Source: a virus. Taken from it: DNA of 52,705 nt. Below the pieces are notes generated by a model, which ran no database searches, was not told the DNA's origin, and was given only the letters and a program-made list of their open reading frames with translations. The stretch lies in the IMG/VR virus record IMGVR_UViG_3300005288_000018, positions 1 through 52,705 of that record, one strand, 5' to 3'. Numbering within the stretch: the first letter of the stretch is position 1; each line of letters begins with the position of its first letter. The position numbers and the translations under genes are program-made. Below are positions 1 through 52,705 of this stretch, one piece after another.

Positions 1-36
1 CTAGTGACGCCATTCACTAGATCTCAGACAAGACTA

Positions 37-64
37 AGCCCGCCAAATGGCGGGCTATTTTTAT
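37..64 (+). terminator. Rho-independent terminator
   Basis: Perfect 8-bp stem AGCCCGCC/GGCGGGCT (37-44 with 49-56, loop AAAT) followed by ATTTTTAT on the plus strand. It would end transcription entering from the left. It also lies just downstream of the last leftward gene (stop at 78), so it may act in both directions. A further 7-bp inverted repeat, CTAGTGA/TCACTAG, sits at 1-20. Confidence 0.75.
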
Positions 65-77
65 ACCTAAAATAAAG

Positions 78-272
78 TTACTCGGTACGTTTGACGACAG
101 TTTCAAACATAGTCTTATCACTCTTAGGTTCAGTTGTAACCTTATGCTTTACAGCTTCCACTTGCAAGCTCTGCTTCTGTTTAAATACTTCACTTTGTAG
201 GTAGGTATATCCACCGACTAGTACGACAACTAGAAGGCACAAGCCTGCAATTAGATCTTCATAACCTTTCAT
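78..272 (-). CDS. Small single-pass membrane protein
   Basis: 64 aa. One hydrophobic helix at about residues 8-24 (LIAGLCLLVVVLVGGYTYL), then a Lys-rich polar tail, giving an N-anchored topology. Its ATG overlaps the stop of the preceding gene (ATGA), so translation is probably coupled. It is the last gene of the leftward unit. Function unknown. Confidence 0.65.
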   Translation of the reverse strand: MKGYEDLIAGLCLLVVVLVGGYTYLQSEVFKQKQSLQVEAVKHKVTTEPKSDKTMFETVVKRTE

Positions 273-463
273 TCTGTTTCATCCAAAGCAGTGACTTTAA
301 GAATTTCAATCGTCATATCTGTATAACCCATTTCTTTACCAAACTCAAAGCAAGCTTGGTCACGACTGTCCGCTTCTACTTGAAAAGACTTGAGGCCGGC
401 AACAAAGTGTTCAAAGTCATCACCATCATACTGTGACGAGTAAATAATTTCAAATGTTTTCAT
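269..463 (-). CDS. Hypothetical protein
   Basis: 64 aa, acidic. I place the start at the ATG at 463, preceded by GGTGGTG and 1 nt after the upstream stop, rather than at an in-frame ATG 33 nt earlier inside the upstream gene. Stop overlaps the next ATG. No recognisable domain. Confidence 0.65.
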   Translation of the reverse strand: MKTFEIIYSSQYDGDDFEHFVAGLKSFQVEADSRDQACFEFGKEMGYTDMTIEILKVTALDETE

Positions 464-464
464 G

Positions 465-929
465 TCACCACCATAATGATTTATATTTCTGTCCAAAGAG
501 ATTCAAACCCTCTTGAACCTTACTTTCATGTTCATCCATATCAGCATAATACCTAGCTCTCTCTTCCAGATTATCACACTCTATTGTGTATGGAACTGAG
601 CAGCCAGCTTTAGCAACACCTCCGGGAACAGGCGCCATCTCAAGACTAAAGTTATAGTGTCTCATATCAGGCTCTTTATTCTCAAAAGCATACATCATCT
701 TCTTTATGTCGTCTAGCCAATTTTGTATTTCTTGATCTGTGACATCAAGATCAGGGTTGGCACAGTATTCACTCGGGACACCTAGACAACCTCCTTCTTT
801 GTTACGTTTCTCCAATACTTCGTGGAACTTTGACAGTCCTGCGTAAATGATTGGGGATAGGGTGTAGTCAAGACTGTAGGTGTCTCTGTAGCCAAACTGC
901 CACTTACCTTTTCGTTTAATTACTGACAT
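465..929 (-). CDS. Conserved phage hypothetical protein
   Basis: 154 aa from the ATG at 929, which overlaps the upstream stop (TAATG) with GGAG about 12 nt before it; a TTG 36 nt upstream is less likely. The N-terminal pattern (GYRDTYSLDYTLSPII) resembles a family of unknown-function phage proteins recalled from other genomes. Contains three Cys. Function not assigned. Confidence 0.7.
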   Translation of the reverse strand: MSVIKRKGKWQFGYRDTYSLDYTLSPIIYAGLSKFHEVLEKRNKEGGCLGVPSEYCANPDLDVTDQEIQNWLDDIKKMMYAFENKEPDMRHYNFSLEMAPVPGGVAKAGCSVPYTIECDNLEERARYYADMDEHESKVQEGLNLFGQKYKSLWW

Positions 930-1300
930 TAAATATAACACTCCGAATAAAGGGTTCCGGGACAAGTATCTTCACGGATAATCTGACCAGCAGCTTTAGC
1001 AATTGGATAAGCTTCTTTGCGAGTTAGGAAGTTACCGTATTGATCTGTGAAGCCTTGAATCATCTTATCCCCATCACACCATTCTTCCAACACTTCCTCC
1101 ATCATCATAATCTGCATTTCCATAATAGGGCAGCTATGACGTGTCCCTGTTACAATATATCCATTGTAATTGTAGGCAGCTTGAGCAATACGACGTTGTA
1201 CACCATAGTATTCCCAACGTGTACGACCATCTTCCATGATGTTACCACGAAGACGTTCTTGGTATTGCTCTACGACAGCTTTGATTCGTTCAATACTCAT
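929..1300 (-). CDS. Conserved phage hypothetical protein
   Basis: 123 aa. The central GTRHSCPIM and the later GFTDQYGNFLTRKEAYPIAK resemble a widespread phage family of unknown function with a conserved Arg-His-x-Cys and a 'GFxDxxGxFLxRxEA' block. Starts at an ATG overlapping the upstream TGA; ends overlapping the next gene. Confidence 0.7.
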   Translation of the reverse strand: MSIERIKAVVEQYQERLRGNIMEDGRTRWEYYGVQRRIAQAAYNYNGYIVTGTRHSCPIMEMQIMMMEEVLEEWCDGDKMIQGFTDQYGNFLTRKEAYPIAKAAGQIIREDTCPGTLYSECYI

Positions 1301-1449
1301 ATGCTAAACCCCATTAATTCTTCTGGTTTCACATCAATCCATTGGTTGTCAATTTTCTTTTGCAACACCAAGAATGTACGTCCAATGGCAGGTTCACGAT
1401 AAACTCGGAATTGATATTGGCCTGTTGATAGTAGTTCTTTGATATTCAT
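1297..1449 (-). CDS. Small hypothetical protein
   Basis: 50 aa (begins MNIKELLSTGQYQF, ends ELMGFSI). ATG at 1449 preceded by GGAG at 8-nt spacing; TGA overlaps the next gene's ATG. Beta-rich, basic; function unknown. Confidence 0.6.
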   Translation of the reverse strand: MNIKELLSTGQYQFRVYREPAIGRTFLVLQKKIDNQWIDVKPEELMGFSI

Positions 1450-1460
1450 TTAAATTCTCC

Positions 1461-1495
1461 AAAAGAAAAAGGACCAGAGCTTTCGCCTTGGTCCT
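1461..1495 (-). terminator. Rho-independent terminator (leftward)
   Basis: Stem AGGACCA (1470-1476) pairs with TGGTCCT (1489-1495); read on the minus strand it is followed by TTTTTC then TTTT. It closes the nrdJ transcript after the Cys-rich gene at 1522. Confidence 0.75.
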
Positions 1496-1521
1496 CAGTT
1501 TAGGCTTCTTTCAAAGCTATG

Positions 1522-1713
1522 TCAAGCCTTGTTAAGGCAGTTTTTACACATGCAAACGTCGTTCATTTCCAACCCCTTGCTCTGTACACTGAAGCACCAA
1601 CAAGTGTTTTTACCCAGCGAAATATCGCATCGAACAGGGTTTTCACATTGTGGACAGGAATGGGTTACGTTAGATTGTGTACCAACCTTTTCCATTAGTT
1701 CAATGTAGTCCAT
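1522..1713 (-). CDS. Cysteine-rich CWC-type small protein
   Basis: 63 aa with eight Cys. The pattern CPxC-x5-C-x7-CWC (residues about 20-39) matches the small Cys_rich_CWC family of putative metal-binding proteins; a second CMCKNC pair ends the protein. Directly follows nrdJ (8-nt gap) and precedes a terminator, so it is the last gene of that unit. Role unknown. Confidence 0.6.
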   Translation of the reverse strand: MDYIELMEKVGTQSNVTHSCPQCENPVRCDISLGKNTCWCFSVQSKGLEMNDVCMCKNCLNKA

Positions 1714-1721
1714 AAGTCTCC

Positions 1722-3941
1722 TTAGAAACTAATTTCACAAACACCACCTGCACAAGCTTGGCTGCCCATTGTGTCTACTTCAGTGTAACTCTGCTGAGAA
1801 AGGTCTTTGGAGAAGTCTACATCAACAAAGTTATTGTTGATCCCAACCCATTTGTGAAGATTGTGACAATCCTTCAACATAAAGGTCAGTTTCATAACAT
1901 CCCCATCAAAGTTTCGTTCTGCAAACTTCTTAACTCGACGTACCCAATCACGTTTCAACAAGTCACTAGAGTCTTCTGGATCAAGTTTCAAGCCAAACCC
2001 AAGTGCTGTGTCACAGGCCATCCACAAGTTATTACCAAATGCTTGCAATGCACCAACAATCAAACCAGATGCAAACATTGAGCTATCACCGTACATATCC
2101 ACAATCTGTTGTGCTGTGAACACTTCAGTGAATGGAGCTTGAGCATATGCACGATCACCCATTGAGCTAAGAAGAGAGATACCAGCAAACCATTTACGGT
2201 TGTTGTAAATATACTCCTCAACTTCGTCCCAATCATCGACTGTAATAGTGTTACTTACGTTGTGACGAAGATCCGGGTCAACACACAATTCATAGTTAGT
2301 ACCGTGTTCAATCCAATATTGCTGAGCAGTTTTTACATAATCAAGCTGCTTCACGCCCATCAAATCAGATTTGTAAATACTACCCTCTTTACTTTCAACA
2401 GGGAAGCTAACTACAACGTCTGTCCCGCTACTACTCCAAACACTTGGCTCAACCATTTTAGGGTTGGTCTTAGTGATGATACGAGTAACTTCATCTCCCA
2501 CATTCATCTGTACATTGCGCAAGTATTTAGGGCTGTGTTCCCCATGAATACCAGAAGCTGTACCAAGAATAACGGAAGCATTACCACTTGGTTTAACTGC
2601 TGTAGTTCGTGCTGCCTGATTGATGCCCAACAGTTTTGCAACTTCTTTGTTCACTGCTTTTACAATTGTAGCACCAGCAATCATATTATCAGGATCAAAC
2701 AGTACATCGGGGTTGTTCATCCAACCTGTAATACTTACGCCAAGCAAAGCTTCTTTCTCTGTAATACGTCGTGTAGCATCAGAGAGGTATTTGAAATTAG
2801 AGTAACCAGCTTGCAGAGTACCGAGAATTGCACCAGCCTTACAAGCCCGGAAGAATGATTCTTTATCTACACACTTACCCCCATTAATTTCTGTCAAATT
2901 ACAGAATTGAAAACCTGACTCACCGTTCTCTGCAACTGGCAACATGCCAATTTCTACGCAAGGATTAAAGCAAAACTCTTTGTTCTCTGTGAAGATAAAG
3001 CCGGGTTCACCAAAGTCTTTAACAGACTTCATAATGTTAGCCCACTCTTCACGGCTTAGTTCATCACGAACAAGCATTACAGAGTTATTACTACGACCAC
3101 GTTGAGGGTTATCAACAAACCAATCACCAGTCTTGGCTTTCAACATCAACTCATCATCTTTATCAAACATACAGATGGTTGCAGACCGGCGAACACCACC
3201 ACTCAAAACTGCATCAGACATGTGCATAACAAAGTCATAGGCTGTAATGGTAGGAACGCTAACAGCTTCTGTTTTCCCCTCAACTAATGCTTCCAGCAAA
3301 GCTTCACACTTGACCAACGCACTACGCAACCCAGCTGGACCGGGAGCCTTAAACCCACCAGAAATCAAAGCACCTTTAGGACGAATCTTGTTGAAGTCAA
3401 AGTGTACTTGGCAACCTTTGTATTCAGGGAAACTACCACCATCTACAAAGTAACTACTGAACAATACACCAAATGCATCAGCCCAACCTTCAATTGTATC
3501 TGGAACTTGGAATACTTTTACTTTCTTTTCGTAACGCTTATGTACTTTTGGAAGCTTTGCAATGTGATGGGACTGAACAGAGAAACCAACACCACAACCA
3601 CACAACAGAAGGTACATGCATTCTTGAAAGAATGTCGCACGGTCACAGTGAGATACAGAGCAGTTGTACATACGGGCTTCATGTTTAAACAGTTGCTCAC
3701 CACCAAACTGCAATGCTCGTTGTGCCCCCAGTACAGCTTTATCTTTGTAAGCTTGTTCTGCGAAAGCAATATATTCTTCAAGTTCTGGTGTCATTACAGA
3801 AGCGTACTTCTGTCGGTGCATATTCATTACACGAGAAACAGATTCTTCCCAAGTTTCGTAGCCCCCTTTCACTTCATCCCAACGAGAATAGCCCATGTAA
3901 AATTTAGAGGACGACATCATATCTTTGCCAGCGGTATTCAT
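1722..3941 (-). CDS. nrdJ: Adenosylcobalamin-dependent ribonucleotide reductase (class II)
   Basis: 739 aa, the same length as the monomeric Lactobacillus leichmannii RTPR. It should reduce ribonucleotides to deoxyribonucleotides with a B12-generated thiyl radical. Visible: FNPCVEIG (candidate thiyl-radical Cys), FCNLTEI, an N-terminal NCSVSHC segment carrying a candidate active-site Cys, and the C-terminal CAGGVC pair with the spacing of the re-reducing cysteines. Start ATG has AAGGAG at short spacing. With ThyX, the MazG-like protein and the deaminase it forms the dNTP supply set. Class II makes the phage independent of oxygen but dependent on host cobalamin. No internal stop or intron. Confidence 0.93.
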   Translation of the reverse strand: MNTAGKDMMSSSKFYMGYSRWDEVKGGYETWEESVSRVMNMHRQKYASVMTPELEEYIAFAEQAYKDKAVLGAQRALQFGGEQLFKHEARMYNCSVSHCDRATFFQECMYLLLCGCGVGFSVQSHHIAKLPKVHKRYEKKVKVFQVPDTIEGWADAFGVLFSSYFVDGGSFPEYKGCQVHFDFNKIRPKGALISGGFKAPGPAGLRSALVKCEALLEALVEGKTEAVSVPTITAYDFVMHMSDAVLSGGVRRSATICMFDKDDELMLKAKTGDWFVDNPQRGRSNNSVMLVRDELSREEWANIMKSVKDFGEPGFIFTENKEFCFNPCVEIGMLPVAENGESGFQFCNLTEINGGKCVDKESFFRACKAGAILGTLQAGYSNFKYLSDATRRITEKEALLGVSITGWMNNPDVLFDPDNMIAGATIVKAVNKEVAKLLGINQAARTTAVKPSGNASVILGTASGIHGEHSPKYLRNVQMNVGDEVTRIITKTNPKMVEPSVWSSSGTDVVVSFPVESKEGSIYKSDLMGVKQLDYVKTAQQYWIEHGTNYELCVDPDLRHNVSNTITVDDWDEVEEYIYNNRKWFAGISLLSSMGDRAYAQAPFTEVFTAQQIVDMYGDSSMFASGLIVGALQAFGNNLWMACDTALGFGLKLDPEDSSDLLKRDWVRRVKKFAERNFDGDVMKLTFMLKDCHNLHKWVGINNNFVDVDFSKDLSQQSYTEVDTMGSQACAGGVCEISF

Positions 3942-3972
3942 ACAACTCCTTATTTAATAAAATATTTAATTC

Positions 3973-4335
3973 TTAATTTGCGTGCTTCTGTAGCTGATCA
4001 ATAATCATACCGGTATTGTTAATTTGAGCACCAATTGTTTTTAGATCAATTCGAAGATCAAGACTACAATTTTCTACGATTGCATCCCAACTAGCCGAGC
4101 CACCCACTAGCCACTCTTTACAGTTACGCTCATGACCTTGATAAAGGATGCAAGTTACCACATTTCCTTGCAAGTTCCGATGAGTGCAAAGCACCTCTTC
4201 TACCCCCATTGAAACGTCAAGTCCGTTTTCAAATAATACTTGCTTGATCACATCTTGATCATTGTCCCCATAAGCCTTGGTAAATTTATCTACCAAAAGC
4301 AAGTCACTAAATGACAGATTATACCCAACACTCAT
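3973..4335 (-). CDS. Hypothetical protein
   Basis: 120 aa with four Cys. ATG preceded by GAGGAG at 7-8 nt; its start overlaps the end of the HNH gene. No domain recognised. It lies between nrdJ and an HNH gene in the same operon. Confidence 0.65.
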   Translation of the reverse strand: MSVGYNLSFSDLLLVDKFTKAYGDNDQDVIKQVLFENGLDVSMGVEEVLCTHRNLQGNVVTCILYQGHERNCKEWLVGGSASWDAIVENCSLDLRIDLKTIGAQINNTGMIIDQLQKHAN

Positions 4336-4994
4336 TGTGAATCTCCTCGACTAAAACCATAAAGTTCAATTTCTGCTTTTTCGACAGCTTCAACTGCCTT
4401 GTCGTAATCTTTAAAGCTACCGTACCAATATACTTTACCGGCTTTGTTTAACCTAACAATCCACGTGTCTCTATCTGCCCTCCAGTAAACTCCACTCCTG
4501 CCGGAAGTATTAGTGACCCTCTTCCTTTGATTGAAACCTTGAAGACTTAGATCATCTGTCCATACGCAATTTTCTTTGCTGTAGTTCGCATTAACATCTT
4601 TTCTTTCAATAGTGTGAGAATCTGATGGCCTTGGTCCCATGTCTTCATAAAAAGTCTCAAAGCAATAAATCCATTCGGGTGATACACCAATACCCCTTCC
4701 AGCATATTTCATATTGGTCACATCGTTGCATCTGTTTTTCATACTACACCAAACGCTATACTCTGGACTACCTGCCATGTTGTGGGTAATCGAGGACTTA
4801 CCTCTGGCCTCTACTAGCAAACAACCGCAACTATTTGTATGTCCGCTTTTCAGGTTAAGGATTAATTTCTCACAAACAACCCCACAATCACAAAGGCACT
4901 CGATCTTATCCTTAGATTTCAGTTCCTTTTGATCTTGTAATACTGTTAGGAGCCCATACCTGTCCATTCTCTTAAGTTTGATTACTGTTGCCAT
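4332..4994 (-). CDS. HNH homing endonuclease with AP2-type DNA-binding domain
   Basis: 220 aa. N-terminal zinc-ribbon-like CLCDCG...SCGC (about 49-78), a middle 'YSVWCSMKNRCND' helix typical of phage HNH/AP2 proteins, an HNH-like core HTIERKDVNANYSKENCVW (His present, then Asn and Trp), then an AP2-like sheet SGRSGVYWRADRDTWIVRL with KVYWYGSF. Freestanding selfish endonuclease inserted between unrelated small genes; no intron is visible here. Start has only a weak GGGG upstream. Confidence 0.85.
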   Translation of the reverse strand: MATVIKLKRMDRYGLLTVLQDQKELKSKDKIECLCDCGVVCEKLILNLKSGHTNSCGCLLVEARGKSSITHNMAGSPEYSVWCSMKNRCNDVTNMKYAGRGIGVSPEWIYCFETFYEDMGPRPSDSHTIERKDVNANYSKENCVWTDDLSLQGFNQRKRVTNTSGRSGVYWRADRDTWIVRLNKAGKVYWYGSFKDYDKAVEAVEKAEIELYGFSRGDSQ

Positions 4995-5192
4995 CTATAC
5001 ATCTACCCCATCTTTAAGTTCGTCTTGGAAAAATTCAAATGCTGAAATGTCTTGCATAACTGCTGCCTCAATATCCTCGATTACATCAACAATGTAGCGT
5101 GATGACTCACTAACACTCATCCCCAAACGAATCATCAGTAGGTTTTGATATTCTTTTACGAAATCAGAGAACTTGTAATCTACGTTAATCAT
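4995..5192 (-). CDS. Hypothetical acidic protein
   Basis: 65 aa, helical, acidic C-terminus. ATG at 5192 preceded by GGAG at 7 nt, directly after thyX. Function unknown. Confidence 0.65.
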   Translation of the reverse strand: MINVDYKFSDFVKEYQNLLMIRLGMSVSESSRYIVDVIEDIEAAVMQDISAFEFFQDELKDGVDV

Positions 5193-5193
5193 T

Positions 5194-5898
5194 TTATTTC
5201 TCCGTCAATGCTTTCCACGAAACTGGGAAAATACGTTCTACTTCTTTACCAACCAATTCAGCAACCACTTGCACTTCACGTTGAGCATTAGAATCAGTTC
5301 GCTTGTTATAGAAGTTAGCGAAGCTTACCAGATTCCCTGTCCAAATCCAATTAACAATTGCACCTTGTGGAAGAATAAATCGGGCTTGTTCAGGACATAC
5401 ACCAGAGTCAAGCATTTCTTGGTAAGCTTTCAAATTCTGGTCAGTTGTCTGTTGATAGAGTGATAGGAAATAATCGCTTAGTTCATGCTCCTCTCCACTA
5501 CCTTGCTTGATACTGCCTACTGGCTTAGACCGAAAGAACTCAGGAATAAAAATCTCTGGTGTTGTGGAGATATACCGACGACTCTCCTCGTTTTCCACCA
5601 TCCCAATTTTATGCTTAAAACATTGTGTACGAATTGGTACAGGGGCTGCTACACGGAACTTCAAAGCTGTGTGAGCAAATGGTGTCCAATGATCATGCTT
5701 TGCAAGGTAGTTAATAAGCTTAGTGTCAGCTTGATTTAGTGCCTTAGCTTCAGGCATATACCCAGCGGGCATCATTTCTCGGAAACCATCGTTTACACGT
5801 TCATACTCACTAGTCTTTGAAAAGCTCACTCGTGCAGCGTTCACTACAGCTAGATCATCGCCCATATGGTCCAACAATTCTACTTTAATCTGCGACAA
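5194..5898 (-). CDS. thyX: Flavin-dependent thymidylate synthase
   Basis: 234 aa, usual length for ThyX, which makes dTMP from dUMP using FAD, NADPH and methylene-tetrahydrofolate. The ThyX signature appears near residues 82-101 as FKHKIGMVENEESRRY: the usual Arg-His-Arg is Lys-His-Lys, with the following NEESRRY intact. The C-terminal 'NLVSFANFYNKRTDSNAQREVQ' region carries the second conserved Arg block. The start is a TTG at 5898 with AAGGAG at 7 nt; it lies inside the end of the upstream small gene. Works with NrdJ and the deaminase-like gene. Confidence 0.93.
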   Translation of the reverse strand: MSQIKVELLDHMGDDLAVVNAARVSFSKTSEYERVNDGFREMMPAGYMPEAKALNQADTKLINYLAKHDHWTPFAHTALKFRVAAPVPIRTQCFKHKIGMVENEESRRYISTTPEIFIPEFFRSKPVGSIKQGSGEEHELSDYFLSLYQQTTDQNLKAYQEMLDSGVCPEQARFILPQGAIVNWIWTGNLVSFANFYNKRTDSNAQREVQVVAELVGKEVERIFPVSWKALTEK

Positions 5899-6064
5899 CT
5901 TCTTTCTCCTTATTCAAATACTCTTCAACTTCTTTCCAAGTGATATCTGGAAAGTACACATACATCATGCCTGATTTAGCTAAGTTTGTATAATCTTCTT
6001 TTGATTTTATAATGTCTTGCCAGACAAGCTTTGGTCGTTGTGTTGGAACATGTGCTATGATCAT
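5885..6064 (-). CDS. Small hypothetical protein
   Basis: 59 aa (begins MIIAHVPTQRPKLV). ATG overlaps the stop of the MazG-like gene (ATGA), and its 3' end carries the thyX ribosome site, overlapping thyX by 14 nt. Function unknown; translation of the two is probably coupled. Confidence 0.6.
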   Translation of the reverse strand: MIIAHVPTQRPKLVWQDIIKSKEDYTNLAKSGMMYVYFPDITWKEVEEYLNKEKEVVAD

Positions 6065-6540
6065 AGCAACTCCTTTGGAATAAAGCTACTCAAATCTGGA
6101 GACTCATGATGTTTTAGTTTAAGAATCTTATTGTCATGAACTCTACGAATAACATAGTACAACGTCCCTTCATAAGTTGTGTTGTCAAGGTAGCAATCAA
6201 CACCAATCTCTTCCAAAGCTTCCTTGCTATCACATACATAAGTGTAACTAGTTGTAAACTTCTGATCATTGTTATTGCAGACAGCTTCCCAAGCCTTCTT
6301 AGTTTCAACTTCACCAGCAATCAGAAGGTCTTCCATGTATTCATTGGTGTAACGGACATCAGCAAAGCCATCAACCACCCCAACCATGTCTTCAGCTTGA
6401 GCAGCATCGTAAAGCTCTTGAGCTTCTTCTAGAACTCGTGAGGCTTGGTTTTTAATTTGCTGCCAGTATTCGTAGTCAGCACCAAGATGTGGTGTGTTGC
6501 CTGCAATGTGGTTAAAGCGAGTAACGCGGTAATTCGACAA
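6061..6540 (-). CDS. MazG-like / all-alpha NTP pyrophosphohydrolase
   Basis: 159 aa. The MazG-type metal motif appears as EEAQE (about 38-42) and DGFADVRYT (about 57-65), i.e. E-E-x-x-E followed by D-x-x-x-D, in a helical N-terminal half. Such proteins hydrolyse (d)NTPs to monophosphates, e.g. dUTP or damaged nucleotides. The C-terminal 60 residues are not part of the core. TTG start with AAGGAG at about 8 nt, as in thyX. Sits in the nucleotide-metabolism stretch. Confidence 0.75.
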   Translation of the reverse strand: MSNYRVTRFNHIAGNTPHLGADYEYWQQIKNQASRVLEEAQELYDAAQAEDMVGVVDGFADVRYTNEYMEDLLIAGEVETKKAWEAVCNNNDQKFTTSYTYVCDSKEALEEIGVDCYLDNTTYEGTLYYVIRRVHDNKILKLKHHESPDLSSFIPKELL

Positions 6541-6551
6541 CTTATTTCTCC

Positions 6552-6779
6552 TTAAATAATCTCTACTTTCTCAAACCGAATAATTTCAGCATCATACGAA
6601 CCTAGTGTAATACCAAAATCTCCTTTACGACAATACTCTTTCAACTCTTTAATACGATCTTTAGCCAAACTCTCAGCTTGTTCTTTGGTTGAGCCTGAGA
6701 AATATTCTTCATGTTTGTCTGTGTAATTGTCCCAACCTTGAGTTGTATATTGTGTAACGCCAACTACTGCACGAATCAT
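6552..6779 (-). CDS. Hypothetical protein
   Basis: 75 aa. Good ribosome site (GGGAG, 7 nt). Its layout (beta strand, W-D-N, then 'STKEQAESLAKDRIKEL' helix) is that of many small phage proteins of unknown role. Confidence 0.65.
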   Translation of the reverse strand: MIRAVVGVTQYTTQGWDNYTDKHEEYFSGSTKEQAESLAKDRIKELKEYCRKGDFGITLGSYDAEIIRFEKVEII

Positions 6780-6790
6780 TTTATCTCTCC

Positions 6791-7009
6791 CTAATTAACT
6801 TGTACTTCTAGCTTGTTATTAAAGTGACGTCTTACAACATATCCCCTCCCCAAACTCCACACCGTACACAGAATAGTTGTGGAAGTGGCAATCCCAACAG
6901 GAGTTGTAAAGAACATCAAACAACCCATCGTAATCAACCAACTTCCTACCATGCCTATTGTAGTGTTTGTGCAGGTTTCAATCAAGGATTGTTTCTTAGT
7001 CTGTTTCAT
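6791..7009 (-). CDS. Two-helix membrane protein (DUF7220-like)
   Basis: 72 aa. Starts MKQTKKQSLIETCTNTTIG, the N-terminal signature I recall for small phage membrane proteins (DUF7220-like), followed by two hydrophobic segments at about 18-36 and 39-55 and a basic tail. Likely inner-membrane; function unknown. Confidence 0.6.
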   Translation of the reverse strand: MKQTKKQSLIETCTNTTIGMVGSWLITMGCLMFFTTPVGIATSTTILCTVWSLGRGYVVRRHFNNKLEVQVN

Positions 7010-7523
7010 CTCGTTTAGCCTTCTCCTGAACTAGTACACGTTCTGCAAAGAATACCAGCTTTTCCGCATCATAAACAGAGTTATTACCTTTCTTTTTCTT
7101 TCCGTTACGATCAGCAGCCATACGCCAGATTGCTTTAAACAAGTTCCCTTCAGCGAATGTCAAACCAAGAGATTCAATGATGTCATTGGCTTCAGCATCA
7201 TAAGCTTCAGATAGTGTTGTAGGATTGCCTACGTGAACTTTGTAGTAGTTTACAGAGCCGCCTGTGTGTTCTGGGCCAAGTGTCCCTTTAATGTCTACAT
7301 TATGTAGTACACCTTTCAGACGAACACTGTTACCTACACTAAGTACCTCGAGTTCATTTTCAGCAAACCCCTCTTTTGAGCCTTTACCATTGTCCACCAA
7401 ATAAGACCACGGATCAGGCCGGACTTCTATAACGTGGCCAATAAAACCTTCCTGTACATTCGGCGTGTTTTTCACACTTATTACACGATCTCCGACTTTA
7501 AACTTCTTATTTTCCAGACACAT
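6996..7523 (-). CDS. DUF3310-domain protein with N-terminal SH3-like domain
   Basis: 175 aa. Residues 1-60 form a KOW/SH3-like barrel (FKVGDRVISVKN...GFIGHVIEV). The C-terminal half is a DUF3310 domain: VNYYKV, a 'SLGLTFAEGNLFKAIWRMAADRNG' style core and a DAEKLVFFAERVL helix. DUF3310 proteins are common near phage nucleotide genes and are sometimes called nucleotide kinases; the activity is not established. Start ATG has GGGGA upstream and lies inside the end of the preceding gene. Confidence 0.75.
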   Translation of the reverse strand: MCLENKKFKVGDRVISVKNTPNVQEGFIGHVIEVRPDPWSYLVDNGKGSKEGFAENELEVLSVGNSVRLKGVLHNVDIKGTLGPEHTGGSVNYYKVHVGNPTTLSEAYDAEANDIIESLGLTFAEGNLFKAIWRMAADRNGKKKKGNNSVYDAEKLVFFAERVLVQEKAKRDETD

Positions 7524-7662
7524 CGTTATCCATCCCCTTCAATCTTTTAATTTGTTCAAGTGCATCACTCATTTGTTGTTTAAGATTGTAGACTGTTCTC
7601 GTAAGGTTGTCCACTTCTTTCTCCAACCGCGATACACTGTTTTTAAGTCTAAAATCTTCCAT
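7507..7662 (-). CDS. Small coiled-coil protein
   Basis: 51 aa. Heptad pattern over residues 5-43 (VSRLEKEVDNLTRTVYNLK). Its ATG overlaps the phosphatase stop (TAATG); its 3' end overlaps the DUF3310 gene by 17 nt and carries that gene's ribosome site. Confidence 0.6.
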   Translation of the reverse strand: MEDFRLKNSVSRLEKEVDNLTRTVYNLKQQMSDALEQIKRLKGMDNDVSGK

Positions 7663-8435
7663 TATCGCCCATACTTCTTTTTCAGATGATCAATAGAAAT
7701 AAAGCAAGGGTCAGCATAACCATCCTTAGCATTATTTAGCATAACCATGCCGCGCCAATGATTGTTTCCGGTATAACCCTTATATGCCTCTTCGTGTTGA
7801 TAGAAGGCACCGGCAATAATACCAATCTGCATCTTACCGTCAATTGTAGGTCGGACAGCAATGTCCAGAGTTTGTTTATGTCCTTGAACAAAGCTCTTAC
7901 CTACGTTCTTCAACATACTTGTTGCTGTGCCACCATATGGCTTGCCTGTCATTGGGTTAGCCAAGAAGTGTACAAAGTAAATCCCTTCAATCTCTACAGG
8001 TAAAAGAAAATCATAAACTTCCCAACCATGACGTTCCAAGTCTAGCAGCTCGTAGCCAATAAAGCCAGCGAATTCAGGAGAACTTTTAGGGACTCGCATC
8101 AATCGCTCACAGTGATTACCAAGAGTGAACACAAGGCGAGGTTCATAAACTTTCTTTTTATTAGCTCGTTGTTTAGCTTGAAGATCCTTGAGAGGTTTAA
8201 GCATCATCTCCATTGCTTCTTTACCAACATCAATATCTTTCTTAAGACGGCGACCTTCAAATGAAAGAGTGCCTTTATCATAGAAGGAAAGACTCTCAAA
8301 ATCCCAGAAATCGCCTAAACAAACAACAGTATCTGGTTTCTTTTCTACGAGGTATTCACCACACCACTTAAGATGTTCAATATCTACACCATCTTTTACT
8401 TGTGCATCTGGAATTACTAGAATACGTGAACTCAC
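7662..8435 (-). CDS. Calcineurin-like metallophosphoesterase
   Basis: 257 aa. Metallophosphatase motifs in order: IPDAQ (D, start of the fold), LGDFWDFE (GDxxD), LGNHCER (GNHE-like) and VQGHKQT (GHxx). A two-metal phosphoesterase; in phages such enzymes may process nucleic-acid ends or nucleotides, substrate unknown. GTG start at 8435 behind GGAG, overlapping the upstream TGA. Followed by the coiled-coil gene. Confidence 0.85.
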   Translation of the reverse strand: MSSRILVIPDAQVKDGVDIEHLKWCGEYLVEKKPDTVVCLGDFWDFESLSFYDKGTLSFEGRRLKKDIDVGKEAMEMMLKPLKDLQAKQRANKKKVYEPRLVFTLGNHCERLMRVPKSSPEFAGFIGYELLDLERHGWEVYDFLLPVEIEGIYFVHFLANPMTGKPYGGTATSMLKNVGKSFVQGHKQTLDIAVRPTIDGKMQIGIIAGAFYQHEEAYKGYTGNNHWRGMVMLNNAKDGYADPCFISIDHLKKKYGR

Positions 8436-8617
8436 TCAAAATTCTCCTTATTAAATTCTTCGTGCAAATTATTAGTATGGACAATCATAACATCTTTTGG
8501 CGTCTCACAATAATTTGCATACCAGTCTACATATTCATTAGCGGCTTCTTTAGTTAGGAAGACAGACAGTATATTGTCCCAACCGTGCTCAGTATGGGTA
8601 ACTGTATAAACTTTCAT
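8432..8617 (-). CDS. Small hypothetical protein
   Basis: 61 aa. Pattern 'MKVYTVTHTEHGWDN...F.TKEAANEYVDWYAN' is a common short phage alpha/beta fold; the frameshifted gene at 25225 seems to be of the same general type. Function unknown. Confidence 0.6.
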   Translation of the reverse strand: MKVYTVTHTEHGWDNILSVFLTKEAANEYVDWYANYCETPKDVMIVHTNNLHEEFNKENFE

Positions 8618-8832
8618 TAAATTTCCCCCTTAAGCTCTAAAATAAGCTGATAAAGTTTGTTATTGATGTCAAGCACAGTGTCCAGCGTCTCCTGCTTTTG
8701 GTAAACACTGAAAGTATGGAAATCCCTTGATATAATCTCATTCCTACCAATCCAGAAGTCTAACTTAGAGATAGTGTGCTCTGCTGATTTATCCGTGTGC
8801 GGTTTCTTAGGAAACATTTCTATAACTGACAT
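8617..8832 (-). CDS. Hypothetical protein
   Basis: 71 aa from the ATG at 8832, which has a strong GGAGG 8 nt upstream. The open frame extends to a GTG at 8907 with no ribosome site, so I prefer the shorter form. Helical; function unknown. Confidence 0.55.
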   Translation of the reverse strand: MSVIEMFPKKPHTDKSAEHTISKLDFWIGRNEIISRDFHTFSVYQKQETLDTVLDINNKLYQLILELKGEI

Positions 8833-8937
8833 ATCTAGATCCTCCGGATCATAGCCCCAATTGTGAGCACCACACATTGAAATAAACACTAAACTGGGTA
8901 AATTCACACCAGAAGATTGCTGTCCAATAATCTTTAA

Positions 8938-9114
8938 TCATTTGAATTCCTCATCAAACTTTTCAAGGTCTGAAATGCTGATATTATTTACAATTTGGTA
9001 TTCAACTTCAGGATTATTCAGAAGCTCAAGGATTTTATCCAACTTCATTTCCAAAGTTGCAATCTTGATACTCAGTTCGGTGAACAGAAACTCTTTGGTG
9101 ATTTTGTTAGTCAT
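8938..9114 (-). CDS. Small helical protein
   Basis: 58 aa (begins MTNKITKEFLFTEL). Amphipathic helices around IATLEMKLDKILELL suggest a coiled coil. ATG overlaps the upstream stop (ATGA). Function unknown. Confidence 0.6.
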   Translation of the reverse strand: MTNKITKEFLFTELSIKIATLEMKLDKILELLNNPEVEYQIVNNISISDLEKFDEEFK

Positions 9115-9434
9115 TTCAAAGCCCTCTCTACAACTTCAGTCCAATGAGCACCACCGTTATAGTGGTAAGTATTAAAATCAATTGTCCCGTCTTCGTTCAC
9201 CTTTGCTGAAGCAAATCCATAAAGTTCACCAGATTTAATTTCAAACTCAGCCTTGTAATACTTTCCACCTACATATGCAATGTCTTCGTTATACCAAGTG
9301 TAATCTGATTCTACTTGGTCCAAGTAGGTTTCATACTCCAACTCTTCCTTCTTAGCTTCAACCAAAGCTTTGGCAACTTCCTCTGTAAGATCAAAAGGAA
9401 TAAGTTTGCCTTTATTGTGCTCCATCTCGCTCAT
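9111..9434 (-). CDS. Hypothetical protein
   Basis: 107 aa, acidic. Start chosen at the ATG at 9434 with GGAG 7 nt upstream; a TTG 15 nt earlier lies within that ribosome site. Helical N-terminus, then a beta-rich half with many Tyr. Unknown. Confidence 0.6.
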   Translation of the reverse strand: MSEMEHNKGKLIPFDLTEEVAKALVEAKKEELEYETYLDQVESDYTWYNEDIAYVGGKYYKAEFEIKSGELYGFASAKVNEDGTIDFNTYHYNGGAHWTEVVERALK

Positions 9435-10017
9435 TACCTTTCTCCTCAATTAAACACTGTCTAACAGCATCTCGCCTAGCTTGTGGGTTCTTAGTAACCT
9501 TAACTCCTCGATCACCAAGCCATTTATCAATCTGTGCAGCTTTTAGTTTACAAATCTTAATCACTTCACGTTCGATCTTAGCATCATCGAAAGAGATGTT
9601 CAAGGACTCACTCAATGTTTTTGAAAGGTGGTCGTCTTTACAAAGGATTTGTAAATCATCAAAACCAACCATCAAAATGTTATCAAAGTAGTCTTGAAAA
9701 TGTTCAACCTTTGTGAACGGATATTTATTACCAGCGTATTTATGGTCAATTTCAACGTCAGAAAGCTTGAACAAACCTTCACAAATCTCACACCTTACCA
9801 ACCACTTGGTTCTGGTGCTATCGTCCAAATCAGGTATCGTTTTACTATACAAATAAGCTAGTTTAACGTCTGATTTCATCCAAGCTTGGCGTATAGCAGA
9901 ACGAACAACGGCTACAACATGTTTTTCTTGTGGTGAACCATCTTCATTGAGTTTCTTCATGAACTCTTTTAGTTTGTCTTCACGCTTTTTGATGTCGGCT
10001 TGTGATGGAACTGTCAC
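9412..10017 (-). CDS. HNH nuclease, possibly recombination/junction endonuclease
   Basis: 201 aa. C-E-I-C pair at about 76-79, EIDHKYAG (HNH first His), then LQILCKDDHLSKT with the second metal site, flanked by helices. Unlike the homing enzymes here it has no AP2 domain and is embedded in the replication cluster directly after the exonuclease (GTG start overlapping its TGA, GGAG upstream). By position it could do the job of T7 endonuclease I, cutting branched DNA; that is inference. Confidence 0.7.
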   Translation of the reverse strand: MTVPSQADIKKREDKLKEFMKKLNEDGSPQEKHVVAVVRSAIRQAWMKSDVKLAYLYSKTIPDLDDSTRTKWLVRCEICEGLFKLSDVEIDHKYAGNKYPFTKVEHFQDYFDNILMVGFDDLQILCKDDHLSKTLSESLNISFDDAKIEREVIKICKLKAAQIDKWLGDRGVKVTKNPQARRDAVRQCLIEEKGNERDGAQ

Positions 10018-10955
10018 TTCAAAGTCTCCACATAATCGTAGAGACTAAACATCTCATTTTCTTTACGTTGCAAGTACAAGAAGAAACAGTTGTCAGCTAA
10101 GCGTTGTTGATAGTCATCAGGCCAAGAAAGTTTATAAGCTTCTTCTACCCTTTGAAACATTTCCAACTCTGTCTTAGCACCTTCAAGAATCTTACCTGAA
10201 GCTACTTCACCCACACCATTTGTTTTGATTCCATATTTCTCTTTTGTCTCCTGCGCTAACTTCTCAAGTCCTTTGATGTTGTCTGCTGCATCTCCGTGAA
10301 GAGTCTGAGCCCAGTATTTACTGTACTGAGAAGCAGCATCATTCCAGAATACACCATTTTCTAACTTGTTGTAGTTGAGAAACCAGCCACGTCCATTAGA
10401 AACAATATCTTTATCAACAAAGGCTACAACGAACTCTGAATCGTCCTTGTTTCGGGTCTTTATGGCGGCGTTATAGCCTGCCCAAGCTGCGATGTTAACA
10501 TAGTCGTCCGTCTCACAGCCTTTGGATACAACACACTTTGTCTTGTACTTTTTCTCCATGAAATCAAAGCATTCTTGGAACAATAAAGGCTTAGGTACAC
10601 GTTGCCCTTTATAGTCTACAAACTTGGATTCATAGAATTTCCTGAAGTTCCCTTCTCCTTGAATACATACACGATAATCCTTACAACCAGAAGCTTCAAC
10701 AATTGCTTCAACTTTCTGTTTGATTGTTTGAAAAGCAAATCGTGGTTCACCAGTTACATCACTAACTGTTTCAAAGCTGTACATATCTTTTGTACGATTT
10801 GGTGTGATCTTAAGCCAGTCATTGAAAGCTGTCTTGGAATCAAACATCCGCTTAGTGCCGTGTTCAATGTTTGTAGCTAGACATTTGTTACTTTGTTGCT
10901 GTGAAGCTGCTGCATACAGGATCGTATCCGCATCGATCAGAAGTAGTTTACTCAT
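10014..10955 (-). CDS. 5'-3' exonuclease (FEN/T7 gp6-like)
   Basis: 313 aa from the ATG at 10955 (GGTGG upstream; a start 36 nt earlier would lie in the upstream gene). LLIDADTILYAAA matches the first metal-binding motif of the FEN family; SKGCETDDYVNIAAW and VAFVDKDIVSN give the later acidic residues, and LHGDAADNIKGL the helix-hairpin-helix metal site. Expected to remove RNA primers and degrade host DNA. Sits between a zinc-finger gene and the HNH nuclease. Confidence 0.88.
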   Translation of the reverse strand: MSKLLLIDADTILYAAASQQQSNKCLATNIEHGTKRMFDSKTAFNDWLKITPNRTKDMYSFETVSDVTGEPRFAFQTIKQKVEAIVEASGCKDYRVCIQGEGNFRKFYESKFVDYKGQRVPKPLLFQECFDFMEKKYKTKCVVSKGCETDDYVNIAAWAGYNAAIKTRNKDDSEFVVAFVDKDIVSNGRGWFLNYNKLENGVFWNDAASQYSKYWAQTLHGDAADNIKGLEKLAQETKEKYGIKTNGVGEVASGKILEGAKTELEMFQRVEEAYKLSWPDDYQQRLADNCFFLYLQRKENEMFSLYDYVETLK

Positions 10956-11193
10956 AATCCACCCACTGTTCTTGGTCAGGGTAAACAGCAATGTTTCTTT
11001 GCCATTCTTTTAAGGTGCTATAGTACTTATCCCCACACTTCTCACAGCAACTCTGCTTAAATGTGCCATCAGCCAACTTGAAAACTTGCCAGTTGCTTGC
11101 TTCAAAGTAATCCTCTGTTTCCATGAACTCTTCCAGAGCTTTTTGTACATCTTTATCACTGGCATCGTCTTCATAAATTTTGATGTACGGCAT
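10948..11193 (-). CDS. Small zinc-finger-like protein
   Basis: 81 aa. SCCEKCGDKYYS near residue 48 is a possible half zinc ribbon; the rest is acidic. GGAGG lies 4-5 nt before the ATG, immediately downstream of a terminator hairpin, so it starts a unit or is read through. Unknown function. Confidence 0.6.
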   Translation of the reverse strand: MPYIKIYEDDASDKDVQKALEEFMETEDYFEASNWQVFKLADGTFKQSCCEKCGDKYYSTLKEWQRNIAVYPDQEQWVDYE

Positions 11194-11203
11194 TAGACCT
11201 CCT

Positions 11204-11228
11204 AAACAAAGAGGGCTTTACAGCCCTC
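11204..11228 (-). terminator. Rho-independent terminator (leftward)
   Basis: Stem GAGGGCT (11211-11217) with AGCCCTC (11222-11228), loop of 4, followed on the minus strand by TTTGTTT. Lies between the 11240 gene and the exonuclease unit; partial read-through is likely, as the next ribosome site begins right after. Confidence 0.7.
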
Positions 11229-11239
11229 CATATTAAACC

Positions 11240-11515
11240 TTAGTTATATTCCCCACTAATCTCTTTATAAAACTCTACAAAGTCTTTAGCCTTTGCAATC
11301 TTATCTTCTTCTTTGTCGATGTTATTGCGAACATAAACTTCAGCAGCTTTAAGAGTTGACTTAACGACAGCTTTCTCAATACCAAGTTCATTATCATTCT
11401 TCTGATAAGTGTACTCTTCCGCGAGGGCATCCAAATCTTGCTCAAGTGTTACGATTTCGTTGAACAGTGCTTTGCTACGTTCGTACAAGGATTCTTTCGA
11501 CAGGGTAATGCTCAT
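11240..11515 (-). CDS. Helical acidic protein
   Basis: 91 aa, almost entirely helical with probable coiled coil (ALFNEIVTLEQDLDALAEE). Good ribosome site (GGAG). Lies between the HNH-like gene and the exonuclease. Not recognised. Confidence 0.65.
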   Translation of the reverse strand: MSITLSKESLYERSKALFNEIVTLEQDLDALAEEYTYQKNDNELGIEKAVVKSTLKAAEVYVRNNIDKEEDKIAKAKDFVEFYKEISGEYN

Positions 11516-11535
11516 ATTTGTTTCTCCTAATTAAA

Positions 11536-12135
11536 TTATAGATAGCGTGTGCGAAGTGCTTCGGCTACTCGTGGATCAGTTTGTTGTTCAGCATACATCA
11601 AAGCATACTCATGTTTCTTTTGTTTCCAAGCTAAATGTGCATCTTCAGGATTATCAAACAATCCTATATACGGACCTTTGCCAAATGGGTTATTACATGC
11701 TGCTTGGAACCTTCCAGTCATCTTGTGGAAGTGTACTCCGATAGGGTGCTCCCCTCTTGCACCGGCACTATCAATCAGAAATATATTCACATCATGGGTA
11801 ACAAAAACACAAGTATCGGGCCCGTAAATCTTATTGCCCGGAAAGAGGATATCTTTATCTAACTCCTTACCTTCCCAGTTTTGTGTACTGATCCACTTTT
11901 CAAAATTACTCAGTCTTAGCCATACAGGAGCAACTAAACAATCTTGGTATGTTTGCCTATGATGGAATTTCTCATCGTAACAACGAACCAGCATACTTTT
12001 CCAAATCTTGTATATTGGGCAGATAACATACTTTCCATTCTCTTTCCAATACACAGGTCTGTCTAGATCATTAATCCCAACTCCACAGACAAGTTTATTC
12101 TTTTTCATTGACTCTCTCGTTTGAAAATGGCTCAT
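11536..12135 (-). CDS. Degenerate HNH-type homing endonuclease-like protein
   Basis: 199 aa. Homologous in layout to the protein at 33428: 'W.SM..RCYDE', 'LDKDILFPGNKIYGPDTCVFV' followed by N, then an AP2-like C-terminal sheet (HPIGVHFHKMTGRFQAACN). The position where homing HNH enzymes carry the catalytic His reads LDKDIL, so cleavage activity is doubtful. It directly follows ssb. Start may be 12135 (AAAGG upstream) or 12108. Confidence 0.65.
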   Translation of the reverse strand: MSHFQTRESMKKNKLVCGVGINDLDRPVYWKENGKYVICPIYKIWKSMLVRCYDEKFHHRQTYQDCLVAPVWLRLSNFEKWISTQNWEGKELDKDILFPGNKIYGPDTCVFVTHDVNIFLIDSAGARGEHPIGVHFHKMTGRFQAACNNPFGKGPYIGLFDNPEDAHLAWKQKKHEYALMYAEQQTDPRVAEALRTRYL

Positions 12136-12153
12136 CCTTGAGCCTTTACACTA

Positions 12154-12846
12154 CTAAAAAGGAAGAGAGTCATCCTCGTCTTCTGGTTCAGGTTGTGGGG
12201 TAGGTTTAGCTTTTGGAGCTTCCTGCTCTTGTTCAATAGGCTTAGCTTCAACCTTTTTAACTTTGTAGCTACCAAGAATATCGTCATCAACGCTGTCCGA
12301 TGCAGTACGACCTTCAAACGGAATGTGCTCCACCACTTGGACAGTATCCAAAGTAATTACAACTTGATTGTCAACATTCCGATACCCAAACAGCTTCAAG
12401 TTAACAACACTACCATTACCGATGTTATCTGTAAAAGCCTCACCTTCAGTGTTAATAACGTTGACAGTCATAGGGTTATTCTTCTTGCTGAACTCAGGTT
12501 TAGCTACGTTGAAACCCCACAAACCTTTAACCACATCGTAGTTAACCTTACCCTCTTCAGCTTGATCAGAAGTCATGTATTTAATCTTCCGAGGCGGTTT
12601 CGATGTTTTCGTTACACCAACCTCAGCAAAGGTTTTGTTAACCATAACTTCATCAAGCAGCTTGTCCTTAGCTTCCTCATCCACAAACACTTGAGCGCTG
12701 AACTCTTTCGATTCACTCTGATATTTTTTCTTGGCTTCATGAACTGCTGCATAAAATACAACGGCGTTCTTGATATAGATATTTACAGTTTCCAGAGTCC
12801 CCGATTTAGGCAAGTCACGAACGATTACTTCAGTTTTGTTAGTCAT
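12154..12846 (-). CDS. Single-stranded DNA-binding protein
   Basis: 230 aa. An OB-fold-like body of the T7 gp2.5 size class, then a low-complexity Glu/Pro/Lys linker (about 190-222) and an acidic tip ending DEDDSLPF, the SSB-type tail that recruits replication partners. Expected to coat ssDNA and interact with polymerase and primase-helicase. GC- and Pro-rich tail; an overlapping 61-aa frame there is a shadow. Confidence 0.85.
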   Translation of the reverse strand: MTNKTEVIVRDLPKSGTLETVNIYIKNAVVFYAAVHEAKKKYQSESKEFSAQVFVDEEAKDKLLDEVMVNKTFAEVGVTKTSKPPRKIKYMTSDQAEEGKVNYDVVKGLWGFNVAKPEFSKKNNPMTVNVINTEGEAFTDNIGNGSVVNLKLFGYRNVDNQVVITLDTVQVVEHIPFEGRTASDSVDDDILGSYKVKKVEAKPIEQEQEAPKAKPTPQPEPEDEDDSLPF

Positions 12847-12942
12847 ATTTAATTTTCTCTATTAAGTTGTGTATAAGTTTTGTTCACATTATTGTGAGGG
12901 ATCGATTCTTATGAATCGTTATCTACGTTTCCGTAAATTCTT

Positions 12943-13161
12943 TTACTTACTAAGTGTAACACCAAGAATACCAACGATGTACAACACAAAACCACCGCCG
13001 AACATCTTAGCCCACAGTACAAATCCTGCCCAAGCTGCTGGACCAAATGTCAGGCCAACAACACCTAACAAGTATAGACCATAACCAATACCTGAGACAA
13101 CTGCTAGGGCCATCAGAATTGCACCAATTACAACTACAATACCGAAAAATGCAACTTTCAT
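12943..13161 (-). CDS. Small membrane protein, three hydrophobic segments
   Basis: 72 aa, nearly all hydrophobic and Gly/Ala-rich, with segments at about 4-24, 28-47 and 50-68. Good GGAG ribosome site. Could be holin-like or a superinfection-exclusion type protein; nothing decides this. Confidence 0.6.
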   Translation of the reverse strand: MKVAFFGIVVVIGAILMALAVVSGIGYGLYLLGVVGLTFGPAAWAGFVLWAKMFGGGFVLYIVGILGVTLSK

Positions 13162-13177
13162 ATTTATTTCTCCTTAA

Positions 13178-13384
13178 TTAATGCTTAATATCTTTCTTTT
13201 TAACTTGAATGTCAGCAACCATGGGTCCATCAAATCCACCCACCAACCCCTTCACTGCATTACTCAGTGCTTCACGTTTGTCAGCTTCCCAAGCAAAGAA
13301 ATCTACAGAGTCTGAGAAGGTATATTGACTCTCGTAAGTAAGTTCCCCAGCTTTTTCTTTGGTTACTACTGTTACACTACCCAT
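13178..13384 (-). CDS. Hypothetical protein
   Basis: 68 aa; beta strand N-terminus, helix, then basic tail (QVKKKDIKH). ATG overlaps the stop of the 13384-13560 gene (TAATG). Unknown. Confidence 0.55.
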   Translation of the reverse strand: MGSVTVVTKEKAGELTYESQYTFSDSVDFFAWEADKREALSNAVKGLVGGFDGPMVADIQVKKKDIKH

Positions 13385-13560
13385 TATCGTACACTTCGCT
13401 CAACTACCAACTCATATTTACGCTGAACAATCTTAGCATCAAATCCAGATTCTTTCCACTCCTTCATTGTGTTCCGTGCAGATTGGCGATTATCTCGTGG
13501 GAAGTTGAAAACATTATAGCCGATAACAACTTCGTATTCGTATTTTACGTTAGTGCTCAT
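13384..13560 (-). CDS. Small hypothetical protein
   Basis: 58 aa, basic (begins MSTNVKYEYEVV). Starts TAATG on the upstream stop and ends TAATG on the next start, so it is in a tightly coupled chain. Unknown. Confidence 0.6.
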   Translation of the reverse strand: MSTNVKYEYEVVIGYNVFNFPRDNRQSARNTMKEWKESGFDAKIVQRKYELVVERSVR

Positions 13561-13901
13561 TATTTACTCTCCAGTTTATTAAGATAATTTACCAAAACTT
13601 CTGCACAAATTTCACCATAACTCGGCTCTTCACCATTAAGCTTTTCTTTCAAATGACGTACTGCTGAATCGTGTGAATTCTCATAAGCTTGTGGGTCTGA
13701 GATGTAGTCATTCATCCAAGCGTTGAAGGCTGCTGCGTAGTCTGGTGCTTGGTTGGCTAGCACAAATGCCTTCTCATCGTAACAACCTAAGAGGTGAAGT
13801 CCACTAAGTTCGTCCAAATAAATGCCGTCACTGTTTTGTGAGCGGACTACATAAGTATGACCAACCTTAACTTCATCCCAATTACCAATCTGACGGATCA
13901 C
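13560..13901 (-). CDS. Hypothetical protein, start uncertain
   Basis: 113 aa from a GTG at 13901 with GGAG at only 5 nt. In frame upstream, codons for TFKIGDKVI run back to an ACG at 13922-13920 placed 7 nt after a perfect AAAGGAG. Homologous-looking proteins start with xFKVGDKV, so the true start may be the ACG. Mixed alpha/beta; function unknown. Confidence 0.6.
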   Translation of the reverse strand: MIRQIGNWDEVKVGHTYVVRSQNSDGIYLDELSGLHLLGCYDEKAFVLANQAPDYAAAFNAWMNDYISDPQAYENSHDSAVRHLKEKLNGEEPSYGEICAEVLVNYLNKLESK

Positions 13902-14008
13902 TTTGTCTCCAATTTTAAACGTCTCTTCTCTCCTTTACAATTTAATTTGTACATCTATTTTCGCATGATTTATTGGGTTTGTACAGCGGTATTTTCAGGT
14001 ATTTTGGA

Positions 14009-14269
14009 TTAGTGACAATTATCCCATCCGCTACCAATCACATAACCTGCCGTCAATTCTACGTTAAGTTTGTAATACTGTCCAGCTTCTTTTACAGATT
14101 CTGCTGCCAATTCACCAGCTCGACACCATGAACGAAAGAAACGTCCATCTTTTGCATGACCAACATCACTCCAGATTTTTCCTTCCTCAGAGAACTCCTT
14201 AGCCTCTTTCTCTGTGTCAAATAGTTTAAACTTAACGAGACTTCTTGTCAACTCTAATTGCGCTTCATC
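14009..14269 (-). CDS. DNA polymerase family A, exon 2
   Basis: 86 codons beginning with Asp-Glu of motif C (YH|DE) and ending ...GSGWDNCH, which parallels the C-terminus of T7 gp5 (NWAICH). It has no ribosome site of its own at the junction. Spliced to exon 1 (14509-16689) it gives an 813-aa polymerase. The second catalytic Asp and adjacent Glu are therefore encoded here, so splicing is required for activity. Confidence 0.9.
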   Translation of the reverse strand, partial: DEAQLELTRSLVKFKLFDTEKEAKEFSEEGKIWSDVGHAKDGRFFRSWCRAGELAAESVKEAGQYYKLNVELTAGYVIGSGWDNCH

Positions 14270-14508
14270 CATTCAGTTATTGAGTTCGCTAAACTCACTC
14301 CGCTTTCACGGAGAATCAGACTATATCACAAACTCTTTCGAGTCTCCTGCCGCTTCGAATGCGCTTGCATCCTACTCCCTTCCGGGATAGTCGTTACACG
14401 TTCCTAATAAATTAGGCTTCGCTCGGGATTGGCATAGCTTTCGCCTTAGCTTTCCCCGAATTCAACAGGTTATTCAATGCACTTCACAATGCAAGGCCAC
14501 AATTATTT
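14270..14508 (-). other. Group I intron in the DNA polymerase gene (239 nt, no ORF)
   Basis: Follows a U (CAT|) and ends in G before GATGAAG, the group I rule. Hairpins on the minus strand: P7 CGACTA (14393-14388) with TATAGTC (14325-14319); P8-like ACTC-GAAA-GAGT (14343-14332); P9-like CTCCG...CGGAG (14313-14298) and TGAGTT...AACTCA (14297-14281); a G/C-rich P3-P6 region at about 14380-14460. Reading through gives one Lys then TAA, so the unspliced product stops before motif C Asp. Known phage DNA polymerase introns of T7-like and SPO1-like phages are precedents. No endonuclease is encoded within; an HNH gene adjoins exon 1 upstream. Confidence 0.9.
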
Positions 14509-16689
14509 ATGGTACGCAATCATTTGTTGGCAATACTTCTTACTTTTCCAGTCATCTTTAAAGAAGTCTACAGACAACCCTTCAGCTTTAAGCTTACGGG
14601 CATGAATAACCATAGCTCGCTTTGCACAAATAACACCTGCACTTTGGAACGCTGTGTTAATCACATTGCCTTTTGACCGAATAGGCAGCTTACGCTTATC
14701 AATCCCCATCAAGAATTTCTTCTGTCCTGTTGTCTCCCAATACTGTTGCATACGTTCTTTTAGCTCTTTAAGAGGATTAGCCAGCGTCCAAAACTCATCA
14801 AAGATAATTTGAGCGGTTTCTAGGTCACAGCCAACAATTTTAGCGACTCGTGCCACTTGTGCATTGTAACTGCATCCGTACTTCACAGATTTTGCACTAT
14901 TACGGGGGAACTCACGGCCTAGAATATCACTAATTCGACGGGCTAGAACAGAGTGACAGTCGTTAGGCTTCTCAGCAGTGAGACTTACACCATATTCAGG
15001 ACCACCTTTATATCGGTAAACGTAATGACTTTCTATTTTTGCCTCAAGGCTGTCAAAATCGTAACCAAGTTGTACGTATCCACCCCCAACACCAAACAAG
15101 CTACGCATTTGTTCCCCATAAAGCGAGGTATTACGAGGAATGTTCGCCACTAAACGATGCTTGAATCTGCTGGTCCCAGCCCCGCAAGTGTCTGCTGGTG
15201 TTGGAATCCGTCCATCTTCACGAACGTTAGGCATAAACCCACTCTCGTGTTCATCATCGTCTTCTTCAGGATCATACCCACCGCCAAGAATACTGTTACG
15301 GCGGTGACTATAAGTCAAGAAGTCAGCAAGCTTTCTTGCGTGAGGAAAGCTGCTCTCTAGTGCAATAAGTCCGGGGCAAATCTCCTTCTCTTGTCCTACT
15401 GTAAGTGTGGGGTTAGTCAATACTTTAAAGCTTTTAGCACAACCTTTTGCCAACAACTTAGCTTTAATGTTGTTCTTGTTAAGGTTCAAGTGCTCCAGAC
15501 GATACTTACAGAAAGGGCTGGCTAAGGTCTGTTCAACATATCGTTCTACAGCAGCTTCAAACTTCTCTTGTGTGAGACGGTTCTTCTTTGCATCACAAGT
15601 AAGGTCACGTTCCTTCCAAGCCGAAGGATTCCAGCCAAACTTAGATACAAGCCATTCCTTAATGTGTGTTGTGTCTTTCAAGGTTGATGGAACTTCAGTC
15701 AGCAATGGTTCTGCTGCCATTGGCAGAGCATATTCTTTGTCAAAGATTGTAGCTTTCTTCAACTCTTCATCAATAGATCCACCATGCTTCTCTACAAACT
15801 TTTTAATGTTTGCATTCAGTTCACCAGACTTAAGAAACTGTTTAGTTGGAGGTGTAAAGAAATCCATTCGTGTCTTAGCCAATGGCTTAGGCGGCAACAC
15901 TGGTTCAACTTCACTGCGCAAAGCCTCAAGTTTGATATCAAGATCGCGAACAAGTTCAATAGCTCGTTCTGTCTTAAAGTCAAACCCTCGGTGCTCTTGT
16001 CGAGTGATAATTTCAGCTACAGACTTTTCAAGACTAATAGCGTCCGACCAATCCCAAGTTCCTTTCTCAGCTTCCAACATCTTGTAGACTTGAGTGTTGG
16101 CTTTTACGTCATAGATGCAGTAATAAATTAAATCTGCTGCCATGTCTTCAAAGCGAATTGAAGCGTCCATATGCTTACGGAATTCACGCTTCTGAATACC
16201 TGTTTTTTGAGACAGAGAATCAAGACTGTGCCCACCAATCCGATCCGGGTTTAGCACTTTAGACGTCACCATAGTATCGGAAATCTCAATTGACTTCCCA
16301 CACCAGATATCAGGCTCTACTTCATATTCCATATCAAAGTATAACTTACAAGCTAGTAAGTCAAAGTTGATAATGTTTGCCCCTATTACCTTTGATACAG
16401 GGTTGTCCTTGATATACGAGACAAACTCACTCAATTGATAATGATCATACTCTTGCTCCAAATAGTTTTCTAGAACGTAAGTATGTTTACCAACCACTTC
16501 TTCATACTTACGACCATCAAAAATGTATTTAGGGCCATTGTAAAAAGCTACAATCTTTCCTGTCTCATGCTCTTCAACCACAACGCAATGCATCTTAAAT
16601 GAATCTTTAAGCTTGTAAGGAGATGCACAGTAATCAATGGAATCTGAATTCAGCAGCCCATTTGTCTCGATATCATAGGTAATAATCAT
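14509..16689 (-). CDS. DNA polymerase family A, exon 1
   Basis: 727 codons up to the His of motif C. N-terminal 3'-5' exonuclease: YDIETNG (DxE), ANIINFDLLA, and YYCIYDVKAN (YxxxD). Polymerase: LGYDFDSLEAK (motif A), FPRNSAKSVKYGCSYN (motif B with Lys and Tyr-Gly), then FKDDW...MIAYH leading into motif C, completed by exon 2. The spliced 813 aa exceeds T7 gp5 (704). Replicative polymerase working with the primase-helicase at 17453. ATG overlaps the upstream HNH stop (ATGA). Confidence 0.95.
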
Positions 16690-17444
16690 ACTATCTCTTT
16701 CGTCTCCTCTAGCCTTTTCAGAACAGCCTGATAGGCGTCCAATTCATTTTCATGTTGACCTAAATTTATCTGCTTTAGTTTACCATCAACGTATTCATTT
16801 GTAAACGCCCGCCATTTTCCTTTTCGTCCTTTAGCAACGCCATAATATTGGGAAGTTTTATTTCTTCGCTTTTGCTTACCGGCAGGCGTTAAGTCTTTAA
16901 TTGACAGATAATAATCATACGCTACTTGATCACCTTGTTCAATCTTTATTTTCTTTATCGTCTCATACCGTTGAATTGCCAACTCTTTGTCATCAACATT
17001 GAAGATTCCAAGATTTTTGGTACTCCCGAACATTCCAATCTGAGCAATCCAAGCATTATGATAAGGATCGAAGCTTACTCCCATATCTCCGCTTTTATTT
17101 CGCAGCCCTAATCCGATGTTATTTTGTTGCTCTTTCTTTGTAGACCATTTGCAATTCTCTTTGGAATATTCTTTATCATTATCAATACGATCTAACGTAG
17201 TTCCTTCAGGACGTTCTCCAACGTCTGTTACAAAGTTGAAAAAGCCTTTAGGGTTATCCCAACGCCAATTACTATTGACTAAAACACCTCGTGCACCATA
17301 ACGATGATAGGCTTTATGCCTAGTATCATAGCAACGCACATTCATCATTCGCCAAGTTGTATGTAATGGATGTTTGCTAACAGCTCCCATACCTAGTTGA
17401 GTTGTATGTGAATACTCCCCACTGTATTCCTCTGTGTAGCCCAT
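16686..17444 (-). CDS. HNH homing endonuclease with tandem AP2-like domains
   Basis: 252 aa from the ATG at 17444 (GAGG, 6 nt). 'TTWRMMNVRCYD', then TLDRIDNDKEYSKENCKW (HNH core with Asp/Asn/Trp; the first His position reads Leu-Asp), then two AP2-like repeats (SGDMGVSFDPYHNAWIAQIG; YYGVAKGRKGKWRAFTN). It sits between primase-helicase and polymerase exon 1 with overlapping start/stop codons. Its neighbourhood makes it a candidate partner for spreading the polymerase intron. Confidence 0.85.
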   Translation of the reverse strand: MGYTEEYSGEYSHTTQLGMGAVSKHPLHTTWRMMNVRCYDTRHKAYHRYGARGVLVNSNWRWDNPKGFFNFVTDVGERPEGTTLDRIDNDKEYSKENCKWSTKKEQQNNIGLGLRNKSGDMGVSFDPYHNAWIAQIGMFGSTKNLGIFNVDDKELAIQRYETIKKIKIEQGDQVAYDYYLSIKDLTPAGKQKRRNKTSQYYGVAKGRKGKWRAFTNEYVDGKLKQINLGQHENELDAYQAVLKRLEETKEIV

Positions 17445-17452
17445 ATTAATCC

Positions 17453-19099
17453 TCAAAAATCATCTGGAACTTCCTGTGCAAGCAATACTGCCCAAGTGTT
17501 TTCATCAATAGTAAATTCATCCGCCACACCCAAGTAACTCCAAGGGCGGTTCTTCAGAACAGTTAGTCGAACATTACCGCGTGAGCGGTCAGGCATAATC
17601 TGTGGCTCCAAACCAATAATAACAAAGCTAAGTTGTTCCAAAGCAGCAGAACCACGCATCATTTCTTTACTTACTTTAACCCAAAACGGTTTGTCTTCAT
17701 TACCTTTTGGTGGTTTGAACTGCTCAGCAGCGCTACGGTTAATGTGGCTGACTGCAATAACACAAACATCGTTAGCTGCACAAAAGGCTGCCAACTCTGT
17801 CATTACAATATCAAGCTCCTTTCGTTCATCAGTAACATGGCTGCCACTAACTACCATGCTCAAGTGGTCAATAAGGATATATTTACACCCTTCAACCAAG
17901 TGCATGTGCTTCACTTTGTTCATTAGCTCACTTACTGGCAAACTGCCAAAGTGTCCCAACATAACCAAGAGGTCGTTATCAACAATCTCATTTCGAGCTT
18001 GAGTGATTTGCTCCAGTGTTGCACATTCAAGAGGTTTATCTTTGAACTTCAAGTAGCTGACTTTAAGCTTAGCTGCAATCAATCGCTGCATTGTTTCCTT
18101 GTTACTCTCCTCCAGATAAATCATCCCAAGCTTTTCACCGGATTCCATAAAAGAACTAGCGAAAATAGACGTTACCGTTGATTTCCCCACACCCGAGGGA
18201 CTAGTCAGCAAAACCAGCTCACGAGTTCGAAAACCATGAAGTTTATCCATCAACTTAGGGAATTCATTTACATACACACCTTCTGGGCGGGGCTCCAGCA
18301 GCTCTTCAATACTAATATCTGAAGCCTTAACAATCTTCTCAGCAGAGTAAGCACGTTTGCCAAATTGGACAAGTTTAGCCAACTCTTCACTACGACCCGC
18401 TTGAAGGTAATCACTTGCATCCTTTAGGCCGTCTGCTGGAGCAACAGTCATCAAAGATAACCCTGTCCCTACAAAAGCATTAGCAACAGCTTCACGGGCC
18501 TCATGCCCCTTCATAATACCTTTCTTGGTTTCAGCCGGAGTACAGTAATCATCGTCAAAAAAGATTGTCAATGAATCGTGCGATGTGATATAGGATTCAT
18601 TGTGCAGCAAAGCTTCAACAGCATTAGCTGTACCCAAAGGGATACTTACAACAAGCGGTTCAATACCTTCGTACTTAGTACCTTTAACATTATCGCACAA
18701 CGCCTGATAAATACTCAGACAGTCCCATTGGCCTTCTGAACAGATAAGATTAGTTCGTTTACGATTAATATTTTCGGCTACTTCTTGTCCAAACAACTTG
18801 TTACCAATTGAAACACTGCCGACAGCAGACCAATGGCCTTTCTCATCTTTGCCTTTTGTTACGTCTTGTTTTGTATAACCAACAACTTTCCCCTTCTGAT
18901 TGTAAGAAGGGAAATAGAAAGCCTCTGGTGTTTTACCATCCTTCTCAGACACAGCAACTTTAACACCAAAGCGCTCAAGAGTAGCTTTACGTACTCCACG
19001 TTCTGGTGCATCACAGGCTGAGTATTTCTTAACATCATCAATTGTTTCTTTATTAAAAACTTCCACTTCTCGCTCCTTTAGCTTTTTAAAATAACTCAA
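17453..19099 (-). CDS. T7-like primase-helicase lacking the zinc domain
   Basis: 548 aa. TOPRIM primase: EGQWDCLSI (E-G-x-x-D, about 122-130) and TIFFDDD (about 178-184). RecA-type helicase: SPSGVGKST Walker A (about 305-313), YILIDHLSM Walker B, VIAVSHINR and MMRGSAALEQL. Opens and primes the fork for the polymerase. The T7 gp4A N-terminal Cys4 zinc finger is absent, as in gp4B. TTG start with AGGAG 6 nt upstream. Confidence 0.92.
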   Translation of the reverse strand: MSYFKKLKEREVEVFNKETIDDVKKYSACDAPERGVRKATLERFGVKVAVSEKDGKTPEAFYFPSYNQKGKVVGYTKQDVTKGKDEKGHWSAVGSVSIGNKLFGQEVAENINRKRTNLICSEGQWDCLSIYQALCDNVKGTKYEGIEPLVVSIPLGTANAVEALLHNESYITSHDSLTIFFDDDYCTPAETKKGIMKGHEAREAVANAFVGTGLSLMTVAPADGLKDASDYLQAGRSEELAKLVQFGKRAYSAEKIVKASDISIEELLEPRPEGVYVNEFPKLMDKLHGFRTRELVLLTSPSGVGKSTVTSIFASSFMESGEKLGMIYLEESNKETMQRLIAAKLKVSYLKFKDKPLECATLEQITQARNEIVDNDLLVMLGHFGSLPVSELMNKVKHMHLVEGCKYILIDHLSMVVSGSHVTDERKELDIVMTELAAFCAANDVCVIAVSHINRSAAEQFKPPKGNEDKPFWVKVSKEMMRGSAALEQLSFVIIGLEPQIMPDRSRGNVRLTVLKNRPWSYLGVADEFTIDENTWAVLLAQEVPDDF

Positions 19100-19112
19100 A
19101 ATTCTCTCCTAG

Positions 19113-19172
19113 CTAATTGCCTTTAAAGCCCAATGACGGCTGAATAACAGCGAACTTGTTTCGCGTACTCAC
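19113..19172 (-). CDS. Possible 19-aa peptide upstream of primase-helicase
   Basis: GTG start behind GGAGGGGAG, ending TAG 14 nt before the primase-helicase TTG start. The peptide (begins MSTRNKFAVIQPSL) may couple translation to the weak TTG. Too short to be certain. The rest of 19173-19300 shows no convincing gene. Confidence 0.3.
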   Translation of the reverse strand: MSTRNKFAVIQPSLGFKGN

Positions 19173-19300
19173 GCTCTTCTCCCCTCCAACACCCTGCAAA
19201 GAATATTAATCAAATTGCTTCAAGAATAGCAATCTTAGTCATTTCTCACCATCTCACGAAGATTCTCTAATTTACCACATAATTCCCACAGGCATCTTCG

Positions 19301-20452
19301 TTAGCTGATGGATGAGAGATCATTATCCAACTTAATATTCTTGAACTTACGAATAAACTGAATACGTGTGTATGCATTTACAACTTTAACATCACCAACA
19401 AGTTGTTTCTTATTCTCTGCAAGCCCATAAAAACTATTAGAACTTTCTTTCAATTCGCCACCCTCAAGTTCAAGGATACAGCCATTCTCACTATAAATCC
19501 CTGTAAGGACATCATATCCATCGTAACAATAGACGCCTTCACGCCCACCATTAACAGTTTCACCAACAGCATACTTAAACTTGGTATTATAGCAGCTTTG
19601 GTACGTACCGTCTTCACCTTTTTCTGAATCTTGATCAGTGTTCAACATCACATTCTTGAAGAACTTCCCGTCTGCAACAATTCGGCTACTGTCTGAGACA
19701 TCCCTTAAAGCAATTGTATCAAGAATCGTTTGCTTTGTAATAGTTTCATTAAACTTCACAAACTTACTGTCAGACTCAATTTCATTCAATGTATCCATGG
19801 CAGACTCAAGAGAAAAATCTTCATCCTCATTGAAGATTTCATCCATGTTCAGACCATACATTCCTCCGATTTCATCTTTCAGTTTATCCCAAGAATCAAT
19901 GTTCTTTTTATTCACGGCCAAAAGGATTCGAAGAAATTGTGATTTAGGGCAGAAATATCCTTTCTCAACGTACTTTTGTACCCTCAAAGCCGAGATAAGG
20001 GGATAGGCAGTGCCCTCGTTAAATTCAAGGTAACGTTGACTATTATGCTTCATAAATGCCTCATGAAGCACCAAGGAAGATTGATCTTCAACAAACTCCA
20101 GCGCACCCATGTTACAAGTGAAATCATAATCTTTAAACAACTCATCAACAGTCGGAAAGAACTTATACACAATCAATTGGACATCTTGTGACGTTTCCTT
20201 GTCTCGGAACAAGATGCTGCGGTTAGTCATATTGTTTGCAATCAAACTATAAGAGCCATCGAATACAAGATCAATGAACAGCTCAAAGTCTGCTTCGTTT
20301 CTTAGATAAATATCCAAGTCATTTACATCACGATTACAAAATACTGACGTGATAGCTCCGCCTGCAATAATTGCATTTGTTTCTACAAGAATATTCCAAG
20401 TATCTTCTGATACAAGGCTTTGTAGCTTATTAATCTCTGATTTGTAATTCAT
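19301..20452 (-). CDS. Pol beta-superfamily nucleotidyltransferase-like protein
   Basis: 383 aa from the ATG at 20452 with GGAGG 7 nt upstream. Residues 28-49 carry IIAGGAITSVFCNRDVNDLDIYL, i.e. Gly-Gly then Asp-x-Asp at the spacing of poly(A) polymerase/CCA-adding and related nucleotidyltransferases. The C-terminal 110 residues (Tyr- and Gly-rich beta segments) look like a separate domain. Substrate unknown: it could modify RNA ends, a protein, or be an antitoxin-type enzyme. Lies directly upstream of the primase-helicase. Confidence 0.65.
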   Translation of the reverse strand: MNYKSEINKLQSLVSEDTWNILVETNAIIAGGAITSVFCNRDVNDLDIYLRNEADFELFIDLVFDGSYSLIANNMTNRSILFRDKETSQDVQLIVYKFFPTVDELFKDYDFTCNMGALEFVEDQSSLVLHEAFMKHNSQRYLEFNEGTAYPLISALRVQKYVEKGYFCPKSQFLRILLAVNKKNIDSWDKLKDEIGGMYGLNMDEIFNEDEDFSLESAMDTLNEIESDSKFVKFNETITKQTILDTIALRDVSDSSRIVADGKFFKNVMLNTDQDSEKGEDGTYQSCYNTKFKYAVGETVNGGREGVYCYDGYDVLTGIYSENGCILELEGGELKESSNSFYGLAENKKQLVGDVKVVNAYTRIQFIRKFKNIKLDNDLSSIS

Positions 20453-20520
20453 CAACATTCCTCCCAACCATTCAATTTATTTTCCATCTCACTTAATTGC
20501 TGCATGTGTTTATCAATCAC
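20452..20520 (-). CDS. Possible 22-aa peptide
   Basis: GTG start just after the previous stop, AAGGG upstream, and a TGA overlapping the nucleotidyltransferase ATG (TGATG). Helical peptide ending NGWEEC. Coupling argues for it; length argues against. Confidence 0.35.
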   Translation of the reverse strand: MIDKHMQQLSEMENKLNGWEEC

Positions 20521-20523
20521 ATT

Positions 20524-20808
20524 TTACCCTTTGTAAAGTGGATCTGCCAAATAGATCTCTTCTGGTGCATCAGGCCATTCTTCACGCAATGTTTCGAAGT
20601 TACCTTCATTCCAGCAGCGTAGGAATTCTAGTGGTTCTTCACAATAGCCTTTACCAAGCATGTAGCTGATAACAGCATTGTAAGCTGTTTCTGTCTTGTT
20701 CAGATCATCAAGAGCCTCTGTGTGCAAACTAAAGAACATATCGTCATCTAGTCCACCACGTTCAACAAGATCGTGGATTTCTTCTTCACTCATTTCTAGG
20801 TAGCTCAT
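20524..20808 (-). CDS. Hypothetical acidic protein
   Basis: 94 aa, strongly acidic, helical. GGAG 8 nt before ATG; start overlaps the preceding gene. Unknown. Confidence 0.65.
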   Translation of the reverse strand: MSYLEMSEEEIHDLVERGGLDDDMFFSLHTEALDDLNKTETAYNAVISYMLGKGYCEEPLEFLRCWNEGNFETLREEWPDAPEEIYLADPLYKG

Positions 20809-21086
20809 TCTTCAATCTCCATTCCCAAGAGTTTCATAGCTTTATGCTTTCCGTCAATCCAATACTGATTCTCAGGATCACCTTCATGAATCTCATCTTC
20901 TTCAACGTACCATCGAAGCATTTCTTCAAGCTCCTCAATCCTAGCTTCAGCCTTCAAAGACAATTCAGCAGCCGCATGGCGAGCGTCACGATGTCCAGAC
21001 TTGTAAGCATACACCTTGTTAGGGAAGTCTGCATAGTCAAAATCACTCGATACAGGAATATTCATAATCTCATTGTGCAGATTCAT
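20805..21086 (-). CDS. Conserved phage hypothetical protein
   Basis: 93 aa. Central 'YKSGHRDARHAAAELSLKAEARIEELE' helix of a type often seen in phage proteins (AYxxGxxDARHAAAE), probably coiled coil. Both ends overlap neighbours by 4 nt. Confidence 0.65.
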   Translation of the reverse strand: MNLHNEIMNIPVSSDFDYADFPNKVYAYKSGHRDARHAAAELSLKAEARIEELEEMLRWYVEEDEIHEGDPENQYWIDGKHKAMKLLGMEIEE

Positions 21087-21454
21087 TTAATCACCACCCA
21101 AGAATTATCGTAGCTCACCACAACAGACTCATTCCCATCATACTCTTCAATGATGTACCGATCAGAATCTGTCTCATAAATACTAAGCTTAGCACAACTA
21201 CCGTCAGCTTCATCCCCAAGCTGTTCAACTGTTTGAACAAGAAATGGATCATGCCGGGCAATATAGCTACTATGCAACCACTCTCGTGCATAGTCTATAG
21301 CTTTATCACCAGTTGGGGGGCTTGTGTAGTAATGCGTACACCAAGAATCTTTCTCAGGGTAAATCTTAATTCCAGCAAGCTCTGCATAAAGCTCGTATGC
21401 TTTATCGCTGAGACTAAAACCACCATAGCAGGCGTTGTATACGATCTTATTCAT
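21083..21454 (-). CDS. Conserved phage hypothetical protein (CYGGFSLS family)
   Basis: 123 aa. Starts MNKIVYNACYGGFSLSDKA and has ARHDPFLVQTVEQLGDEADG and IEEYDGNE blocks, matching a widespread phage family of unknown function whose members begin with 'CFGGFSLS' and have 'RxDPxLVxVVExLG'. Good GGAG site. Confidence 0.75.
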   Translation of the reverse strand: MNKIVYNACYGGFSLSDKAYELYAELAGIKIYPEKDSWCTHYYTSPPTGDKAIDYAREWLHSSYIARHDPFLVQTVEQLGDEADGSCAKLSIYETDSDRYIIEEYDGNESVVVSYDNSWVVIK

Positions 21455-21669
21455 TTCAAATTCTCCACATAGCTCATGTCAATTTCAGTCTTATCACCAA
21501 AAATATCTTTAATGTAAGCTCGTTTCTTACCTGTCTTGGAATGTTTCTCAATAACCAAAATCATCTCTCGCTCCCCATTCAAACACTTAAAGATTGATGA
21601 GTATTTAGCTACAACCGGTCGTTCAGACTCTTGTTCCCACTTACCAAACAGCCTACAGAAAATATTCAT
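21451..21669 (-). CDS. Hypothetical protein, paralogue of the 43957 protein
   Basis: 72 aa from the ATG at 21669 (GGAG, 7 nt). Begins FCRLFGKWEQESERP, resembling EFLFGKWEVTESIPA of the protein encoded at 43957-44193; both continue with a beta-rich I-E-K-x-x-x-T-G segment. Unknown. Confidence 0.6.
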   Translation of the reverse strand: MNIFCRLFGKWEQESERPVVAKYSSIFKCLNGEREMILVIEKHSKTGKKRAYIKDIFGDKTEIDMSYVENLK

Positions 21670-21769
21670 CCCATCTCTCCCACAGCCACCATTCTTCGAA
21701 TAGCTTTCGCTGCATAGCATTACATTAATAATTATTCAAGTTTATTTGCTTATATCTTTCAGTCACAAC

Positions 21770-21798
21770 ATATTGTCACATTGTTTGTGAGGGGTCAA
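21770..21798 (-). promoter_or_regulatory. Candidate sigma70 promoter (leftward)
   Basis: On the minus strand TTGACC, 17-nt spacer, CAATAT. Lies in the only gap of the upstream leftward cluster, ahead of the 21451 gene. The spacer holds CCTCACAAACAATGTGA, similar to a TCCCTCACAATAATGTGA stretch upstream of ssb (12883-12902). Confidence 0.45.
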
Positions 21799-21995
21799 GC
21801 TTTGTTTGTGTCAGACCACGGAAGGTCGTTGCTGTCATAAATTTCATAGCAATCTTTACGTTCCCATGCAGGCTTGACATCTTCCCTATCAACGAAGTCA
21901 AGAGCTTCATCTTGAGATGTTGTGACAAGCATAATGTTGTCAATACCACCGTAAGGATAGTATTGATCCCAACCGCACACGATATAGAATCTCAT
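21795..21995 (-). CDS. Small hypothetical protein
   Basis: 66 aa with an aromatic, Gly-rich N-terminus (GWDQYYPYGGIDN) and a TTSQDEALDFVD helix, the typical small phage alpha/beta layout. GGAG upstream. Unknown. Confidence 0.6.
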   Translation of the reverse strand: MRFYIVCGWDQYYPYGGIDNIMLVTTSQDEALDFVDREDVKPAWERKDCYEIYDSNDLPWSDTNKA

Positions 21996-22393
21996 TTACG
22001 CTCCTCCAGAATTGTCTTGGTGACTTTCTTTTCTTTAAGGTACTCATACTTCAGAAACAAACTCTTGAACTCGGTTGGCATTGACCAATTCTTGTATTCT
22101 TTATAATCCTTGTACATATTCCACGCAAGCTCAACGACTGTTTCAACGGTCGGATCACTGTGACGAAGCTCAAGGTCATACCGGCCCACAAATACAACCT
22201 CTCCAGTCTCTGTGTCCTCTACGATCTGCATTGTTTCCTTGCAAAAACCATTAAGCTGTACAGACAGTGAATCTCCAAGGAATCCAACAGTACCTGTGCA
22301 GTATGAATTGGTCAGGGTGGCTTCACCATCATAACCCTCTTTGATCAGGTTTTCTACAAGAGTTGTCACTTTTTCTGTAATCTTGTAACTCAT
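21992..22393 (-). CDS. Hypothetical protein, first gene of the leftward unit
   Basis: 133 aa. First gene after the strong leftward promoter at 22436-22464, with GGAG 7 nt before ATG. Beta-rich N-terminal half, basic helical C-terminus (KYEYLKEKKVTKTILEERK). Unknown. Confidence 0.7.
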   Translation of the reverse strand: MSYKITEKVTTLVENLIKEGYDGEATLTNSYCTGTVGFLGDSLSVQLNGFCKETMQIVEDTETGEVVFVGRYDLELRHSDPTVETVVELAWNMYKDYKEYKNWSMPTEFKSLFLKYEYLKEKKVTKTILEERK

Positions 22394-22435
22394 TTTATTT
22401 CTCCATTTCGTTTACGTTGCTTTTCAGATACACCA

Positions 22436-22464
22436 ATCTTACCCCTCACCTACACACCTGTCAA
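22436..22464 (-). promoter_or_regulatory. Strong sigma70 promoter, leftward
   Basis: Minus strand TTGACA, exactly 17 nt, TAAGAT. Drives the 22393-to-78 replication cluster. Shares TTGACAGG and TAAGATT with its divergent partner at 22573. Confidence 0.85.
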
Positions 22465-22572
22465 GCATTGCTGTAAAAATATCCCCTAAGCTCTCAATTC
22501 AGGGAAACCTCCTTGGGCAAAGTCATTTGGTGAATTTATTTGCCGTCTGTCCAAGATTTTTCGAAGAATGTG

Positions 22573-22601
22573 TTGACAGGGATTGGTGATGGAGGTAAGA
22601 T
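22573..22601 (+). promoter_or_regulatory. Strong sigma70 promoter, rightward
   Basis: TTGACA, 17-nt spacer, TAAGAT, then ACATCAA 4 nt after the -10 box. Head of the plus-strand early block. The same ACATCAA at the same distance follows the promoters at 31357 and 36141. Confidence 0.88.
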
Positions 22602-22631
22602 TAAGACATCAACCAAACAGGAGACAACACC

Positions 22632-22853
22632 ATGAAGTATTACTTGAGAACAGATAACGGCACCCTAGTTGGTAAAATGACTGCTAGGCTTGCAGGTATG
22701 ATGATGGATACCCTCAGGGGTGAATGGAAAGAGAAGAAATTTGTCTCTGGTGAAAATAAAAATGTTTTTGTCTTTTCCGAGGATAGCTCCTATGGCAATG
22801 ACATTATGCAATTTTCTGTTTGGAAGGGATTTTATTTGGAGGTGAACAAATGA
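22632..22853 (+). CDS. Hypothetical protein, first rightward gene
   Basis: 73 aa, basic. CAGGAGACAACACC before ATG. First gene of the rightward unit, so probably made immediately on infection; function unknown. Confidence 0.7.
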   Translation: MKYYLRTDNGTLVGKMTARLAGMMMDTLRGEWKEKKFVSGENKNVFVFSEDSSYGNDIMQFSVWKGFYLEVNK

Positions 22854-22921
22854 AAAAGAAATTCAAAATAATCGACACATCTACGGGACAGAAGATTAAG
22901 CTAAAAGAGGGAGAAGAGTGA
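22850..22921 (+). CDS. 23-aa basic peptide
   Basis: ATG overlaps the upstream stop (ATGA), GGAGG upstream, stop overlaps the next ATG (TGATG). Nine Lys in 23 residues. Supported by the tight coupling. Confidence 0.5.
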   Translation: MKKKFKIIDTSTGQKIKLKEGEE

Positions 22922-23154
22922 TGGGTAACGTAAAATACACCATGCAAACAGAATTGAAAACACCTTGGATTGGTAAACCATACATTGAGTATCAATTTGT
23001 GAAACATTGGTCAGCGTTTGTCATGGATTGGCCTGATCACTACGGTGACGACAGAAACTTTCTGAAAGTAATTTTCAAGTCTAAGGATGAGAGTGTTGTC
23101 AATAAATTTATGGAGAAGCTGAATGCAGGTAAATCCCCTGAAACTACCCAATAA
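22921..23154 (+). CDS. Hypothetical protein
   Basis: 77 aa from the ATG at 22921 (GGGAGAAGAGTG upstream). Aromatic-rich. Followed by about 150 nt without a gene (23155-23308). Confidence 0.65.
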   Translation: MGNVKYTMQTELKTPWIGKPYIEYQFVKHWSAFVMDWPDHYGDDRNFLKVIFKSKDESVVNKFMEKLNAGKSPETTQ

Positions 23155-23308
23155 ACAGTGAATTCAACCTTGTGTTTGGAAGGGGATGTGTGAGATTATG
23201 GTTGTCTGGATTCAGTGCTTATTAAGATTGATCATTTTTTAACCAAAGCGTTTCCCATATAGTGTTATTGAGTAGGAGATGTGTATTGTGTAGGAGATTA
23301 GATGTAAT

Positions 23309-24649
23309 ATGACAAGAATAGAAGAGAAAGTAAGAGATTTAGAAGGAAGAGAGTTGTATTCTGTTCTTATCTCTACAGCTAGAGGTAAGCCCTTTAGATC
23401 GCCTAGTGTGGTCTATAACCATTTGGTATCTCTGATAAATAAAGAATTAAAGTACAAGAAGTTTGAAGCTGTAGAATGGTTCTTTACCAACACAGCAAGA
23501 GCTTTACGTGATAATTACATAGGTTTCTCTGTAAAGCTACAAGCTGTCTATTGGACAGGGAACGATTGTGGAATCAGTATTCGTGCTATCCATTCAGTAT
23601 TGGATTACATGAAAGAAAATGATTACATTTATGTACTAAAAGGTAGTCATGATTACAGAAATGAAGACCTTTCATACATGAGTGTAGTAAGATTTACTAA
23701 AAAACTGGTTGACCTATTCGACAAAAAGGAGCTACTATTGCACATTCCTAGCGTGTCTATGGATTACCCTATTATTTTGAAAGATAGGAAGACAAAAGAA
23801 ATGATTGAAGTACAGAAAACAGGCATGGTTGAACAGATGGCAGAGGAAATGCAGCGCTATAACCAGAGTTTGTCTGGTGTTGACGTTCGTTTTGATGGTA
23901 AGTCTATTCCTTTGTTGGAATATAAACGCAGTTTCAGTGGAGATTTTAATAGTGGGGGACGTTTGTTCGCTCATGGTGGGAGTATTCAGCTTGTTCCGCA
24001 GGAATTACGCCTTGCTGCTATTACTATTGATGGTGAATCTGTAGTAGAGCTAGACTATAGTGCAAATCATCCACACATTCTGCTAGAATTTCTCTGTCAG
24101 CGCGACCAAAGTGTGTTGGAATTTGTAGGAAAAGATGTTGATCCATATGCAGCAGACAGTTCGTGCCTAAAAGTTGACACTTTGGCAATTGAAGATCATA
24201 AATTACGTTATGGTATTACTAAATATAACCCATCTCGTTCATTTATGAAACATGCTGTTATGCGAGCATTGAATTGTGACAGCTTTGACAAGGCGTTTTC
24301 TAGCTTGTCACATGAGTTCTTCACAGATAGTAAGAAGAATATTGCAGATCGTGACTATGTAGGACTGATTAAACCTGATTGTCGCCTTGTTTTGTCTGCA
24401 ATTTGTGAGCATAACCGACTGATTGCAAATGATTTCTTTCAGGATAAAGGCATTTGGTTACAAAATCTTGATAGTGAAATTGCTTTACGTGTGATTGATT
24501 TGATGCTACAGTCTGGAGAAGTCGTATTATGCTGGCATGATAGTTTTCAATGTCGAGCAAGCGCTAAAGAACTATTGCATTCCGCAATGATCGAAGCTTG
24601 GAACGATGTTCTAGGCTCTAATATTTTCGTAAAGGTAGATCAAAAATGA
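23309..24649 (+). CDS. Putative compact T7-RNAP/Pol A-like polymerase with N-terminal winged helix
   Basis: 446 aa. Residues 85-145 look like a winged helix (IRAIHSVLDYMKENDYI). From 215 the protein shows a conserved GGRLFAHGG block and the three polymerase palm motifs in order: VVELDYSANHPHI (motif A, D249), RSFMKHAVMRALNC (motif B, R310, K314; T7 RNAP has RSVTKRSVMTLAYG) and CWHDSF (motif C, D411; T7 RNAP has HDSFG). Spacing K314 to N322 equals K631 to Y639 in T7 RNAP, but the Tyr is Asn. It is half the size of T7 RNAP. Could be a phage RNA polymerase, a primer-making or replication-initiator polymerase, or a second DNA polymerase. Long untranslated stretch upstream; ribosome site AGGAG is distant. 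Confidence 0.6.
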   Translation: MTRIEEKVRDLEGRELYSVLISTARGKPFRSPSVVYNHLVSLINKELKYKKFEAVEWFFTNTARALRDNYIGFSVKLQAVYWTGNDCGISIRAIHSVLDYMKENDYIYVLKGSHDYRNEDLSYMSVVRFTKKLVDLFDKKELLLHIPSVSMDYPIILKDRKTKEMIEVQKTGMVEQMAEEMQRYNQSLSGVDVRFDGKSIPLLEYKRSFSGDFNSGGRLFAHGGSIQLVPQELRLAAITIDGESVVELDYSANHPHILLEFLCQRDQSVLEFVGKDVDPYAADSSCLKVDTLAIEDHKLRYGITKYNPSRSFMKHAVMRALNCDSFDKAFSSLSHEFFTDSKKNIADRDYVGLIKPDCRLVLSAICEHNRLIANDFFQDKGIWLQNLDSEIALRVIDLMLQSGEVVLCWHDSFQCRASAKELLHSAMIEAWNDVLGSNIFVKVDQK

Positions 24650-24840
24650 AAGCAGGTGATAAAGTTAAAGTATTGGAAAGCCCCTATACAATGTTTGAAG
24701 TAGGCTCTATCCACACAGTCAGTTATTTTGATGATCGTCCGTATGGAGTGTATCTAGTAGATCCTTTTTATCAAGACAGTGATGAAGAGAATTCGGCACA
24801 ATGGCCTTTTAGTTTGGATGAAGTGGAGGTTGTTGTGTGA
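24646..24840 (+). CDS. Small SH3-like protein
   Basis: 64 aa. KAGDKVKVLESPYTMFEVGSI start is a KOW/SH3-like barrel pattern. ATG overlaps the polymerase-like stop (ATGA). Unknown. Confidence 0.6.
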   Translation: MKAGDKVKVLESPYTMFEVGSIHTVSYFDDRPYGVYLVDPFYQDSDEENSAQWPFSLDEVEVVV

Positions 24841-25055
24841 ACTACAAATTCAAACCAAACGACAAAGTATTGATTATGTTGTATGTAGGTGCTGAGCAAG
24901 GAATTCCTGTTGTTGTGTATAGTTGCTACACATCAGACAAAGAGAACCACTGCGCTGCTCCCCATAATCGGTATGTGTGCTACGTGGAAAGTTACAAAGG
25001 TAATGTAGGCTTATCCCTTCATGATGTTTCTGAAAACGAATTGGTGAAGCAATAA
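24837..25055 (+). CDS. Small SH3-like protein
   Basis: 72 aa, GTG start in GTGTGA overlap with GGAGGT upstream. NYKFKPNDKVLIML again suggests a barrel; four Cys. Unknown. Confidence 0.55.
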   Translation: MNYKFKPNDKVLIMLYVGAEQGIPVVVYSCYTSDKENHCAAPHNRYVCYVESYKGNVGLSLHDVSENELVKQ

Positions 25056-25225
25056 TGTACAACATATCAAACTTCGAACCTTACACCCTCCGCAAGCACC
25101 TAGGAAATCTCGTTGTCCTTGTGTGGAGCAAACAATTGGGTTATCAGTTTATGACAGTGATTGATAGGGTGAAAGCTATGGCTGATGGATTGGAATTTAA
25201 AATCATTGCAGTGGAGAAGGATTAA
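25055..25225 (+). CDS. Small hypothetical protein
   Basis: 56 aa (begins MYNISNFEPYTLRKH). TAATG overlaps at both ends place it firmly in the coupled chain. Unknown. Confidence 0.6.
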   Translation: MYNISNFEPYTLRKHLGNLVVLVWSKQLGYQFMTVIDRVKAMADGLEFKIIAVEKD

Positions 25226-25409
25226 TGAAAATCTATGTGATAGAAGAAATGTTTTGGGATGATTGTGACGGCCACAACATTAAACTGCTTGATCTTACTA
25301 CGACCTTGACCAAGCCAATATTGAACGTGACTTGATGGCAGAGCAATACGGATTTGATTATGAAACTCATAAACGTAGTTACAGAGTAGTAGGAGTAAAT
25401 TTGAAATGA
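25225..25409 (+). pseudogene. Frameshifted small phage gene
   Basis: ATG at 25225 (TAATG) gives MKIYVIEEMFWDDCDG... but stops at 25335. Another frame from about 25290 reads SYYDLDQANIERDL, then AEQYGFDYETH, and on to a TGA at 25409 that overlaps the next ATG. Joining the two needs one extra base near CTTGATC (about 25287-25292) and yields a normal 61-aa small phage protein. Real decay or a sequencing error. Confidence 0.6.
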
Positions 25410-25621
25410 ACATTAAACAGCTTACAGAATTAACTGCATACCTAAACACCATTTCAGAAGATGATCAAGGTAGTATCTCTATTGGTGCATGCTTTGACGG
25501 ATATATTTTTGTAGAAGATTATTTTGGTGATATCCTAGATGCTCAGAAGATGCACGATATGGGATATGTGTATATTAACAGCGAGAAATGGTGGGCACTT
25601 GAAGAAGAGCTTCCAGCATGA
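25406..25621 (+). CDS. Hypothetical acidic protein
   Basis: 71 aa, acidic. ATGA overlap at the start. Unknown. Confidence 0.6.
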   Translation: MNIKQLTELTAYLNTISEDDQGSISIGACFDGYIFVEDYFGDILDAQKMHDMGYVYINSEKWWALEEELPA

Positions 25622-25782
25622 GCAACTACCTACTAAAATTTGAACACAGCAACGGCTCCAATGTGTGGTTCACAGTATATTGTGACATCCTATACGTCTG
25701 GTCTTGTGCAAGAGAGATTGAGAAACGTACATCGTTTAAGTTTCTGGATGATTATACTGATCTTGGGAGTATGCATGAATGA
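25618..25782 (+). CDS. Small hypothetical protein
   Basis: 54 aa (begins MSNYLLKFEHSNGSN). ATGA overlaps at both ends. A longer open frame overlapping it (25640-25855) lacks a ribosome site and is treated as a shadow. Confidence 0.6.
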   Translation: MSNYLLKFEHSNGSNVWFTVYCDILYVWSCAREIEKRTSFKFLDDYTDLGSMHE

Positions 25783-26060
25783 ACAATCACACAAAAGAAT
25801 TCCTAACAAAACTCTTAGATCTTCTAGAAGAATACAAAGCCAACCTAGAAATTGAAGGGGACAGCTATAGCGGTGGTCCTATGCAGATCACTTTGGAAGT
25901 ATTAAATCCTCAGACGTTTGATGAGCACTATGATGAGTGGCTTGAACAGCATCCGGGAGAGAAATATCCATACGGGAGCACAGTGCTTTATTCCTATGCG
26001 GAGTGGATTGATTTAGGTTATCATGTTGATAAGGATAAACTGAGGAGTTTGATTGGATGA
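25779..26060 (+). CDS. Hypothetical protein, paralogue of the 46544 protein
   Basis: 93 aa. EFLTKLLDLLEEYKANLEIEG resembles EFLTKLSALLEEYKVTVEV of the protein at 46544-46789, so the two accessory blocks share a small gene family. Unknown. Confidence 0.65.
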   Translation: MNNHTKEFLTKLLDLLEEYKANLEIEGDSYSGGPMQITLEVLNPQTFDEHYDEWLEQHPGEKYPYGSTVLYSYAEWIDLGYHVDKDKLRSLIG

Positions 26061-26152
26061 CAGGTCTTGAAATATTTATGGGAGCTATTATAGTTGCTGG
26101 TGTTCTAGGCTTTGGTACGTTTCTGGTTGCAATTGTAAAGGGGTTTAGCTAA
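26057..26152 (+). CDS. 31-aa membrane peptide
   Basis: One hydrophobic helix covering residues 5-26. ATGA start overlap and TAATG end overlap. Unknown. Confidence 0.5.
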   Translation: MTGLEIFMGAIIVAGVLGFGTFLVAIVKGFS

Positions 26153-26304
26153 TGAATCGTAAACAAACAATACTCGACACAATATCTCTCCTCCAAAATG
26201 CTAAACATTTGTTGGAGAAAGAGCTAGAGTACGATTACAGTGTGACAGATGACATTGAGAAGATTATTGAAGCGCTTGAATTTGACTTGGGAGGAGAAAA
26301 CTAA
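26152..26304 (+). CDS. Small helical protein
   Basis: 50 aa (begins MNRKQTILDTISLL). TAATG overlaps on both sides; helical, acidic C-terminus. Unknown. Confidence 0.55.
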   Translation: MNRKQTILDTISLLQNAKHLLEKELEYDYSVTDDIEKIIEALEFDLGGEN

Positions 26305-26567
26305 TGCGATTTAATTACTATTCAGAGTTTGAAGATTGGTGCATCCTGCACAACTATGAGCCTGACGATCTGTTGAACAAGGAAACTCTATTAGAGAAGA
26401 GTTACTCTAAGATCATTCAGTTCTATATTGCAAATGATAACGGGACTTATGCACGAGTACACAGTTACCATAGCTCTGATGAAGGTTTGTTTGATATCAC
26501 TGTCGAACAAGAAGGCTTGACACGTAAAGTCACTCAAGTGATGACAGAAAAAGTGGAGTATGTTTGA
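26304..26567 (+). CDS. Hypothetical protein
   Basis: 87 aa, GGAGGAG upstream of ATG. Mixed alpha/beta, Tyr-rich. Unknown. Confidence 0.65.
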   Translation: MRFNYYSEFEDWCILHNYEPDDLLNKETLLEKSYSKIIQFYIANDNGTYARVHSYHSSDEGLFDITVEQEGLTRKVTQVMTEKVEYV

Positions 26568-26818
26568 TGATCACATATAAAAACATCACTCTCGTCAAAT
26601 GCAGCTCTGGAGATTGGGAGGGTTTGTATCTTGACAATGATCTGTATTGTGAAGCTCACAGCATTCCTACACATGACATCTTTGACTTGATTAATAATCA
26701 CCACATTCAAGAGGCTAAATCTTTTGAAGTGAACGAGGATTACACAGAGAATGTGGTAGAGTATTACGGAGGTTTTCCTCAATTGCTAAGTGAGATTCCT
26801 GAAGAGGTTAGAGTCTAA
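26567..26818 (+). CDS. Hypothetical protein
   Basis: 83 aa, acidic. ATG at 26567 overlaps the previous TGA (TGATG); stop overlaps the next ATG. Unknown. Confidence 0.6.
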   Translation: MITYKNITLVKCSSGDWEGLYLDNDLYCEAHSIPTHDIFDLINNHHIQEAKSFEVNEDYTENVVEYYGGFPQLLSEIPEEVRV

Positions 26819-26997
26819 TGTCGGTATTCTCCAAATGCCTCGGCACAAACTGCCCAAAGAAATCTCAGTGCTACCGGTTCACTGTTGAGGCTCTGCCGAA
26901 GTATCAGCCTTGGCTTGTGCAACAGGTTAGTGTGCCTGATGTGGAGAAATGCAGGTTTTATATTGATAATGAGGAGAAGACGGATGAACGACTGTGA
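26818..26997 (+). CDS. Small Cys-rich protein
   Basis: 59 aa. CLGTNCPKKSQCYRF with a distant fourth Cys in VEKCRFY is a putative zinc site seen in small phage proteins. TAATG start. Confidence 0.6.
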   Translation: MSVFSKCLGTNCPKKSQCYRFTVEALPKYQPWLVQQVSVPDVEKCRFYIDNEEKTDERL

Positions 26998-27214
26998 AAG
27001 TTTTTCAGTTATGCATACAGACGGCGAAATTAAAAACTACTTTATTGACATTGGCGAGGATAGTTTGGAGTTCAGATTACTTAATATAGACCAAAATAAT
27101 GTTTACACCCTGTACAGAAAATCTGATACGGGTTGTGGCTATGTCATAAATGTGACTGAGGAAGTTTATAATGAGGAGAAAACAAATGGAATTCCAAGTG
27201 CTACACATTCGTAA
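26984..27214 (+). CDS. Hypothetical protein
   Basis: 76 aa from the ATG at 26984 (GAGGAG, 7 nt), overlapping the previous gene by 14 nt. Acidic. The frame stays open upstream but without a start signal. Confidence 0.55.
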   Translation: MNDCESFSVMHTDGEIKNYFIDIGEDSLEFRLLNIDQNNVYTLYRKSDTGCGYVINVTEEVYNEEKTNGIPSATHS

Positions 27215-27329
27215 TGGTGCTTACCTATGCTCGGGGACCTTCTCTCAGTGCATCGAGTACCTTGAAAAGAATGGTTATTGGATTGTCAAGAAAGAAGGTC
27301 AGCAAGAACAATATTGGTATGTTGAATAA
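27186..27329 (+). CDS. Small hypothetical protein
   Basis: 47 aa (begins MEFQVLHIRNGAYL), GAGGAG upstream, overlapping the previous gene by 29 nt. Ends just before a promoter. Unknown. Confidence 0.55.
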   Translation: MEFQVLHIRNGAYLCSGTFSQCIEYLEKNGYWIVKKEGQQEQYWYVE

Positions 27330-27335
27330 TTTTTC

Positions 27336-27364
27336 TTGACAACCTCATCCCACCCCACCATAAT
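27336..27364 (+). promoter_or_regulatory. Sigma70 promoter
   Basis: TTGACA, 17-nt C-rich spacer, CATAAT. Drives the 27444 gene after an 80-nt leader. Confidence 0.8.
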
Positions 27365-27443
27365 CAACACACAAGACATAGCGTTAAAAGCGCTGAAATG
27401 AATGAAATAGATAAGTTATGTAGGATAAATAGGAGAGAATGTT

Positions 27444-27839
27444 ATGAAGATCAGCACACGAACAGAACAAGTCATTGACGTTGGTGATTGGGATCAACTA
27501 GTAATTGACACTTATGGGAGGCCTTACAGCTTCCAACAACAAGATGGTTGTAAAGAGCGTCAACGTGTTAAGATTACAATTCCTGATGAAGCTTACGATG
27601 ATGAGAAGGACAGTATCCCTGAGATTGTAAATGGTGATGAGATGTGTGTAAGCTTTAAAGCTTGGCTTGAGCGTGACCCTGAGCAGAAGATTCCTTGTAA
27701 ATATGGTGGTACTGGTCCAGACTTCACAGGTCTTTGGTGGGAACGCAACTTCTATCCAGATGTTCAAATGATTGCAAATAGTCTGTACCGGATGGAATTG
27801 ATTGAAGCTGGTGATTATACAATTGATATTGATTGGTAA
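27444..27839 (+). CDS. Conserved phage protein (QQQDG/WWERNFYPD family)
   Basis: 131 aa. YSFQQQDGCKERQ, VSFKAWLERDP, LWWERNFYPD and a final DYTIDIDW match an acidic phage/bacterial protein family of unknown function that I recall. First gene after a promoter, GGAG upstream. Confidence 0.75.
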   Translation: MKISTRTEQVIDVGDWDQLVIDTYGRPYSFQQQDGCKERQRVKITIPDEAYDDEKDSIPEIVNGDEMCVSFKAWLERDPEQKIPCKYGGTGPDFTGLWWERNFYPDVQMIANSLYRMELIEAGDYTIDIDW

Positions 27840-27851
27840 GGGAGAATAGTT

Positions 27852-28067
27852 ATGTCAGTAAAAACTAAGCGAATCGCAGTAAGCAAACGTCCATCTGCTG
27901 AACAGATTAAGAACAGTGAACGGTGGTTGTTCTTCCTATCTCAGTGTGCGATTGATTGGGAAAGTTTGAGCGAAGAATCTCGTGACTTCTTTGCAAGTAT
28001 GGGATCAACAGAGTCCAGTGAAGAAGATATTAATAATGCTATCGATTTGGCACGAGGTGTTAAATGA
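27852..28067 (+). CDS. Hypothetical protein
   Basis: 71 aa, basic N-terminus, helical. GGGAG upstream. Unknown. Confidence 0.6.
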   Translation: MSVKTKRIAVSKRPSAEQIKNSERWLFFLSQCAIDWESLSEESRDFFASMGSTESSEEDINNAIDLARGVK

Positions 28068-28264
28068 ATATTGATTTCGGTTGGATGGGTAAAGTTATTC
28101 TGCAAGATTGGGAAGATCCTTTTACTCCTGAAGGTGAAGGATTTGCAATAGTGTCTGATGGTTACACAGAATCTGGTATTAGGATTCATGGTGTACTAGA
28201 TCAGCGGGAGTACGCAACTTATCCTTGTGTTTGGCGCAATGCTATTCTTATTAAGCTAAACTAG
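28064..28264 (+). CDS. Hypothetical protein
   Basis: 66 aa, beta-rich. ATGA overlap with the previous gene and GAGG upstream. Unknown. Confidence 0.6.
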   Translation: MNIDFGWMGKVILQDWEDPFTPEGEGFAIVSDGYTESGIRIHGVLDQREYATYPCVWRNAILIKLN

Positions 28265-28273
28265 GAGAACCCT

Positions 28274-28480
28274 ATGAACCACCTTACATCACTCCTAGAA
28301 CGTCTCCAGCAGGCAGAAAGTGCCTACAAAACAGCTAAAACATCGCTAGATAATAGCCTTGAATACATCCTGTGCCGTGAAGAGTTGAAGCAGTGTCGTT
28401 TTAGGTTCGATAAGGCGTGTAGGGAATATGTTTTGGCTAATGTGTTTGGACATAAAATTGAAGAGGAGATTGAAGCGTGA
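28274..28480 (+). CDS. Coiled-coil protein
   Basis: 68 aa, helical throughout with heptads (LTSLLERLQQAESAYKTAK). AGGAG 6 nt before ATG. Unknown. Confidence 0.6.
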   Translation: MNHLTSLLERLQQAESAYKTAKTSLDNSLEYILCREELKQCRFRFDKACREYVLANVFGHKIEEEIEA

Positions 28481-28623
28481 ATGTATTCAGGAGCGTATCT
28501 AATCAGAGGGTGTATAGTATGGGATTGTCCCTATCCAAAATTAAAAGGTCTTCCAAATACTCCTTTTGGGTTTCGTATGGCTTCAAATCAATCTCTTTTT
28601 CTTGGGGAGAAAATCAAGAATGA
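28477..28623 (+). CDS. Small Ser-rich basic protein
   Basis: 48 aa, GTG start (GTGA overlap, GAGGAG upstream). Basic and rich in Ser/Phe. Stop overlaps the next gene's start. Confidence 0.5.
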   Translation: MNVFRSVSNQRVYSMGLSLSKIKRSSKYSFWVSYGFKSISFSWGENQE

Positions 28624-28895
28624 ACAAGCAACTATTAGAACTATTTGAAGAACACATCTACTTTCCTGAAGACCACACAAAGGTTTGCTGGACTGAGAAT
28701 TATGGTACTATCTCTTACAACAAAGAAAACAATGTCGAAGACCTTCTTGATGGAAATGGTGAAACATATTCAGGTGAAGTACGCGAAGACCTAATTGAGA
28801 TTGATGGGTATGTAATGTATTTGCTTGATAGCTCTTGTGGATTTGACTATCAAGCTATTTTCTCATTAGCTTTGAAGGTGGGAGAGGATGAGTGA
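28620..28895 (+). CDS. Hypothetical acidic protein
   Basis: 91 aa from the ATG at 28620. The frame is open further upstream but the ATGA overlap with the previous stop fixes the likely start. Acidic; unknown. Confidence 0.6.
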   Translation: MNKQLLELFEEHIYFPEDHTKVCWTENYGTISYNKENNVEDLLDGNGETYSGEVREDLIEIDGYVMYLLDSSCGFDYQAIFSLALKVGEDE

Positions 28896-29085
28896 TAAAT
28901 TTCTTTCCCGTAAGTTTATCTTGACGTGTGTTATCCAAATGCTACTATTCCTCTCATTGTGGCTTGGGAGTCTCCCTGTTGAAGCTTTCCAAACTCTGAC
29001 GATTACTTTGATTAGCGGATACTTACTTTTGAATACCTCTCAAAATGTTTTGACAAAGGATAAATCAAATGACACACCCATATAA
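28888..29085 (+). CDS. Two-helix membrane protein, holin-like
   Basis: 65 aa. SDKFLSRKFILT start, then hydrophobic segments at about 9-28 and 33-50. The SRKF-plus-two-helix layout is seen in small phage membrane proteins, some called holins; a lysis role here is unproven. Confidence 0.55.
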   Translation: MSDKFLSRKFILTCVIQMLLFLSLWLGSLPVEAFQTLTITLISGYLLLNTSQNVLTKDKSNDTPI

Positions 29086-29383
29086 AGTTGGCGAAAAGGT
29101 TATCCTACAAAGCCCAAACCTCCCCGAACATTCGGGTGAATATACAATCGAAGCAATCCTTGACACCTTTGAAGAATTAACATGTCGATTCACAGGGAAC
29201 CACCTTTGGACAAATGAAGGTGTGAGTTATGTACTAGACGTTCCACTCCTAGATTTGATCGTCTGTGATGGATCAGAAGCTCTCTGGTGTGGTAGTTCCT
29301 TGAGAAAGATTCAAGAGATTGGAGATATGTCTTATAAAGAATTGATGAGTTCCTTGAAATCTCCTGTGTTGGAGTGGAATTGA
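29069..29383 (+). CDS. SH3-like hypothetical protein
   Basis: 104 aa. PYKVGEKVILQSPNLPEHSGEYTI is a barrel-like start resembling 24646 and 29686. Overlaps the membrane gene by 17 nt. Unknown. Confidence 0.6.
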   Translation: MTHPYKVGEKVILQSPNLPEHSGEYTIEAILDTFEELTCRFTGNHLWTNEGVSYVLDVPLLDLIVCDGSEALWCGSSLRKIQEIGDMSYKELMSSLKSPVLEWN

Positions 29384-29637
29384 TGAATCCTTTACAAGTG
29401 TTGAAAGATAGGTTGCAATATGAATTCACAAAGACACATACGTCTAAAGACTATGTTGAAGCTCTTGGAGATGGTCTGTATGCTTGCAGTCTAAGCGAAG
29501 CTGCCTTGAATGTGCTTATATTCAACTGGAGTGTTGACCCGCTAGGTACTGAAAAACTTTCCTTCGAAGATAAAGAATACCAACGTGGTGTAGAATTTGT
29601 AGAAGAACAGTGGCATAGAATAACTGGGATGTTTTAA
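29383..29637 (+). CDS. Hypothetical protein
   Basis: 84 aa from the ATG at 29383 (TGATG, GGAG upstream). Helical. Unknown. Confidence 0.6.
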   Translation: MNPLQVLKDRLQYEFTKTHTSKDYVEALGDGLYACSLSEAALNVLIFNWSVDPLGTEKLSFEDKEYQRGVEFVEEQWHRITGMF

Positions 29638-29685
29638 AGAGCTGGTGTTTTGATAAATTAAATTAATGGTTTTAGGAGAGAAGAG

Positions 29686-30105
29686 ATGAAAGTTAAGGTG
29701 ATTAAGGCGGGGTTGAGTAGTTATTGGTATGCTGACAAGCTTGGTGAAGTCTTTGAAGCCGTTGTGAATAATAACGGTAGCTGGGACTATAAAGAAGTGG
29801 GCAGTCCGGGTGTAAACCGTTATTTTGACAAAGACGATGTAGAAATTATTTATGAGGGCGCGGCTGTGTTTGATATTAAGAAAGATAAGTGGTTCATCTA
29901 CACACCAACTCATGAAATCTCTAAGCTCGTGCAGAACTGGCTGTTTGATCAGGGGTTTGTGTGGCAACACCATGAAGACACTTCTGTACGTTATACAAGC
30001 TCGCTTTACCTGAAGCTGAGCCCATACACAATCGGAGCGTTCTGTCACACCGATAGCATTGATCTTAAATATGACACAGCTAAAGAAATCAAGCTGACAT
30101 TCTGA
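29686..30105 (+). CDS. Hypothetical protein with SH3-like N-terminus
   Basis: 139 aa, GGAG 7 nt before ATG. VKVIKAGLSSYWYADKLGEVFEA is a barrel-like segment; the remainder is mixed alpha/beta. Unknown. Confidence 0.65.
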   Translation: MKVKVIKAGLSSYWYADKLGEVFEAVVNNNGSWDYKEVGSPGVNRYFDKDDVEIIYEGAAVFDIKKDKWFIYTPTHEISKLVQNWLFDQGFVWQHHEDTSVRYTSSLYLKLSPYTIGAFCHTDSIDLKYDTAKEIKLTF

Positions 30106-30191
30106 TACAGCAAATCACCGACCTTCAAGCGCAAGCTGAAAAATTGCAAGGAATCGTTGGAAAATAAATGTGATAATTTCGTGAAACACCC

Positions 30192-30219
30192 TTGTTTTGT
30201 GATCCAATCTGAGTAGAAT
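30192..30219 (+). promoter_or_regulatory. Candidate sigma70 promoter
   Basis: TTGTTT, 16-nt spacer, TAGAAT, 75 nt upstream of the 30293 gene, in a gap of about 190 nt. Confidence 0.5.
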
Positions 30220-30292
30220 GGGCTCAGAAGCTGTAAAGCAGCCGCAACACTGTAACAAAAACGAATCAACACAACACACATTGGAGCTTAAA

Positions 30293-30562
30293 ATGATCGC
30301 AAGAATCGAAGTTTCTACCATCAAAGCTGTACTGGAATCACTGAAAGTAGAAGGTGTTCACAACGAAGCACTGATGGACTGTCTAGCTTACTCAAACCTC
30401 CCTGTCAGCACATTTGAAGGATTCCTAGACAGTCATCTGTGGTTTACTGAGGACGCTGATTTTGATGTTGCGTACCCTACAGATGAGGCTAAAACTTACG
30501 CTATCAGTCTTGGTCAGATCGAAGAGGCACTTGTAAATCAAGGGCTTATCTATAATTCGTAG
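30293..30562 (+). CDS. Hypothetical acidic protein
   Basis: 89 aa from the ATG at 30293 (GGAG, 6 nt). The open frame continues upstream through the promoter and is ignored. Unknown. Confidence 0.65.
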   Translation: MIARIEVSTIKAVLESLKVEGVHNEALMDCLAYSNLPVSTFEGFLDSHLWFTEDADFDVAYPTDEAKTYAISLGQIEEALVNQGLIYNS

Positions 30563-30601
30563 GTTTGTTTCAGAAGATTTCAAATTGTTTCTAGAAAAGG
30601 C

Positions 30602-30630
30602 TTGACGGCGTGTAAGACATTCGCTATCCT
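30602..30630 (+). promoter_or_regulatory. Sigma70 promoter
   Basis: TTGACG, 17-nt spacer, TATCCT. The same TATCCT -10 box occurs in the minus-strand promoter at 46818. Confidence 0.7.
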
Positions 30631-30636
30631 TCTAAT

Positions 30637-30757
30637 CAAGCAAGGGAGAAACACAGGGAGCAGACAGTCAGACTCTCAAAACAAAGGAGGTAAGCGCATA
30701 GGAATAATCCATGCGTTATCTAGGACTTAGAAGTCCAATCCTTATTAGGTGAATATC
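30637..30757 (+). promoter_or_regulatory. Structured 5' leader with an orphan Shine-Dalgarno
   Basis: About 120 nt between the promoter and ATG. Contains AAAGGAGG (30684-30691) with no usable start nearby, then two hairpins: CGCAT...ATGCG and GGACTT-AG-AAGTCC. May control translation of the 30758 gene or act as a small RNA. Confidence 0.4.
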
Positions 30758-30958
30758 ATGGCTCAAGTAGACAATATTAAAGGCAGCTTCTCCCCAGTGT
30801 CGGGGAACAATACCCGTCGCATGTTTGATGATCGTGGGAATTTCCTCGGCTTGATTATCAAATGTTCTGAGGGTTATCGTGTACAACGTTTGGATGGGAA
30901 GTGTCGCCTCAAGAAAACCTTGGCAGAAGCATTTCGCAGCATCGCGAGGGTTAATTGA
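30758..30958 (+). CDS. Hypothetical basic protein
   Basis: 66 aa from the ATG at 30758 (AGGTGA upstream); a GTG 9 nt earlier is possible. Basic, beta-rich. Unknown. Confidence 0.6.
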   Translation: MAQVDNIKGSFSPVSGNNTRRMFDDRGNFLGLIIKCSEGYRVQRLDGKCRLKKTLAEAFRSIARVN

Positions 30959-30959
30959 A

Positions 30960-31334
30960 ATGAAAACTCTCGGATACTTGATTTCTTGTGAAGGTCGCCA
31001 ATTATTCATGCGCGATAAAGCTGATTGCTCTTGGGCCTATCTTGACGATGAATACACAGTGACAGAGTTGGTAGCAAAGGTTGGTGAAGAACCTCTACCA
31101 GAGGAACACCCCTCAACCGATGAAACACAGGAAAGGCTTCAGCTTTTGGAACAGATTTATGAGTTGGAAGAGCAGCAGATAGCTGCAATGAAGCACAAAC
31201 TAGAAGAGGCACTGGAGCTGGTAGAAAACATACATCTGTTTGCCAGCAACCAAACCACTAACATCATGGAGGCAAGGGGGCTTTTGAAACTGATCGCTGA
31301 ATCGTGTGATAAATGGCTGAAGCCAAAAGAATAG
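30960..31334 (+). CDS. Hypothetical protein with coiled coil
   Basis: 124 aa from the ATG at 30960 (GAGGG upstream). Beta N-terminus with two Cys, then a long helix at about 58-95 (LQLLEQIYELEEQQIAAMK). Ends before a terminator. Confidence 0.65.
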   Translation: MKTLGYLISCEGRQLFMRDKADCSWAYLDDEYTVTELVAKVGEEPLPEEHPSTDETQERLQLLEQIYELEEQQIAAMKHKLEEALELVENIHLFASNQTTNIMEARGLLKLIAESCDKWLKPKE

Positions 31335-31349
31335 AAAAGATTTTACCTC

Positions 31350-31372
31350 AGCCATCTTGACGATGGCTTTTT
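31350..31372 (+). terminator. Intrinsic terminator whose loop is a -35 box
   Basis: Stem AGCCATC (31350-31356) and GATGGCT (31362-31368), loop TTGAC, then TTTTT. The loop plus one base is the TTGACG of the promoter at 31357-31385. Confidence 0.85.
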
Positions 31373-31385
31373 GTTGACTTAAAAT
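31357..31385 (+). promoter_or_regulatory. Sigma70 promoter embedded in the terminator
   Basis: TTGACG (in the terminator loop), 17 nt, TAAAAT, then ACATCAAAGACAAAC starting 4 nt later, identical to the stretch after the 36141 promoter. Drives the RMF-like gene. Confidence 0.8.
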
Positions 31386-31422
31386 AAAGACATCAAAGAC
31401 AAACAACCCAAGGGCGACCGAA

Positions 31423-31608
31423 ATGAACATTCAACAAAAGCAACTCACTCCAGAATTCTCTGAAGGTTGGATTGCTCGTGTCGGACATAAAATGTTGTCG
31501 GTTTGCCCTTATGCTAAAGATACTTTAGAAGCCAGTCTCTGGTGCTATGGTTGGTATGAAGCTTCCCGTGATCCAGCCTTAATTTCTGAAGAGATGGGAG
31601 AGGTGTAA
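31423..31608 (+). CDS. Ribosome modulation factor (RMF/CrpP)-like protein
   Basis: 61 aa. GW...G......CPYAKDTLEASLWCYGWYEA reproduces the RMF pattern (Gly...CPY...W..GW.EA; E. coli RMF has MCPY and WLGGWREA). RMF pairs 70S ribosomes into inactive 100S dimers in starvation; CrpP-type relatives are less well understood. First gene after its own promoter. May protect or silence ribosomes, or counter host RMF. Confidence 0.6.
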   Translation: MNIQQKQLTPEFSEGWIARVGHKMLSVCPYAKDTLEASLWCYGWYEASRDPALISEEMGEV

Positions 31609-31609
31609 C

Positions 31610-31801
31610 ATGAAAAAGCTTACTGCTGAATCAATCAAAACAGCTTTGTCCCTTTTAGGCTGGACAGAAGACTCTTACGGGCATATGCAATGCACGGGTA
31701 AGACTGGTTCAAAGTATCGTGTGAAGATGCAAGCTACCTCTATACGTCTTGAGGTTAAGAAAGACGATGGGGAACAAGGCAGAGTGGGCTTGGTGTTCTA
31801 A
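31610..31801 (+). CDS. Small basic protein
   Basis: 63 aa, GGGAG upstream, directly after the RMF-like gene. The TAESIKTALSLLGW start suggests a helix then beta sheet, as in small YcfA/HicA-like folds, but the match is weak. Unknown. Confidence 0.55.
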   Translation: MKKLTAESIKTALSLLGWTEDSYGHMQCTGKTGSKYRVKMQATSIRLEVKKDDGEQGRVGLVF

Positions 31802-31807
31802 TAAAGG

Positions 31808-31836
31808 TTGACAGGGGCTCGAAAGAGCCCCATAAT
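31808..31836 (+). promoter_or_regulatory. Sigma70 promoter with hairpin spacer
   Basis: TTGACA, a 17-nt spacer that is almost entirely the palindrome GGGGCTC-GAAA-GAGCCCC, then CATAAT (its first C is the last stem base). Drives the 31880 gene. Confidence 0.8.
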
Positions 31837-31879
31837 CAACTCAAGAGAAACAAACAACGAACACAAAAGGATTTCAGAC

Positions 31880-32308
31880 ATGGCTATTCCAGACTACGCA
31901 GATGAACGTTCATATAAATTCTTTACGCGCTATTATGTTGGCCCCAGCACTGGTGAAGGTGGCACTGCCTACAAAACTATGATTGACACTCGGCACGAGG
32001 AATTGAAGCCCTCTAAGAATTACAGAGGTCGTTGCTGCGTATACTGCGGACAAATGGTTTACGCAATTCAGCCAGATCATCTGGGGTTTGAGGTAACAGG
32101 TTATTTTTGCATTTGTAAAGACGCTATGGATGAGGTTGAACTCAATACTGCTATTGAAGAGCTGGAACAGAAGCATAGCGAAGAACTACTACAACTGAAG
32201 AAGAAAGCCCCAAAACCTTCTGTAAAGGTTAAGCGTAGGTTGATAGAACACGAACTCAAGGATGATTATTACCTTGACCGTACAATGAAAGCCTTAGGAA
32301 TTTCTTGA
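31880..32308 (+). CDS. Zinc-ribbon-like hypothetical protein
   Basis: 142 aa from the ATG at 31880 (AAAGGA, 8 nt). RCCVYCGQMVYA and YFCICKD form a possible Cys4 site at about 50-77; a charged helix and a Lys-rich tail follow. Unknown. Confidence 0.6.
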   Translation: MAIPDYADERSYKFFTRYYVGPSTGEGGTAYKTMIDTRHEELKPSKNYRGRCCVYCGQMVYAIQPDHLGFEVTGYFCICKDAMDEVELNTAIEELEQKHSEELLQLKKKAPKPSVKVKRRLIEHELKDDYYLDRTMKALGIS

Positions 32309-32316
32309 AATAGGTG

Positions 32317-32345
32317 TTGACAGGTCTTCGAAAGGAGTCTAATAT
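32317..32345 (+). promoter_or_regulatory. Sigma70 promoter
   Basis: TTGACA, 17-nt spacer with the same central TCGAAAG as the 31808 spacer but poorer pairing, TAATAT. Drives the 32395 gene. Confidence 0.8.
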
Positions 32346-32394
32346 CTATCTACATAGGAAGCAGAAAGCTTCTAACCGAACCGGAGCAACAACC

Positions 32395-32568
32395 ATGACC
32401 ACTTCAACCGACACCATCAAAGACATCTACGTTGTCTACGACCGTCACACTGGCACTGTAGTCAGTAAACCAATGTCTTTCAAAGCAGCTATCCGGTCTG
32501 TTGACAAACGTGACAATGCCTACGGCGGCTATCGTTTCGGCAAACGTCGTGTGGAAGCCTCGGCATGA
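32395..32568 (+). CDS. Small basic protein
   Basis: 57 aa from the ATG at 32395 (GGAG, 8 nt). Base use is richer in C than the neighbours. Ends YRFGKRRVEASA; basic. Unknown. Confidence 0.6.
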   Translation: MTTSTDTIKDIYVVYDRHTGTVVSKPMSFKAAIRSVDKRDNAYGGYRFGKRRVEASA

Positions 32569-32774
32569 AGAAGTTCATCGGTCAACTCCAAGTAGGCGAC
32601 AAAGTTTTCGTTCGCGTAGGTGGCAGAAAATTCAAATCAGCTTGCGAGGTTAAGGAGATAACCTTTAACAACGTAGATGAAGAAAATGAAACAGCCACTA
32701 TACTTTTTGATGATGGGGTTGGTCAGTGGCTGCAAAATTGGTACATAACTGAATTGATTGAGGTGATACGATGA
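32565..32774 (+). CDS. SH3-like small protein
   Basis: 69 aa, ATGA overlap. IGQLQVGDKVFVRVGGRKF is barrel-like. Unknown. Confidence 0.6.
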   Translation: MKKFIGQLQVGDKVFVRVGGRKFKSACEVKEITFNNVDEENETATILFDDGVGQWLQNWYITELIEVIR

Positions 32775-32965
32775 CTTACAAAGTGAAACCAACAGTTACA
32801 ATCAACAACGCAATCAAACAGATTGACAAACGCATGATTGCTGTAGGTAAAGAACGTGATAAGCTTGATGACTTGATTGGTGAGCTTGAGCATCTTAAAG
32901 AGAACTGCCGTGAAGCTTACGACGACCTTCAACGTGCTCGTGATTCACTTTCGGAGTTAGTGTAA
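32771..32965 (+). CDS. Coiled-coil protein
   Basis: 64 aa; ATGA overlap. Helix with heptads across DKLDDLIGELEHLKENCRE. Unknown. Confidence 0.6.
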   Translation: MTYKVKPTVTINNAIKQIDKRMIAVGKERDKLDDLIGELEHLKENCREAYDDLQRARDSLSELV

Positions 32966-33159
32966 TGAAACTTAAATGCATACGTGATGTTGTGATGACT
33001 AGGGATGCAAGGGTGGCGTTCAAAGCTGGCCAAGAATATGATTTCAGCATGAATGCACATGGGGAGATTTCTCAGAAGACTGAGAATGGTGTACATATGT
33101 TTCGGGCTAGTGGGCCAGAGGCTTGGACGGTTTATTTTAAGTATGAGTTGGAGGTGTGA
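32965..33159 (+). CDS. Hypothetical protein
   Basis: 64 aa; TAATG overlap. VAFKAGQEYDFSM suggests a small barrel. Unknown. Confidence 0.6.
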   Translation: MKLKCIRDVVMTRDARVAFKAGQEYDFSMNAHGEISQKTENGVHMFRASGPEAWTVYFKYELEV

Positions 33160-33160
33160 T

Positions 33161-33367
33161 GTGAGCAGTCAAGTGATGTGCTTTTGCCGCAACTGTAAGG
33201 CAAACCGAGTAGGTATTAAGACTGGCTTGTCCGGTGGTGGTCACTTTGTAGGGCTGGTGTTGACACTACTTACCGGCCTAATTTTCGCGCCGTTCTATCT
33301 GATAATGATGCTTTGTAGTGGCAGTGTAAGGTGTACGACTTGTGGGTCAGTTGCAAGAAAGCTTTAG
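33161..33367 (+). CDS. Zinc-ribbon membrane protein
   Basis: 68 aa from the GTG at 33161 (GGAGG, 7 nt). CFCRNC near the start and CTTC near the end flank a hydrophobic helix (about 26-48): a zinc-ribbon pair around a membrane segment. Unknown. Confidence 0.55.
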   Translation: MSSQVMCFCRNCKANRVGIKTGLSGGGHFVGLVLTLLTGLIFAPFYLIMMLCSGSVRCTTCGSVARKL

Positions 33368-33388
33368 AGTAATTGTTGTAAAATAATC

Positions 33389-33411
33389 GCCCTCTTAATT
33401 GAGGGCATAAT
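33389..33411 (+). promoter_or_regulatory. Hairpin followed by CATAAT
   Basis: Stem GCCCTC/GAGGGC (33389-33406) whose last base starts CATAATC, as in the 31808 promoter, but no TTGACA-like -35 precedes it. Possibly a decayed promoter or a terminator lacking a T-run, upstream of the HNH-like gene. Confidence 0.35.
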
Positions 33412-33427
33412 CTATTGTGAGGTGAAA

Positions 33428-34267
33428 GTGGCTAAGAGAAATAAATACAAAAACTCGACTGAGATTGGCGCCATAGGTGACAGTGACCAAGGGAGTTTTG
33501 AAGTAGTAAGTAAGGACAGCGCGCGAGAATACACAATCAGGTTTCTGAAAACCGGATATGTGAAGTCTGTTCGTAAAGACTACATTCAAACAGGCTCAGT
33601 GACGGACCCCTACTTCCCAAGTAAATACGGACAAGGTTACTTAGGTGAGGGGCCTTATACGACAACATCAGATGAGCTGCGCCCTTGTGGTCTAAAGAAG
33701 AAAGCAACGTTAGCTTATGGTCGGTGGAACTGCATGATGGGGCGGTGCTATCAAACAGCAAACAAAGAGTATGAAAGGTACGGAGCATTAGGTACGTATG
33801 TTCATGAGTCTTGGAAGAACTTTCAAGTGTTTGCAGAGTATTTTTATAGCTGCTGGACAGAAGGGTTAGACTTAGATAAAGACATTCTAATCTATGGTAA
33901 CAAAGAATATGGACCAGATACTTGTGTGTTTGTACCTAAATATATCAATAACATCCTAGTACATAGTAAGAATGTTTTGAATGGTTATCCTGTTGGTGTG
34001 TACTATTTGAAACAAGGCCCCAATATGGTAAATCCGCTGAAGAAACCCTTCATGTCTGAAATGGACAAGAAGTCATTAGGAACCTATCTTACACCGATGG
34101 AAGCACATAAGGCTTGGCAGGAAGCCAAAGCAAATAAAATCTTTTCTTCTGTCAACAGGTATTCTGAAGAAAAATTCTTTGACACGAGGGTTGCGGATGC
34201 GCTACTATCTAAAGCATGGAAGCTGAAGACAGATGCTCAGCTTGGGATTGAAACAGTTAGATTGTGA
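33428..34267 (+). CDS. Degenerate HNH-type homing endonuclease-like protein
   Basis: 279 aa from the GTG at 33428 (GAGGTG upstream). Extra N-terminal beta domain, then 'YGRWNCMMGRCYQ', LDLDKDILIYGNKEYGPDTCVFVPKYINN and a 'MEAHKAWQEAKANKI' helix, matching the protein at 11536. The expected catalytic His is absent (LDKDIL). Only HNH-type gene on the plus strand. Confidence 0.65.
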   Translation: MAKRNKYKNSTEIGAIGDSDQGSFEVVSKDSAREYTIRFLKTGYVKSVRKDYIQTGSVTDPYFPSKYGQGYLGEGPYTTTSDELRPCGLKKKATLAYGRWNCMMGRCYQTANKEYERYGALGTYVHESWKNFQVFAEYFYSCWTEGLDLDKDILIYGNKEYGPDTCVFVPKYINNILVHSKNVLNGYPVGVYYLKQGPNMVNPLKKPFMSEMDKKSLGTYLTPMEAHKAWQEAKANKIFSSVNRYSEEKFFDTRVADALLSKAWKLKTDAQLGIETVRL

Positions 34268-34275
34268 GGTGTACG

Positions 34276-34878
34276 GTGTCTAGGTCCTATCTTGTTGGTT
34301 CGTGGCTGAACGCTGATGAATATGACTACACAGGTTATTCTGGTGAAATGCTCATGGGACATCGTAATGGTGCTTCCCGTGAGGTTCCTCATTTTACAGC
34401 CTCGGGGAATGCCAACGTCGCAAAATACGGCGACAACGACTTAACACCTAAGACTTCTAAAGTCAGCATCAAAGACAAAATCTTACCTCAGTTCAAACGC
34501 TTGCAGACTCTTCAGTCTCAGATGGTGGAGCTGGAAACAGAATACAAAACCACAGACATGTCAATTTCTGAGTATTCTGTTCTACGTGATGTGCTGGTAG
34601 CCAAGCTTCAGAGACAAGAAGTCTTGTATAAGCGTGCTATCTCTGCAAAGCCTATCAAAACAGAGGATGAATATGAGGAAGTTGGCGAAGAATACACCTA
34701 CTCAAGCTCTGATGTAGAGTACACCGACACACCTACAGTGGGTGGTCATTGGCTCGATGATTTGAATGATAAAAATAGCCTAAAGAAACCTTTGCAAAAG
34801 ACTTTACAAGTTGTCAGAACGTTGGTAAGATTGTCACACAAGGCCAGATCCTACTGGCAAGAACTTAAGGAAGTATGA
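34276..34878 (+). CDS. Hypothetical protein
   Basis: 200 aa from the GTG at 34276 (GAGGTG upstream); a GTG at 34264 is the alternative. Coiled coil at about 75-100 (FKRLQTLQSQMVELETEYK), acidic Tyr/Ser stretch near 140, basic helical C-terminus. Unknown; among the largest plus-strand proteins. Confidence 0.65.
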   Translation: MSRSYLVGSWLNADEYDYTGYSGEMLMGHRNGASREVPHFTASGNANVAKYGDNDLTPKTSKVSIKDKILPQFKRLQTLQSQMVELETEYKTTDMSISEYSVLRDVLVAKLQRQEVLYKRAISAKPIKTEDEYEEVGEEYTYSSSDVEYTDTPTVGGHWLDDLNDKNSLKKPLQKTLQVVRTLVRLSHKARSYWQELKEV

Positions 34879-34880
34879 TC

Positions 34881-35012
34881 ATGAAAAAGTATTCTGTTTG
34901 GTTTGGAGATGTTTGGATGAACACCTACGACGCTTGGAGTGCAGATCATGCAGTCAGTCAATGTAATGACCAGTTCGGTGCTGACTGCAATTATCGTGCA
35001 AAGGAAGAATAA
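34881..35012 (+). CDS. Small hypothetical protein
   Basis: 43 aa (begins MKKYSVWFGDVWM), AAGGA about 9 nt upstream; an ATG at 34875 overlapping the previous stop is an alternative. Resembles short phage proteins with 'A.SAD.A...' helix. Confidence 0.5.
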   Translation: MKKYSVWFGDVWMNTYDAWSADHAVSQCNDQFGADCNYRAKEE

Positions 35013-35014
35013 CA

Positions 35015-35161
35015 ATGACCGACTACCAATCGGCTTTCCAACAAGCCTACACCTTCCTTTCCCAAGGAATCCATGCTAAACTGTTCCGTGATAATGGGCA
35101 ATGGCTATGTGTTCCAATGTATAATACAAAACAGATGATTGAATTGGAGATGTTGAAATGA
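35015..35161 (+). CDS. Small hypothetical protein
   Basis: 48 aa (begins MTDYQSAFQQAYTF), 2 nt after the previous stop; ends ATGA on the next gene. Unknown. Confidence 0.5.
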   Translation: MTDYQSAFQQAYTFLSQGIHAKLFRDNGQWLCVPMYNTKQMIELEMLK

Positions 35162-35328
35162 GTAGCATTGAACGCATCAAGTTTAATAAGTGGCTGTCCG
35201 AAAAGTATCCGGATACTTATGCAATCATGGATAAAGACGGCATAAATGTTTGGGTGGACTTTGCCTATCACTGTTGGCTGGGCGCTAAGAATCAAGCATT
35301 GGATGAGATCAAGGAACAAACCAAATGA
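35158..35328 (+). CDS. Small hypothetical protein
   Basis: 56 aa (begins MSSIERIKFNKWL). GGAG upstream and ATGA overlaps both sides. 'AYHCWLGAKNQALDE' type helix is common in phage proteins. Unknown. Confidence 0.6.
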   Translation: MSSIERIKFNKWLSEKYPDTYAIMDKDGINVWVDFAYHCWLGAKNQALDEIKEQTK

Positions 35329-35477
35329 ACACCTATACACAAGAATCATTCCAGAAATATGAACGCAAATCTTCTAAGCGCAAGTGTGTAGACCACTATG
35401 ACACAGGTGGTAAAGACAAGAAACGAGGCTATAGCACTGAGAGAAACCTTAAACGCAATTGGGAGCAAGAAGCATGA
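35325..35477 (+). CDS. Small basic protein
   Basis: 50 aa, strongly basic (15 Lys/Arg), possibly nucleic-acid binding. ATGA overlaps both sides. Unknown. Confidence 0.55.
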   Translation: MNTYTQESFQKYERKSSKRKCVDHYDTGGKDKKRGYSTERNLKRNWEQEA

Positions 35478-35800
35478 ATCTGGAATTCTACGGTTACAAG
35501 AAGTTTGACACACAAACTAACGAGTACGGCACTACAGAGAAATACCAACGTCGTGTTGACACCGATGAACAGTTTAATTATCCTTTGTGTCAGTGTAATG
35601 ATAAGCTCTTTATCAACATTGAACGCTGGACATACAACGGTAAAGCATCAAGTAAAATTGATATGGTGCACGAAAACTCACAAGGTGAGTGGTGTGACAT
35701 TGGTATCTATAGCTTGACTGATCATCAGTTGATGACCAAGATTGAGCAGTATGAGAAGAAACTTCTTGAAATGTGGGAAGTGTTCTATAGAGAGGATTGA
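35474..35800 (+). CDS. Hypothetical protein
   Basis: 108 aa from the ATG at 35474 (GGGAG upstream). Beta-rich, then a C-terminal helix. Unknown. Confidence 0.65.
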   Translation: MNLEFYGYKKFDTQTNEYGTTEKYQRRVDTDEQFNYPLCQCNDKLFINIERWTYNGKASSKIDMVHENSQGEWCDIGIYSLTDHQLMTKIEQYEKKLLEMWEVFYRED

Positions 35801-35803
35801 GAT

Positions 35804-36112
35804 ATGACTTATCAAGAAGGAACCAAATACAAGCTCCAAGCCGACTACTATGAAACAATACTCATCGAATGTGTTTATGTAGAAGACAATACAGTTTGGT
35901 TTGTACAACGATCACCATATGCATTCTGTCCTGACCTTGGCAGTTATAAGCTCGACAAGAAGACTAGTAAACTCTACTGGTTGAATCAAGGGTTTAGCAT
36001 ATGGGAGGTAATCGAAAACACTCTCTCTGCCCACACTGCTGATGACATCTGGAGCAAAAGGACAGGGAGTGGTGGGGAGGGTGGTTATTATAGTGGGATT
36101 GGGCAGGATTGA
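35804..36112 (+). CDS. Hypothetical protein
   Basis: 102 aa; AGAGGAT upstream of ATG. Tyr/Trp-rich with a Gly-rich end. Ends before a terminator-promoter element. Confidence 0.65.
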   Translation: MTYQEGTKYKLQADYYETILIECVYVEDNTVWFVQRSPYAFCPDLGSYKLDKKTSKLYWLNQGFSIWEVIENTLSAHTADDIWSKRTGSGGEGGYYSGIGQD

Positions 36113-36133
36113 TTAAATAGAAATAAACCTCAC

Positions 36134-36154
36134 AGGCCGCTTGACGGCCTTTTT
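36134..36154 (+). terminator. Intrinsic terminator containing a -35 box
   Basis: Stem AGGCCG (36134-36139) and CGGCCT (36145-36150), loop CTTGA, then TTTTT. The loop and first stem bases form TTGACG. Confidence 0.85.
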
Positions 36155-36169
36155 GTTTGCCTATACAAT
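36141..36169 (+). promoter_or_regulatory. Sigma70 promoter embedded in the terminator
   Basis: TTGACG, 17 nt through the T-run, TACAAT, then ACATCAAAGACAAAC from 36174. Same design as 31357. Confidence 0.82.
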
Positions 36170-36203
36170 TAACACATCAAAGACAAACACAGGATATAAG
36201 ATC

Positions 36204-36437
36204 ATGTCCATGCTCCTAGCTATCACCTTCTGCTCAGTCCTAACTTGTGAAGAGTATCGGGTTGACCGTAACCTCACACGCTCAGATTGCATCGAACGTC
36301 TTCATGAAGAACGTAAATTCTTGATGTCTAAGCCAGTAGAAGAAGCTTATCAAGAATACATGAATAGCTTCAAAGCAGAGCATATGGATGGGGAAGTAGT
36401 AGATTGGGAAATTAATTGTGTTGCTGAGAGCAAATAG
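36204..36437 (+). CDS. Small protein with hydrophobic N-terminus
   Basis: 77 aa from the ATG at 36204 (AGGA upstream). Short hydrophobic start (MLLAITFCSVLTC) with two Cys, then charged helix. May be exported or membrane-attached; no clear lipobox. Confidence 0.55.
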   Translation: MSMLLAITFCSVLTCEEYRVDRNLTRSDCIERLHEERKFLMSKPVEEAYQEYMNSFKAEHMDGEVVDWEINCVAESK

Positions 36438-36440
36438 TTG

Positions 36441-36468
36441 TTGAATTGATGTTTGATTCTGGTAAGAT
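36441..36468 (+). promoter_or_regulatory. Candidate sigma70 promoter
   Basis: TTGAAT, 16 nt, TAAGAT (same -10 as the divergent pair), 38 nt before the 36506 gene. Confidence 0.5.
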
Positions 36469-36505
36469 AGCTTTATCGAAACAATACAACTACGGAGTAA
36501 CGGAC

Positions 36506-36634
36506 ATGAAAGAACATACTTGCAGAGACAGCAACTACTGGACCCAGCTCCCATTCAAACCTTGCTTTCAGTGTATGTGTCAATTATCTAAGAATTCTGC
36601 TGAACGTCACGCGAAGAAAGGTAAGAAGAAATGA
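36506..36634 (+). CDS. Small Cys-rich basic protein
   Basis: 42 aa from the ATG at 36506 (GGAG upstream). CFQCMC pair plus another Cys; Lys-rich end. Possible metal binding. Confidence 0.5.
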   Translation: MKEHTCRDSNYWTQLPFKPCFQCMCQLSKNSAERHAKKGKKK

Positions 36635-36795
36635 ATTTTGATCAACATCCAATCATCATCCCTTTCCTTAAAGTAATCAATGGCATTCAATTAGTACTAT
36701 GGGACTATGTACAGCGTGCTGAGATGTATGAGCAGTTTATTATGATGAGTGATGAGTATGCGGAATACACGCCTGTTAGGTTTGAAGCGCTTTAA
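36631..36795 (+). CDS. Small hypothetical protein
   Basis: 54 aa (begins MNFDQHPIIIPFLK). ATGA overlap. Ends at the TAA that opens the 22-bp repeat at 36793. Unknown. Confidence 0.55.
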   Translation: MNFDQHPIIIPFLKVINGIQLVLWDYVQRAEMYEQFIMMSDEYAEYTPVRFEAL

Positions 36796-36814
36796 TTACG
36801 CTCGGAGTATAATA
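36793..36814 (+). repeat. 22-bp element, copy 1 of an inverted pair
   Basis: Runs from a TAA stop through TTACGCTCGGAG to TATAATA; the identical 22 nt is on the minus strand at 39055-39076, also starting at a gene's TAA stop. Contains GGAG (used as ribosome site for the 36814 gene) and a perfect TATAAT. Confidence 0.8.
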
Positions 36815-37209
36815 TGAAAGTCTTAAGGGTTGTTGACAAGGAAGGTAAAGGTTTATATCAAGGTAGCCTATACAAGCTTCTCGGTCTTGAGAAGTATGGA
36901 GAACATATACCCTACTACCAACCTTGTCTTTTAGACGAAGGTATAAACATGTTCAAGAAGTCAATGGAAGGTTGGCTCTGTGCATTCAAAGATTATTCTC
37001 AATTTTATAGCTGGATGAGAGATGTAGAGCCTTTGGACATCTTTATAAATGAAGGGAAGGTGTTGGAGCTGGAAGTGTCAGAGATGAAGGATGCAAGGGC
37101 TCAAGTTGTATTCAACCCCCTGACTATCAAAACAGTTAGAGAAATTCATCTAGATGAGTTTATCAATAATCTTTCCGTTTATGAAGAAAGGTATAAGAAC
37201 TTTTATTAA
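36814..37209 (+). CDS. Hypothetical protein, last rightward gene
   Basis: 131 aa; GGAG 6 nt before ATG within the 22-bp element. Mixed alpha/beta, Tyr-rich. Followed by a terminator. Confidence 0.65.
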   Translation: MKVLRVVDKEGKGLYQGSLYKLLGLEKYGEHIPYYQPCLLDEGINMFKKSMEGWLCAFKDYSQFYSWMRDVEPLDIFINEGKVLELEVSEMKDARAQVVFNPLTIKTVREIHLDEFINNLSVYEERYKNFY

Positions 37210-37228
37210 CTTTCTAGCAGGGAATTAT

Positions 37229-37250
37229 AAGCCACTCAAATGAGTGGCTT
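37229..37250 (+). terminator. Strong hairpin at the end of the rightward block
   Basis: Perfect 9-bp stem AAGCCACTC/GAGTGGCTT with AAAT loop. Followed by AATG on the plus strand, so no T-run; may act in both directions or with Rho. Confidence 0.55.
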
Positions 37251-37584
37251 AATGTTATCAGTGGTATTAATACAACACCTTGCAAGTATCTCATTCGTTG
37301 ATACTACAAATACCTTCTAAGCTACGACCTCTCTTGTCTACAGACATCTCTTAAGTATACTAATTAGCTTTAGTGTAGCCACTGTGAGTGTGGTTAAGAT
37401 AACCTATTGTGTTAAGCTTGTTAGTGTTCCGCTCCAACTTACCCATCCCACATGTTGAACACCCACTCTAACCACCATCTACTAGCCAATCCTTTCACAC
37501 AATCTTCATAATACATTGACTTAAGCTAGGGAAGTGTGCTAGTTGTGCAGCAGAGATTATTATGGTTGACATACACTGGGTAGT
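37251..37584. other. Non-coding convergent junction
   Basis: About 330 nt with no credible gene on either strand, no tRNA, and no clear iterons. AT-rich with scattered short repeats. Could contain an origin or be a remnant. Confidence 0.5.
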
Positions 37585-37785
37585 ATGGGTGACAGGGTGT
37601 TTAGAGTAGTTGCTCCATTGAACATAACGTTAAAATCTATGCACACCAAGCAAGCTATCTTGTTACACCCCCCTGTCAGAGTTTATGTCAAGGGTAATAT
37701 CTTCAGAGGTATTGATCAGATGATTGGGCAGGTAGTTGGCATGATCTTTGTTGCGAATATTTCTCAAAAGCTGGAGGGGGGGTGA
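37585..37785 (+). CDS. Doubtful 66-aa ORF
   Basis: ATG without a good ribosome site; basic, beta-rich product with VRVYVKGNIF. Downstream of the rightward terminator. A TTGACA at 37564-37569 has no matching -10. May be non-coding. Confidence 0.25.
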   Translation: MGDRVFRVVAPLNITLKSMHTKQAILLHPPVRVYVKGNIFRGIDQMIGQVVGMIFVANISQKLEGG

Positions 37786-37809
37786 CGTGCCACAAAGAAA
37801 GCGTTAAGT

Positions 37810-37835
37810 ACTCCTACTAGATATCTGGAGTTTTT
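37810..37835 (+). terminator. Possible rightward terminator
   Basis: ACTCC (37810-37814) pairs with GGAGT (37827-37831), inner AGATATCT palindrome, then TTTTTG. Faces the leftward terminator at 37881. Confidence 0.5.
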
Positions 37836-37880
37836 GTAACTACAGACCTTGCAGATAAAGGCTTTCAGCATATTCTGGAC

Positions 37881-37915
37881 AAAAAGAAAGAGGTCTTCTA
37901 TGTAAGCAAGACCTC
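37881..37915 (-). terminator. Rho-independent terminator (leftward)
   Basis: Stem GAGGTCTT (37890-37897) with AAGACCTC (37908-37915), followed on the minus strand by TTTCTTTTT. Ends the right-arm transcript after the NUMOD4-HNH gene. Confidence 0.8.
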
Positions 37916-37936
37916 AAATTTACAGGAAATTTGGGA

Positions 37937-39028
37937 TTAATCAGTATAGGAGATAACTTTATCAGTTAAATCTACACCGAAGTACTTCAAGATATCCTCA
38001 AATGAACACTTAAGGGTGTCCTTCTTGGCTTTGGTCTTTTTATAATCTAACCCAAAAGCTTCATACCAATATTTAGGGCTGCCAGCTACACCATCAATTG
38101 TAACTTTCTTAATCCTCTCTGGAGGGGAAAGTAGTGCATCCCTTAGAGACATACCTTTACCTGTTCGAGTAGTAACATTACTCATTGTCTTATTAAAGTG
38201 TTTGCATAGCTCTTCAATAGTCCCAGTTACCCCTTCTACAGTTTGACGGAGATGATCTTTACCATCATAAGCCAATATTTCATCCAGTGTTTTACCAGCC
38301 CTATGTAAAGTCTTCCACAACCCAATAACAGAAGGGTGGGTTCTTTCAAACATCTCGTTATTCTGATACCAATGACCAACTCCTTTTGAATCTAGTACTT
38401 CAAAACTTAAACTCCAGTCAGGACGGATATCATACACAGCATTCCAAATCTCCCATCCTTGTGAAAGCCTTGAGCTTACTGATGCGTAATCTTTATTAAG
38501 GTTGTCACAAAGGTCTGTAAGATAAATCTCTTTATCATTCCAAAGCACTTTCCTACGCATGTAACCATAATCTAAAAACTCTTGGTATCGATCTACTGCT
38601 TGTTGATCAGTCAGACCAGAATTCAAACTGGCATAGATGTGTTGATATGCCGCATCTGGTTTGTCATATTGTTTTACGAATTCAAGTAGGTGTACATCTC
38701 CAATCATCGTGCTGTTATCAAGGTTTCGTTTATTACCTGAACTGTCAACCCAACGAAGATTAGAAACGTGATTGTTCATTTTGTCTCTGTCGATATGATC
38801 TACCATGGGAAGGTTATCAGGATTCTCAACAAATGCTTCAGCAACCAAACGATGAACTCTTACAAGTTTAGCCTTCTGCCCTTTCAGGTGAAAATTAACA
38901 TATTTGTATTGTGGAATGCCTGTTAGAACTTGAGCTACTTCAACATCTGCGACAGTATTCCAAACCCTTGCATCAGTACTAACTTTATATTTACCATTCC
39001 AACCCTCTACTTCTTTCCACTCAATCAT
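37937..39028 (-). CDS. NUMOD4/HNH homing endonuclease
   Basis: 363 aa. Starts with a NUMOD4 motif (EWKEVEGWNGKYKVSTDARVW), then an HNH core DHIDRDKMNNHVSNLRWV (His, Asn, Asn-x-x-x-Trp all present). C-terminal 200 residues carry repeated DNA-recognition segments (e.g. 'VTGTIEELCKHFNKTMSNVTTRTGKGMSLRDAL') like those of intron-encoded DNA-binding tails. Own AAAGGAG site and the 22-bp element upstream. The most intact homing nuclease in the window, at the end of the right arm. Confidence 0.88.
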   Translation of the reverse strand: MIEWKEVEGWNGKYKVSTDARVWNTVADVEVAQVLTGIPQYKYVNFHLKGQKAKLVRVHRLVAEAFVENPDNLPMVDHIDRDKMNNHVSNLRWVDSSGNKRNLDNSTMIGDVHLLEFVKQYDKPDAAYQHIYASLNSGLTDQQAVDRYQEFLDYGYMRRKVLWNDKEIYLTDLCDNLNKDYASVSSRLSQGWEIWNAVYDIRPDWSLSFEVLDSKGVGHWYQNNEMFERTHPSVIGLWKTLHRAGKTLDEILAYDGKDHLRQTVEGVTGTIEELCKHFNKTMSNVTTRTGKGMSLRDALLSPPERIKKVTIDGVAGSPKYWYEAFGLDYKKTKAKKDTLKCSFEDILKYFGVDLTDKVISYTD

Positions 39029-39054
39029 TGTCTCACTCCTTTCTATTTAATCTC

Positions 39055-39076
39055 TATTATACTCCGAGCGTAATTA
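39055..39076 (-). repeat. 22-bp element, copy 2 (inverted)
   Basis: Exact inverted copy of 36793-36814, beginning at the TAA of the 39074 gene and lying upstream of the NUMOD4-HNH gene. Includes TATAATA, so a promoter role is plausible. Confidence 0.8.
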
Positions 39077-39607
39077 CTTACTTCGGAACTCCCTTACAGC
39101 TTCACCATATTCTAGATATTTCCCATCCACCCTAAGCTGCATTATGTCTTCAGGTATAGGTGGTAGTGGATCAGAGTAAAGTGGACTATCAGACCCTATG
39201 TAATAAGCAATCACAAACTTACGTTCCATCTCTTTTACCCTCAAAACATCTTCTGGTACTTGTTGTTGGTATGCCTCTATTCGACCTTGAATCCCTTTGA
39301 GTGCAAACCTAGCTGTTTGTGCTAGTCGCCTTGCTGTACTATCGCCCATGATATATCCCACCTCTCTTGTCTTAACAGATTCAGAAGTAATTGGATCAAG
39401 CATTAGACATTTGAATACAAGCTTTGGACTGATGTTAACTTTACCATTGTTTGTACCAGCTACAATATAGACAGCAGCCCACACAGCCTCCTCGACGAAG
39501 GCTGGCATTTTCTGCTTAGTATCAGAGTTTAGGGTTTCTTTCCAACGATGTTCAATAAGCCACTCAGCTACAATCTCATTATCAGTCTTCTTTGGTAGTC
39601 TTGCCAT
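39074..39607 (-). CDS. Hypothetical protein
   Basis: 177 aa from the ATG at 39607 (GGAGGG upstream, TGATG overlap). The ISPKLVFKCLMLDP...IMGDSTARRLAQTARFALKGI part looks like a helix-turn-helix region. No firm family. Confidence 0.6.
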   Translation of the reverse strand: MARLPKKTDNEIVAEWLIEHRWKETLNSDTKQKMPAFVEEAVWAAVYIVAGTNNGKVNISPKLVFKCLMLDPITSESVKTREVGYIMGDSTARRLAQTARFALKGIQGRIEAYQQQVPEDVLRVKEMERKFVIAYYIGSDSPLYSDPLPPIPEDIMQLRVDGKYLEYGEAVREFRSK

Positions 39608-40173
39608 CAACCCTCCACAAATTTAATCAATCGTTGTTTATCATCTTCATTGTACAAATTAAAACAAGGAACGTTATGCTTCTTAGCCAACTCCCAAGCC
39701 GTTCTAGTTCCACCTTTCAATTGTCCATGCTTATCCAATTGTGCCCAACAAATAAGAAAGCTACTTGGATTATTAAGGTTTGGTCCTAGTATTTGAAACG
39801 TATTTCTTGCATGTAAAGCCTTAGCTCCGACAGAGCACTTATCCCAAGCTGGGTGTGTCTCAGAAGCTGGCCGGTACGCTTCTTCTTTCTTGCTCATCCT
39901 ATCCAGCACTTTGTACCAGTCTTTATAGAAATCATCATGGTCACCACCCTTAATAAATGAAGCCCAAGGAATATAGATCTGAGCAAGCGTAACTCTTTCT
40001 TCAATCTGCTCAGCATAATATTTGGCTCCATCTTCAAATGCTGTATCAGCACCACCTGCTGCACCAGAACGTAGTATGTATCCTTTCTGTGCAAGCTTGA
40101 ATGCAATGTCTTCCATTAACTTTAGGATATCTTTTGGTGTTTGTCTTGAACCAATACCTGTGTAATATTTCAT
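39607..40173 (-). CDS. SLOG/DprA-like Rossmann protein
   Basis: 188 aa. YTGIGSRQTPKDIL and LRSGAAGGADTAFEDGA are the nucleotide-binding signature of SLOG/DprA-LOG proteins; later GGTRTAWELAKKHNVPCFNL completes the fold. Relatives bind nucleotides or ssDNA (DprA loads RecA); phage versions may act in recombination or nucleotide signalling. AAAGGA about 11 nt upstream of ATG. Confidence 0.75.
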   Translation of the reverse strand: MKYYTGIGSRQTPKDILKLMEDIAFKLAQKGYILRSGAAGGADTAFEDGAKYYAEQIEERVTLAQIYIPWASFIKGGDHDDFYKDWYKVLDRMSKKEEAYRPASETHPAWDKCSVGAKALHARNTFQILGPNLNNPSSFLICWAQLDKHGQLKGGTRTAWELAKKHNVPCFNLYNEDDKQRLIKFVEG

Positions 40174-40334
40174 TTAAAAATATCCTTTCTGATCTTCATA
40201 CACTCAGTACACCTGTGAATTGATGTAGTTTTCATAGGATGACTGGCTCCAGAGTATTCATAAGTATGGAACTTAGTAATGAACACCCACTTGTGATCAC
40301 AACCGTAAAACAAACGCTTCAGCCACAGATACAT
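40170..40334 (-). CDS. Small zinc-binding-like protein
   Basis: 54 aa. FYGCDHKWVF and HRCTECMK give a C-x-H...C-x-x-C set like other small phage zinc proteins. Overlaps on both sides (TAATG, ATGA). Confidence 0.6.
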   Translation of the reverse strand: MYLWLKRLFYGCDHKWVFITKFHTYEYSGASHPMKTTSIHRCTECMKIRKDIFK

Positions 40335-40477
40335 TATTCAACCTCTACCCAATAACTATTCTCAGGAAACTCCTGACTCAATGCCCACACCTCACTATTA
40401 GCCTCTTGCTCTGTCTCAAAAGAATCCCCATCAAGACAATGCCCTTCCGATGATTCACCTTCTACTTTGTATTTCAT
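40334..40477 (-). CDS. Small acidic protein
   Basis: 47 aa (begins MKYKVEGESSEGHCL), acidic; TAATG overlap to the next gene. Unknown. Confidence 0.55.
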   Translation of the reverse strand: MKYKVEGESSEGHCLDGDSFETEQEANSEVWALSQEFPENSYWVEVE

Positions 40478-40480
40478 TGT

Positions 40481-41079
40481 TCACACCTCATGTTTAAACC
40501 TGATAGTAGGAAACCAATACTTAATCTTCACCATTGGCATGTCATAGTGATCACCAACCACTCCCTTTACTTCTGTCTAAATAATGGAATACCTTTGTCT
40601 CCACCAATACATTTTCAATGCCTGAAACCTTAGCCAGATCAGCACTCAGCATAAGCTCTGCAATCTTGTAGTGAGGAAACATAGTTTGAAATGCCATACT
40701 ATCGTATATAGTCGGTGTGTCCCATTTATCTAACTCTTCTTTTGTATATTTAGGCTTTAGTAAACCAAATAACCTACGTTTTGTTAACAGGCCTTCACGG
40801 TATGTGACTGACTCTTTGGCTACCCTCGTATTTTCTTTCTTAAAGAAGTCATTACAAAGTTCAATAAGTTTTTCTGTTGGGACATTAACTAAACTACTCA
40901 CACCATCTCCTCCCAAATCCTTCACCCACTTATCATAAGCCTCTACAGGACTACTCCCAACCCCAGTTGCTGCCCATATCCACCAAGCCTCGTCAGGGGC
41001 ATTATCTTCTGGTTCACTCTCAATAGGAATTTCACAGACATAAAGTCCTTCTGGTGTTTTTAAGGATTATTGGTTTCAT
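40481..41079 (-). pseudogene. Gene broken by two single-base insertions
   Basis: ATG at 41079 overlaps the lipoprotein stop (ATGA, AGGGA upstream) and reads MKPIILK, then leaves frame at an A5 run (plus-strand T5, 41057-41061). Dropping one A gives TPEGLYVCEIP...AWWIWAATG and joins the 124-aa open frame 40551-40925. A second +1 shift at AAAGGG (about 40560) continues as GVVGDHYDMPMVKIKYWFP to a TGA at 40481, 3 nt before the next ATG. Length 599 nt = 199 codons + 2. Function unknown; decay or sequencing error. Confidence 0.65.
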
Positions 41080-41279
41080 TTTAATTTCCCTGAAGGTGCT
41101 ACCCAATATTCTACACCATCCACTACACAGCGTATACTCATTACGACATCATTCTGCATGACTCTTTTAATCTGTCCGTTCTCTGCCTTACAAGCAGCTT
41201 CTCTGGTTCTGACTTCTTCCAAATCTAGAGAGCATCCAGTTGCCAACAGTATAATTGAAATCAACATTAAGTGTTTCAT
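41076..41279 (-). CDS. Small lipoprotein
   Basis: 67 aa. Signal peptide MKHLMLISIILLATGCS with lipobox-like LLATGC, so likely lipid-anchored outside the inner membrane. Two further Cys (EAACKAENG, SIRCVVDG) may form a disulphide. Possible spanin-like or exclusion role, not shown. Confidence 0.75.
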   Translation of the reverse strand: MKHLMLISIILLATGCSLDLEEVRTREAACKAENGQIKRVMQNDVVMSIRCVVDGVEYWVAPSGKLK

Positions 41280-41413
41280 TGTATCTCCTTCACCAATTTG
41301 TTAGGTTTTAGAAAGCTCGTCTTATACCTCGCCAGACTCTCCTCCAATTCTTTCCTAATTTCTTTAAGTTGGTCTTCTACAGTTTGCATTCTATCTTCAA
41401 TTGTTTGGTTCAT
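41276..41413 (-). CDS. Small coiled-coil protein
   Basis: 45 aa, helical (MQTVEDQLKEIRKELEESL), ATGA overlap with the lipoprotein gene. Unknown. Confidence 0.55.
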   Translation of the reverse strand: MNQTIEDRMQTVEDQLKEIRKELEESLARYKTSFLKPNKLVKEIQ

Positions 41414-41676
41414 AAAAGTCTCTCAAAACTAATAAGATGTTTATACCCTAACGAATCCCTAACCTTAACTCCAGTATTCCCTAAAGACCAAACACCAATA
41501 GGTTTGTTCATCCAAATGATGTGCGCAATATCTTTCTTCTTACCGCCTAACACATACACTTTAAAGCTATGTGGAGGAAGTCCTGTTTTCTTGTCATCTT
41601 CCCAAGTGCGGTTAACAGATACATGTACAAACTCAACACCCGGAAGTGCTTCGATTAGTTCTTTAACGTGTTCCAT
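41410..41676 (-). CDS. Stand-alone baseplate J-like C-terminal fragment
   Basis: 88 aa. FVHVSVNRTWEDDKKTGLPPHSFKVYVLGG, then IAHIIWMNKPIGVWSLGNT and 'VRDSLGYKHLISF', closely follow the C-terminal part of gpJ/baseplate J proteins (VxVxENxTDxxDxxGLPPHSIxVVVxGG...KPxGIxTxGNTxVxVxDSxG). Full J proteins have 300 aa or more; here the fragment has its own start and GGGAG site, far from any structural gene. Confidence 0.7.
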   Translation of the reverse strand: MEHVKELIEALPGVEFVHVSVNRTWEDDKKTGLPPHSFKVYVLGGKKKDIAHIIWMNKPIGVWSLGNTGVKVRDSLGYKHLISFERLL

Positions 41677-41705
41677 TATTTCTTCTCCCTAGCGTTCAAG
41701 GCTTG

Positions 41706-42104
41706 TCATGATGCTTTATACACCTTCTTGACTGTTTCTAATGCATCATAGGTTATCGTTAGCTGTCTCTGCACATTTAAGTTGAAGTAGTCCCAATATT
41801 TTATAACCCACTCTTTGTGTTCTTTCGTCCTCATGTATCCACCACCAAAGAGTCCGCACTCAGACAAGAATAAAATGAACTCATCAACATTCTTGTAGGG
41901 CTGAACCTCCAACTCTTCTCTACTGAACATCTTCTCAAAAAGCTCCCCCATCTTTTCAAGAGAATCTTTGAAGTATTGACTGGTGATGAAGTGTTTCTTA
42001 TACAGAGCCCAGAACGTCAAGGTGATTCCACCAGCTTCAAATGCTGGATATGCTTCATCGTTGTATTTTAATGTCGATGGATCAAAACCTATTTTCATTT
42101 CCAT
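41706..42104 (-). CDS. Hypothetical protein
   Basis: 132 aa. Aromatic, helical; no recognised domain. TAATG-type junction with the next gene upstream. Confidence 0.6.
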   Translation of the reverse strand: MEMKIGFDPSTLKYNDEAYPAFEAGGITLTFWALYKKHFITSQYFKDSLEKMGELFEKMFSREELEVQPYKNVDEFILFLSECGLFGGGYMRTKEHKEWVIKYWDYFNLNVQRQLTITYDALETVKKVYKAS

Positions 42105-42256
42105 TAATCTTCCTCCAATTTAATCCATTCCCACCAGCCACCATTCTTAATATCCGTAAGTCTATACCAGATGCTGACATCTTCAAGGATTGTGGTCTGA
42201 ATGTCAATTGTTATTGTTGAGATATTTCGTTTAGGGAATTGCAGGATGTTATTCAT
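42104..42256 (-). CDS. Small hypothetical protein
   Basis: 50 aa from the ATG at 42256 (GGGGAG, 6 nt). Acidic with a Trp-rich end (GGWWEW). Directly downstream of phaZ. Confidence 0.55.
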   Translation of the reverse strand: MNNILQFPKRNISTITIDIQTTILEDVSIWYRLTDIKNGGWWEWIKLEED

Positions 42257-42257
42257 A

Positions 42258-43091
42258 TCAACTCCCCAAAAACTCATTAATAATAGGTGCCACAACATCA
42301 ACTGATGTCAAAAGGAAAAGATGTCCATCATCCACTACGTGAAGTTTAGAATTAGGAATCAACCCTTTCATAATCTTCATATTCACTAATGGTATGATCG
42401 GGTCATCGCTTCCACCGATCAAAAGTGTAGGTTGTTTAATGTAAGGAAGCATCCACAGGCTGCTCCACCAACAAATGGCAAGCTGTTGAAACTTGTATCC
42501 AGTAGCATTAGCTTTATTCTCAGATCTGTTAGCTTCCATCTTTGCAGCATACTTAATTGCTAGCTCAGGATCTGTTCGGAATTTTCCTCCGTAGATCAAA
42601 GGTGCAACTTCAATCATATAGGCTGAATCAGTGTAGCGTCTAGGTGAAGCCATTAAAGAAAGTACTTTCATACTAGGTGGTATGCTTGTCACGCCTGTTG
42701 CTGTAGCACAGAGGATCAGTTTACGGCAACGATGTTGATAGTCGTATGCGAACTGGGTTGCTGCGAACCCACCCCACGATAGACCAAGTACATCAACTTG
42801 TGCGTAATTCAGATAATCAAGCATCTGAGATACGGTTTTACACAGACCACTAAAGCGATACGGCATATTTGGTGTAGAACTACCACCACATCCAGGTACA
42901 TCAAAAGTAATAATCTCAATATCGGGATTCGATTCGTGCATAGCTTCAACAAATGGTGCCAGTAAAGTTGTATTCGCTCCAATACCATTCATAATCAACA
43001 GCGGAACAGTCCCAACCTTTCCCGGCTTAATTGAAACGTAGATTGATTGATTCCCCAACATGATTGTTTGGTTTTGCATTTGAATGCTCAT
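42258..43091 (-). CDS. phaZ: Poly(3-hydroxyalkanoate) depolymerase-like alpha/beta hydrolase
   Basis: 277 aa from the ATG at 43091 (GGAG, 8 nt), the usual length for intracellular mcl-PHA depolymerase. As recalled, Pseudomonas PhaZ shares PLLIxNGIGAN, FDVPGxGGSSTP, YRFxGL, SWGG, MASPRRY and LIYGGxFRxDPELA, all present here. Candidate triad: Ser105 (GLSWGG), Asp229 or Asp230 (GGSDDP), His257 (DDGHLFL). It would release 3-hydroxyalkanoic acids from storage granules. No signal peptide. Base use is like the neighbours, so an old acquisition. Confidence 0.85.
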   Translation of the reverse strand: MSIQMQNQTIMLGNQSIYVSIKPGKVGTVPLLIMNGIGANTTLLAPFVEAMHESNPDIEIITFDVPGCGGSSTPNMPYRFSGLCKTVSQMLDYLNYAQVDVLGLSWGGFAATQFAYDYQHRCRKLILCATATGVTSIPPSMKVLSLMASPRRYTDSAYMIEVAPLIYGGKFRTDPELAIKYAAKMEANRSENKANATGYKFQQLAICWWSSLWMLPYIKQPTLLIGGSDDPIIPLVNMKIMKGLIPNSKLHVVDDGHLFLLTSVDVVAPIINEFLGS

Positions 43092-43441
43092 TTCCAAAAC
43101 TCCCACCACTTAGACTGAGGTTTAACTTCATACAGAAAATATGAAGGTTTAGGTTTGACAGAGTTAATAACCTTTTGCTGTGCTTCAGAGGTTTTATGTT
43201 CTTTCATTGCAATATAAGCTTGATAAATTAAATATCCTTGCTCTTCTGTAAACACCTCGTCTCTAGAACATCCGTTCCATGTGTGGGTTATACAGCCCTG
43301 TTCCCAACTACCTCTATCTAGCCAATATTGCACACCTGATACTTTATCATTAACAGTGTGTGTCGTTATCTGCCATCGGTTGGGGTCTTTGCACATACTA
43401 TCACAGATTTCTTTTACGGTCTCATCCATCAAGTTGCTCAT
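43088..43441 (-). CDS. Hypothetical protein
   Basis: 117 aa with four Cys and a Trp-rich C-terminus (KWWEFW). ATGA overlap upstream; contains the phaZ ribosome site at its end. Unknown. Confidence 0.6.
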   Translation of the reverse strand: MSNLMDETVKEICDSMCKDPNRWQITTHTVNDKVSGVQYWLDRGSWEQGCITHTWNGCSRDEVFTEEQGYLIYQAYIAMKEHKTSEAQQKVINSVKPKPSYFLYEVKPQSKWWEFWK

Positions 43442-43608
43442 TTAATAACACTCCTTTTATCAATACAAATCTCTTGTTCTCCTCGTGCATGGTAAAGTAC
43501 ACCACCTTTCTTTTCACAATCAGTATGACCCTTCTCCACTTGTGAAATATTCCAAGGCAGCCAGACACAGAAGAGCATGATTCCAATAGCAATGGCGAAA
43601 TATTTCAC
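43438..43608 (-). CDS. Small exported or membrane-anchored protein
   Basis: 56 aa, GTG start (GGGGAG upstream). Hydrophobic N-terminal helix (residues 3-20), then DCEKKGGVL...EICID with two Cys, likely periplasmic. Similar in plan to the lipoprotein at 41076. Confidence 0.6.
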   Translation of the reverse strand: MKYFAIAIGIMLFCVWLPWNISQVEKGHTDCEKKGGVLYHARGEQEICIDKRSVIK

Positions 43609-43787
43609 AATTTTCTCCCCTCAATAAACTCTTCCAATATCTCACTGATATTGATAAACCGATAATTAACGTAAGCACTGGCTGCAAATTCATCTGGGAA
43701 AGCCACTAGGGCGCATTTGTGTGTATCGCTAGCCCAGCGAATGAAATCTTTAATCACTTGTCTGTCGTGGGAATATTGTTGGGTCAT
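43605..43787 (-). CDS. Small hypothetical protein
   Basis: 60 aa, ATG at 43787, stop overlapping the next GTG. Unknown. Confidence 0.55.
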   Translation of the reverse strand: MTQQYSHDRQVIKDFIRWASDTHKCALVAFPDEFAASAYVNYRFINISEILEEFIEGRKL

Positions 43788-43960
43788 TTATTTGCTCCTA
43801 AAATCTCTAACACTTCAATCTTGGACTGGAGAGCTTCAATCCGCCCTTGCTGCCAAGCTACGAAGTTCACCAACTGATCTATAATAGGACCAACAGCAGC
43901 TAGTCCAGTTTTCCCTTTAGAGTTAGACATTACAAACTCTACAATCTCATCTCTGGTCAT
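43784..43960 (-). CDS. Small helical protein
   Basis: 58 aa (begins MTRDEIVEFVMSNS). Helical, possible coiled coil at the end. ATGA overlaps at both ends. Unknown. Confidence 0.6.
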   Translation of the reverse strand: MTRDEIVEFVMSNSKGKTGLAAVGPIIDQLVNFVAWQQGRIEALQSKIEVLEILGANK

Positions 43961-44193
43961 AGCTTGTGCTCTATTTTGTACTCTTTAATTTTCTGTTTGG
44001 TCAAATGCAGATCCAATTCCCACACACCATTCCATCCCACAAGTCTGGCTCGTTCATACCCTGTCCGGCAGTTCTTTTCAATCCTAATCTCACCCTCTTC
44101 TTCGGACTCTTGCCACAATATACGTCTATTAAATGATGCTGGGATTGATTCAGTGACTTCCCACTTACCAAATAAGAATTCAGAGATGCTCAC
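43957..44193 (-). CDS. Hypothetical protein, paralogue of the 21451 protein
   Basis: 78 aa from the GTG at 44193 (GGAGG, 7 nt), overlapping the upstream TGA. SEFLFGKWEVTE matches the LFGKWEQE start of the 21451 protein. Unknown. Confidence 0.6.
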   Translation of the reverse strand: MSISEFLFGKWEVTESIPASFNRRILWQESEEEGEIRIEKNCRTGYERARLVGWNGVWELDLHLTKQKIKEYKIEHKL

Positions 44194-44366
44194 CGTCGGC
44201 CCTCCGAAGCAATGATAGCCAGAATGCCAATTGGTACAGTAATAGGCCAGAAGAAACACAGAATAATATCTTCACGCCAAGGATATTTCATAGCCCTGAT
44301 GTAGCAACCTGTTGCATTGATGTATATGAATATAAGTGTAACGATAAAATATACATCCAAAAACAT
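44190..44366 (-). CDS. Small two-helix membrane protein
   Basis: 58 aa with hydrophobic segments at about 3-20 and 34-53. AGGAG upstream, after a small hairpin (44379-44397). Unknown. Confidence 0.55.
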   Translation of the reverse strand: MFLDVYFIVTLIFIYINATGCYIRAMKYPWREDIILCFFWPITVPIGILAIIASEGRR

Positions 44367-44415
44367 TGCAAACTCCTAAGAGCCACTACCGGGCTCTGTT
44401 AATGTTAAAATAGTT

Positions 44416-44472
44416 TTAATAGGGTAAAACTACGCCAACTTACCCTATTTACTCCCGCAATTACCCTATTAA
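44416..44472 (-). repeat. Three copies of a TTACCCTATT element
   Basis: TTAATAGGGTAA at 44416-44427, TTACCCTATT at 44440-44449 and TTACCCTATTAA at 44461-44472. Copy 1 is inverted relative to the others, so either partner can form a 10-12-bp hairpin with it. Operator, attenuator or terminator between the 44469 and 44190 genes. Confidence 0.6.
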
Positions 44473-44828
44473 GTAGGTACAGTGAGAGCTTCCTTAAACT
44501 CAAGCACTAATCCTACCATAGCAAGGGCTGTCCAGCGAGCATTATTTTGTACAAATTGATTTAAATTGCTAAAGCCTGTGCTTTCTACAAAATCAGATAC
44601 TTCAATGTTCAGCCTCTTACAAGCACGTCTTACATATTTCGTTTCAGATGCTGGAATCCACCAAAGTGGCAAGCGTAAACCAAAGGTTGAAGCTTTATCC
44701 CTCCAAAACTGCTCATCCGCATAAGAGATGTTTAGGTTTTCTCGTGCATATTCTTGGTCAGCAATCCTTTTAAGTCGTACTTCTTCACGCTGCTCTTGGG
44801 ACATAGGTGTAAAGTTTGGATTACTCAT
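44469..44828 (-). CDS. Hypothetical protein
   Basis: 119 aa, helical; SETKYVRRACKRLNIEVSDFVESTG may be a helix-turn-helix. TAATG overlap with the broken gene upstream. Stop lies in the repeat element. Confidence 0.6.
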   Translation of the reverse strand: MSNPNFTPMSQEQREEVRLKRIADQEYARENLNISYADEQFWRDKASTFGLRLPLWWIPASETKYVRRACKRLNIEVSDFVESTGFSNLNQFVQNNARWTALAMVGLVLEFKEALTVPT

Positions 44829-45161
44829 TAGTTACTCTCCCTTGGTTTCCACATTTTACCGTACTTCAATACGTTTGGAATGCTATCACTATCCACGGGC
44901 ATTACTACCAAACAACTAGGTAGACCACTAAGAGTTGTGTTCTCATGGCCCTTCCAGCAATCTAGTGTGCTACTGATTTTATCAAACTCTTTGTTATTGA
45001 CACGGAGTACGACTTTCTTAAAGGAAATTTAAAAGCCAATCATCGTAGACCGGGTCACCTTCAAAAAGTCTATGACCATTAATAACACTATGAGCTACTA
45101 AAGTTGGGACCATATAGTCTGGTACAGCATCTAATACAGCAATATACATCTTACTATTCAT
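44828..45161 (-). pseudogene. Frameshifted PTH2-like (peptidyl-tRNA hydrolase II family) gene
   Basis: ATG at 45161 (ATGA overlap) reads KMYIAVLDAVPDYMVPTLVA...YDDWLLN and stops; one extra T in a TTT run near 45021 shifts the frame. Removing it continues SFKKVVLRVNNKEFDKI...HENTTLSGLPSCLVVMP to a TAA at 44828 that overlaps the next ATG. Length 334 nt = 111 codons + 1. PTH2-like phage proteins share the AHS/VVLRVN/GL pattern. Confidence 0.65.
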
Positions 45162-45325
45162 TCATCCAACTCCTTCTGCAATTTAATATATTCCCCGAGC
45201 TCATCCAACATCCAATCAATATTCTGGACAAACCTTGGAAGCTTTCCTAGAAGTTCTAGCTCAGATGCTGCATCTAGTAGATTTGTACGCAGTCTCTCTA
45301 GGAGGTAGTATTGTTCTTGTGTCAT
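45158..45325 (-). CDS. Small helical protein
   Basis: 55 aa (begins MTQEQYYLLERLRT). Helical, acidic; ATGA overlaps on both sides. Unknown. Confidence 0.6.
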   Translation of the reverse strand: MTQEQYYLLERLRTNLLDAASELELLGKLPRFVQNIDWMLDELGEYIKLQKELDE

Positions 45326-45498
45326 TTTAGCTTTTCCTCTAATGAAATAACATATTCGAAAAACTCTTCCATAGCAGCGTTCAATCTGAAAGATTCAGAG
45401 TCCCTGCTCTTCTTGTAATCTAAGAAGGCTGGAAACCAAGGTTCTTTTCCAAAGTGGTATTCATATTCCCACTTGATTCTCTGTTTGACTAGGCTCAT
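45322..45498 (-). CDS. Small hypothetical protein
   Basis: 58 aa from the ATG at 45498 (GGAG, 6 nt; the ATG 6 nt earlier is too close). Basic N-terminus, helical end. Overlaps its upstream neighbour by 38 nt. Confidence 0.5.
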   Translation of the reverse strand: MSLVKQRIKWEYEYHFGKEPWFPAFLDYKKSRDSESFRLNAAMEEFFEYVISLEEKLK

Positions 45499-45679
45499 CA
45501 GCATCTCCTTTTAAACTCTCAATGTACTGAAGCACAAGTTTAGTTTGTTCCATAGCAAACTCAATGGGGTGGTTGTCTTCTAGGCCACATGCTTTGGAAA
45601 TCTTCTTACAACGTTTGTCACATTTACTCAAATCTTTGTGTAATAGCTCCATCTGTTTGATTAGTTGCTTCTTTGTCAC
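45461..45679 (-). CDS. Small helical protein with Cys
   Basis: 72 aa, GTG start (GGAGG upstream, GTGA overlap). CDKRCKKISKAC has three Cys. Unknown. Confidence 0.6.
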   Translation of the reverse strand: MTKKQLIKQMELLHKDLSKCDKRCKKISKACGLEDNHPIEFAMEQTKLVLQYIESLKGDADEPSQTENQVGI

Positions 45680-45996
45680 TCTAAATCCTCCTCAGTAATC
45701 TCTGGAAACCTATACCCTTCAGCACGAAGCATCTCTAACCTAGACAAGAATCTTTCTTTACAATCGTAGAACGTCTGCCCGTCATATTTCAAACCAATTG
45801 GTTTACGTTCAGCAGTTTCTAAGAACTTCATCTGTGCTTTGTGTTGTTTGAAAAACTCTTGTTCGTTTTCTTCTGTGTGGTTCAAGAATAACAATGAATC
45901 TACTTTAGGGATATCTCCCATAGTTCTGTTAACTGCTACATGTGTGACAAATCCTTGTTCTGATTCATAGCAATATAGGTCACATTGCCAGTTCAT
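45676..45996 (-). CDS. Conserved phage protein (MNWQCDLYCYE family)
   Basis: 106 aa from the ATG at 45996, chosen because members of this phage family begin MNW-x-CDLYCYE; a TTG 24 nt upstream has a better ribosome site. Also THVAVNR and AERKPIGLKYDGQTF. Function unknown. Confidence 0.7.
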   Translation of the reverse strand: MNWQCDLYCYESEQGFVTHVAVNRTMGDIPKVDSLLFLNHTEENEQEFFKQHKAQMKFLETAERKPIGLKYDGQTFYDCKERFLSRLEMLRAEGYRFPEITEEDLE

Positions 45997-46016
45997 GCTG
46001 GACCATCTGCATATAC

Positions 46017-46544
46017 TCAAAGTCCTAACTCCCTCTTAGCTTTCTCTACAATATCCTTAGCCTGCGCATACAGTGTAGTATCGCCCTCAGTCAATACTTC
46101 CAGCAGCAACTCTTTCTCTTTAATATAAACCCTTGCAAAATCTTTATCGTGTTCAAGGATTGACTTGCTGTTTGAGATAAGGTCTGCGAGTTTGATTGTT
46201 TTACAAGCTGGCGATTGCATAGCTGTATGTTTACGATCAATCTCCTTACGAACAGCTCTGTTACCATCTTCTGGTTTTGAGACATCTGTAAGACCTTCAA
46301 CGAGCATAGCAATACAATATCCAAATTCACTTATAATCAGATCAATCGTAATTTGCGTGTCTTCGCATAAATCATGCATAAGGGCAGCACATCTCATACT
46401 GTCATTTACATAGGTGGCCTGTTCAATGATATCACAAACCTCAACAGGGTGAACAATGTAGTTGTCTCCTGTGTACTTTCTTTTCTGGCCTACAGCAGCA
46501 TGGCCAGCCATTGCAAAGTAATACGCCTTTTCTACAATACTCAT
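46017..46544 (-). CDS. SpoT/MESH1-like HD hydrolase
   Basis: 175 aa from the ATG at 46544 (TGATG). HD-domain of (p)ppGpp hydrolases: H32 (YIVHP), H57-D58 (AALMHDLCEDT) with E61/D62, and a later KLADLISNS. The order and context (AGHAAVGQKRK, FGYCIAMLVEGLTDV) match the hydrolase half of RelA/SpoT and the stand-alone MESH1 enzymes, which remove the 3' pyrophosphate of (p)ppGpp. No synthetase or regulatory domain. Other HD nucleotide substrates are possible. Confidence 0.8.
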   Translation of the reverse strand: MSIVEKAYYFAMAGHAAVGQKRKYTGDNYIVHPVEVCDIIEQATYVNDSMRCAALMHDLCEDTQITIDLIISEFGYCIAMLVEGLTDVSKPEDGNRAVRKEIDRKHTAMQSPACKTIKLADLISNSKSILEHDKDFARVYIKEKELLLEVLTEGDTTLYAQAKDIVEKAKRELGL

Positions 46545-46789
46545 CACAGATACACCGCTAGAATTTCATTAATATCTTTGGATTCAAGATATCTGCCAGA
46601 CAGTTCTACAAACTGTTCAGACTTGTAATCAAACTCTTCATTGTGATAAGGAATGGTGAATTCAATTCCATCTACAGAGAAACCACCGTAGCCGTGACAC
46701 GACTCTGTGACCTCTACAGTTACTTTATATTCTTCAAGCAATGCAGAGAGCTTAGTAAGAAACTCAATACTTTTGTTGTTCAGTTCCAT
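46544..46789 (-). CDS. Hypothetical protein, paralogue of the 25779 protein
   Basis: 81 aa. EFLTKLSALLEEYKVTVEV parallels the 25779 protein. First gene after the embedded promoter at 46818. Unknown. Confidence 0.65.
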   Translation of the reverse strand: MELNNKSIEFLTKLSALLEEYKVTVEVTESCHGYGGFSVDGIEFTIPYHNEEFDYKSEQFVELSGRYLESKDINEILAVYL

Positions 46790-46817
46790 GGAAACCTCTT
46801 AATTAATTTGTAAAGCA

Positions 46818-46846
46818 AGGATACAACAAAGCCCAACACCAGTCAA
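46818..46846 (-). promoter_or_regulatory. Sigma70 promoter embedded in a terminator (leftward)
   Basis: Minus strand TTGACT, 17 nt, TATCCT. The -35 lies in the loop of the terminator hairpin at 46830-46857. Drives the 46544 and HD hydrolase genes. Confidence 0.75.
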
Positions 46847-46857
46847 GGCATTGGGCT
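46824..46857 (-). terminator. Intrinsic terminator containing a -35 box (leftward)
   Basis: Stem AGCCCAA (minus 46857-46851) with TTGGGCT (46836-46830), 14-nt loop holding TTGACT, then TTGTTGT. Same design as 31350 and 36134. Confidence 0.7.
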
Positions 46858-46862
46858 CAAAT

Positions 46863-47054
46863 TTATTCAAATAGATATTCAACATTGGCAGAGTAATAGT
46901 CCCGGATTACCTCATCAACCTCACGATCAGAGAAGCCTTTTGTAAAGAACACTTCAACGAATTTCCCAAGGTCTTTGTGATTGCCGAAATGATAGTCTTC
47001 AGACCACATCCAATGTGAGTTGCTAAAAAGCAAGGCAATAGTTCTGTGCTCCAT
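46863..47054 (-). CDS. Hypothetical protein
   Basis: 63 aa from the ATG at 47054 (GAGGTG upstream). Aromatic-rich with a helix FSDREVDEVIRDYY. Last gene before the terminator at 46824. Confidence 0.55.
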   Translation of the reverse strand: MEHRTIALLFSNSHWMWSEDYHFGNHKDLGKFVEVFFTKGFSDREVDEVIRDYYSANVEYLFE

Positions 47055-47062
47055 TTCACACC

Positions 47063-47485
47063 TCACAAATACTTATTGTTAAGAAACAGCCGACTGTAAC
47101 TTTCAATAACAAACTGGATGCGGTGATCTTGACAGATAATCTGTTTAGTCTGTCGGCAATACTGGAGCTTCACAGACTTAGTAATCCTAGCAGCCTTCGC
47201 CTGAGCAATTTGATAATCGTTAAAGCTCCAGATCGTCAGAAATTCTGGAGGGCGACCAAATACACACTTGACGGAGCGACCATTGTATAAATCGATAGCA
47301 GTTTGCACACTAATCTTTTCACGACCTTTGTTTGAATAATCAGCACTGATAAAATACGGATGACCACCATACCACTGTTCAAATTCGTATCCGAGCGCTT
47401 TCATCACTTGTTTTAGGCTATGAATTTGAAGATTTCGAGTATCCTGAATTTCTTCGGGGTTCCAACTACTCTCGTTACTGTGCAT
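47063..47485 (-). CDS. Hypothetical basic protein
   Basis: 140 aa from the ATG at 47485 (AAAGGAG upstream). Basic, mixed alpha/beta with a C-terminal Cys/His pair (CRQTKQIICQDH). Unknown. Confidence 0.6.
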   Translation of the reverse strand: MHSNESSWNPEEIQDTRNLQIHSLKQVMKALGYEFEQWYGGHPYFISADYSNKGREKISVQTAIDLYNGRSVKCVFGRPPEFLTIWSFNDYQIAQAKAARITKSVKLQYCRQTKQIICQDHRIQFVIESYSRLFLNNKYL

Positions 47486-47822
47486 TTTGTTCTCCTTTAG
47501 ATTTATACAAGGCTTCAATTAAATAACTAGCGGAATTCTGGACTCTTGTCGGATAGCCATCATATGCAATACTAAACCCACTCCCAGCTACTAACATATC
47601 TTTCGTTACTAGGTACTTGTGTTCATGTTCCAGTGACTCGTAATTGTCTAGCATCCACTTGCACATCTTGTCAAAGGCTCCATCTGTCATCAGCGACTGA
47701 TAAAGAATGTAGTAACAGTATGATGAACTCAAAAACCAAGAAATGCAAGAGTTTTTATTCTTTTTGAAGCATTCTCTAACGACGTTATCAAAAGATCCAT
47801 TCTCTGGATTAAGTCGGTTCAT
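47475..47822 (-). CDS. Hypothetical protein
   Basis: 115 aa, ATGA overlap with the deaminase gene. Ser/Tyr/Cys-rich middle (SSSYCYYILYQS), helical. Unknown. Confidence 0.6.
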   Translation of the reverse strand: MNRLNPENGSFDNVVRECFKKNKNSCISWFLSSSYCYYILYQSLMTDGAFDKMCKWMLDNYESLEHEHKYLVTKDMLVAGSGFSIAYDGYPTRVQNSASYLIEALYKSKGEQNAQ

Positions 47823-48307
47823 ATTTTTACAACCTTTACGCCTTGTTCCCGCAAGTAATCAAGTCCAGATGTATCTCTGAATTCGTCCCGATAGAAAACT
47901 TCTACGATACCAGCATCCAGAATATCAATCGAGCATAGTTTACAACAGCCAGCGGTAACAAAGAGTGAAGCGCCTACAGCAGATTCATTTGTCTTACATA
48001 GATTCATTAGTACTGAGCGTTCAGCGTGCCTAACTTCTCGCTTGGTGACTAACTTATAATATCCTACTTCATCTTGGTATGGGAATGTTTCATGAAAGGT
48101 CTCAACATCCAACCAAGCCCCCGCACCATCAGAGTAAACTTTATCTTCCAGCGGACCATCTATTGCAGCAGGAAGCGCGTTATATCCTGTTGAAATAATA
48201 TTATTATCTCGTACCAACACTGCACCTACTTTCAGTCTAACACCACTTGATGTATCTGCCAATACTTTTGCAATGTTCATGTACATTTGAATGTGTTTAT
48301 CTTTCAC
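47819..48307 (-). CDS. dCMP/cytidine deaminase-like protein
   Basis: 162 aa from the GTG at 48307, which overlaps the upstream TAG (TAGTG, AGGA upstream). Zinc deaminase motifs: VGAVLVRDNNIISTGYNALP, HAERSVLMN (His and catalytic Glu) and TAGCCKLCS (C-x-x-C; Pro before the first Cys is replaced). Would make dUMP for ThyX. Deoxycytidylate deaminases have this size and insertion; a tRNA or other cytidine substrate is less likely. Confidence 0.82.
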   Translation of the reverse strand: MKDKHIQMYMNIAKVLADTSSGVRLKVGAVLVRDNNIISTGYNALPAAIDGPLEDKVYSDGAGAWLDVETFHETFPYQDEVGYYKLVTKREVRHAERSVLMNLCKTNESAVGASLFVTAGCCKLCSIDILDAGIVEVFYRDEFRDTSGLDYLREQGVKVVKI

Positions 48308-48594
48308 TACTTCTTCCTCGTCGCCGTACCTCTGCAACTCAATTCACCGCTCTCTGATTTAGATACTGTCTTCTGAAGCTTACTAGCTACAACAGTATAT
48401 CGACCTTTACCATAAACAGAGTCTATATATTCTTGTGCAGCAACTCTTGAGGAAGTGTGTACAAACCAATATTCTCCCATAGCATTCTGTATGTAAAAGG
48501 TTGATGGGGGTATGAACAGGTAATCCGTAAATGTCTGGTAGTCTACGATAGTTACTTTAGGATCTTTCTTAGGTTTATCAATCACAGTAATCAT
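48307..48594 (-). CDS. Conserved phage hypothetical protein
   Basis: 95 aa from the ATG at 48594 (GAGG, 6 nt). VTIVDYQTF...FYIQNAMGEYWFVHTSSRVAAQ and the ending ELSCRGTATRKK resemble a phage family of unknown function. The longer open frame upstream overlaps another gene. Confidence 0.6.
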   Translation of the reverse strand: MITVIDKPKKDPKVTIVDYQTFTDYLFIPPSTFYIQNAMGEYWFVHTSSRVAAQEYIDSVYGKGRYTVVASKLQKTVSKSESGELSCRGTATRKK

Positions 48595-48703
48595 AATCAT
48601 CCTCTGGATAAGGTCCGTCCCACTCAGGCTCTTCTTCGAAATCTTCTGTATCTTCGTAATAATCATCTGAATCACGATCAATCCACAAGTCGTAGTCAGT
48701 CAT
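48578..48703 (-). CDS. Very acidic 41-aa protein
   Basis: Begins MTDYDLWIDRDSDDYY. 20 Asp/Glu and one Arg in 41 residues. TGA overlaps the next gene's region, which has its ribosome site here. Charge density is that of DNA-mimic proteins such as Ocr, but no homology is claimed. Confidence 0.55.
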   Translation of the reverse strand: MTDYDLWIDRDSDDYYEDTEDFEEEPEWDGPYPEDDYDYCD

Positions 48704-48872
48704 CTAGATATACCTTAACTTTGTTAACCATACTTTCCATTTCACGTTCAATCCATCGTGCAGTTGGACCCTCTTTATTATTTGCAGCTAGTTTAATGGT
48801 TGCACATTGACAAAGAATATCCATAACTAGTTGATTAAGTCTGTCAGCCTTTTTAAACATGTCATCACTCAT
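48696..48872 (-). CDS. Small helical protein
   Basis: 58 aa from the ATG at 48872 (GGAGG 9 nt upstream). Helical with two Cys (ILCQCATIK). Unknown. Confidence 0.55.
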   Translation of the reverse strand: MSDDMFKKADRLNQLVMDILCQCATIKLAANNKEGPTARWIEREMESMVNKVKVYLDD

Positions 48873-49008
48873 CTCCAAAATCCTCCTGCCAAGCTCCTTC
48901 TCCAAACTCAGCAACATAAAGTTCTTTATCTTCTTCAGTCATGTTTTCTAAACTATCAGCTAGCCAATTTTGTGTATCAATGCAAGCTTGAAGTAGTTTT
49001 TCATTCAC
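48865..49008 (-). CDS. Small acidic protein
   Basis: 47 aa, GTG start (AGGTGA upstream). Acidic end (GEGAWQEDFGDE). Overlaps neighbours by 8 nt each side. Confidence 0.55.
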   Translation of the reverse strand: MNEKLLQACIDTQNWLADSLENMTEEDKELYVAEFGEGAWQEDFGDE

Positions 49009-49147
49009 AATCAATCACCTCTGAAATAGCACTCACCAAATCCTCCCCAAGTGCATGACTAGCTCCCTCTAGATCATGATCCAACCAATTTCCGATTGTC
49101 GAAGTTTCTTCTTGCTCATCGTTAGAGTATTGTGCAAATTGATTCAC
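49001..49147 (-). CDS. Small acidic protein
   Basis: 48 aa, GTG start in a GTGA overlap (GGTGG upstream). Shares the 'NWL..L' pattern with the 48865 protein. Unknown. Confidence 0.55.
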   Translation of the reverse strand: MNQFAQYSNDEQEETSTIGNWLDHDLEGASHALGEDLVSAISEVIDCE

Positions 49148-49314
49148 TGTACATTCCACCCTTCAATATAAAAACTAATTCCAGCGAGACTTCCACTATC
49201 AAACGCCCGTGCCTGATAACCTGACAAGAATGCATCAGCCTTTTCAGAAGTATCAAAGATTTCTAGAATTTCTCTGTGTCCAAAGTCTACTTTAATTACA
49301 ACAAATACATTCAT
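49144..49314 (-). CDS. Small hypothetical protein
   Basis: 56 aa (begins MNVFVVIKVDFGHR), AGGAGG upstream. DTSEKADAFLSGYQAR helix as in other small phage alpha/beta proteins. Unknown. Confidence 0.6.
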   Translation of the reverse strand: MNVFVVIKVDFGHREILEIFDTSEKADAFLSGYQARAFDSGSLAGISFYIEGWNVQ

Positions 49315-49439
49315 TACATTCCTCCTTGCATATAGTGCAGATCAAGTTCTAGATTCCAATAAGGGTCAATATTGAACTCTGGTTCTAGGTGTTCGTCTTC
49401 GTCTGGAACTTCGTAGAGTTGGTCAAAGATGTTTTTCAT
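49314..49439 (-). CDS. Small acidic protein
   Basis: 41 aa (begins MKNIFDQLYEVPDED), acidic; TAATG overlap with the next gene. Carries the AGGAGG for that gene at its end. Confidence 0.55.
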   Translation of the reverse strand: MKNIFDQLYEVPDEDEHLEPEFNIDPYWNLELDLHYMQGGM

Positions 49440-49654
49440 TGAAATGTCACACTAATCTTAGGAAGTTTACGTTCAGCACGATCTTGTACAGACAGTTCTT
49501 CAATAGACTGAATGCTAAATACTACATCTCGTTTAGGGATAATCTTTTCAACTTCAGATAACAGAAAGTCTAAACCGTCTTGTGTATATGGAATTTTCTC
49601 ATGTTCTTTCAAGACTTGAAACAGGGCTGCGTTCAACTCGTCTTCAGTATACAT
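49436..49654 (-). CDS. Hypothetical protein
   Basis: 72 aa, helical then basic beta tail. TAATG start. Unknown. Confidence 0.6.
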   Translation of the reverse strand: MYTEDELNAALFQVLKEHEKIPYTQDGLDFLLSEVEKIIPKRDVVFSIQSIEELSVQDRAERKLPKISVTFQ

Positions 49655-49749
49655 TATTCTTCCTCCTCAGAATTCTCTGACTTTTCCTGTGCAGCAAGGT
49701 CAGCTTGTTGTCCTGTAAGTAGTTCCTCAATTTCTTCGTAGCTGATCAT
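49654..49749 (-). CDS. 31-aa acidic peptide
   Basis: Begins MISYEEIEELLTGQ and ends SEEEE; GGAG 7 nt upstream. TAATG overlap with the next gene supports it. Confidence 0.5.
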   Translation of the reverse strand: MISYEEIEELLTGQQADLAAQEKSENSEEEE

Positions 49750-49760
49750 AATATTTCTCC

Positions 49761-49955
49761 TTAAATTTCGTAGGTTTTAACAGAGTGTTCGGTGATTTCA
49801 GACTTGAGCTTATAGATACGTACATGGTCTTCAACACCAGCCAGAGTATTTGCTATACCAATGGTACCAATTCGCGTGTTGTTCTTATCTAGGCTATGTG
49901 CTCGGTACAGTTCTTCACCTAGACCGTTGGTTACTTTAACGATTTCAACTTTCAT
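49761..49955 (-). CDS. Small hypothetical protein
   Basis: 64 aa from the ATG at 49955 (GGAG upstream); the longer frame would cross a hairpin. Beta-rich. Unknown. Confidence 0.6.
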   Translation of the reverse strand: MKVEIVKVTNGLGEELYRAHSLDKNNTRIGTIGIANTLAGVEDHVRIYKLKSEITEHSVKTYEI

Positions 49956-49983
49956 TTTATTTCTCTCCTTTGTGTTTGGACTA

Positions 49984-50007
49984 GTGGGAGTATTGTAAAC
50001 CTCCCAC
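49984..50007 (-). terminator. Hairpin after the ClpP-like gene
   Basis: Perfect 7-bp stem GTGGGAG/CTCCCAC (49984-49990 with 50001-50007) without a T-run on the minus strand. Possibly a weak terminator or processing site. Confidence 0.4.
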
Positions 50008-50023
50008 GTATTCATTGCAACAA

Positions 50024-50824
50024 TTATTTTACATCTGTTTCAGGAAAAGGTGCTGTGACCTTCTTTGCACGACTTGCTTTCTTTTCAGCAGCCAATTTCT
50101 TTTTCTCATGTAGGGCGATGCCTTCGGCTACCTTCTCAGCAATCAAAGCTTCAAGATCGAAGTCCTCAATATCTTCAAAGTCTTCTCCACGTGCCTCTGC
50201 TGCCAAGCGTTGGTTCTGAGGACAAGATTCATCGCCACAGTTACAAGGTTGATTGTTCCGGTATTCTTGGTAAGCTTCCAGTCGCTCTTTCAGTTCTTCC
50301 GAATCAATCCACAAATCTTGGCCTTTTCCGACCAAAGAAATTTCTTCGCTAGACATAAAACCATCATACATACTGTGGAGGAATTTATCAATTCGTTTAT
50401 CCATGAATTGCACATGACTACGAATTTCGCTGTCTTTGCCAAATGTTCCCCAACTTGCTGTGTGCACGAAGAAATATGCAAAATCCCCTAGAAGCCAGTT
50501 TTGACACGCAAGGGCCACACCTGTTGCCATAGAACCGCAGATATCGTGAATATATGCCGTTACTGGGGCACGGCAAGCTTTAATCCCATCAATCAGCATC
50601 AGACCGCTGTCTAGGCGACCTCCACCACTTGAAATTATAACCCGCACTTCATCCCACTCGTTTGCGGATTCAAGAGCTTCCATGTGATCCCTGTACTCAG
50701 AAGGTGCTCCAATTTCACCATCTAGGTAAAGCGTGTACACTTTAGTTGGGATAGTTCGTTCCCGTACAGACCCGTTCATACTAAATTGTGGAAACATGAA
50801 ATCTTCATTGTTAGTAGTGTTCAT
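50024..50824 (-). CDS. ClpP/SppA-like serine protease
   Basis: 266 aa. ClpP fold: IISSGGGRLDSGLMLIDGI (oxyanion Gly loop), DICGSMATGVAL (catalytic Ser), and FFVHTASWG (catalytic His). The C-terminal 80 residues add a Cys cluster (CNCGDESCPQ) and a Lys-rich tail not found in ClpP. No chaperone or prohead gene is nearby, so either a prohead-type protease or an independent regulator of host proteins. Cytosolic. Confidence 0.8.
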   Translation of the reverse strand: MNTTNNEDFMFPQFSMNGSVRERTIPTKVYTLYLDGEIGAPSEYRDHMEALESANEWDEVRVIISSGGGRLDSGLMLIDGIKACRAPVTAYIHDICGSMATGVALACQNWLLGDFAYFFVHTASWGTFGKDSEIRSHVQFMDKRIDKFLHSMYDGFMSSEEISLVGKGQDLWIDSEELKERLEAYQEYRNNQPCNCGDESCPQNQRLAAEARGEDFEDIEDFDLEALIAEKVAEGIALHEKKKLAAEKKASRAKKVTAPFPETDVK

Positions 50825-50833
50825 ACCATCCCC

Positions 50834-51601
50834 TTATTTACCGTGATTTTCTGTGTAACCAGCACCGACCAGATTTAAACGTTCAATCATCAACGACCTA
50901 AACTCACAAGCAGCAAAGAAAGCTAATTCATCACCATATTTAGGTATTGAAAAGTACCTACTCTTTTGTTTTCCGCTTGTAGGATACCAACTTGCACACC
51001 AATAATCTTTGCCATCCGATCCAGTGTGCAATCTTACCCCGGTTACACCACTCTTGTTACTATTATACATACCCTTGTTTCTGGCTTGCATATCATCATT
51101 TGCCCATCTTACATCCCCTTCTACGTAACCAAGGGAATTTTCTATTCGATCAACTGAGACACGCCCCTTGAAGTTTTCCGGTATAGGTCCAATGTCATTG
51201 TAGAAATTCACAAAACTTTCCGAAAATGCTTGTGAAATACCAATCTTCGAATAAACTGCATACTCTTTTGAATTTGGGTTAGTACAACGACCTTTCATTC
51301 TTTTCCAAACTTTCTGCTCAAGACTTCCTGACATTCCGTGGGTGTAATACTTCTCTGCAAAAGCCTTATTGGTGACAGCAATCACTTCTAAGTGTAGACA
51401 CCCACAAGATCGCGTATCATTAGCGGACAACTCTGCAGAAGTAACTTTAGTAGTATTACCACAAGAACATTCTGCATTCCATACCAAAGTCCTCCGAGTT
51501 GCATGCCTACCTTCAACATTCTTGATAACCAGTCTTCCGACTTCGTGGCCTGTCCAGTCTAAGGCATTGGATGCAACTCTTACCCCATTAATTTCTTTCA
51601 A
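50834..51601 (-). CDS. HNH homing endonuclease with AP2-type domain
   Basis: 255 aa, TTG start with GGGAG upstream. N-terminal CSCGN...SCGCL zinc ribbon, 'QKVWKRMKGRCTN', VSVDRIENSLGYVEGDVRW (HNH-like, first His position replaced), then AP2-like SGVTGVRLH and YWCASWYP. Sits between phoH and the ClpP-like gene, separating what is probably an older gene pair. Confidence 0.82.
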   Translation of the reverse strand: MKEINGVRVASNALDWTGHEVGRLVIKNVEGRHATRRTLVWNAECSCGNTTKVTSAELSANDTRSCGCLHLEVIAVTNKAFAEKYYTHGMSGSLEQKVWKRMKGRCTNPNSKEYAVYSKIGISQAFSESFVNFYNDIGPIPENFKGRVSVDRIENSLGYVEGDVRWANDDMQARNKGMYNSNKSGVTGVRLHTGSDGKDYWCASWYPTSGKQKSRYFSIPKYGDELAFFAACEFRSLMIERLNLVGAGYTENHGK

Positions 51602-51609
51602 ATTACTCC

Positions 51610-52434
51610 CTACCCCTTCTCAAAGTAAAACAATTTAACAAGCGCCTTAGTCAATTTACTACGACGTCCACTGTCCTCAAATGTAAAGTTCACAAAACCA
51701 ATGTTATTTTTGATTTCCTGAATATCTTCATCATCGAGAAACTCTGGTGGTGTGTTGTTTGCAGCTTCTACAACTTCACTCAAGTATTTAAGCCCCGTTT
51801 CCTTACGGATGTCTTTTTGACGCCAATCCCCCGTCATGCAAAGTTGCGCACCGTCACCAATACGAGTTGTTAGCATTTGCATAAGGTCAGTATCAAAGCC
51901 CTGCACCTCTTCACAAAGCACAAATACGCCGTCTTCAAAGCTATAGCCGCGCATCCACTCGACGCTTTTGAATTCAATTACCTTTTTCTCAAGCATATAA
52001 GACAATTGGGTTTTACCGAGGAACTTAGTTAGGTGCTCCAAGATGCTGGTAAAAATTACGGAAAGTTTTTCGCCCTCCGTGCCGGGAACTGCACCGATTG
52101 TACGCCCACAAGACTCATAAGGCCGGACCAAAAACAATTTGTGGATAGATTTAGCTTTCAGCAAATTTGCAGCGTGCCATGCAGCTAGAATTGACTTACC
52201 ACCACCGGCTGGGCCTTGTAGAGCCACGATTTTACGACCTTCCTGTAGATACTGTGCCCCGAGCGTCTGTGCCTCTCCAATAGGCTTAAAGTGCAACGAA
52301 TTAAACTCTTTTTCGTCATCGTACTTATGGTTTACAGCAGGTTTACCAACCTTATCCTTACGAACACGTTTACGGGGAACGGCAATATCTTGACCGTCAA
52401 CTTGTACTACAAACGCTCTCTCGCGACTTCCCAT
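51610..52434 (-). CDS. phoH: PhoH-like ATPase
   Basis: 274 aa. Walker A LQGPAGGGKSILAAW (about 78-92), Walker B region VFVLCEEVQGFD (DEAQ of PhoH reads EEVQ), then LTTRIGDGAQLCMTGDW, the PhoH sensor motif (TRIG...GD). N-terminal basic strand typical of phage PhoH proteins. An ATPase of uncertain role, possibly RNA-related or in phosphate stress. AAGGA about 9 nt before ATG. Confidence 0.85.
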   Translation of the reverse strand: MGSRERAFVVQVDGQDIAVPRKRVRKDKVGKPAVNHKYDDEKEFNSLHFKPIGEAQTLGAQYLQEGRKIVALQGPAGGGKSILAAWHAANLLKAKSIHKLFLVRPYESCGRTIGAVPGTEGEKLSVIFTSILEHLTKFLGKTQLSYMLEKKVIEFKSVEWMRGYSFEDGVFVLCEEVQGFDTDLMQMLTTRIGDGAQLCMTGDWRQKDIRKETGLKYLSEVVEAANNTPPEFLDDEDIQEIKNNIGFVNFTFEDSGRRSKLTKALVKLFYFEKG

Positions 52435-52536
52435 GCACTTGTTTCCTTCTCAGTAATTAAATTTCCACACCTTTTCTTTGCTTCACCACTTTCCCAACAT
52501 CTCTAGCTTCCCACACTTCAATCTACTATGCAAGCT

Positions 52537-52705
52537 TTATTTGATCACAAACTTAAATTTACTTTCAGGCTTCAACACTTTCAAGAAATCCTCATAAGCT
52601 TCTTCCACATCACATCTTTGTGAGATACTGCATGAGATTCCATTGAAGTCAAAACGAGTGTAGCCAAGATTCATCTTTATTGCAAATTGTTTAGCCTGAT
52701 GACAA
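52537..52705 (-). CDS. Partial hypothetical protein (5' end outside the window)
   Basis: Open frame of 55 codons running off the right edge and ending TAA at 52537, C-terminus KFKFVIK. Cys-containing (GISCSISQRC). Upstream of phoH with a 102-nt gap. Unknown. Confidence 0.55.
   Translation of the reverse strand, partial: CHQAKQFAIKMNLGYTRFDFNGISCSISQRCDVEEAYEDFLKVLKPESKFKFVIK

Follow-up and report, generated by a model that had tools for sequence, protein, structure and literature searches.

Organization of the DNA polymerase locus

The stretch of DNA analysed here in full, hereafter the window, is a virus record of 52,705 bases that is probably a fragment of a genome. On its minus strand, a DNA primase/helicase gene (17453-19099; phrog_239, 1e-119) is followed by an HNH gene and then by a family A DNA polymerase gene, the gene ends overlapping. 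The HNH gene (16686-17456, minus strand; phrog_374, 6e-40) encodes a free-standing endonuclease of 256 aa; it lies between helicase and polymerase, upstream of and on the same strand as the first polymerase exon, whose start it overlaps by 4 nt (ATGA). Among phages with cultured hosts, distant relatives of the window polymerase are the Pakpunavirus, Phapecoctavirus and Aeromonas phage polymerases, and the element that hosts the intron described below is a tailed phage known from metagenomes only.

The polymerase is encoded in two parts. Exon 1 (14509-16689, minus strand; codons 1-727 within an open reading frame at 14503-16689) specifies a 3'-5' exonuclease-like N-terminus together with most of the polymerase domain and ends ...QQMIAYH; the next codons are AAA TAA, and the unspliced frame stops at 14503 after ...QQMIAYHK. 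Exon 2 (14009-14269, minus strand; codons 728-813 plus stop) begins DEAQLE, and its sequence is unbroken with that of exon 1 in intronless relatives. When 14509 was joined to 14269, the result was an 813-aa protein reading ...IAYHDEAQLE... with the C-terminus DNCH. Exon 1 alone scored 41.3 bits against Pfam DNA_pol_A, and the addition of exon 2 raised the score to 43.9 bits and extended the reach along the profile.

A group IA2 intron separates the two exons

The 239 nt between the exons (14270-14508, minus strand) are a group I intron. An Rfam covariance search, which the original prediction had proposed as a check, matched RF00028 at 14519-14297 on the minus strand over the whole model (1-253) with 83.6 bits (E 7e-20; cut-off 50), and this was the sole gathering-level Rfam match within the window. 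The intron is preceded by U and terminates in G (CAU|AAAUAAUUGUGG and ...GAAUG|), and both features were kept in 11 of 11 intron carriers. No open reading frame of at least 50 aa was found on the coding strand of the intron.

We examined structure in an alignment of five introns with their exon flanks, four of which are mutually close (94-97% identical), the fifth being that of locus L014. RNAalifold returned P1, P2, P3, P4, P5, P6/P6a, P7.1, P7.2, P8, P9 and an extra 3' hairpin, with P2 capped by a GNRA loop. Compensatory changes were present in 22 of 75 pairs, most of them contributed by L014, and the folding z-score was -3.2, with none of 200 shuffles folding as well. P1 (14497-14512, minus strand; alignment columns 19-36) pairs exon CCAU|AA with intron UUGUGG and places a U.G pair at the 5' splice site. 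The guanosine-binding helix P7, a pseudoknot, was seen in invariant alignment columns read against the group I consensus, its 5' strand being GACUA (14388-14392) and its 3' strand UAGUC (14319-14323), both on the minus strand. P6a (14403-14416, minus strand) has a short loop in the window intron. The P7.1 and P7.2 hairpins (14357-14387, minus strand; columns 152-182) read UCCC-GGAA-GGGA GUA GGAUGC-AAGC-GCAUUC. Since the joining of P7.1 to P7.2 by GUA serves as a criterion for IA2 (PMC3428280), this signature places the intron in subgroup IA2. We also observed that exon 1 UGAUUGCGU (14514-14522, minus strand) could pair with exon 2 GCGCAAUUA (14255-14263, minus strand) in the window and in L006; the pairing is incompletely kept in L007 and L008 and is probably due to chance.

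The central claim of the original prediction, that a 239-nt group I intron splits the His|Asp-Glu of motif C, is borne out by the Rfam match, the exon ends, the intronless relatives and covariation. The exon boundaries it gave (MIAYH followed by AAA TAA, and DEAQLE...DNCH) are exact to the base, its P8 and P9 were recovered by RNAalifold and its P7 from invariant columns, and the bases it named at the two splice sites and the lack of an open reading frame were likewise observed. It had further claimed that DNA replication is gated by splicing. The unspliced product would indeed be a 728-aa protein ending ...YHK that lacks the motif C aspartate; however, we found no sign of regulation, close relatives do without the intron, and such gating is trivial because any intron in an essential gene has the same consequence.

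The insertion site and its intronless alleles

The intron lies between His727 and Asp728-Glu of motif C of the family A DNA polymerase. The exact splice junction was fixed by intronless relatives that read ...IAYH|DEAQLE... without a break, namely L002 (98% aa identity), L003 (96%), L004, L005 and L034 (IMG/VR), while other relatives carry 226 to 808 nt inserted at exactly the same point. In an alignment to phage T3 the insertion point falls in AWIH|DEIQV, which is polymerase motif C; we take E. coli His881-Asp882-Glu883 to be this motif and Asp882 its aspartate.

The base before the junction differed with intron status. The codon was CAT in all 11 carriers, compared to 17 CAT and 59 CAC among 76 intronless alleles (Fisher p 8e-7, an indicative value because related alleles are treated as independent), and the five intronless clade-mates of the window listed above all have CAC. 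Insertions of 738-990 nt were also observed elsewhere in the polymerase gene, near codon 606 (L015, L019, L079, L080 and L090) and near codons 548-556 (L016, L087, L094 and L096); L079, L080 and L094 have two insertions within one polymerase gene.

Distribution of the intron and proposed mechanism

At least 11 phage contigs from the environment, the window and 10 further ones, carry an intron at the motif C site. Nine of the 10 additional introns passed the Rfam cut-off, the exception being L076, whose match is split by the open reading frame it contains. A search of viral contigs with an 18-base intron pattern matched three loci, all already known, and BLAST of the intron against isolate phages returned, among the matches examined, introns inserted elsewhere (RCIP0099, MQM1) or lying in intergenic DNA (KIL1). 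Additional Rfam group I introns occur in close relatives, at 91003-91270 and 92460-92725 of L006 and at 83987-84232 and 85456-85667 of L004.

Taken together, these findings make it very likely that a self-splicing group IA2 intron sits at His727|Asp728, and we propose that it spreads by homing with an endonuclease acting in trans. The intron RNA would excise itself through two guanosine-initiated transesterifications, and joining of the exons (CAU|GAU) would restore the HDE motif, so that the insertion would be roughly neutral as long as splicing works. Spread would proceed at the DNA level into intronless alleles, with the endonuclease presumably supplied in trans because the intron has no open reading frame of its own. 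Since close intronless relatives have CAC, homing would also have to bring in the U at -1 on which the U.G pair in P1 depends.

Endonuclease genes flanking the polymerase

Which endonuclease might act in trans was considered for genes on both sides of the polymerase. The relatives are mostly metagenomic fragments, and the absence of a neighbouring gene was scored only where the flank was long enough. The window itself is rich in HNH elements: besides the gene at 16686, four other HNH homing-endonuclease-like genes lie on its minus strand (4332-4994, 11536-12135, 37937-39028 and 50834-51601).

The first candidates are downstream or intron-encoded genes. The intron might have arrived once together with an intron-encoded or downstream endonuclease of the HNH_3/phrog_59 type that has since been lost, and free-standing relatives of that enzyme may now cut in trans. 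Consistent with this, the same-site intron of L076 encodes an HNH_3 open reading frame, placed in the P6a region as read from the sequence. Furthermore, four distant carriers with ORF-less introns have homologous HNH_3/NUMOD4-like genes directly 3' of exon 2 (L073, 7729-8343; L079, 4313-4942; L080, 8613-9161; L089, 2464-3003), compared to one of 67 intronless loci. The corresponding Fisher p of 7e-4 is indicative, as related sequences are treated as independent, and independent pairs on the tree divided 4:0 (p 0.125), four pairs being too few for significance. The queries were partly drawn from carriers, and the L076 query alone recovers the same four. No such gene adjoins exon 2 in the window's own lineage, where the candidate trans partner is the free-standing phrog_59 gene at 37937-39028 (minus strand), which belongs to the family of the L076 intron-encoded HNH. 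This gene was rejected as a specific partner: it is missing from the 92.9-kb record of the carrier L006, and a copy 63% identical to it is present in the record of the intronless L004. We regard this origin as a serious possibility that nevertheless stays short of probable, and the downstream, L076-type HNH genes appear to be a better lead to the mobility of the intron than the upstream gene.

That upstream gene, the HNH at 16686-17456, had been put forward in the original prediction as a gene that could serve the mobility of the intron. Collaborative homing of this kind, via a free-standing HNH endonuclease at the intron insertion site, is described for T3 gp5.3 and phiI (Bonocora and Shub 2009, as summarized in PMC3984707 and PMC10448857). 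T3 gp5.3 follows gene 5 and gives a 47% match to the HNH inside T7-like introns. The window resembles the T3/phiI pair in having an ORF-less intron and a free-standing endonuclease adjoining the same gene, and L073, L079, L080 and L089 resemble T3 in that the endonuclease is directly downstream; in the window, in contrast to T3, the neighbouring HNH is upstream and uncoupled from the intron. The idea that it is a dedicated trans homing endonuclease draws on its sharing an operon with the intron, at a distance of 2.2 kb, and on the presence of an upstream endonuclease gene in 7 of 9 carriers versus 15 of 71 intronless loci. That excess comes mostly from one clade, however, and independent tree pairs numbered 2:0 or 2:1. 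Moreover, BLASTP gave no match between the window HNH and T3 gp5.3.

The contents of the slot between helicase and polymerase also count against such a dedicated role. Among the nine close relatives the slot holds the window type (the window and the intronless L002), phrog_953 types (L003, L034, L005 and L007), a phrog_374 type (L004 and L006) or an endonuclease VII type (L008). An 88%-identical copy of the window HNH adjoins the intronless polymerase of L002, whereas the carriers L006, L007 and L008 each have a different endonuclease, and the window, phrog_953 and phrog_374 types, each of which was seen repeatedly, all occur both with and without the intron. Because of this uncoupling in L002, L006, L007 and L008, we rejected the upstream HNH as a consistent partner of the intron, and the slot instead appears, from gene content, to be a hot spot for endonuclease turnover; such hot spots are a general trait of phage genomes (PMC10448857). 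Thus, the gene named in the original prediction is real and a candidate partner at most, while the specific partnership proposed for it is unlikely.

Probable recent movement of the intron

The intron was present in 11 of 83 polymerases, a distribution that takes 10 gain or loss events to explain on the polymerase tree, about as many as with shuffled labels; the tree is a quick, unrooted build in which gain and loss are indistinguishable and some long branches may be misplaced. Within the nearest clade of nine, four members carry the intron (the window, L006, L007 and L008) and five do not. The introns of these four are 94-97% identical, compared to 60-69% identity at third codon positions of their polymerases; constraint on the ribozyme could account for part of this high identity. 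A search for co-conversion next to the insertion point gave no clear tract: the flanks of carriers were 88% identical, a value within the range of other sequence windows, and the window and L006 were alike close to the intron while carrier pairs as a group did not exceed other windows.

The tree counts would be equally compatible with a vertically inherited relic that has been lost repeatedly and has not moved recently. However, intron similarity is out of step with polymerase similarity, in that the closest of the more distant introns is that of L073 (69%) and its polymerase is not the closest. In addition, precise loss would be expected to leave CAT in close intronless alleles; since carriers have CAT and intronless clade-mates have CAC, gain with a short flank, or replacement of the allele, is likelier than clean loss. 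We therefore consider purely vertical descent to be decidedly improbable. Instead, the patchy distribution, together with intron identity above that of polymerase third positions, indicates that the ORF-less intron has probably moved recently and horizontally.

The intron ends in ATG, which in unspliced RNA is a start codon in frame with exon 2 (14009-14272, minus strand); this is likely a chance occurrence because more distant carriers end in TTG, GTG, CTG or AAG. Despite the 87-aa open reading frame (ATG GAT GAA) that opens at these last three intron bases, those same intron ends, the full-length Rfam match, covariation and the presence of the same insertion in independent contigs leave practically no room for the gap being a frameshift, an assembly fault or a split gene yielding two polypeptides.

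Relationship to known polymerase introns

According to PMC3428280, introns at site 881 (E. coli numbering) of the phiI and W31 polymerases were reported in 2004. Like the window intron, these lie in a family A polymerase at the same His|Asp junction and belong to IA2; they differ in that their P6a contains an HNH gene of the I-TslI type, and the window phage is of a lineage other than T7-like, its polymerase being ~25% identical to that of T3. The T7-like records Bas103 and Sekstaphage-1 (L032 and L033) have the same junction (VH|DEIQV), and same-site introns with an HNH open reading frame are found in T7-like records. The Bas103 polymerase is annotated as spliced and that of Sekstaphage-1 is not; in the latter (Escherichia phage Sekstaphage-1, OR545379.1) the VH|DEIQV intron with its HNH, at 2424-3154, is annotated as separate genes. 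The introns of SPO1, SP82, Bastille and Pf-WMP3 (I-HmuI, I-HmuII, I-BasI and I-PfoP3I) are likewise IA2 and interrupt phage family A polymerases, but they occupy site 674 and encode HNH endonucleases (PMC3428280). Bastillevirinae introns are also of group I and have invaded polymerase genes repeatedly, as here, although they belong to another phage group, are mostly longer (mean 802 bases) and in many cases contain nuclease genes (PMC11878797). The gene family, site and subgroup were thus already known from T7-like phages in 2004, and the window differs in its lineage and in the lack of a nuclease open reading frame. What is new is that the motif C site intron also occurs beyond T7-like phages, patchily distributed and in no fewer than 11 environmental contigs.

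For annotation, these findings mean that gene calls that ignore splicing break the polymerase at the catalytic aspartate, Sekstaphage-1 being an example. The near-identical alleles with and without the intron provide a ready set for studying how introns that lack a nuclease move. Tentatively, and as a proposal that we hold to be rather less than probable, a single lineage of ORF-less introns occupying the motif C site may owe its continued mobility throughout a broad group of large phages to changing free-standing endonucleases that flank the polymerase, with L076-related downstream HNH genes placed beside the intron repeatedly. If this were true, collaborative homing would be a recurrent arrangement that extends beyond the single case of T3 and phiI.

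Follow-up and report, generated by a model that had tools for sequence, protein, structure and literature searches.

As reported, the intracellular degradation of medium-chain polyhydroxyalkanoate (mcl-PHA) in Pseudomonas is described as genus-specific, and the catalytic triad and lid limits of the depolymerase PhaZ have been defined for the P. putida enzyme (PMC12504323). In this enzyme, mutation of Asn35 abolished activity, the residue being reported as essential, and the S184F exchange in the lid hinge caused a large loss of depolymerase activity together with an increase in esterase activity (PMC12504323). Phages have been connected with PHA from the synthesis side, since phage-borne phaC, phbB, fadD, and others have been published from PHA-producing mixed cultures (PMC12013262). 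Similar to those auxiliary metabolic genes, the locus analyzed here is a host PHA-metabolism gene carried by a phage; in contrast, it encodes a depolymerase, an enzyme that the text of that paper does not mention, and the 29 PhaZ-positive records that were searched contain no phaC. No report of a phage-borne PhaZ was found in the open-access literature, with subscription papers, supplements, and preprints lying outside this coverage.

The gene lies in a 52.7-kb virus record of IMG/VR, the whole of which (52,705 nucleotides, approximately 40% G+C throughout) is called the window. A preliminary description had read the product as an mcl-PHA depolymerase from six sequence blocks and an intact candidate Ser-Asp-His triad. 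All six blocks (NGIGAN, DVPGCGGSSTP, SWGG, MASPRRY, IYGGKFRTDPELA, and DDGHLFL) are present in the translation, and Ser105, Asp230, and His257 align with the P. putida triad. Moreover, the protein matches the NCBIfam equivalog TIGR02240 (poly(3-hydroxyalkanoate) depolymerase) at 328.1 bits against a cut-off of 250.6 (E = 4e-98), whereas it stays far under the cut-offs of the models for pcaD, short-chain PHA depolymerase, and macrolide esterase; Pfam returned general alpha/beta-hydrolase families only. The same equivalog is matched by all 35 members of an alignment of phage and Pseudomonas proteins. The window protein is approximately 56% identical to Pseudomonas PhaZ, and when 84,980 species genomes were scanned, the 80 best cellular relatives that were retained all belonged to Pseudomonas (53–56% identity); these were found by an alignment-based scan, an earlier single-protein genome scan having given no match. 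Best matches to unrelated esterases, which would have refuted the assignment, did not arise: the best matches are mcl-PHA depolymerases, and the family scores rule out an unrelated esterase. Collectively, the results support the window ORF as a member of the mcl-PHA depolymerase family (PhaZ) by sequence, and its enzyme activity is inferred. With PhaZ of P. putida KT2440, it shares the equivalog family, the level of identity given above, the triad positions, Asn35, the lid, and the predicted alpha/beta-hydrolase fold. In contrast, it is phage-encoded without adjacent phaC, falls in a separate clade, and has six extra lid-hinge residues, and the G+C content of its gene is 41% compared with approximately 62–68% for Pseudomonas PhaZ.

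The ORF named in the preliminary description is intact, and its coordinates are exact; its strand, left unstated there, is minus (Table 1). The ATGA overlap upstream and the start of the next gene 1 nt after the stop codon make phaZ a member of an operon composed of small phage genes. In a promoter scan, sites were not more numerous than in shuffled sequence, which makes the scan uninformative.

Table 1. Features of the phaZ locus in window coordinates
Feature	Position	Strand	Basis or remark
phaZ (intracellular mcl-PHA depolymerase, 277 aa)	42258..43091	minus	ATG at 43091, TGA end at 42258; TIGR02240 and translation
Nucleophile Ser105 codon (GLSWGG)	42777..42779	minus	P. putida PhaZ Ser102; alignment, triad from PMC12504323
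Asp230 codon	42402..42404	minus	P. putida PhaZ Asp221; alignment
His257 codon (DGHLF)	42321..42323	minus	P. putida PhaZ His248; alignment
Lid domain, residues 136-201	42489..42686	minus	Aligned to P. putida PhaZ 133-192; model helices; limits from PMC12504323
Lid hinge, residues 187-198	42498..42533	minus	Six residues more than chromosomal PhaZ; alignment
Shine-Dalgarno-like GGGAG	43100..43104	minus	8 nt 5' of phaZ ATG; sequence
Upstream gene, 117 aa, phrog_15249, function unknown	43088..43441	minus	ATGA overlap with phaZ
Small gene downstream of phaZ	42104..42256	minus	ATG at 42256, 1 nt past phaZ stop
Conserved small gene upstream of phaZ	43605..43787	minus	In PhaZ-negative L168, downstream genes come directly after it
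Conserved neighbor gene, 119 aa	44469..44828	minus	In 10/10 PhaZ-positive phages of the window's group and 19 PhaZ-negative contigs

Asn35 and its NGIG loop are also kept in the window protein (M34-N35-G36-I37-G38). One search pattern included the serine motif, and the invariance of Ser among the copies is therefore partly ascertainment; the Asp and His were not part of it. An AlphaFold model based on the 35-row alignment (pLDDT 92.2, pTM 0.91) predicts an alpha/beta-hydrolase core with a helical lid segment at residues 141–206, and its least confident part is the lid hinge. The best solved structures found by Foldseek belong to esterases, C-C hydrolases, and Bacillus PhaZ, and almost all of them share 16–26% identity with the query. 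Among them, metagenomic Est1 (6eb3), PcaD (2xua), and Bacillus thuringiensis PhaZ (8ynv/8ynw) share the fold (TM-score approximately 0.75–0.82 on the query) but only approximately 17–26% of residues. No mcl-PhaZ occurs among the best solved matches of the model, and a Foldseek search against viral models gave no close match.

The lid hinge is one place where the window protein departs from the chromosomal enzyme. The stretch from Ser184 to Tyr190 comprises 6 residues in chromosomal PhaZ, 12 in the window subclade, and 13 in L105 and L106, and the alignment gives many other phage copies a hinge of normal length. The YYWQLF segment is partly kept and reads YKFQQL in the window protein. Elsewhere, Thr stands at the Asn35 position in the PhaZ proteins of two relatives (L009:10001-10828 and L010:10001-10831). 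With six extra residues in the lid hinge, which is also modeled with the lowest confidence, an altered substrate range cannot be excluded. The phage might even have repurposed a PhaZ-derived esterase that keeps fold and triad and cleaves another ester (a membrane lipid, signaling lactone, or surface polymer), for example in takeover or lysis. The longer hinge of the window subclade, the altered YYWQLF, the trade of depolymerase for esterase activity in S184F (PMC12504323), and the Thr of L009 and L010 would all suit such an enzyme; however, we regard it as unlikely, as the window protein is still over the equivalog cut-off, its triad, Asn35, and most core blocks are strictly conserved, and the hinge is of normal length in so many other phage copies.

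Among the gene products of the window are ribonucleotide reductase, thymidylate synthase, DNA polymerase, primase-helicase, DprA-like and PhoH-like proteins, and several HNH endonucleases. At least five HNH endonuclease genes are scattered through it (4332-4994, 11536-12135, 16686-17456, 33422-34267, and 37937-39028), and the DprA-like DNA recombination-mediator gene (phrog_768, 39607-40173) lies approximately 2 kb downstream of phaZ. Its early region is collinear with that of Pseudomonas phage vB_PsaM_M1 (OP714164.2), with 79% identity for the helicase and 78% for the PhoH-like protein, but that phage has no PhaZ. The window helicase shares 74–79% identity with its counterparts in Pseudaeromonas phage KLEP7 and vB_PsaM_M1, and the DNA polymerase is closest to those of enterobacterial phages (53%). 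The PhaZ-positive relatives are records of 81–93 kb and one 52-kb fragment; the terminase of the L009 record shares 84% identity with that of vB_PsaM_M1 and 63–65% with those of phiPMW and SYP, and that of the L002 record is approximately 50% identical to those of KPP10 and similar phages. No integrase was found in this phage group. The window phage falls in a Pseudomonas-phage-like group of approximately 90 kb. The forecast that the gene would reveal the host genus gains support from the nearest isolates, which mostly infect Pseudomonas, and from the rarity of TIGR02240 in Gammaproteobacteria, where only 2 of 274 sampled genomes reach the cut-off, one being the P. putida used as the center; nevertheless, Pseudomonas as the host remains an inference and is not proven.

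In ten phages of this group, including the window, PhaZ occupies the same site, with conserved small genes upstream of it; the copies in the nine further IMG/VR contigs are 61–92% identical to the window PhaZ. The gene is kept under purifying selection, with a median dN/dS of 0.10 (22 pairs with dS < 1.2 from the ten phages). A scan with the conserved neighbor gene recovered 27 contigs, 8 with PhaZ and 19 without, and 11 of these 19 are 83–93 kb long. For L168, the flanking genes are collinear, and PhaZ is simply missing. With the neighboring 266-aa protein as the query, only two loci were recovered. In another PhaZ-negative relative, a radical-SAM-like gene (L180:8267-9163) stands directly behind the conserved neighbor gene. 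Collectively, phaZ is an accessory yet selected cassette in the phage group of the window.

Across IMG/VR, an alignment-based scan detected PhaZ in 52 contigs from 25 metagenomes; besides the phages of approximately 90 kb, they span several phage lineages with differing gene neighborhoods. Two of the contigs measure 228 and 284 kb; in L105, PhaZ adjoins a DNA polymerase gene, with virion genes near. In a group of approximately 48 kb, it lies at a structural-module site on the strand opposite the neighboring head gene, with a portal gene close by. In a further group, some members of which have an integrase, it directly precedes NinB and NinG, and the recombination genes on its flanks match those of Pseudomonas phages. 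The metagenomes 3300041407 and 3300041411 contributed 22 of the 52 contigs.

The G+C content of phaZ tracks its own phage in each case, and phaC is absent from the flanks of all 52 contigs; in P. putida (L024), phaZ has phaC on both sides. These observations bear on the possibility that host DNA was misassigned as viral or that phaZ is a random passenger without function in the phage. A patchy gene, present in 8 of 27 neighbor-sharing contigs, could be read in this way, but its constant place among phage genes in ten phages, its G+C content, the phaC-free flanks, and the dN/dS near 0.10 leave this explanation with almost no credibility, and host contamination in particular is ruled out by the phage synteny, the G+C content, and the absence of phaC in the 52 flanks. 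Among 50,697 catalogued phage records, no close PhaZ match was found, only five matching at 24–30% identity; this search may omit records very close to the window. Two of 53 PhaZ copies are cut short (L124 and L146). The L124 copy (209–214 aa) ends early, without the catalytic His region, and may reflect either a damaged gene or faulty assembly. The conserved, selected PhaZ of the window phage and some fifty other uncultured phages of differing kinds suggests that phages commonly tap the host PHA store during infection.

We consider it likely that the window gene acts as an auxiliary metabolic gene and encodes a functional intracellular mcl-PHA depolymerase adapted to the phage, although its activity, expression timing, monomer fate, benefit to the phage, and Pseudomonas host are inferred. 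The likeliest role inferred for it is to mobilize host mcl-PHA during infection. PhaZ would be made from the operon of small phage genes and act on host PHA granules, where the Ser105-Asp230-His257 triad under the lid would hydrolyze the polymer to (R)-3-hydroxyalkanoic acids. Host acyl-CoA ligase and beta-oxidation may then draw acetyl-CoA, energy, and the precursors needed for phage production from these acids, and with an enzyme of its own the phage would escape the control that the host exerts on phaZ. No acyl-CoA ligase (AMP-binding), phasin, or PHA synthase (phaC) was recognized in 29 PhaZ-positive records, an observation that would leave all steps but depolymerization to the host; the phasin search is the least telling of these tests, as control genomes gave weak signal. 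As a host-derived metabolic gene within phage genomes that is maintained by selection, phaZ fulfills the definition of an auxiliary metabolic gene, its expression and benefit again being inferred.

The same lack of an acyl-CoA ligase or other later step, with monomer use left to the host, would also fit a benefit that is mechanical or regulatory rather than nutritional, in which PHA is hydrolyzed to clear bulky granules or to break the host PHA cycle. However, host enzymes could provide all later steps, no datum separates the two benefits, and we hold this variant to be quite improbable. Mobilization of the carbon store by a depolymerase has its own difficulties: the hosts already carry phaZ, the gene is missing from most phages of the group and from every catalogued record, activity and expression data are lacking, extra residues fall at the S184F hinge, and YYWQLF is only partly kept. 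If this role holds, the fate of a major carbon store of bacteria is under direct phage control, infection is coupled to the storage state of the host, with PHA content helping to set burst size, and phages influence industrial PHA production and environmental carbon turnover. The idea that phages feed on storage granules can be put to a direct test, and the phage copies, which have diversified in nature and include variants of the lid hinge, offer mcl-PHA depolymerases that are useful for studying and recycling this bioplastic.

The tree with bacterial PhaZ that the preliminary description had called for separates chromosomal Pseudomonas PhaZ from the phage copies. With 88 rows, all but one of the 51 full-length phage copies (50) cluster with two non-canonical cellular copies from Pseudomonas (94/75), and L147 is separate from the other phage copies; with 58 rows and L147 left out, chromosomal PhaZ forms its own clade (100/99). 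A clade of the phage rows alone, without a cellular member, is rejected by the AU test (p = 0.001), whereas a clade of the phage rows with L011 and L033 is not (p = 0.54). Phage-to-cell transfer of PhaZ is plausible, although the direction has not been shown. More broadly, Pseudomonas-type phages might long have kept their own mcl-PHA depolymerase lineage, in lytic phages of approximately 90 kb, jumbo-size phages, phages of approximately 48 kb, and temperate phages, occasionally passing it to bacterial replicons. On this view, access to the PHA store of the host would be a common yet overlooked infection strategy, and part of the lineage, including the window, would have been retuned via the lid hinge. 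We see this broader proposal as evenly balanced between right and wrong.

Both cellular copies of the phage type lie outside the phaC operon. One is on the Pseudomonas silesiensis megaplasmid pPL1 (L011:4989-5882), and the other is a second PhaZ copy in P. lini CC269 (L033:6004-6816). No prophage remnants were recognizable around either copy with PHROGs. The neighbors of the P. lini copy resemble an RsbQ-type hydrolase and a sensor kinase, and the local G+C content is low.
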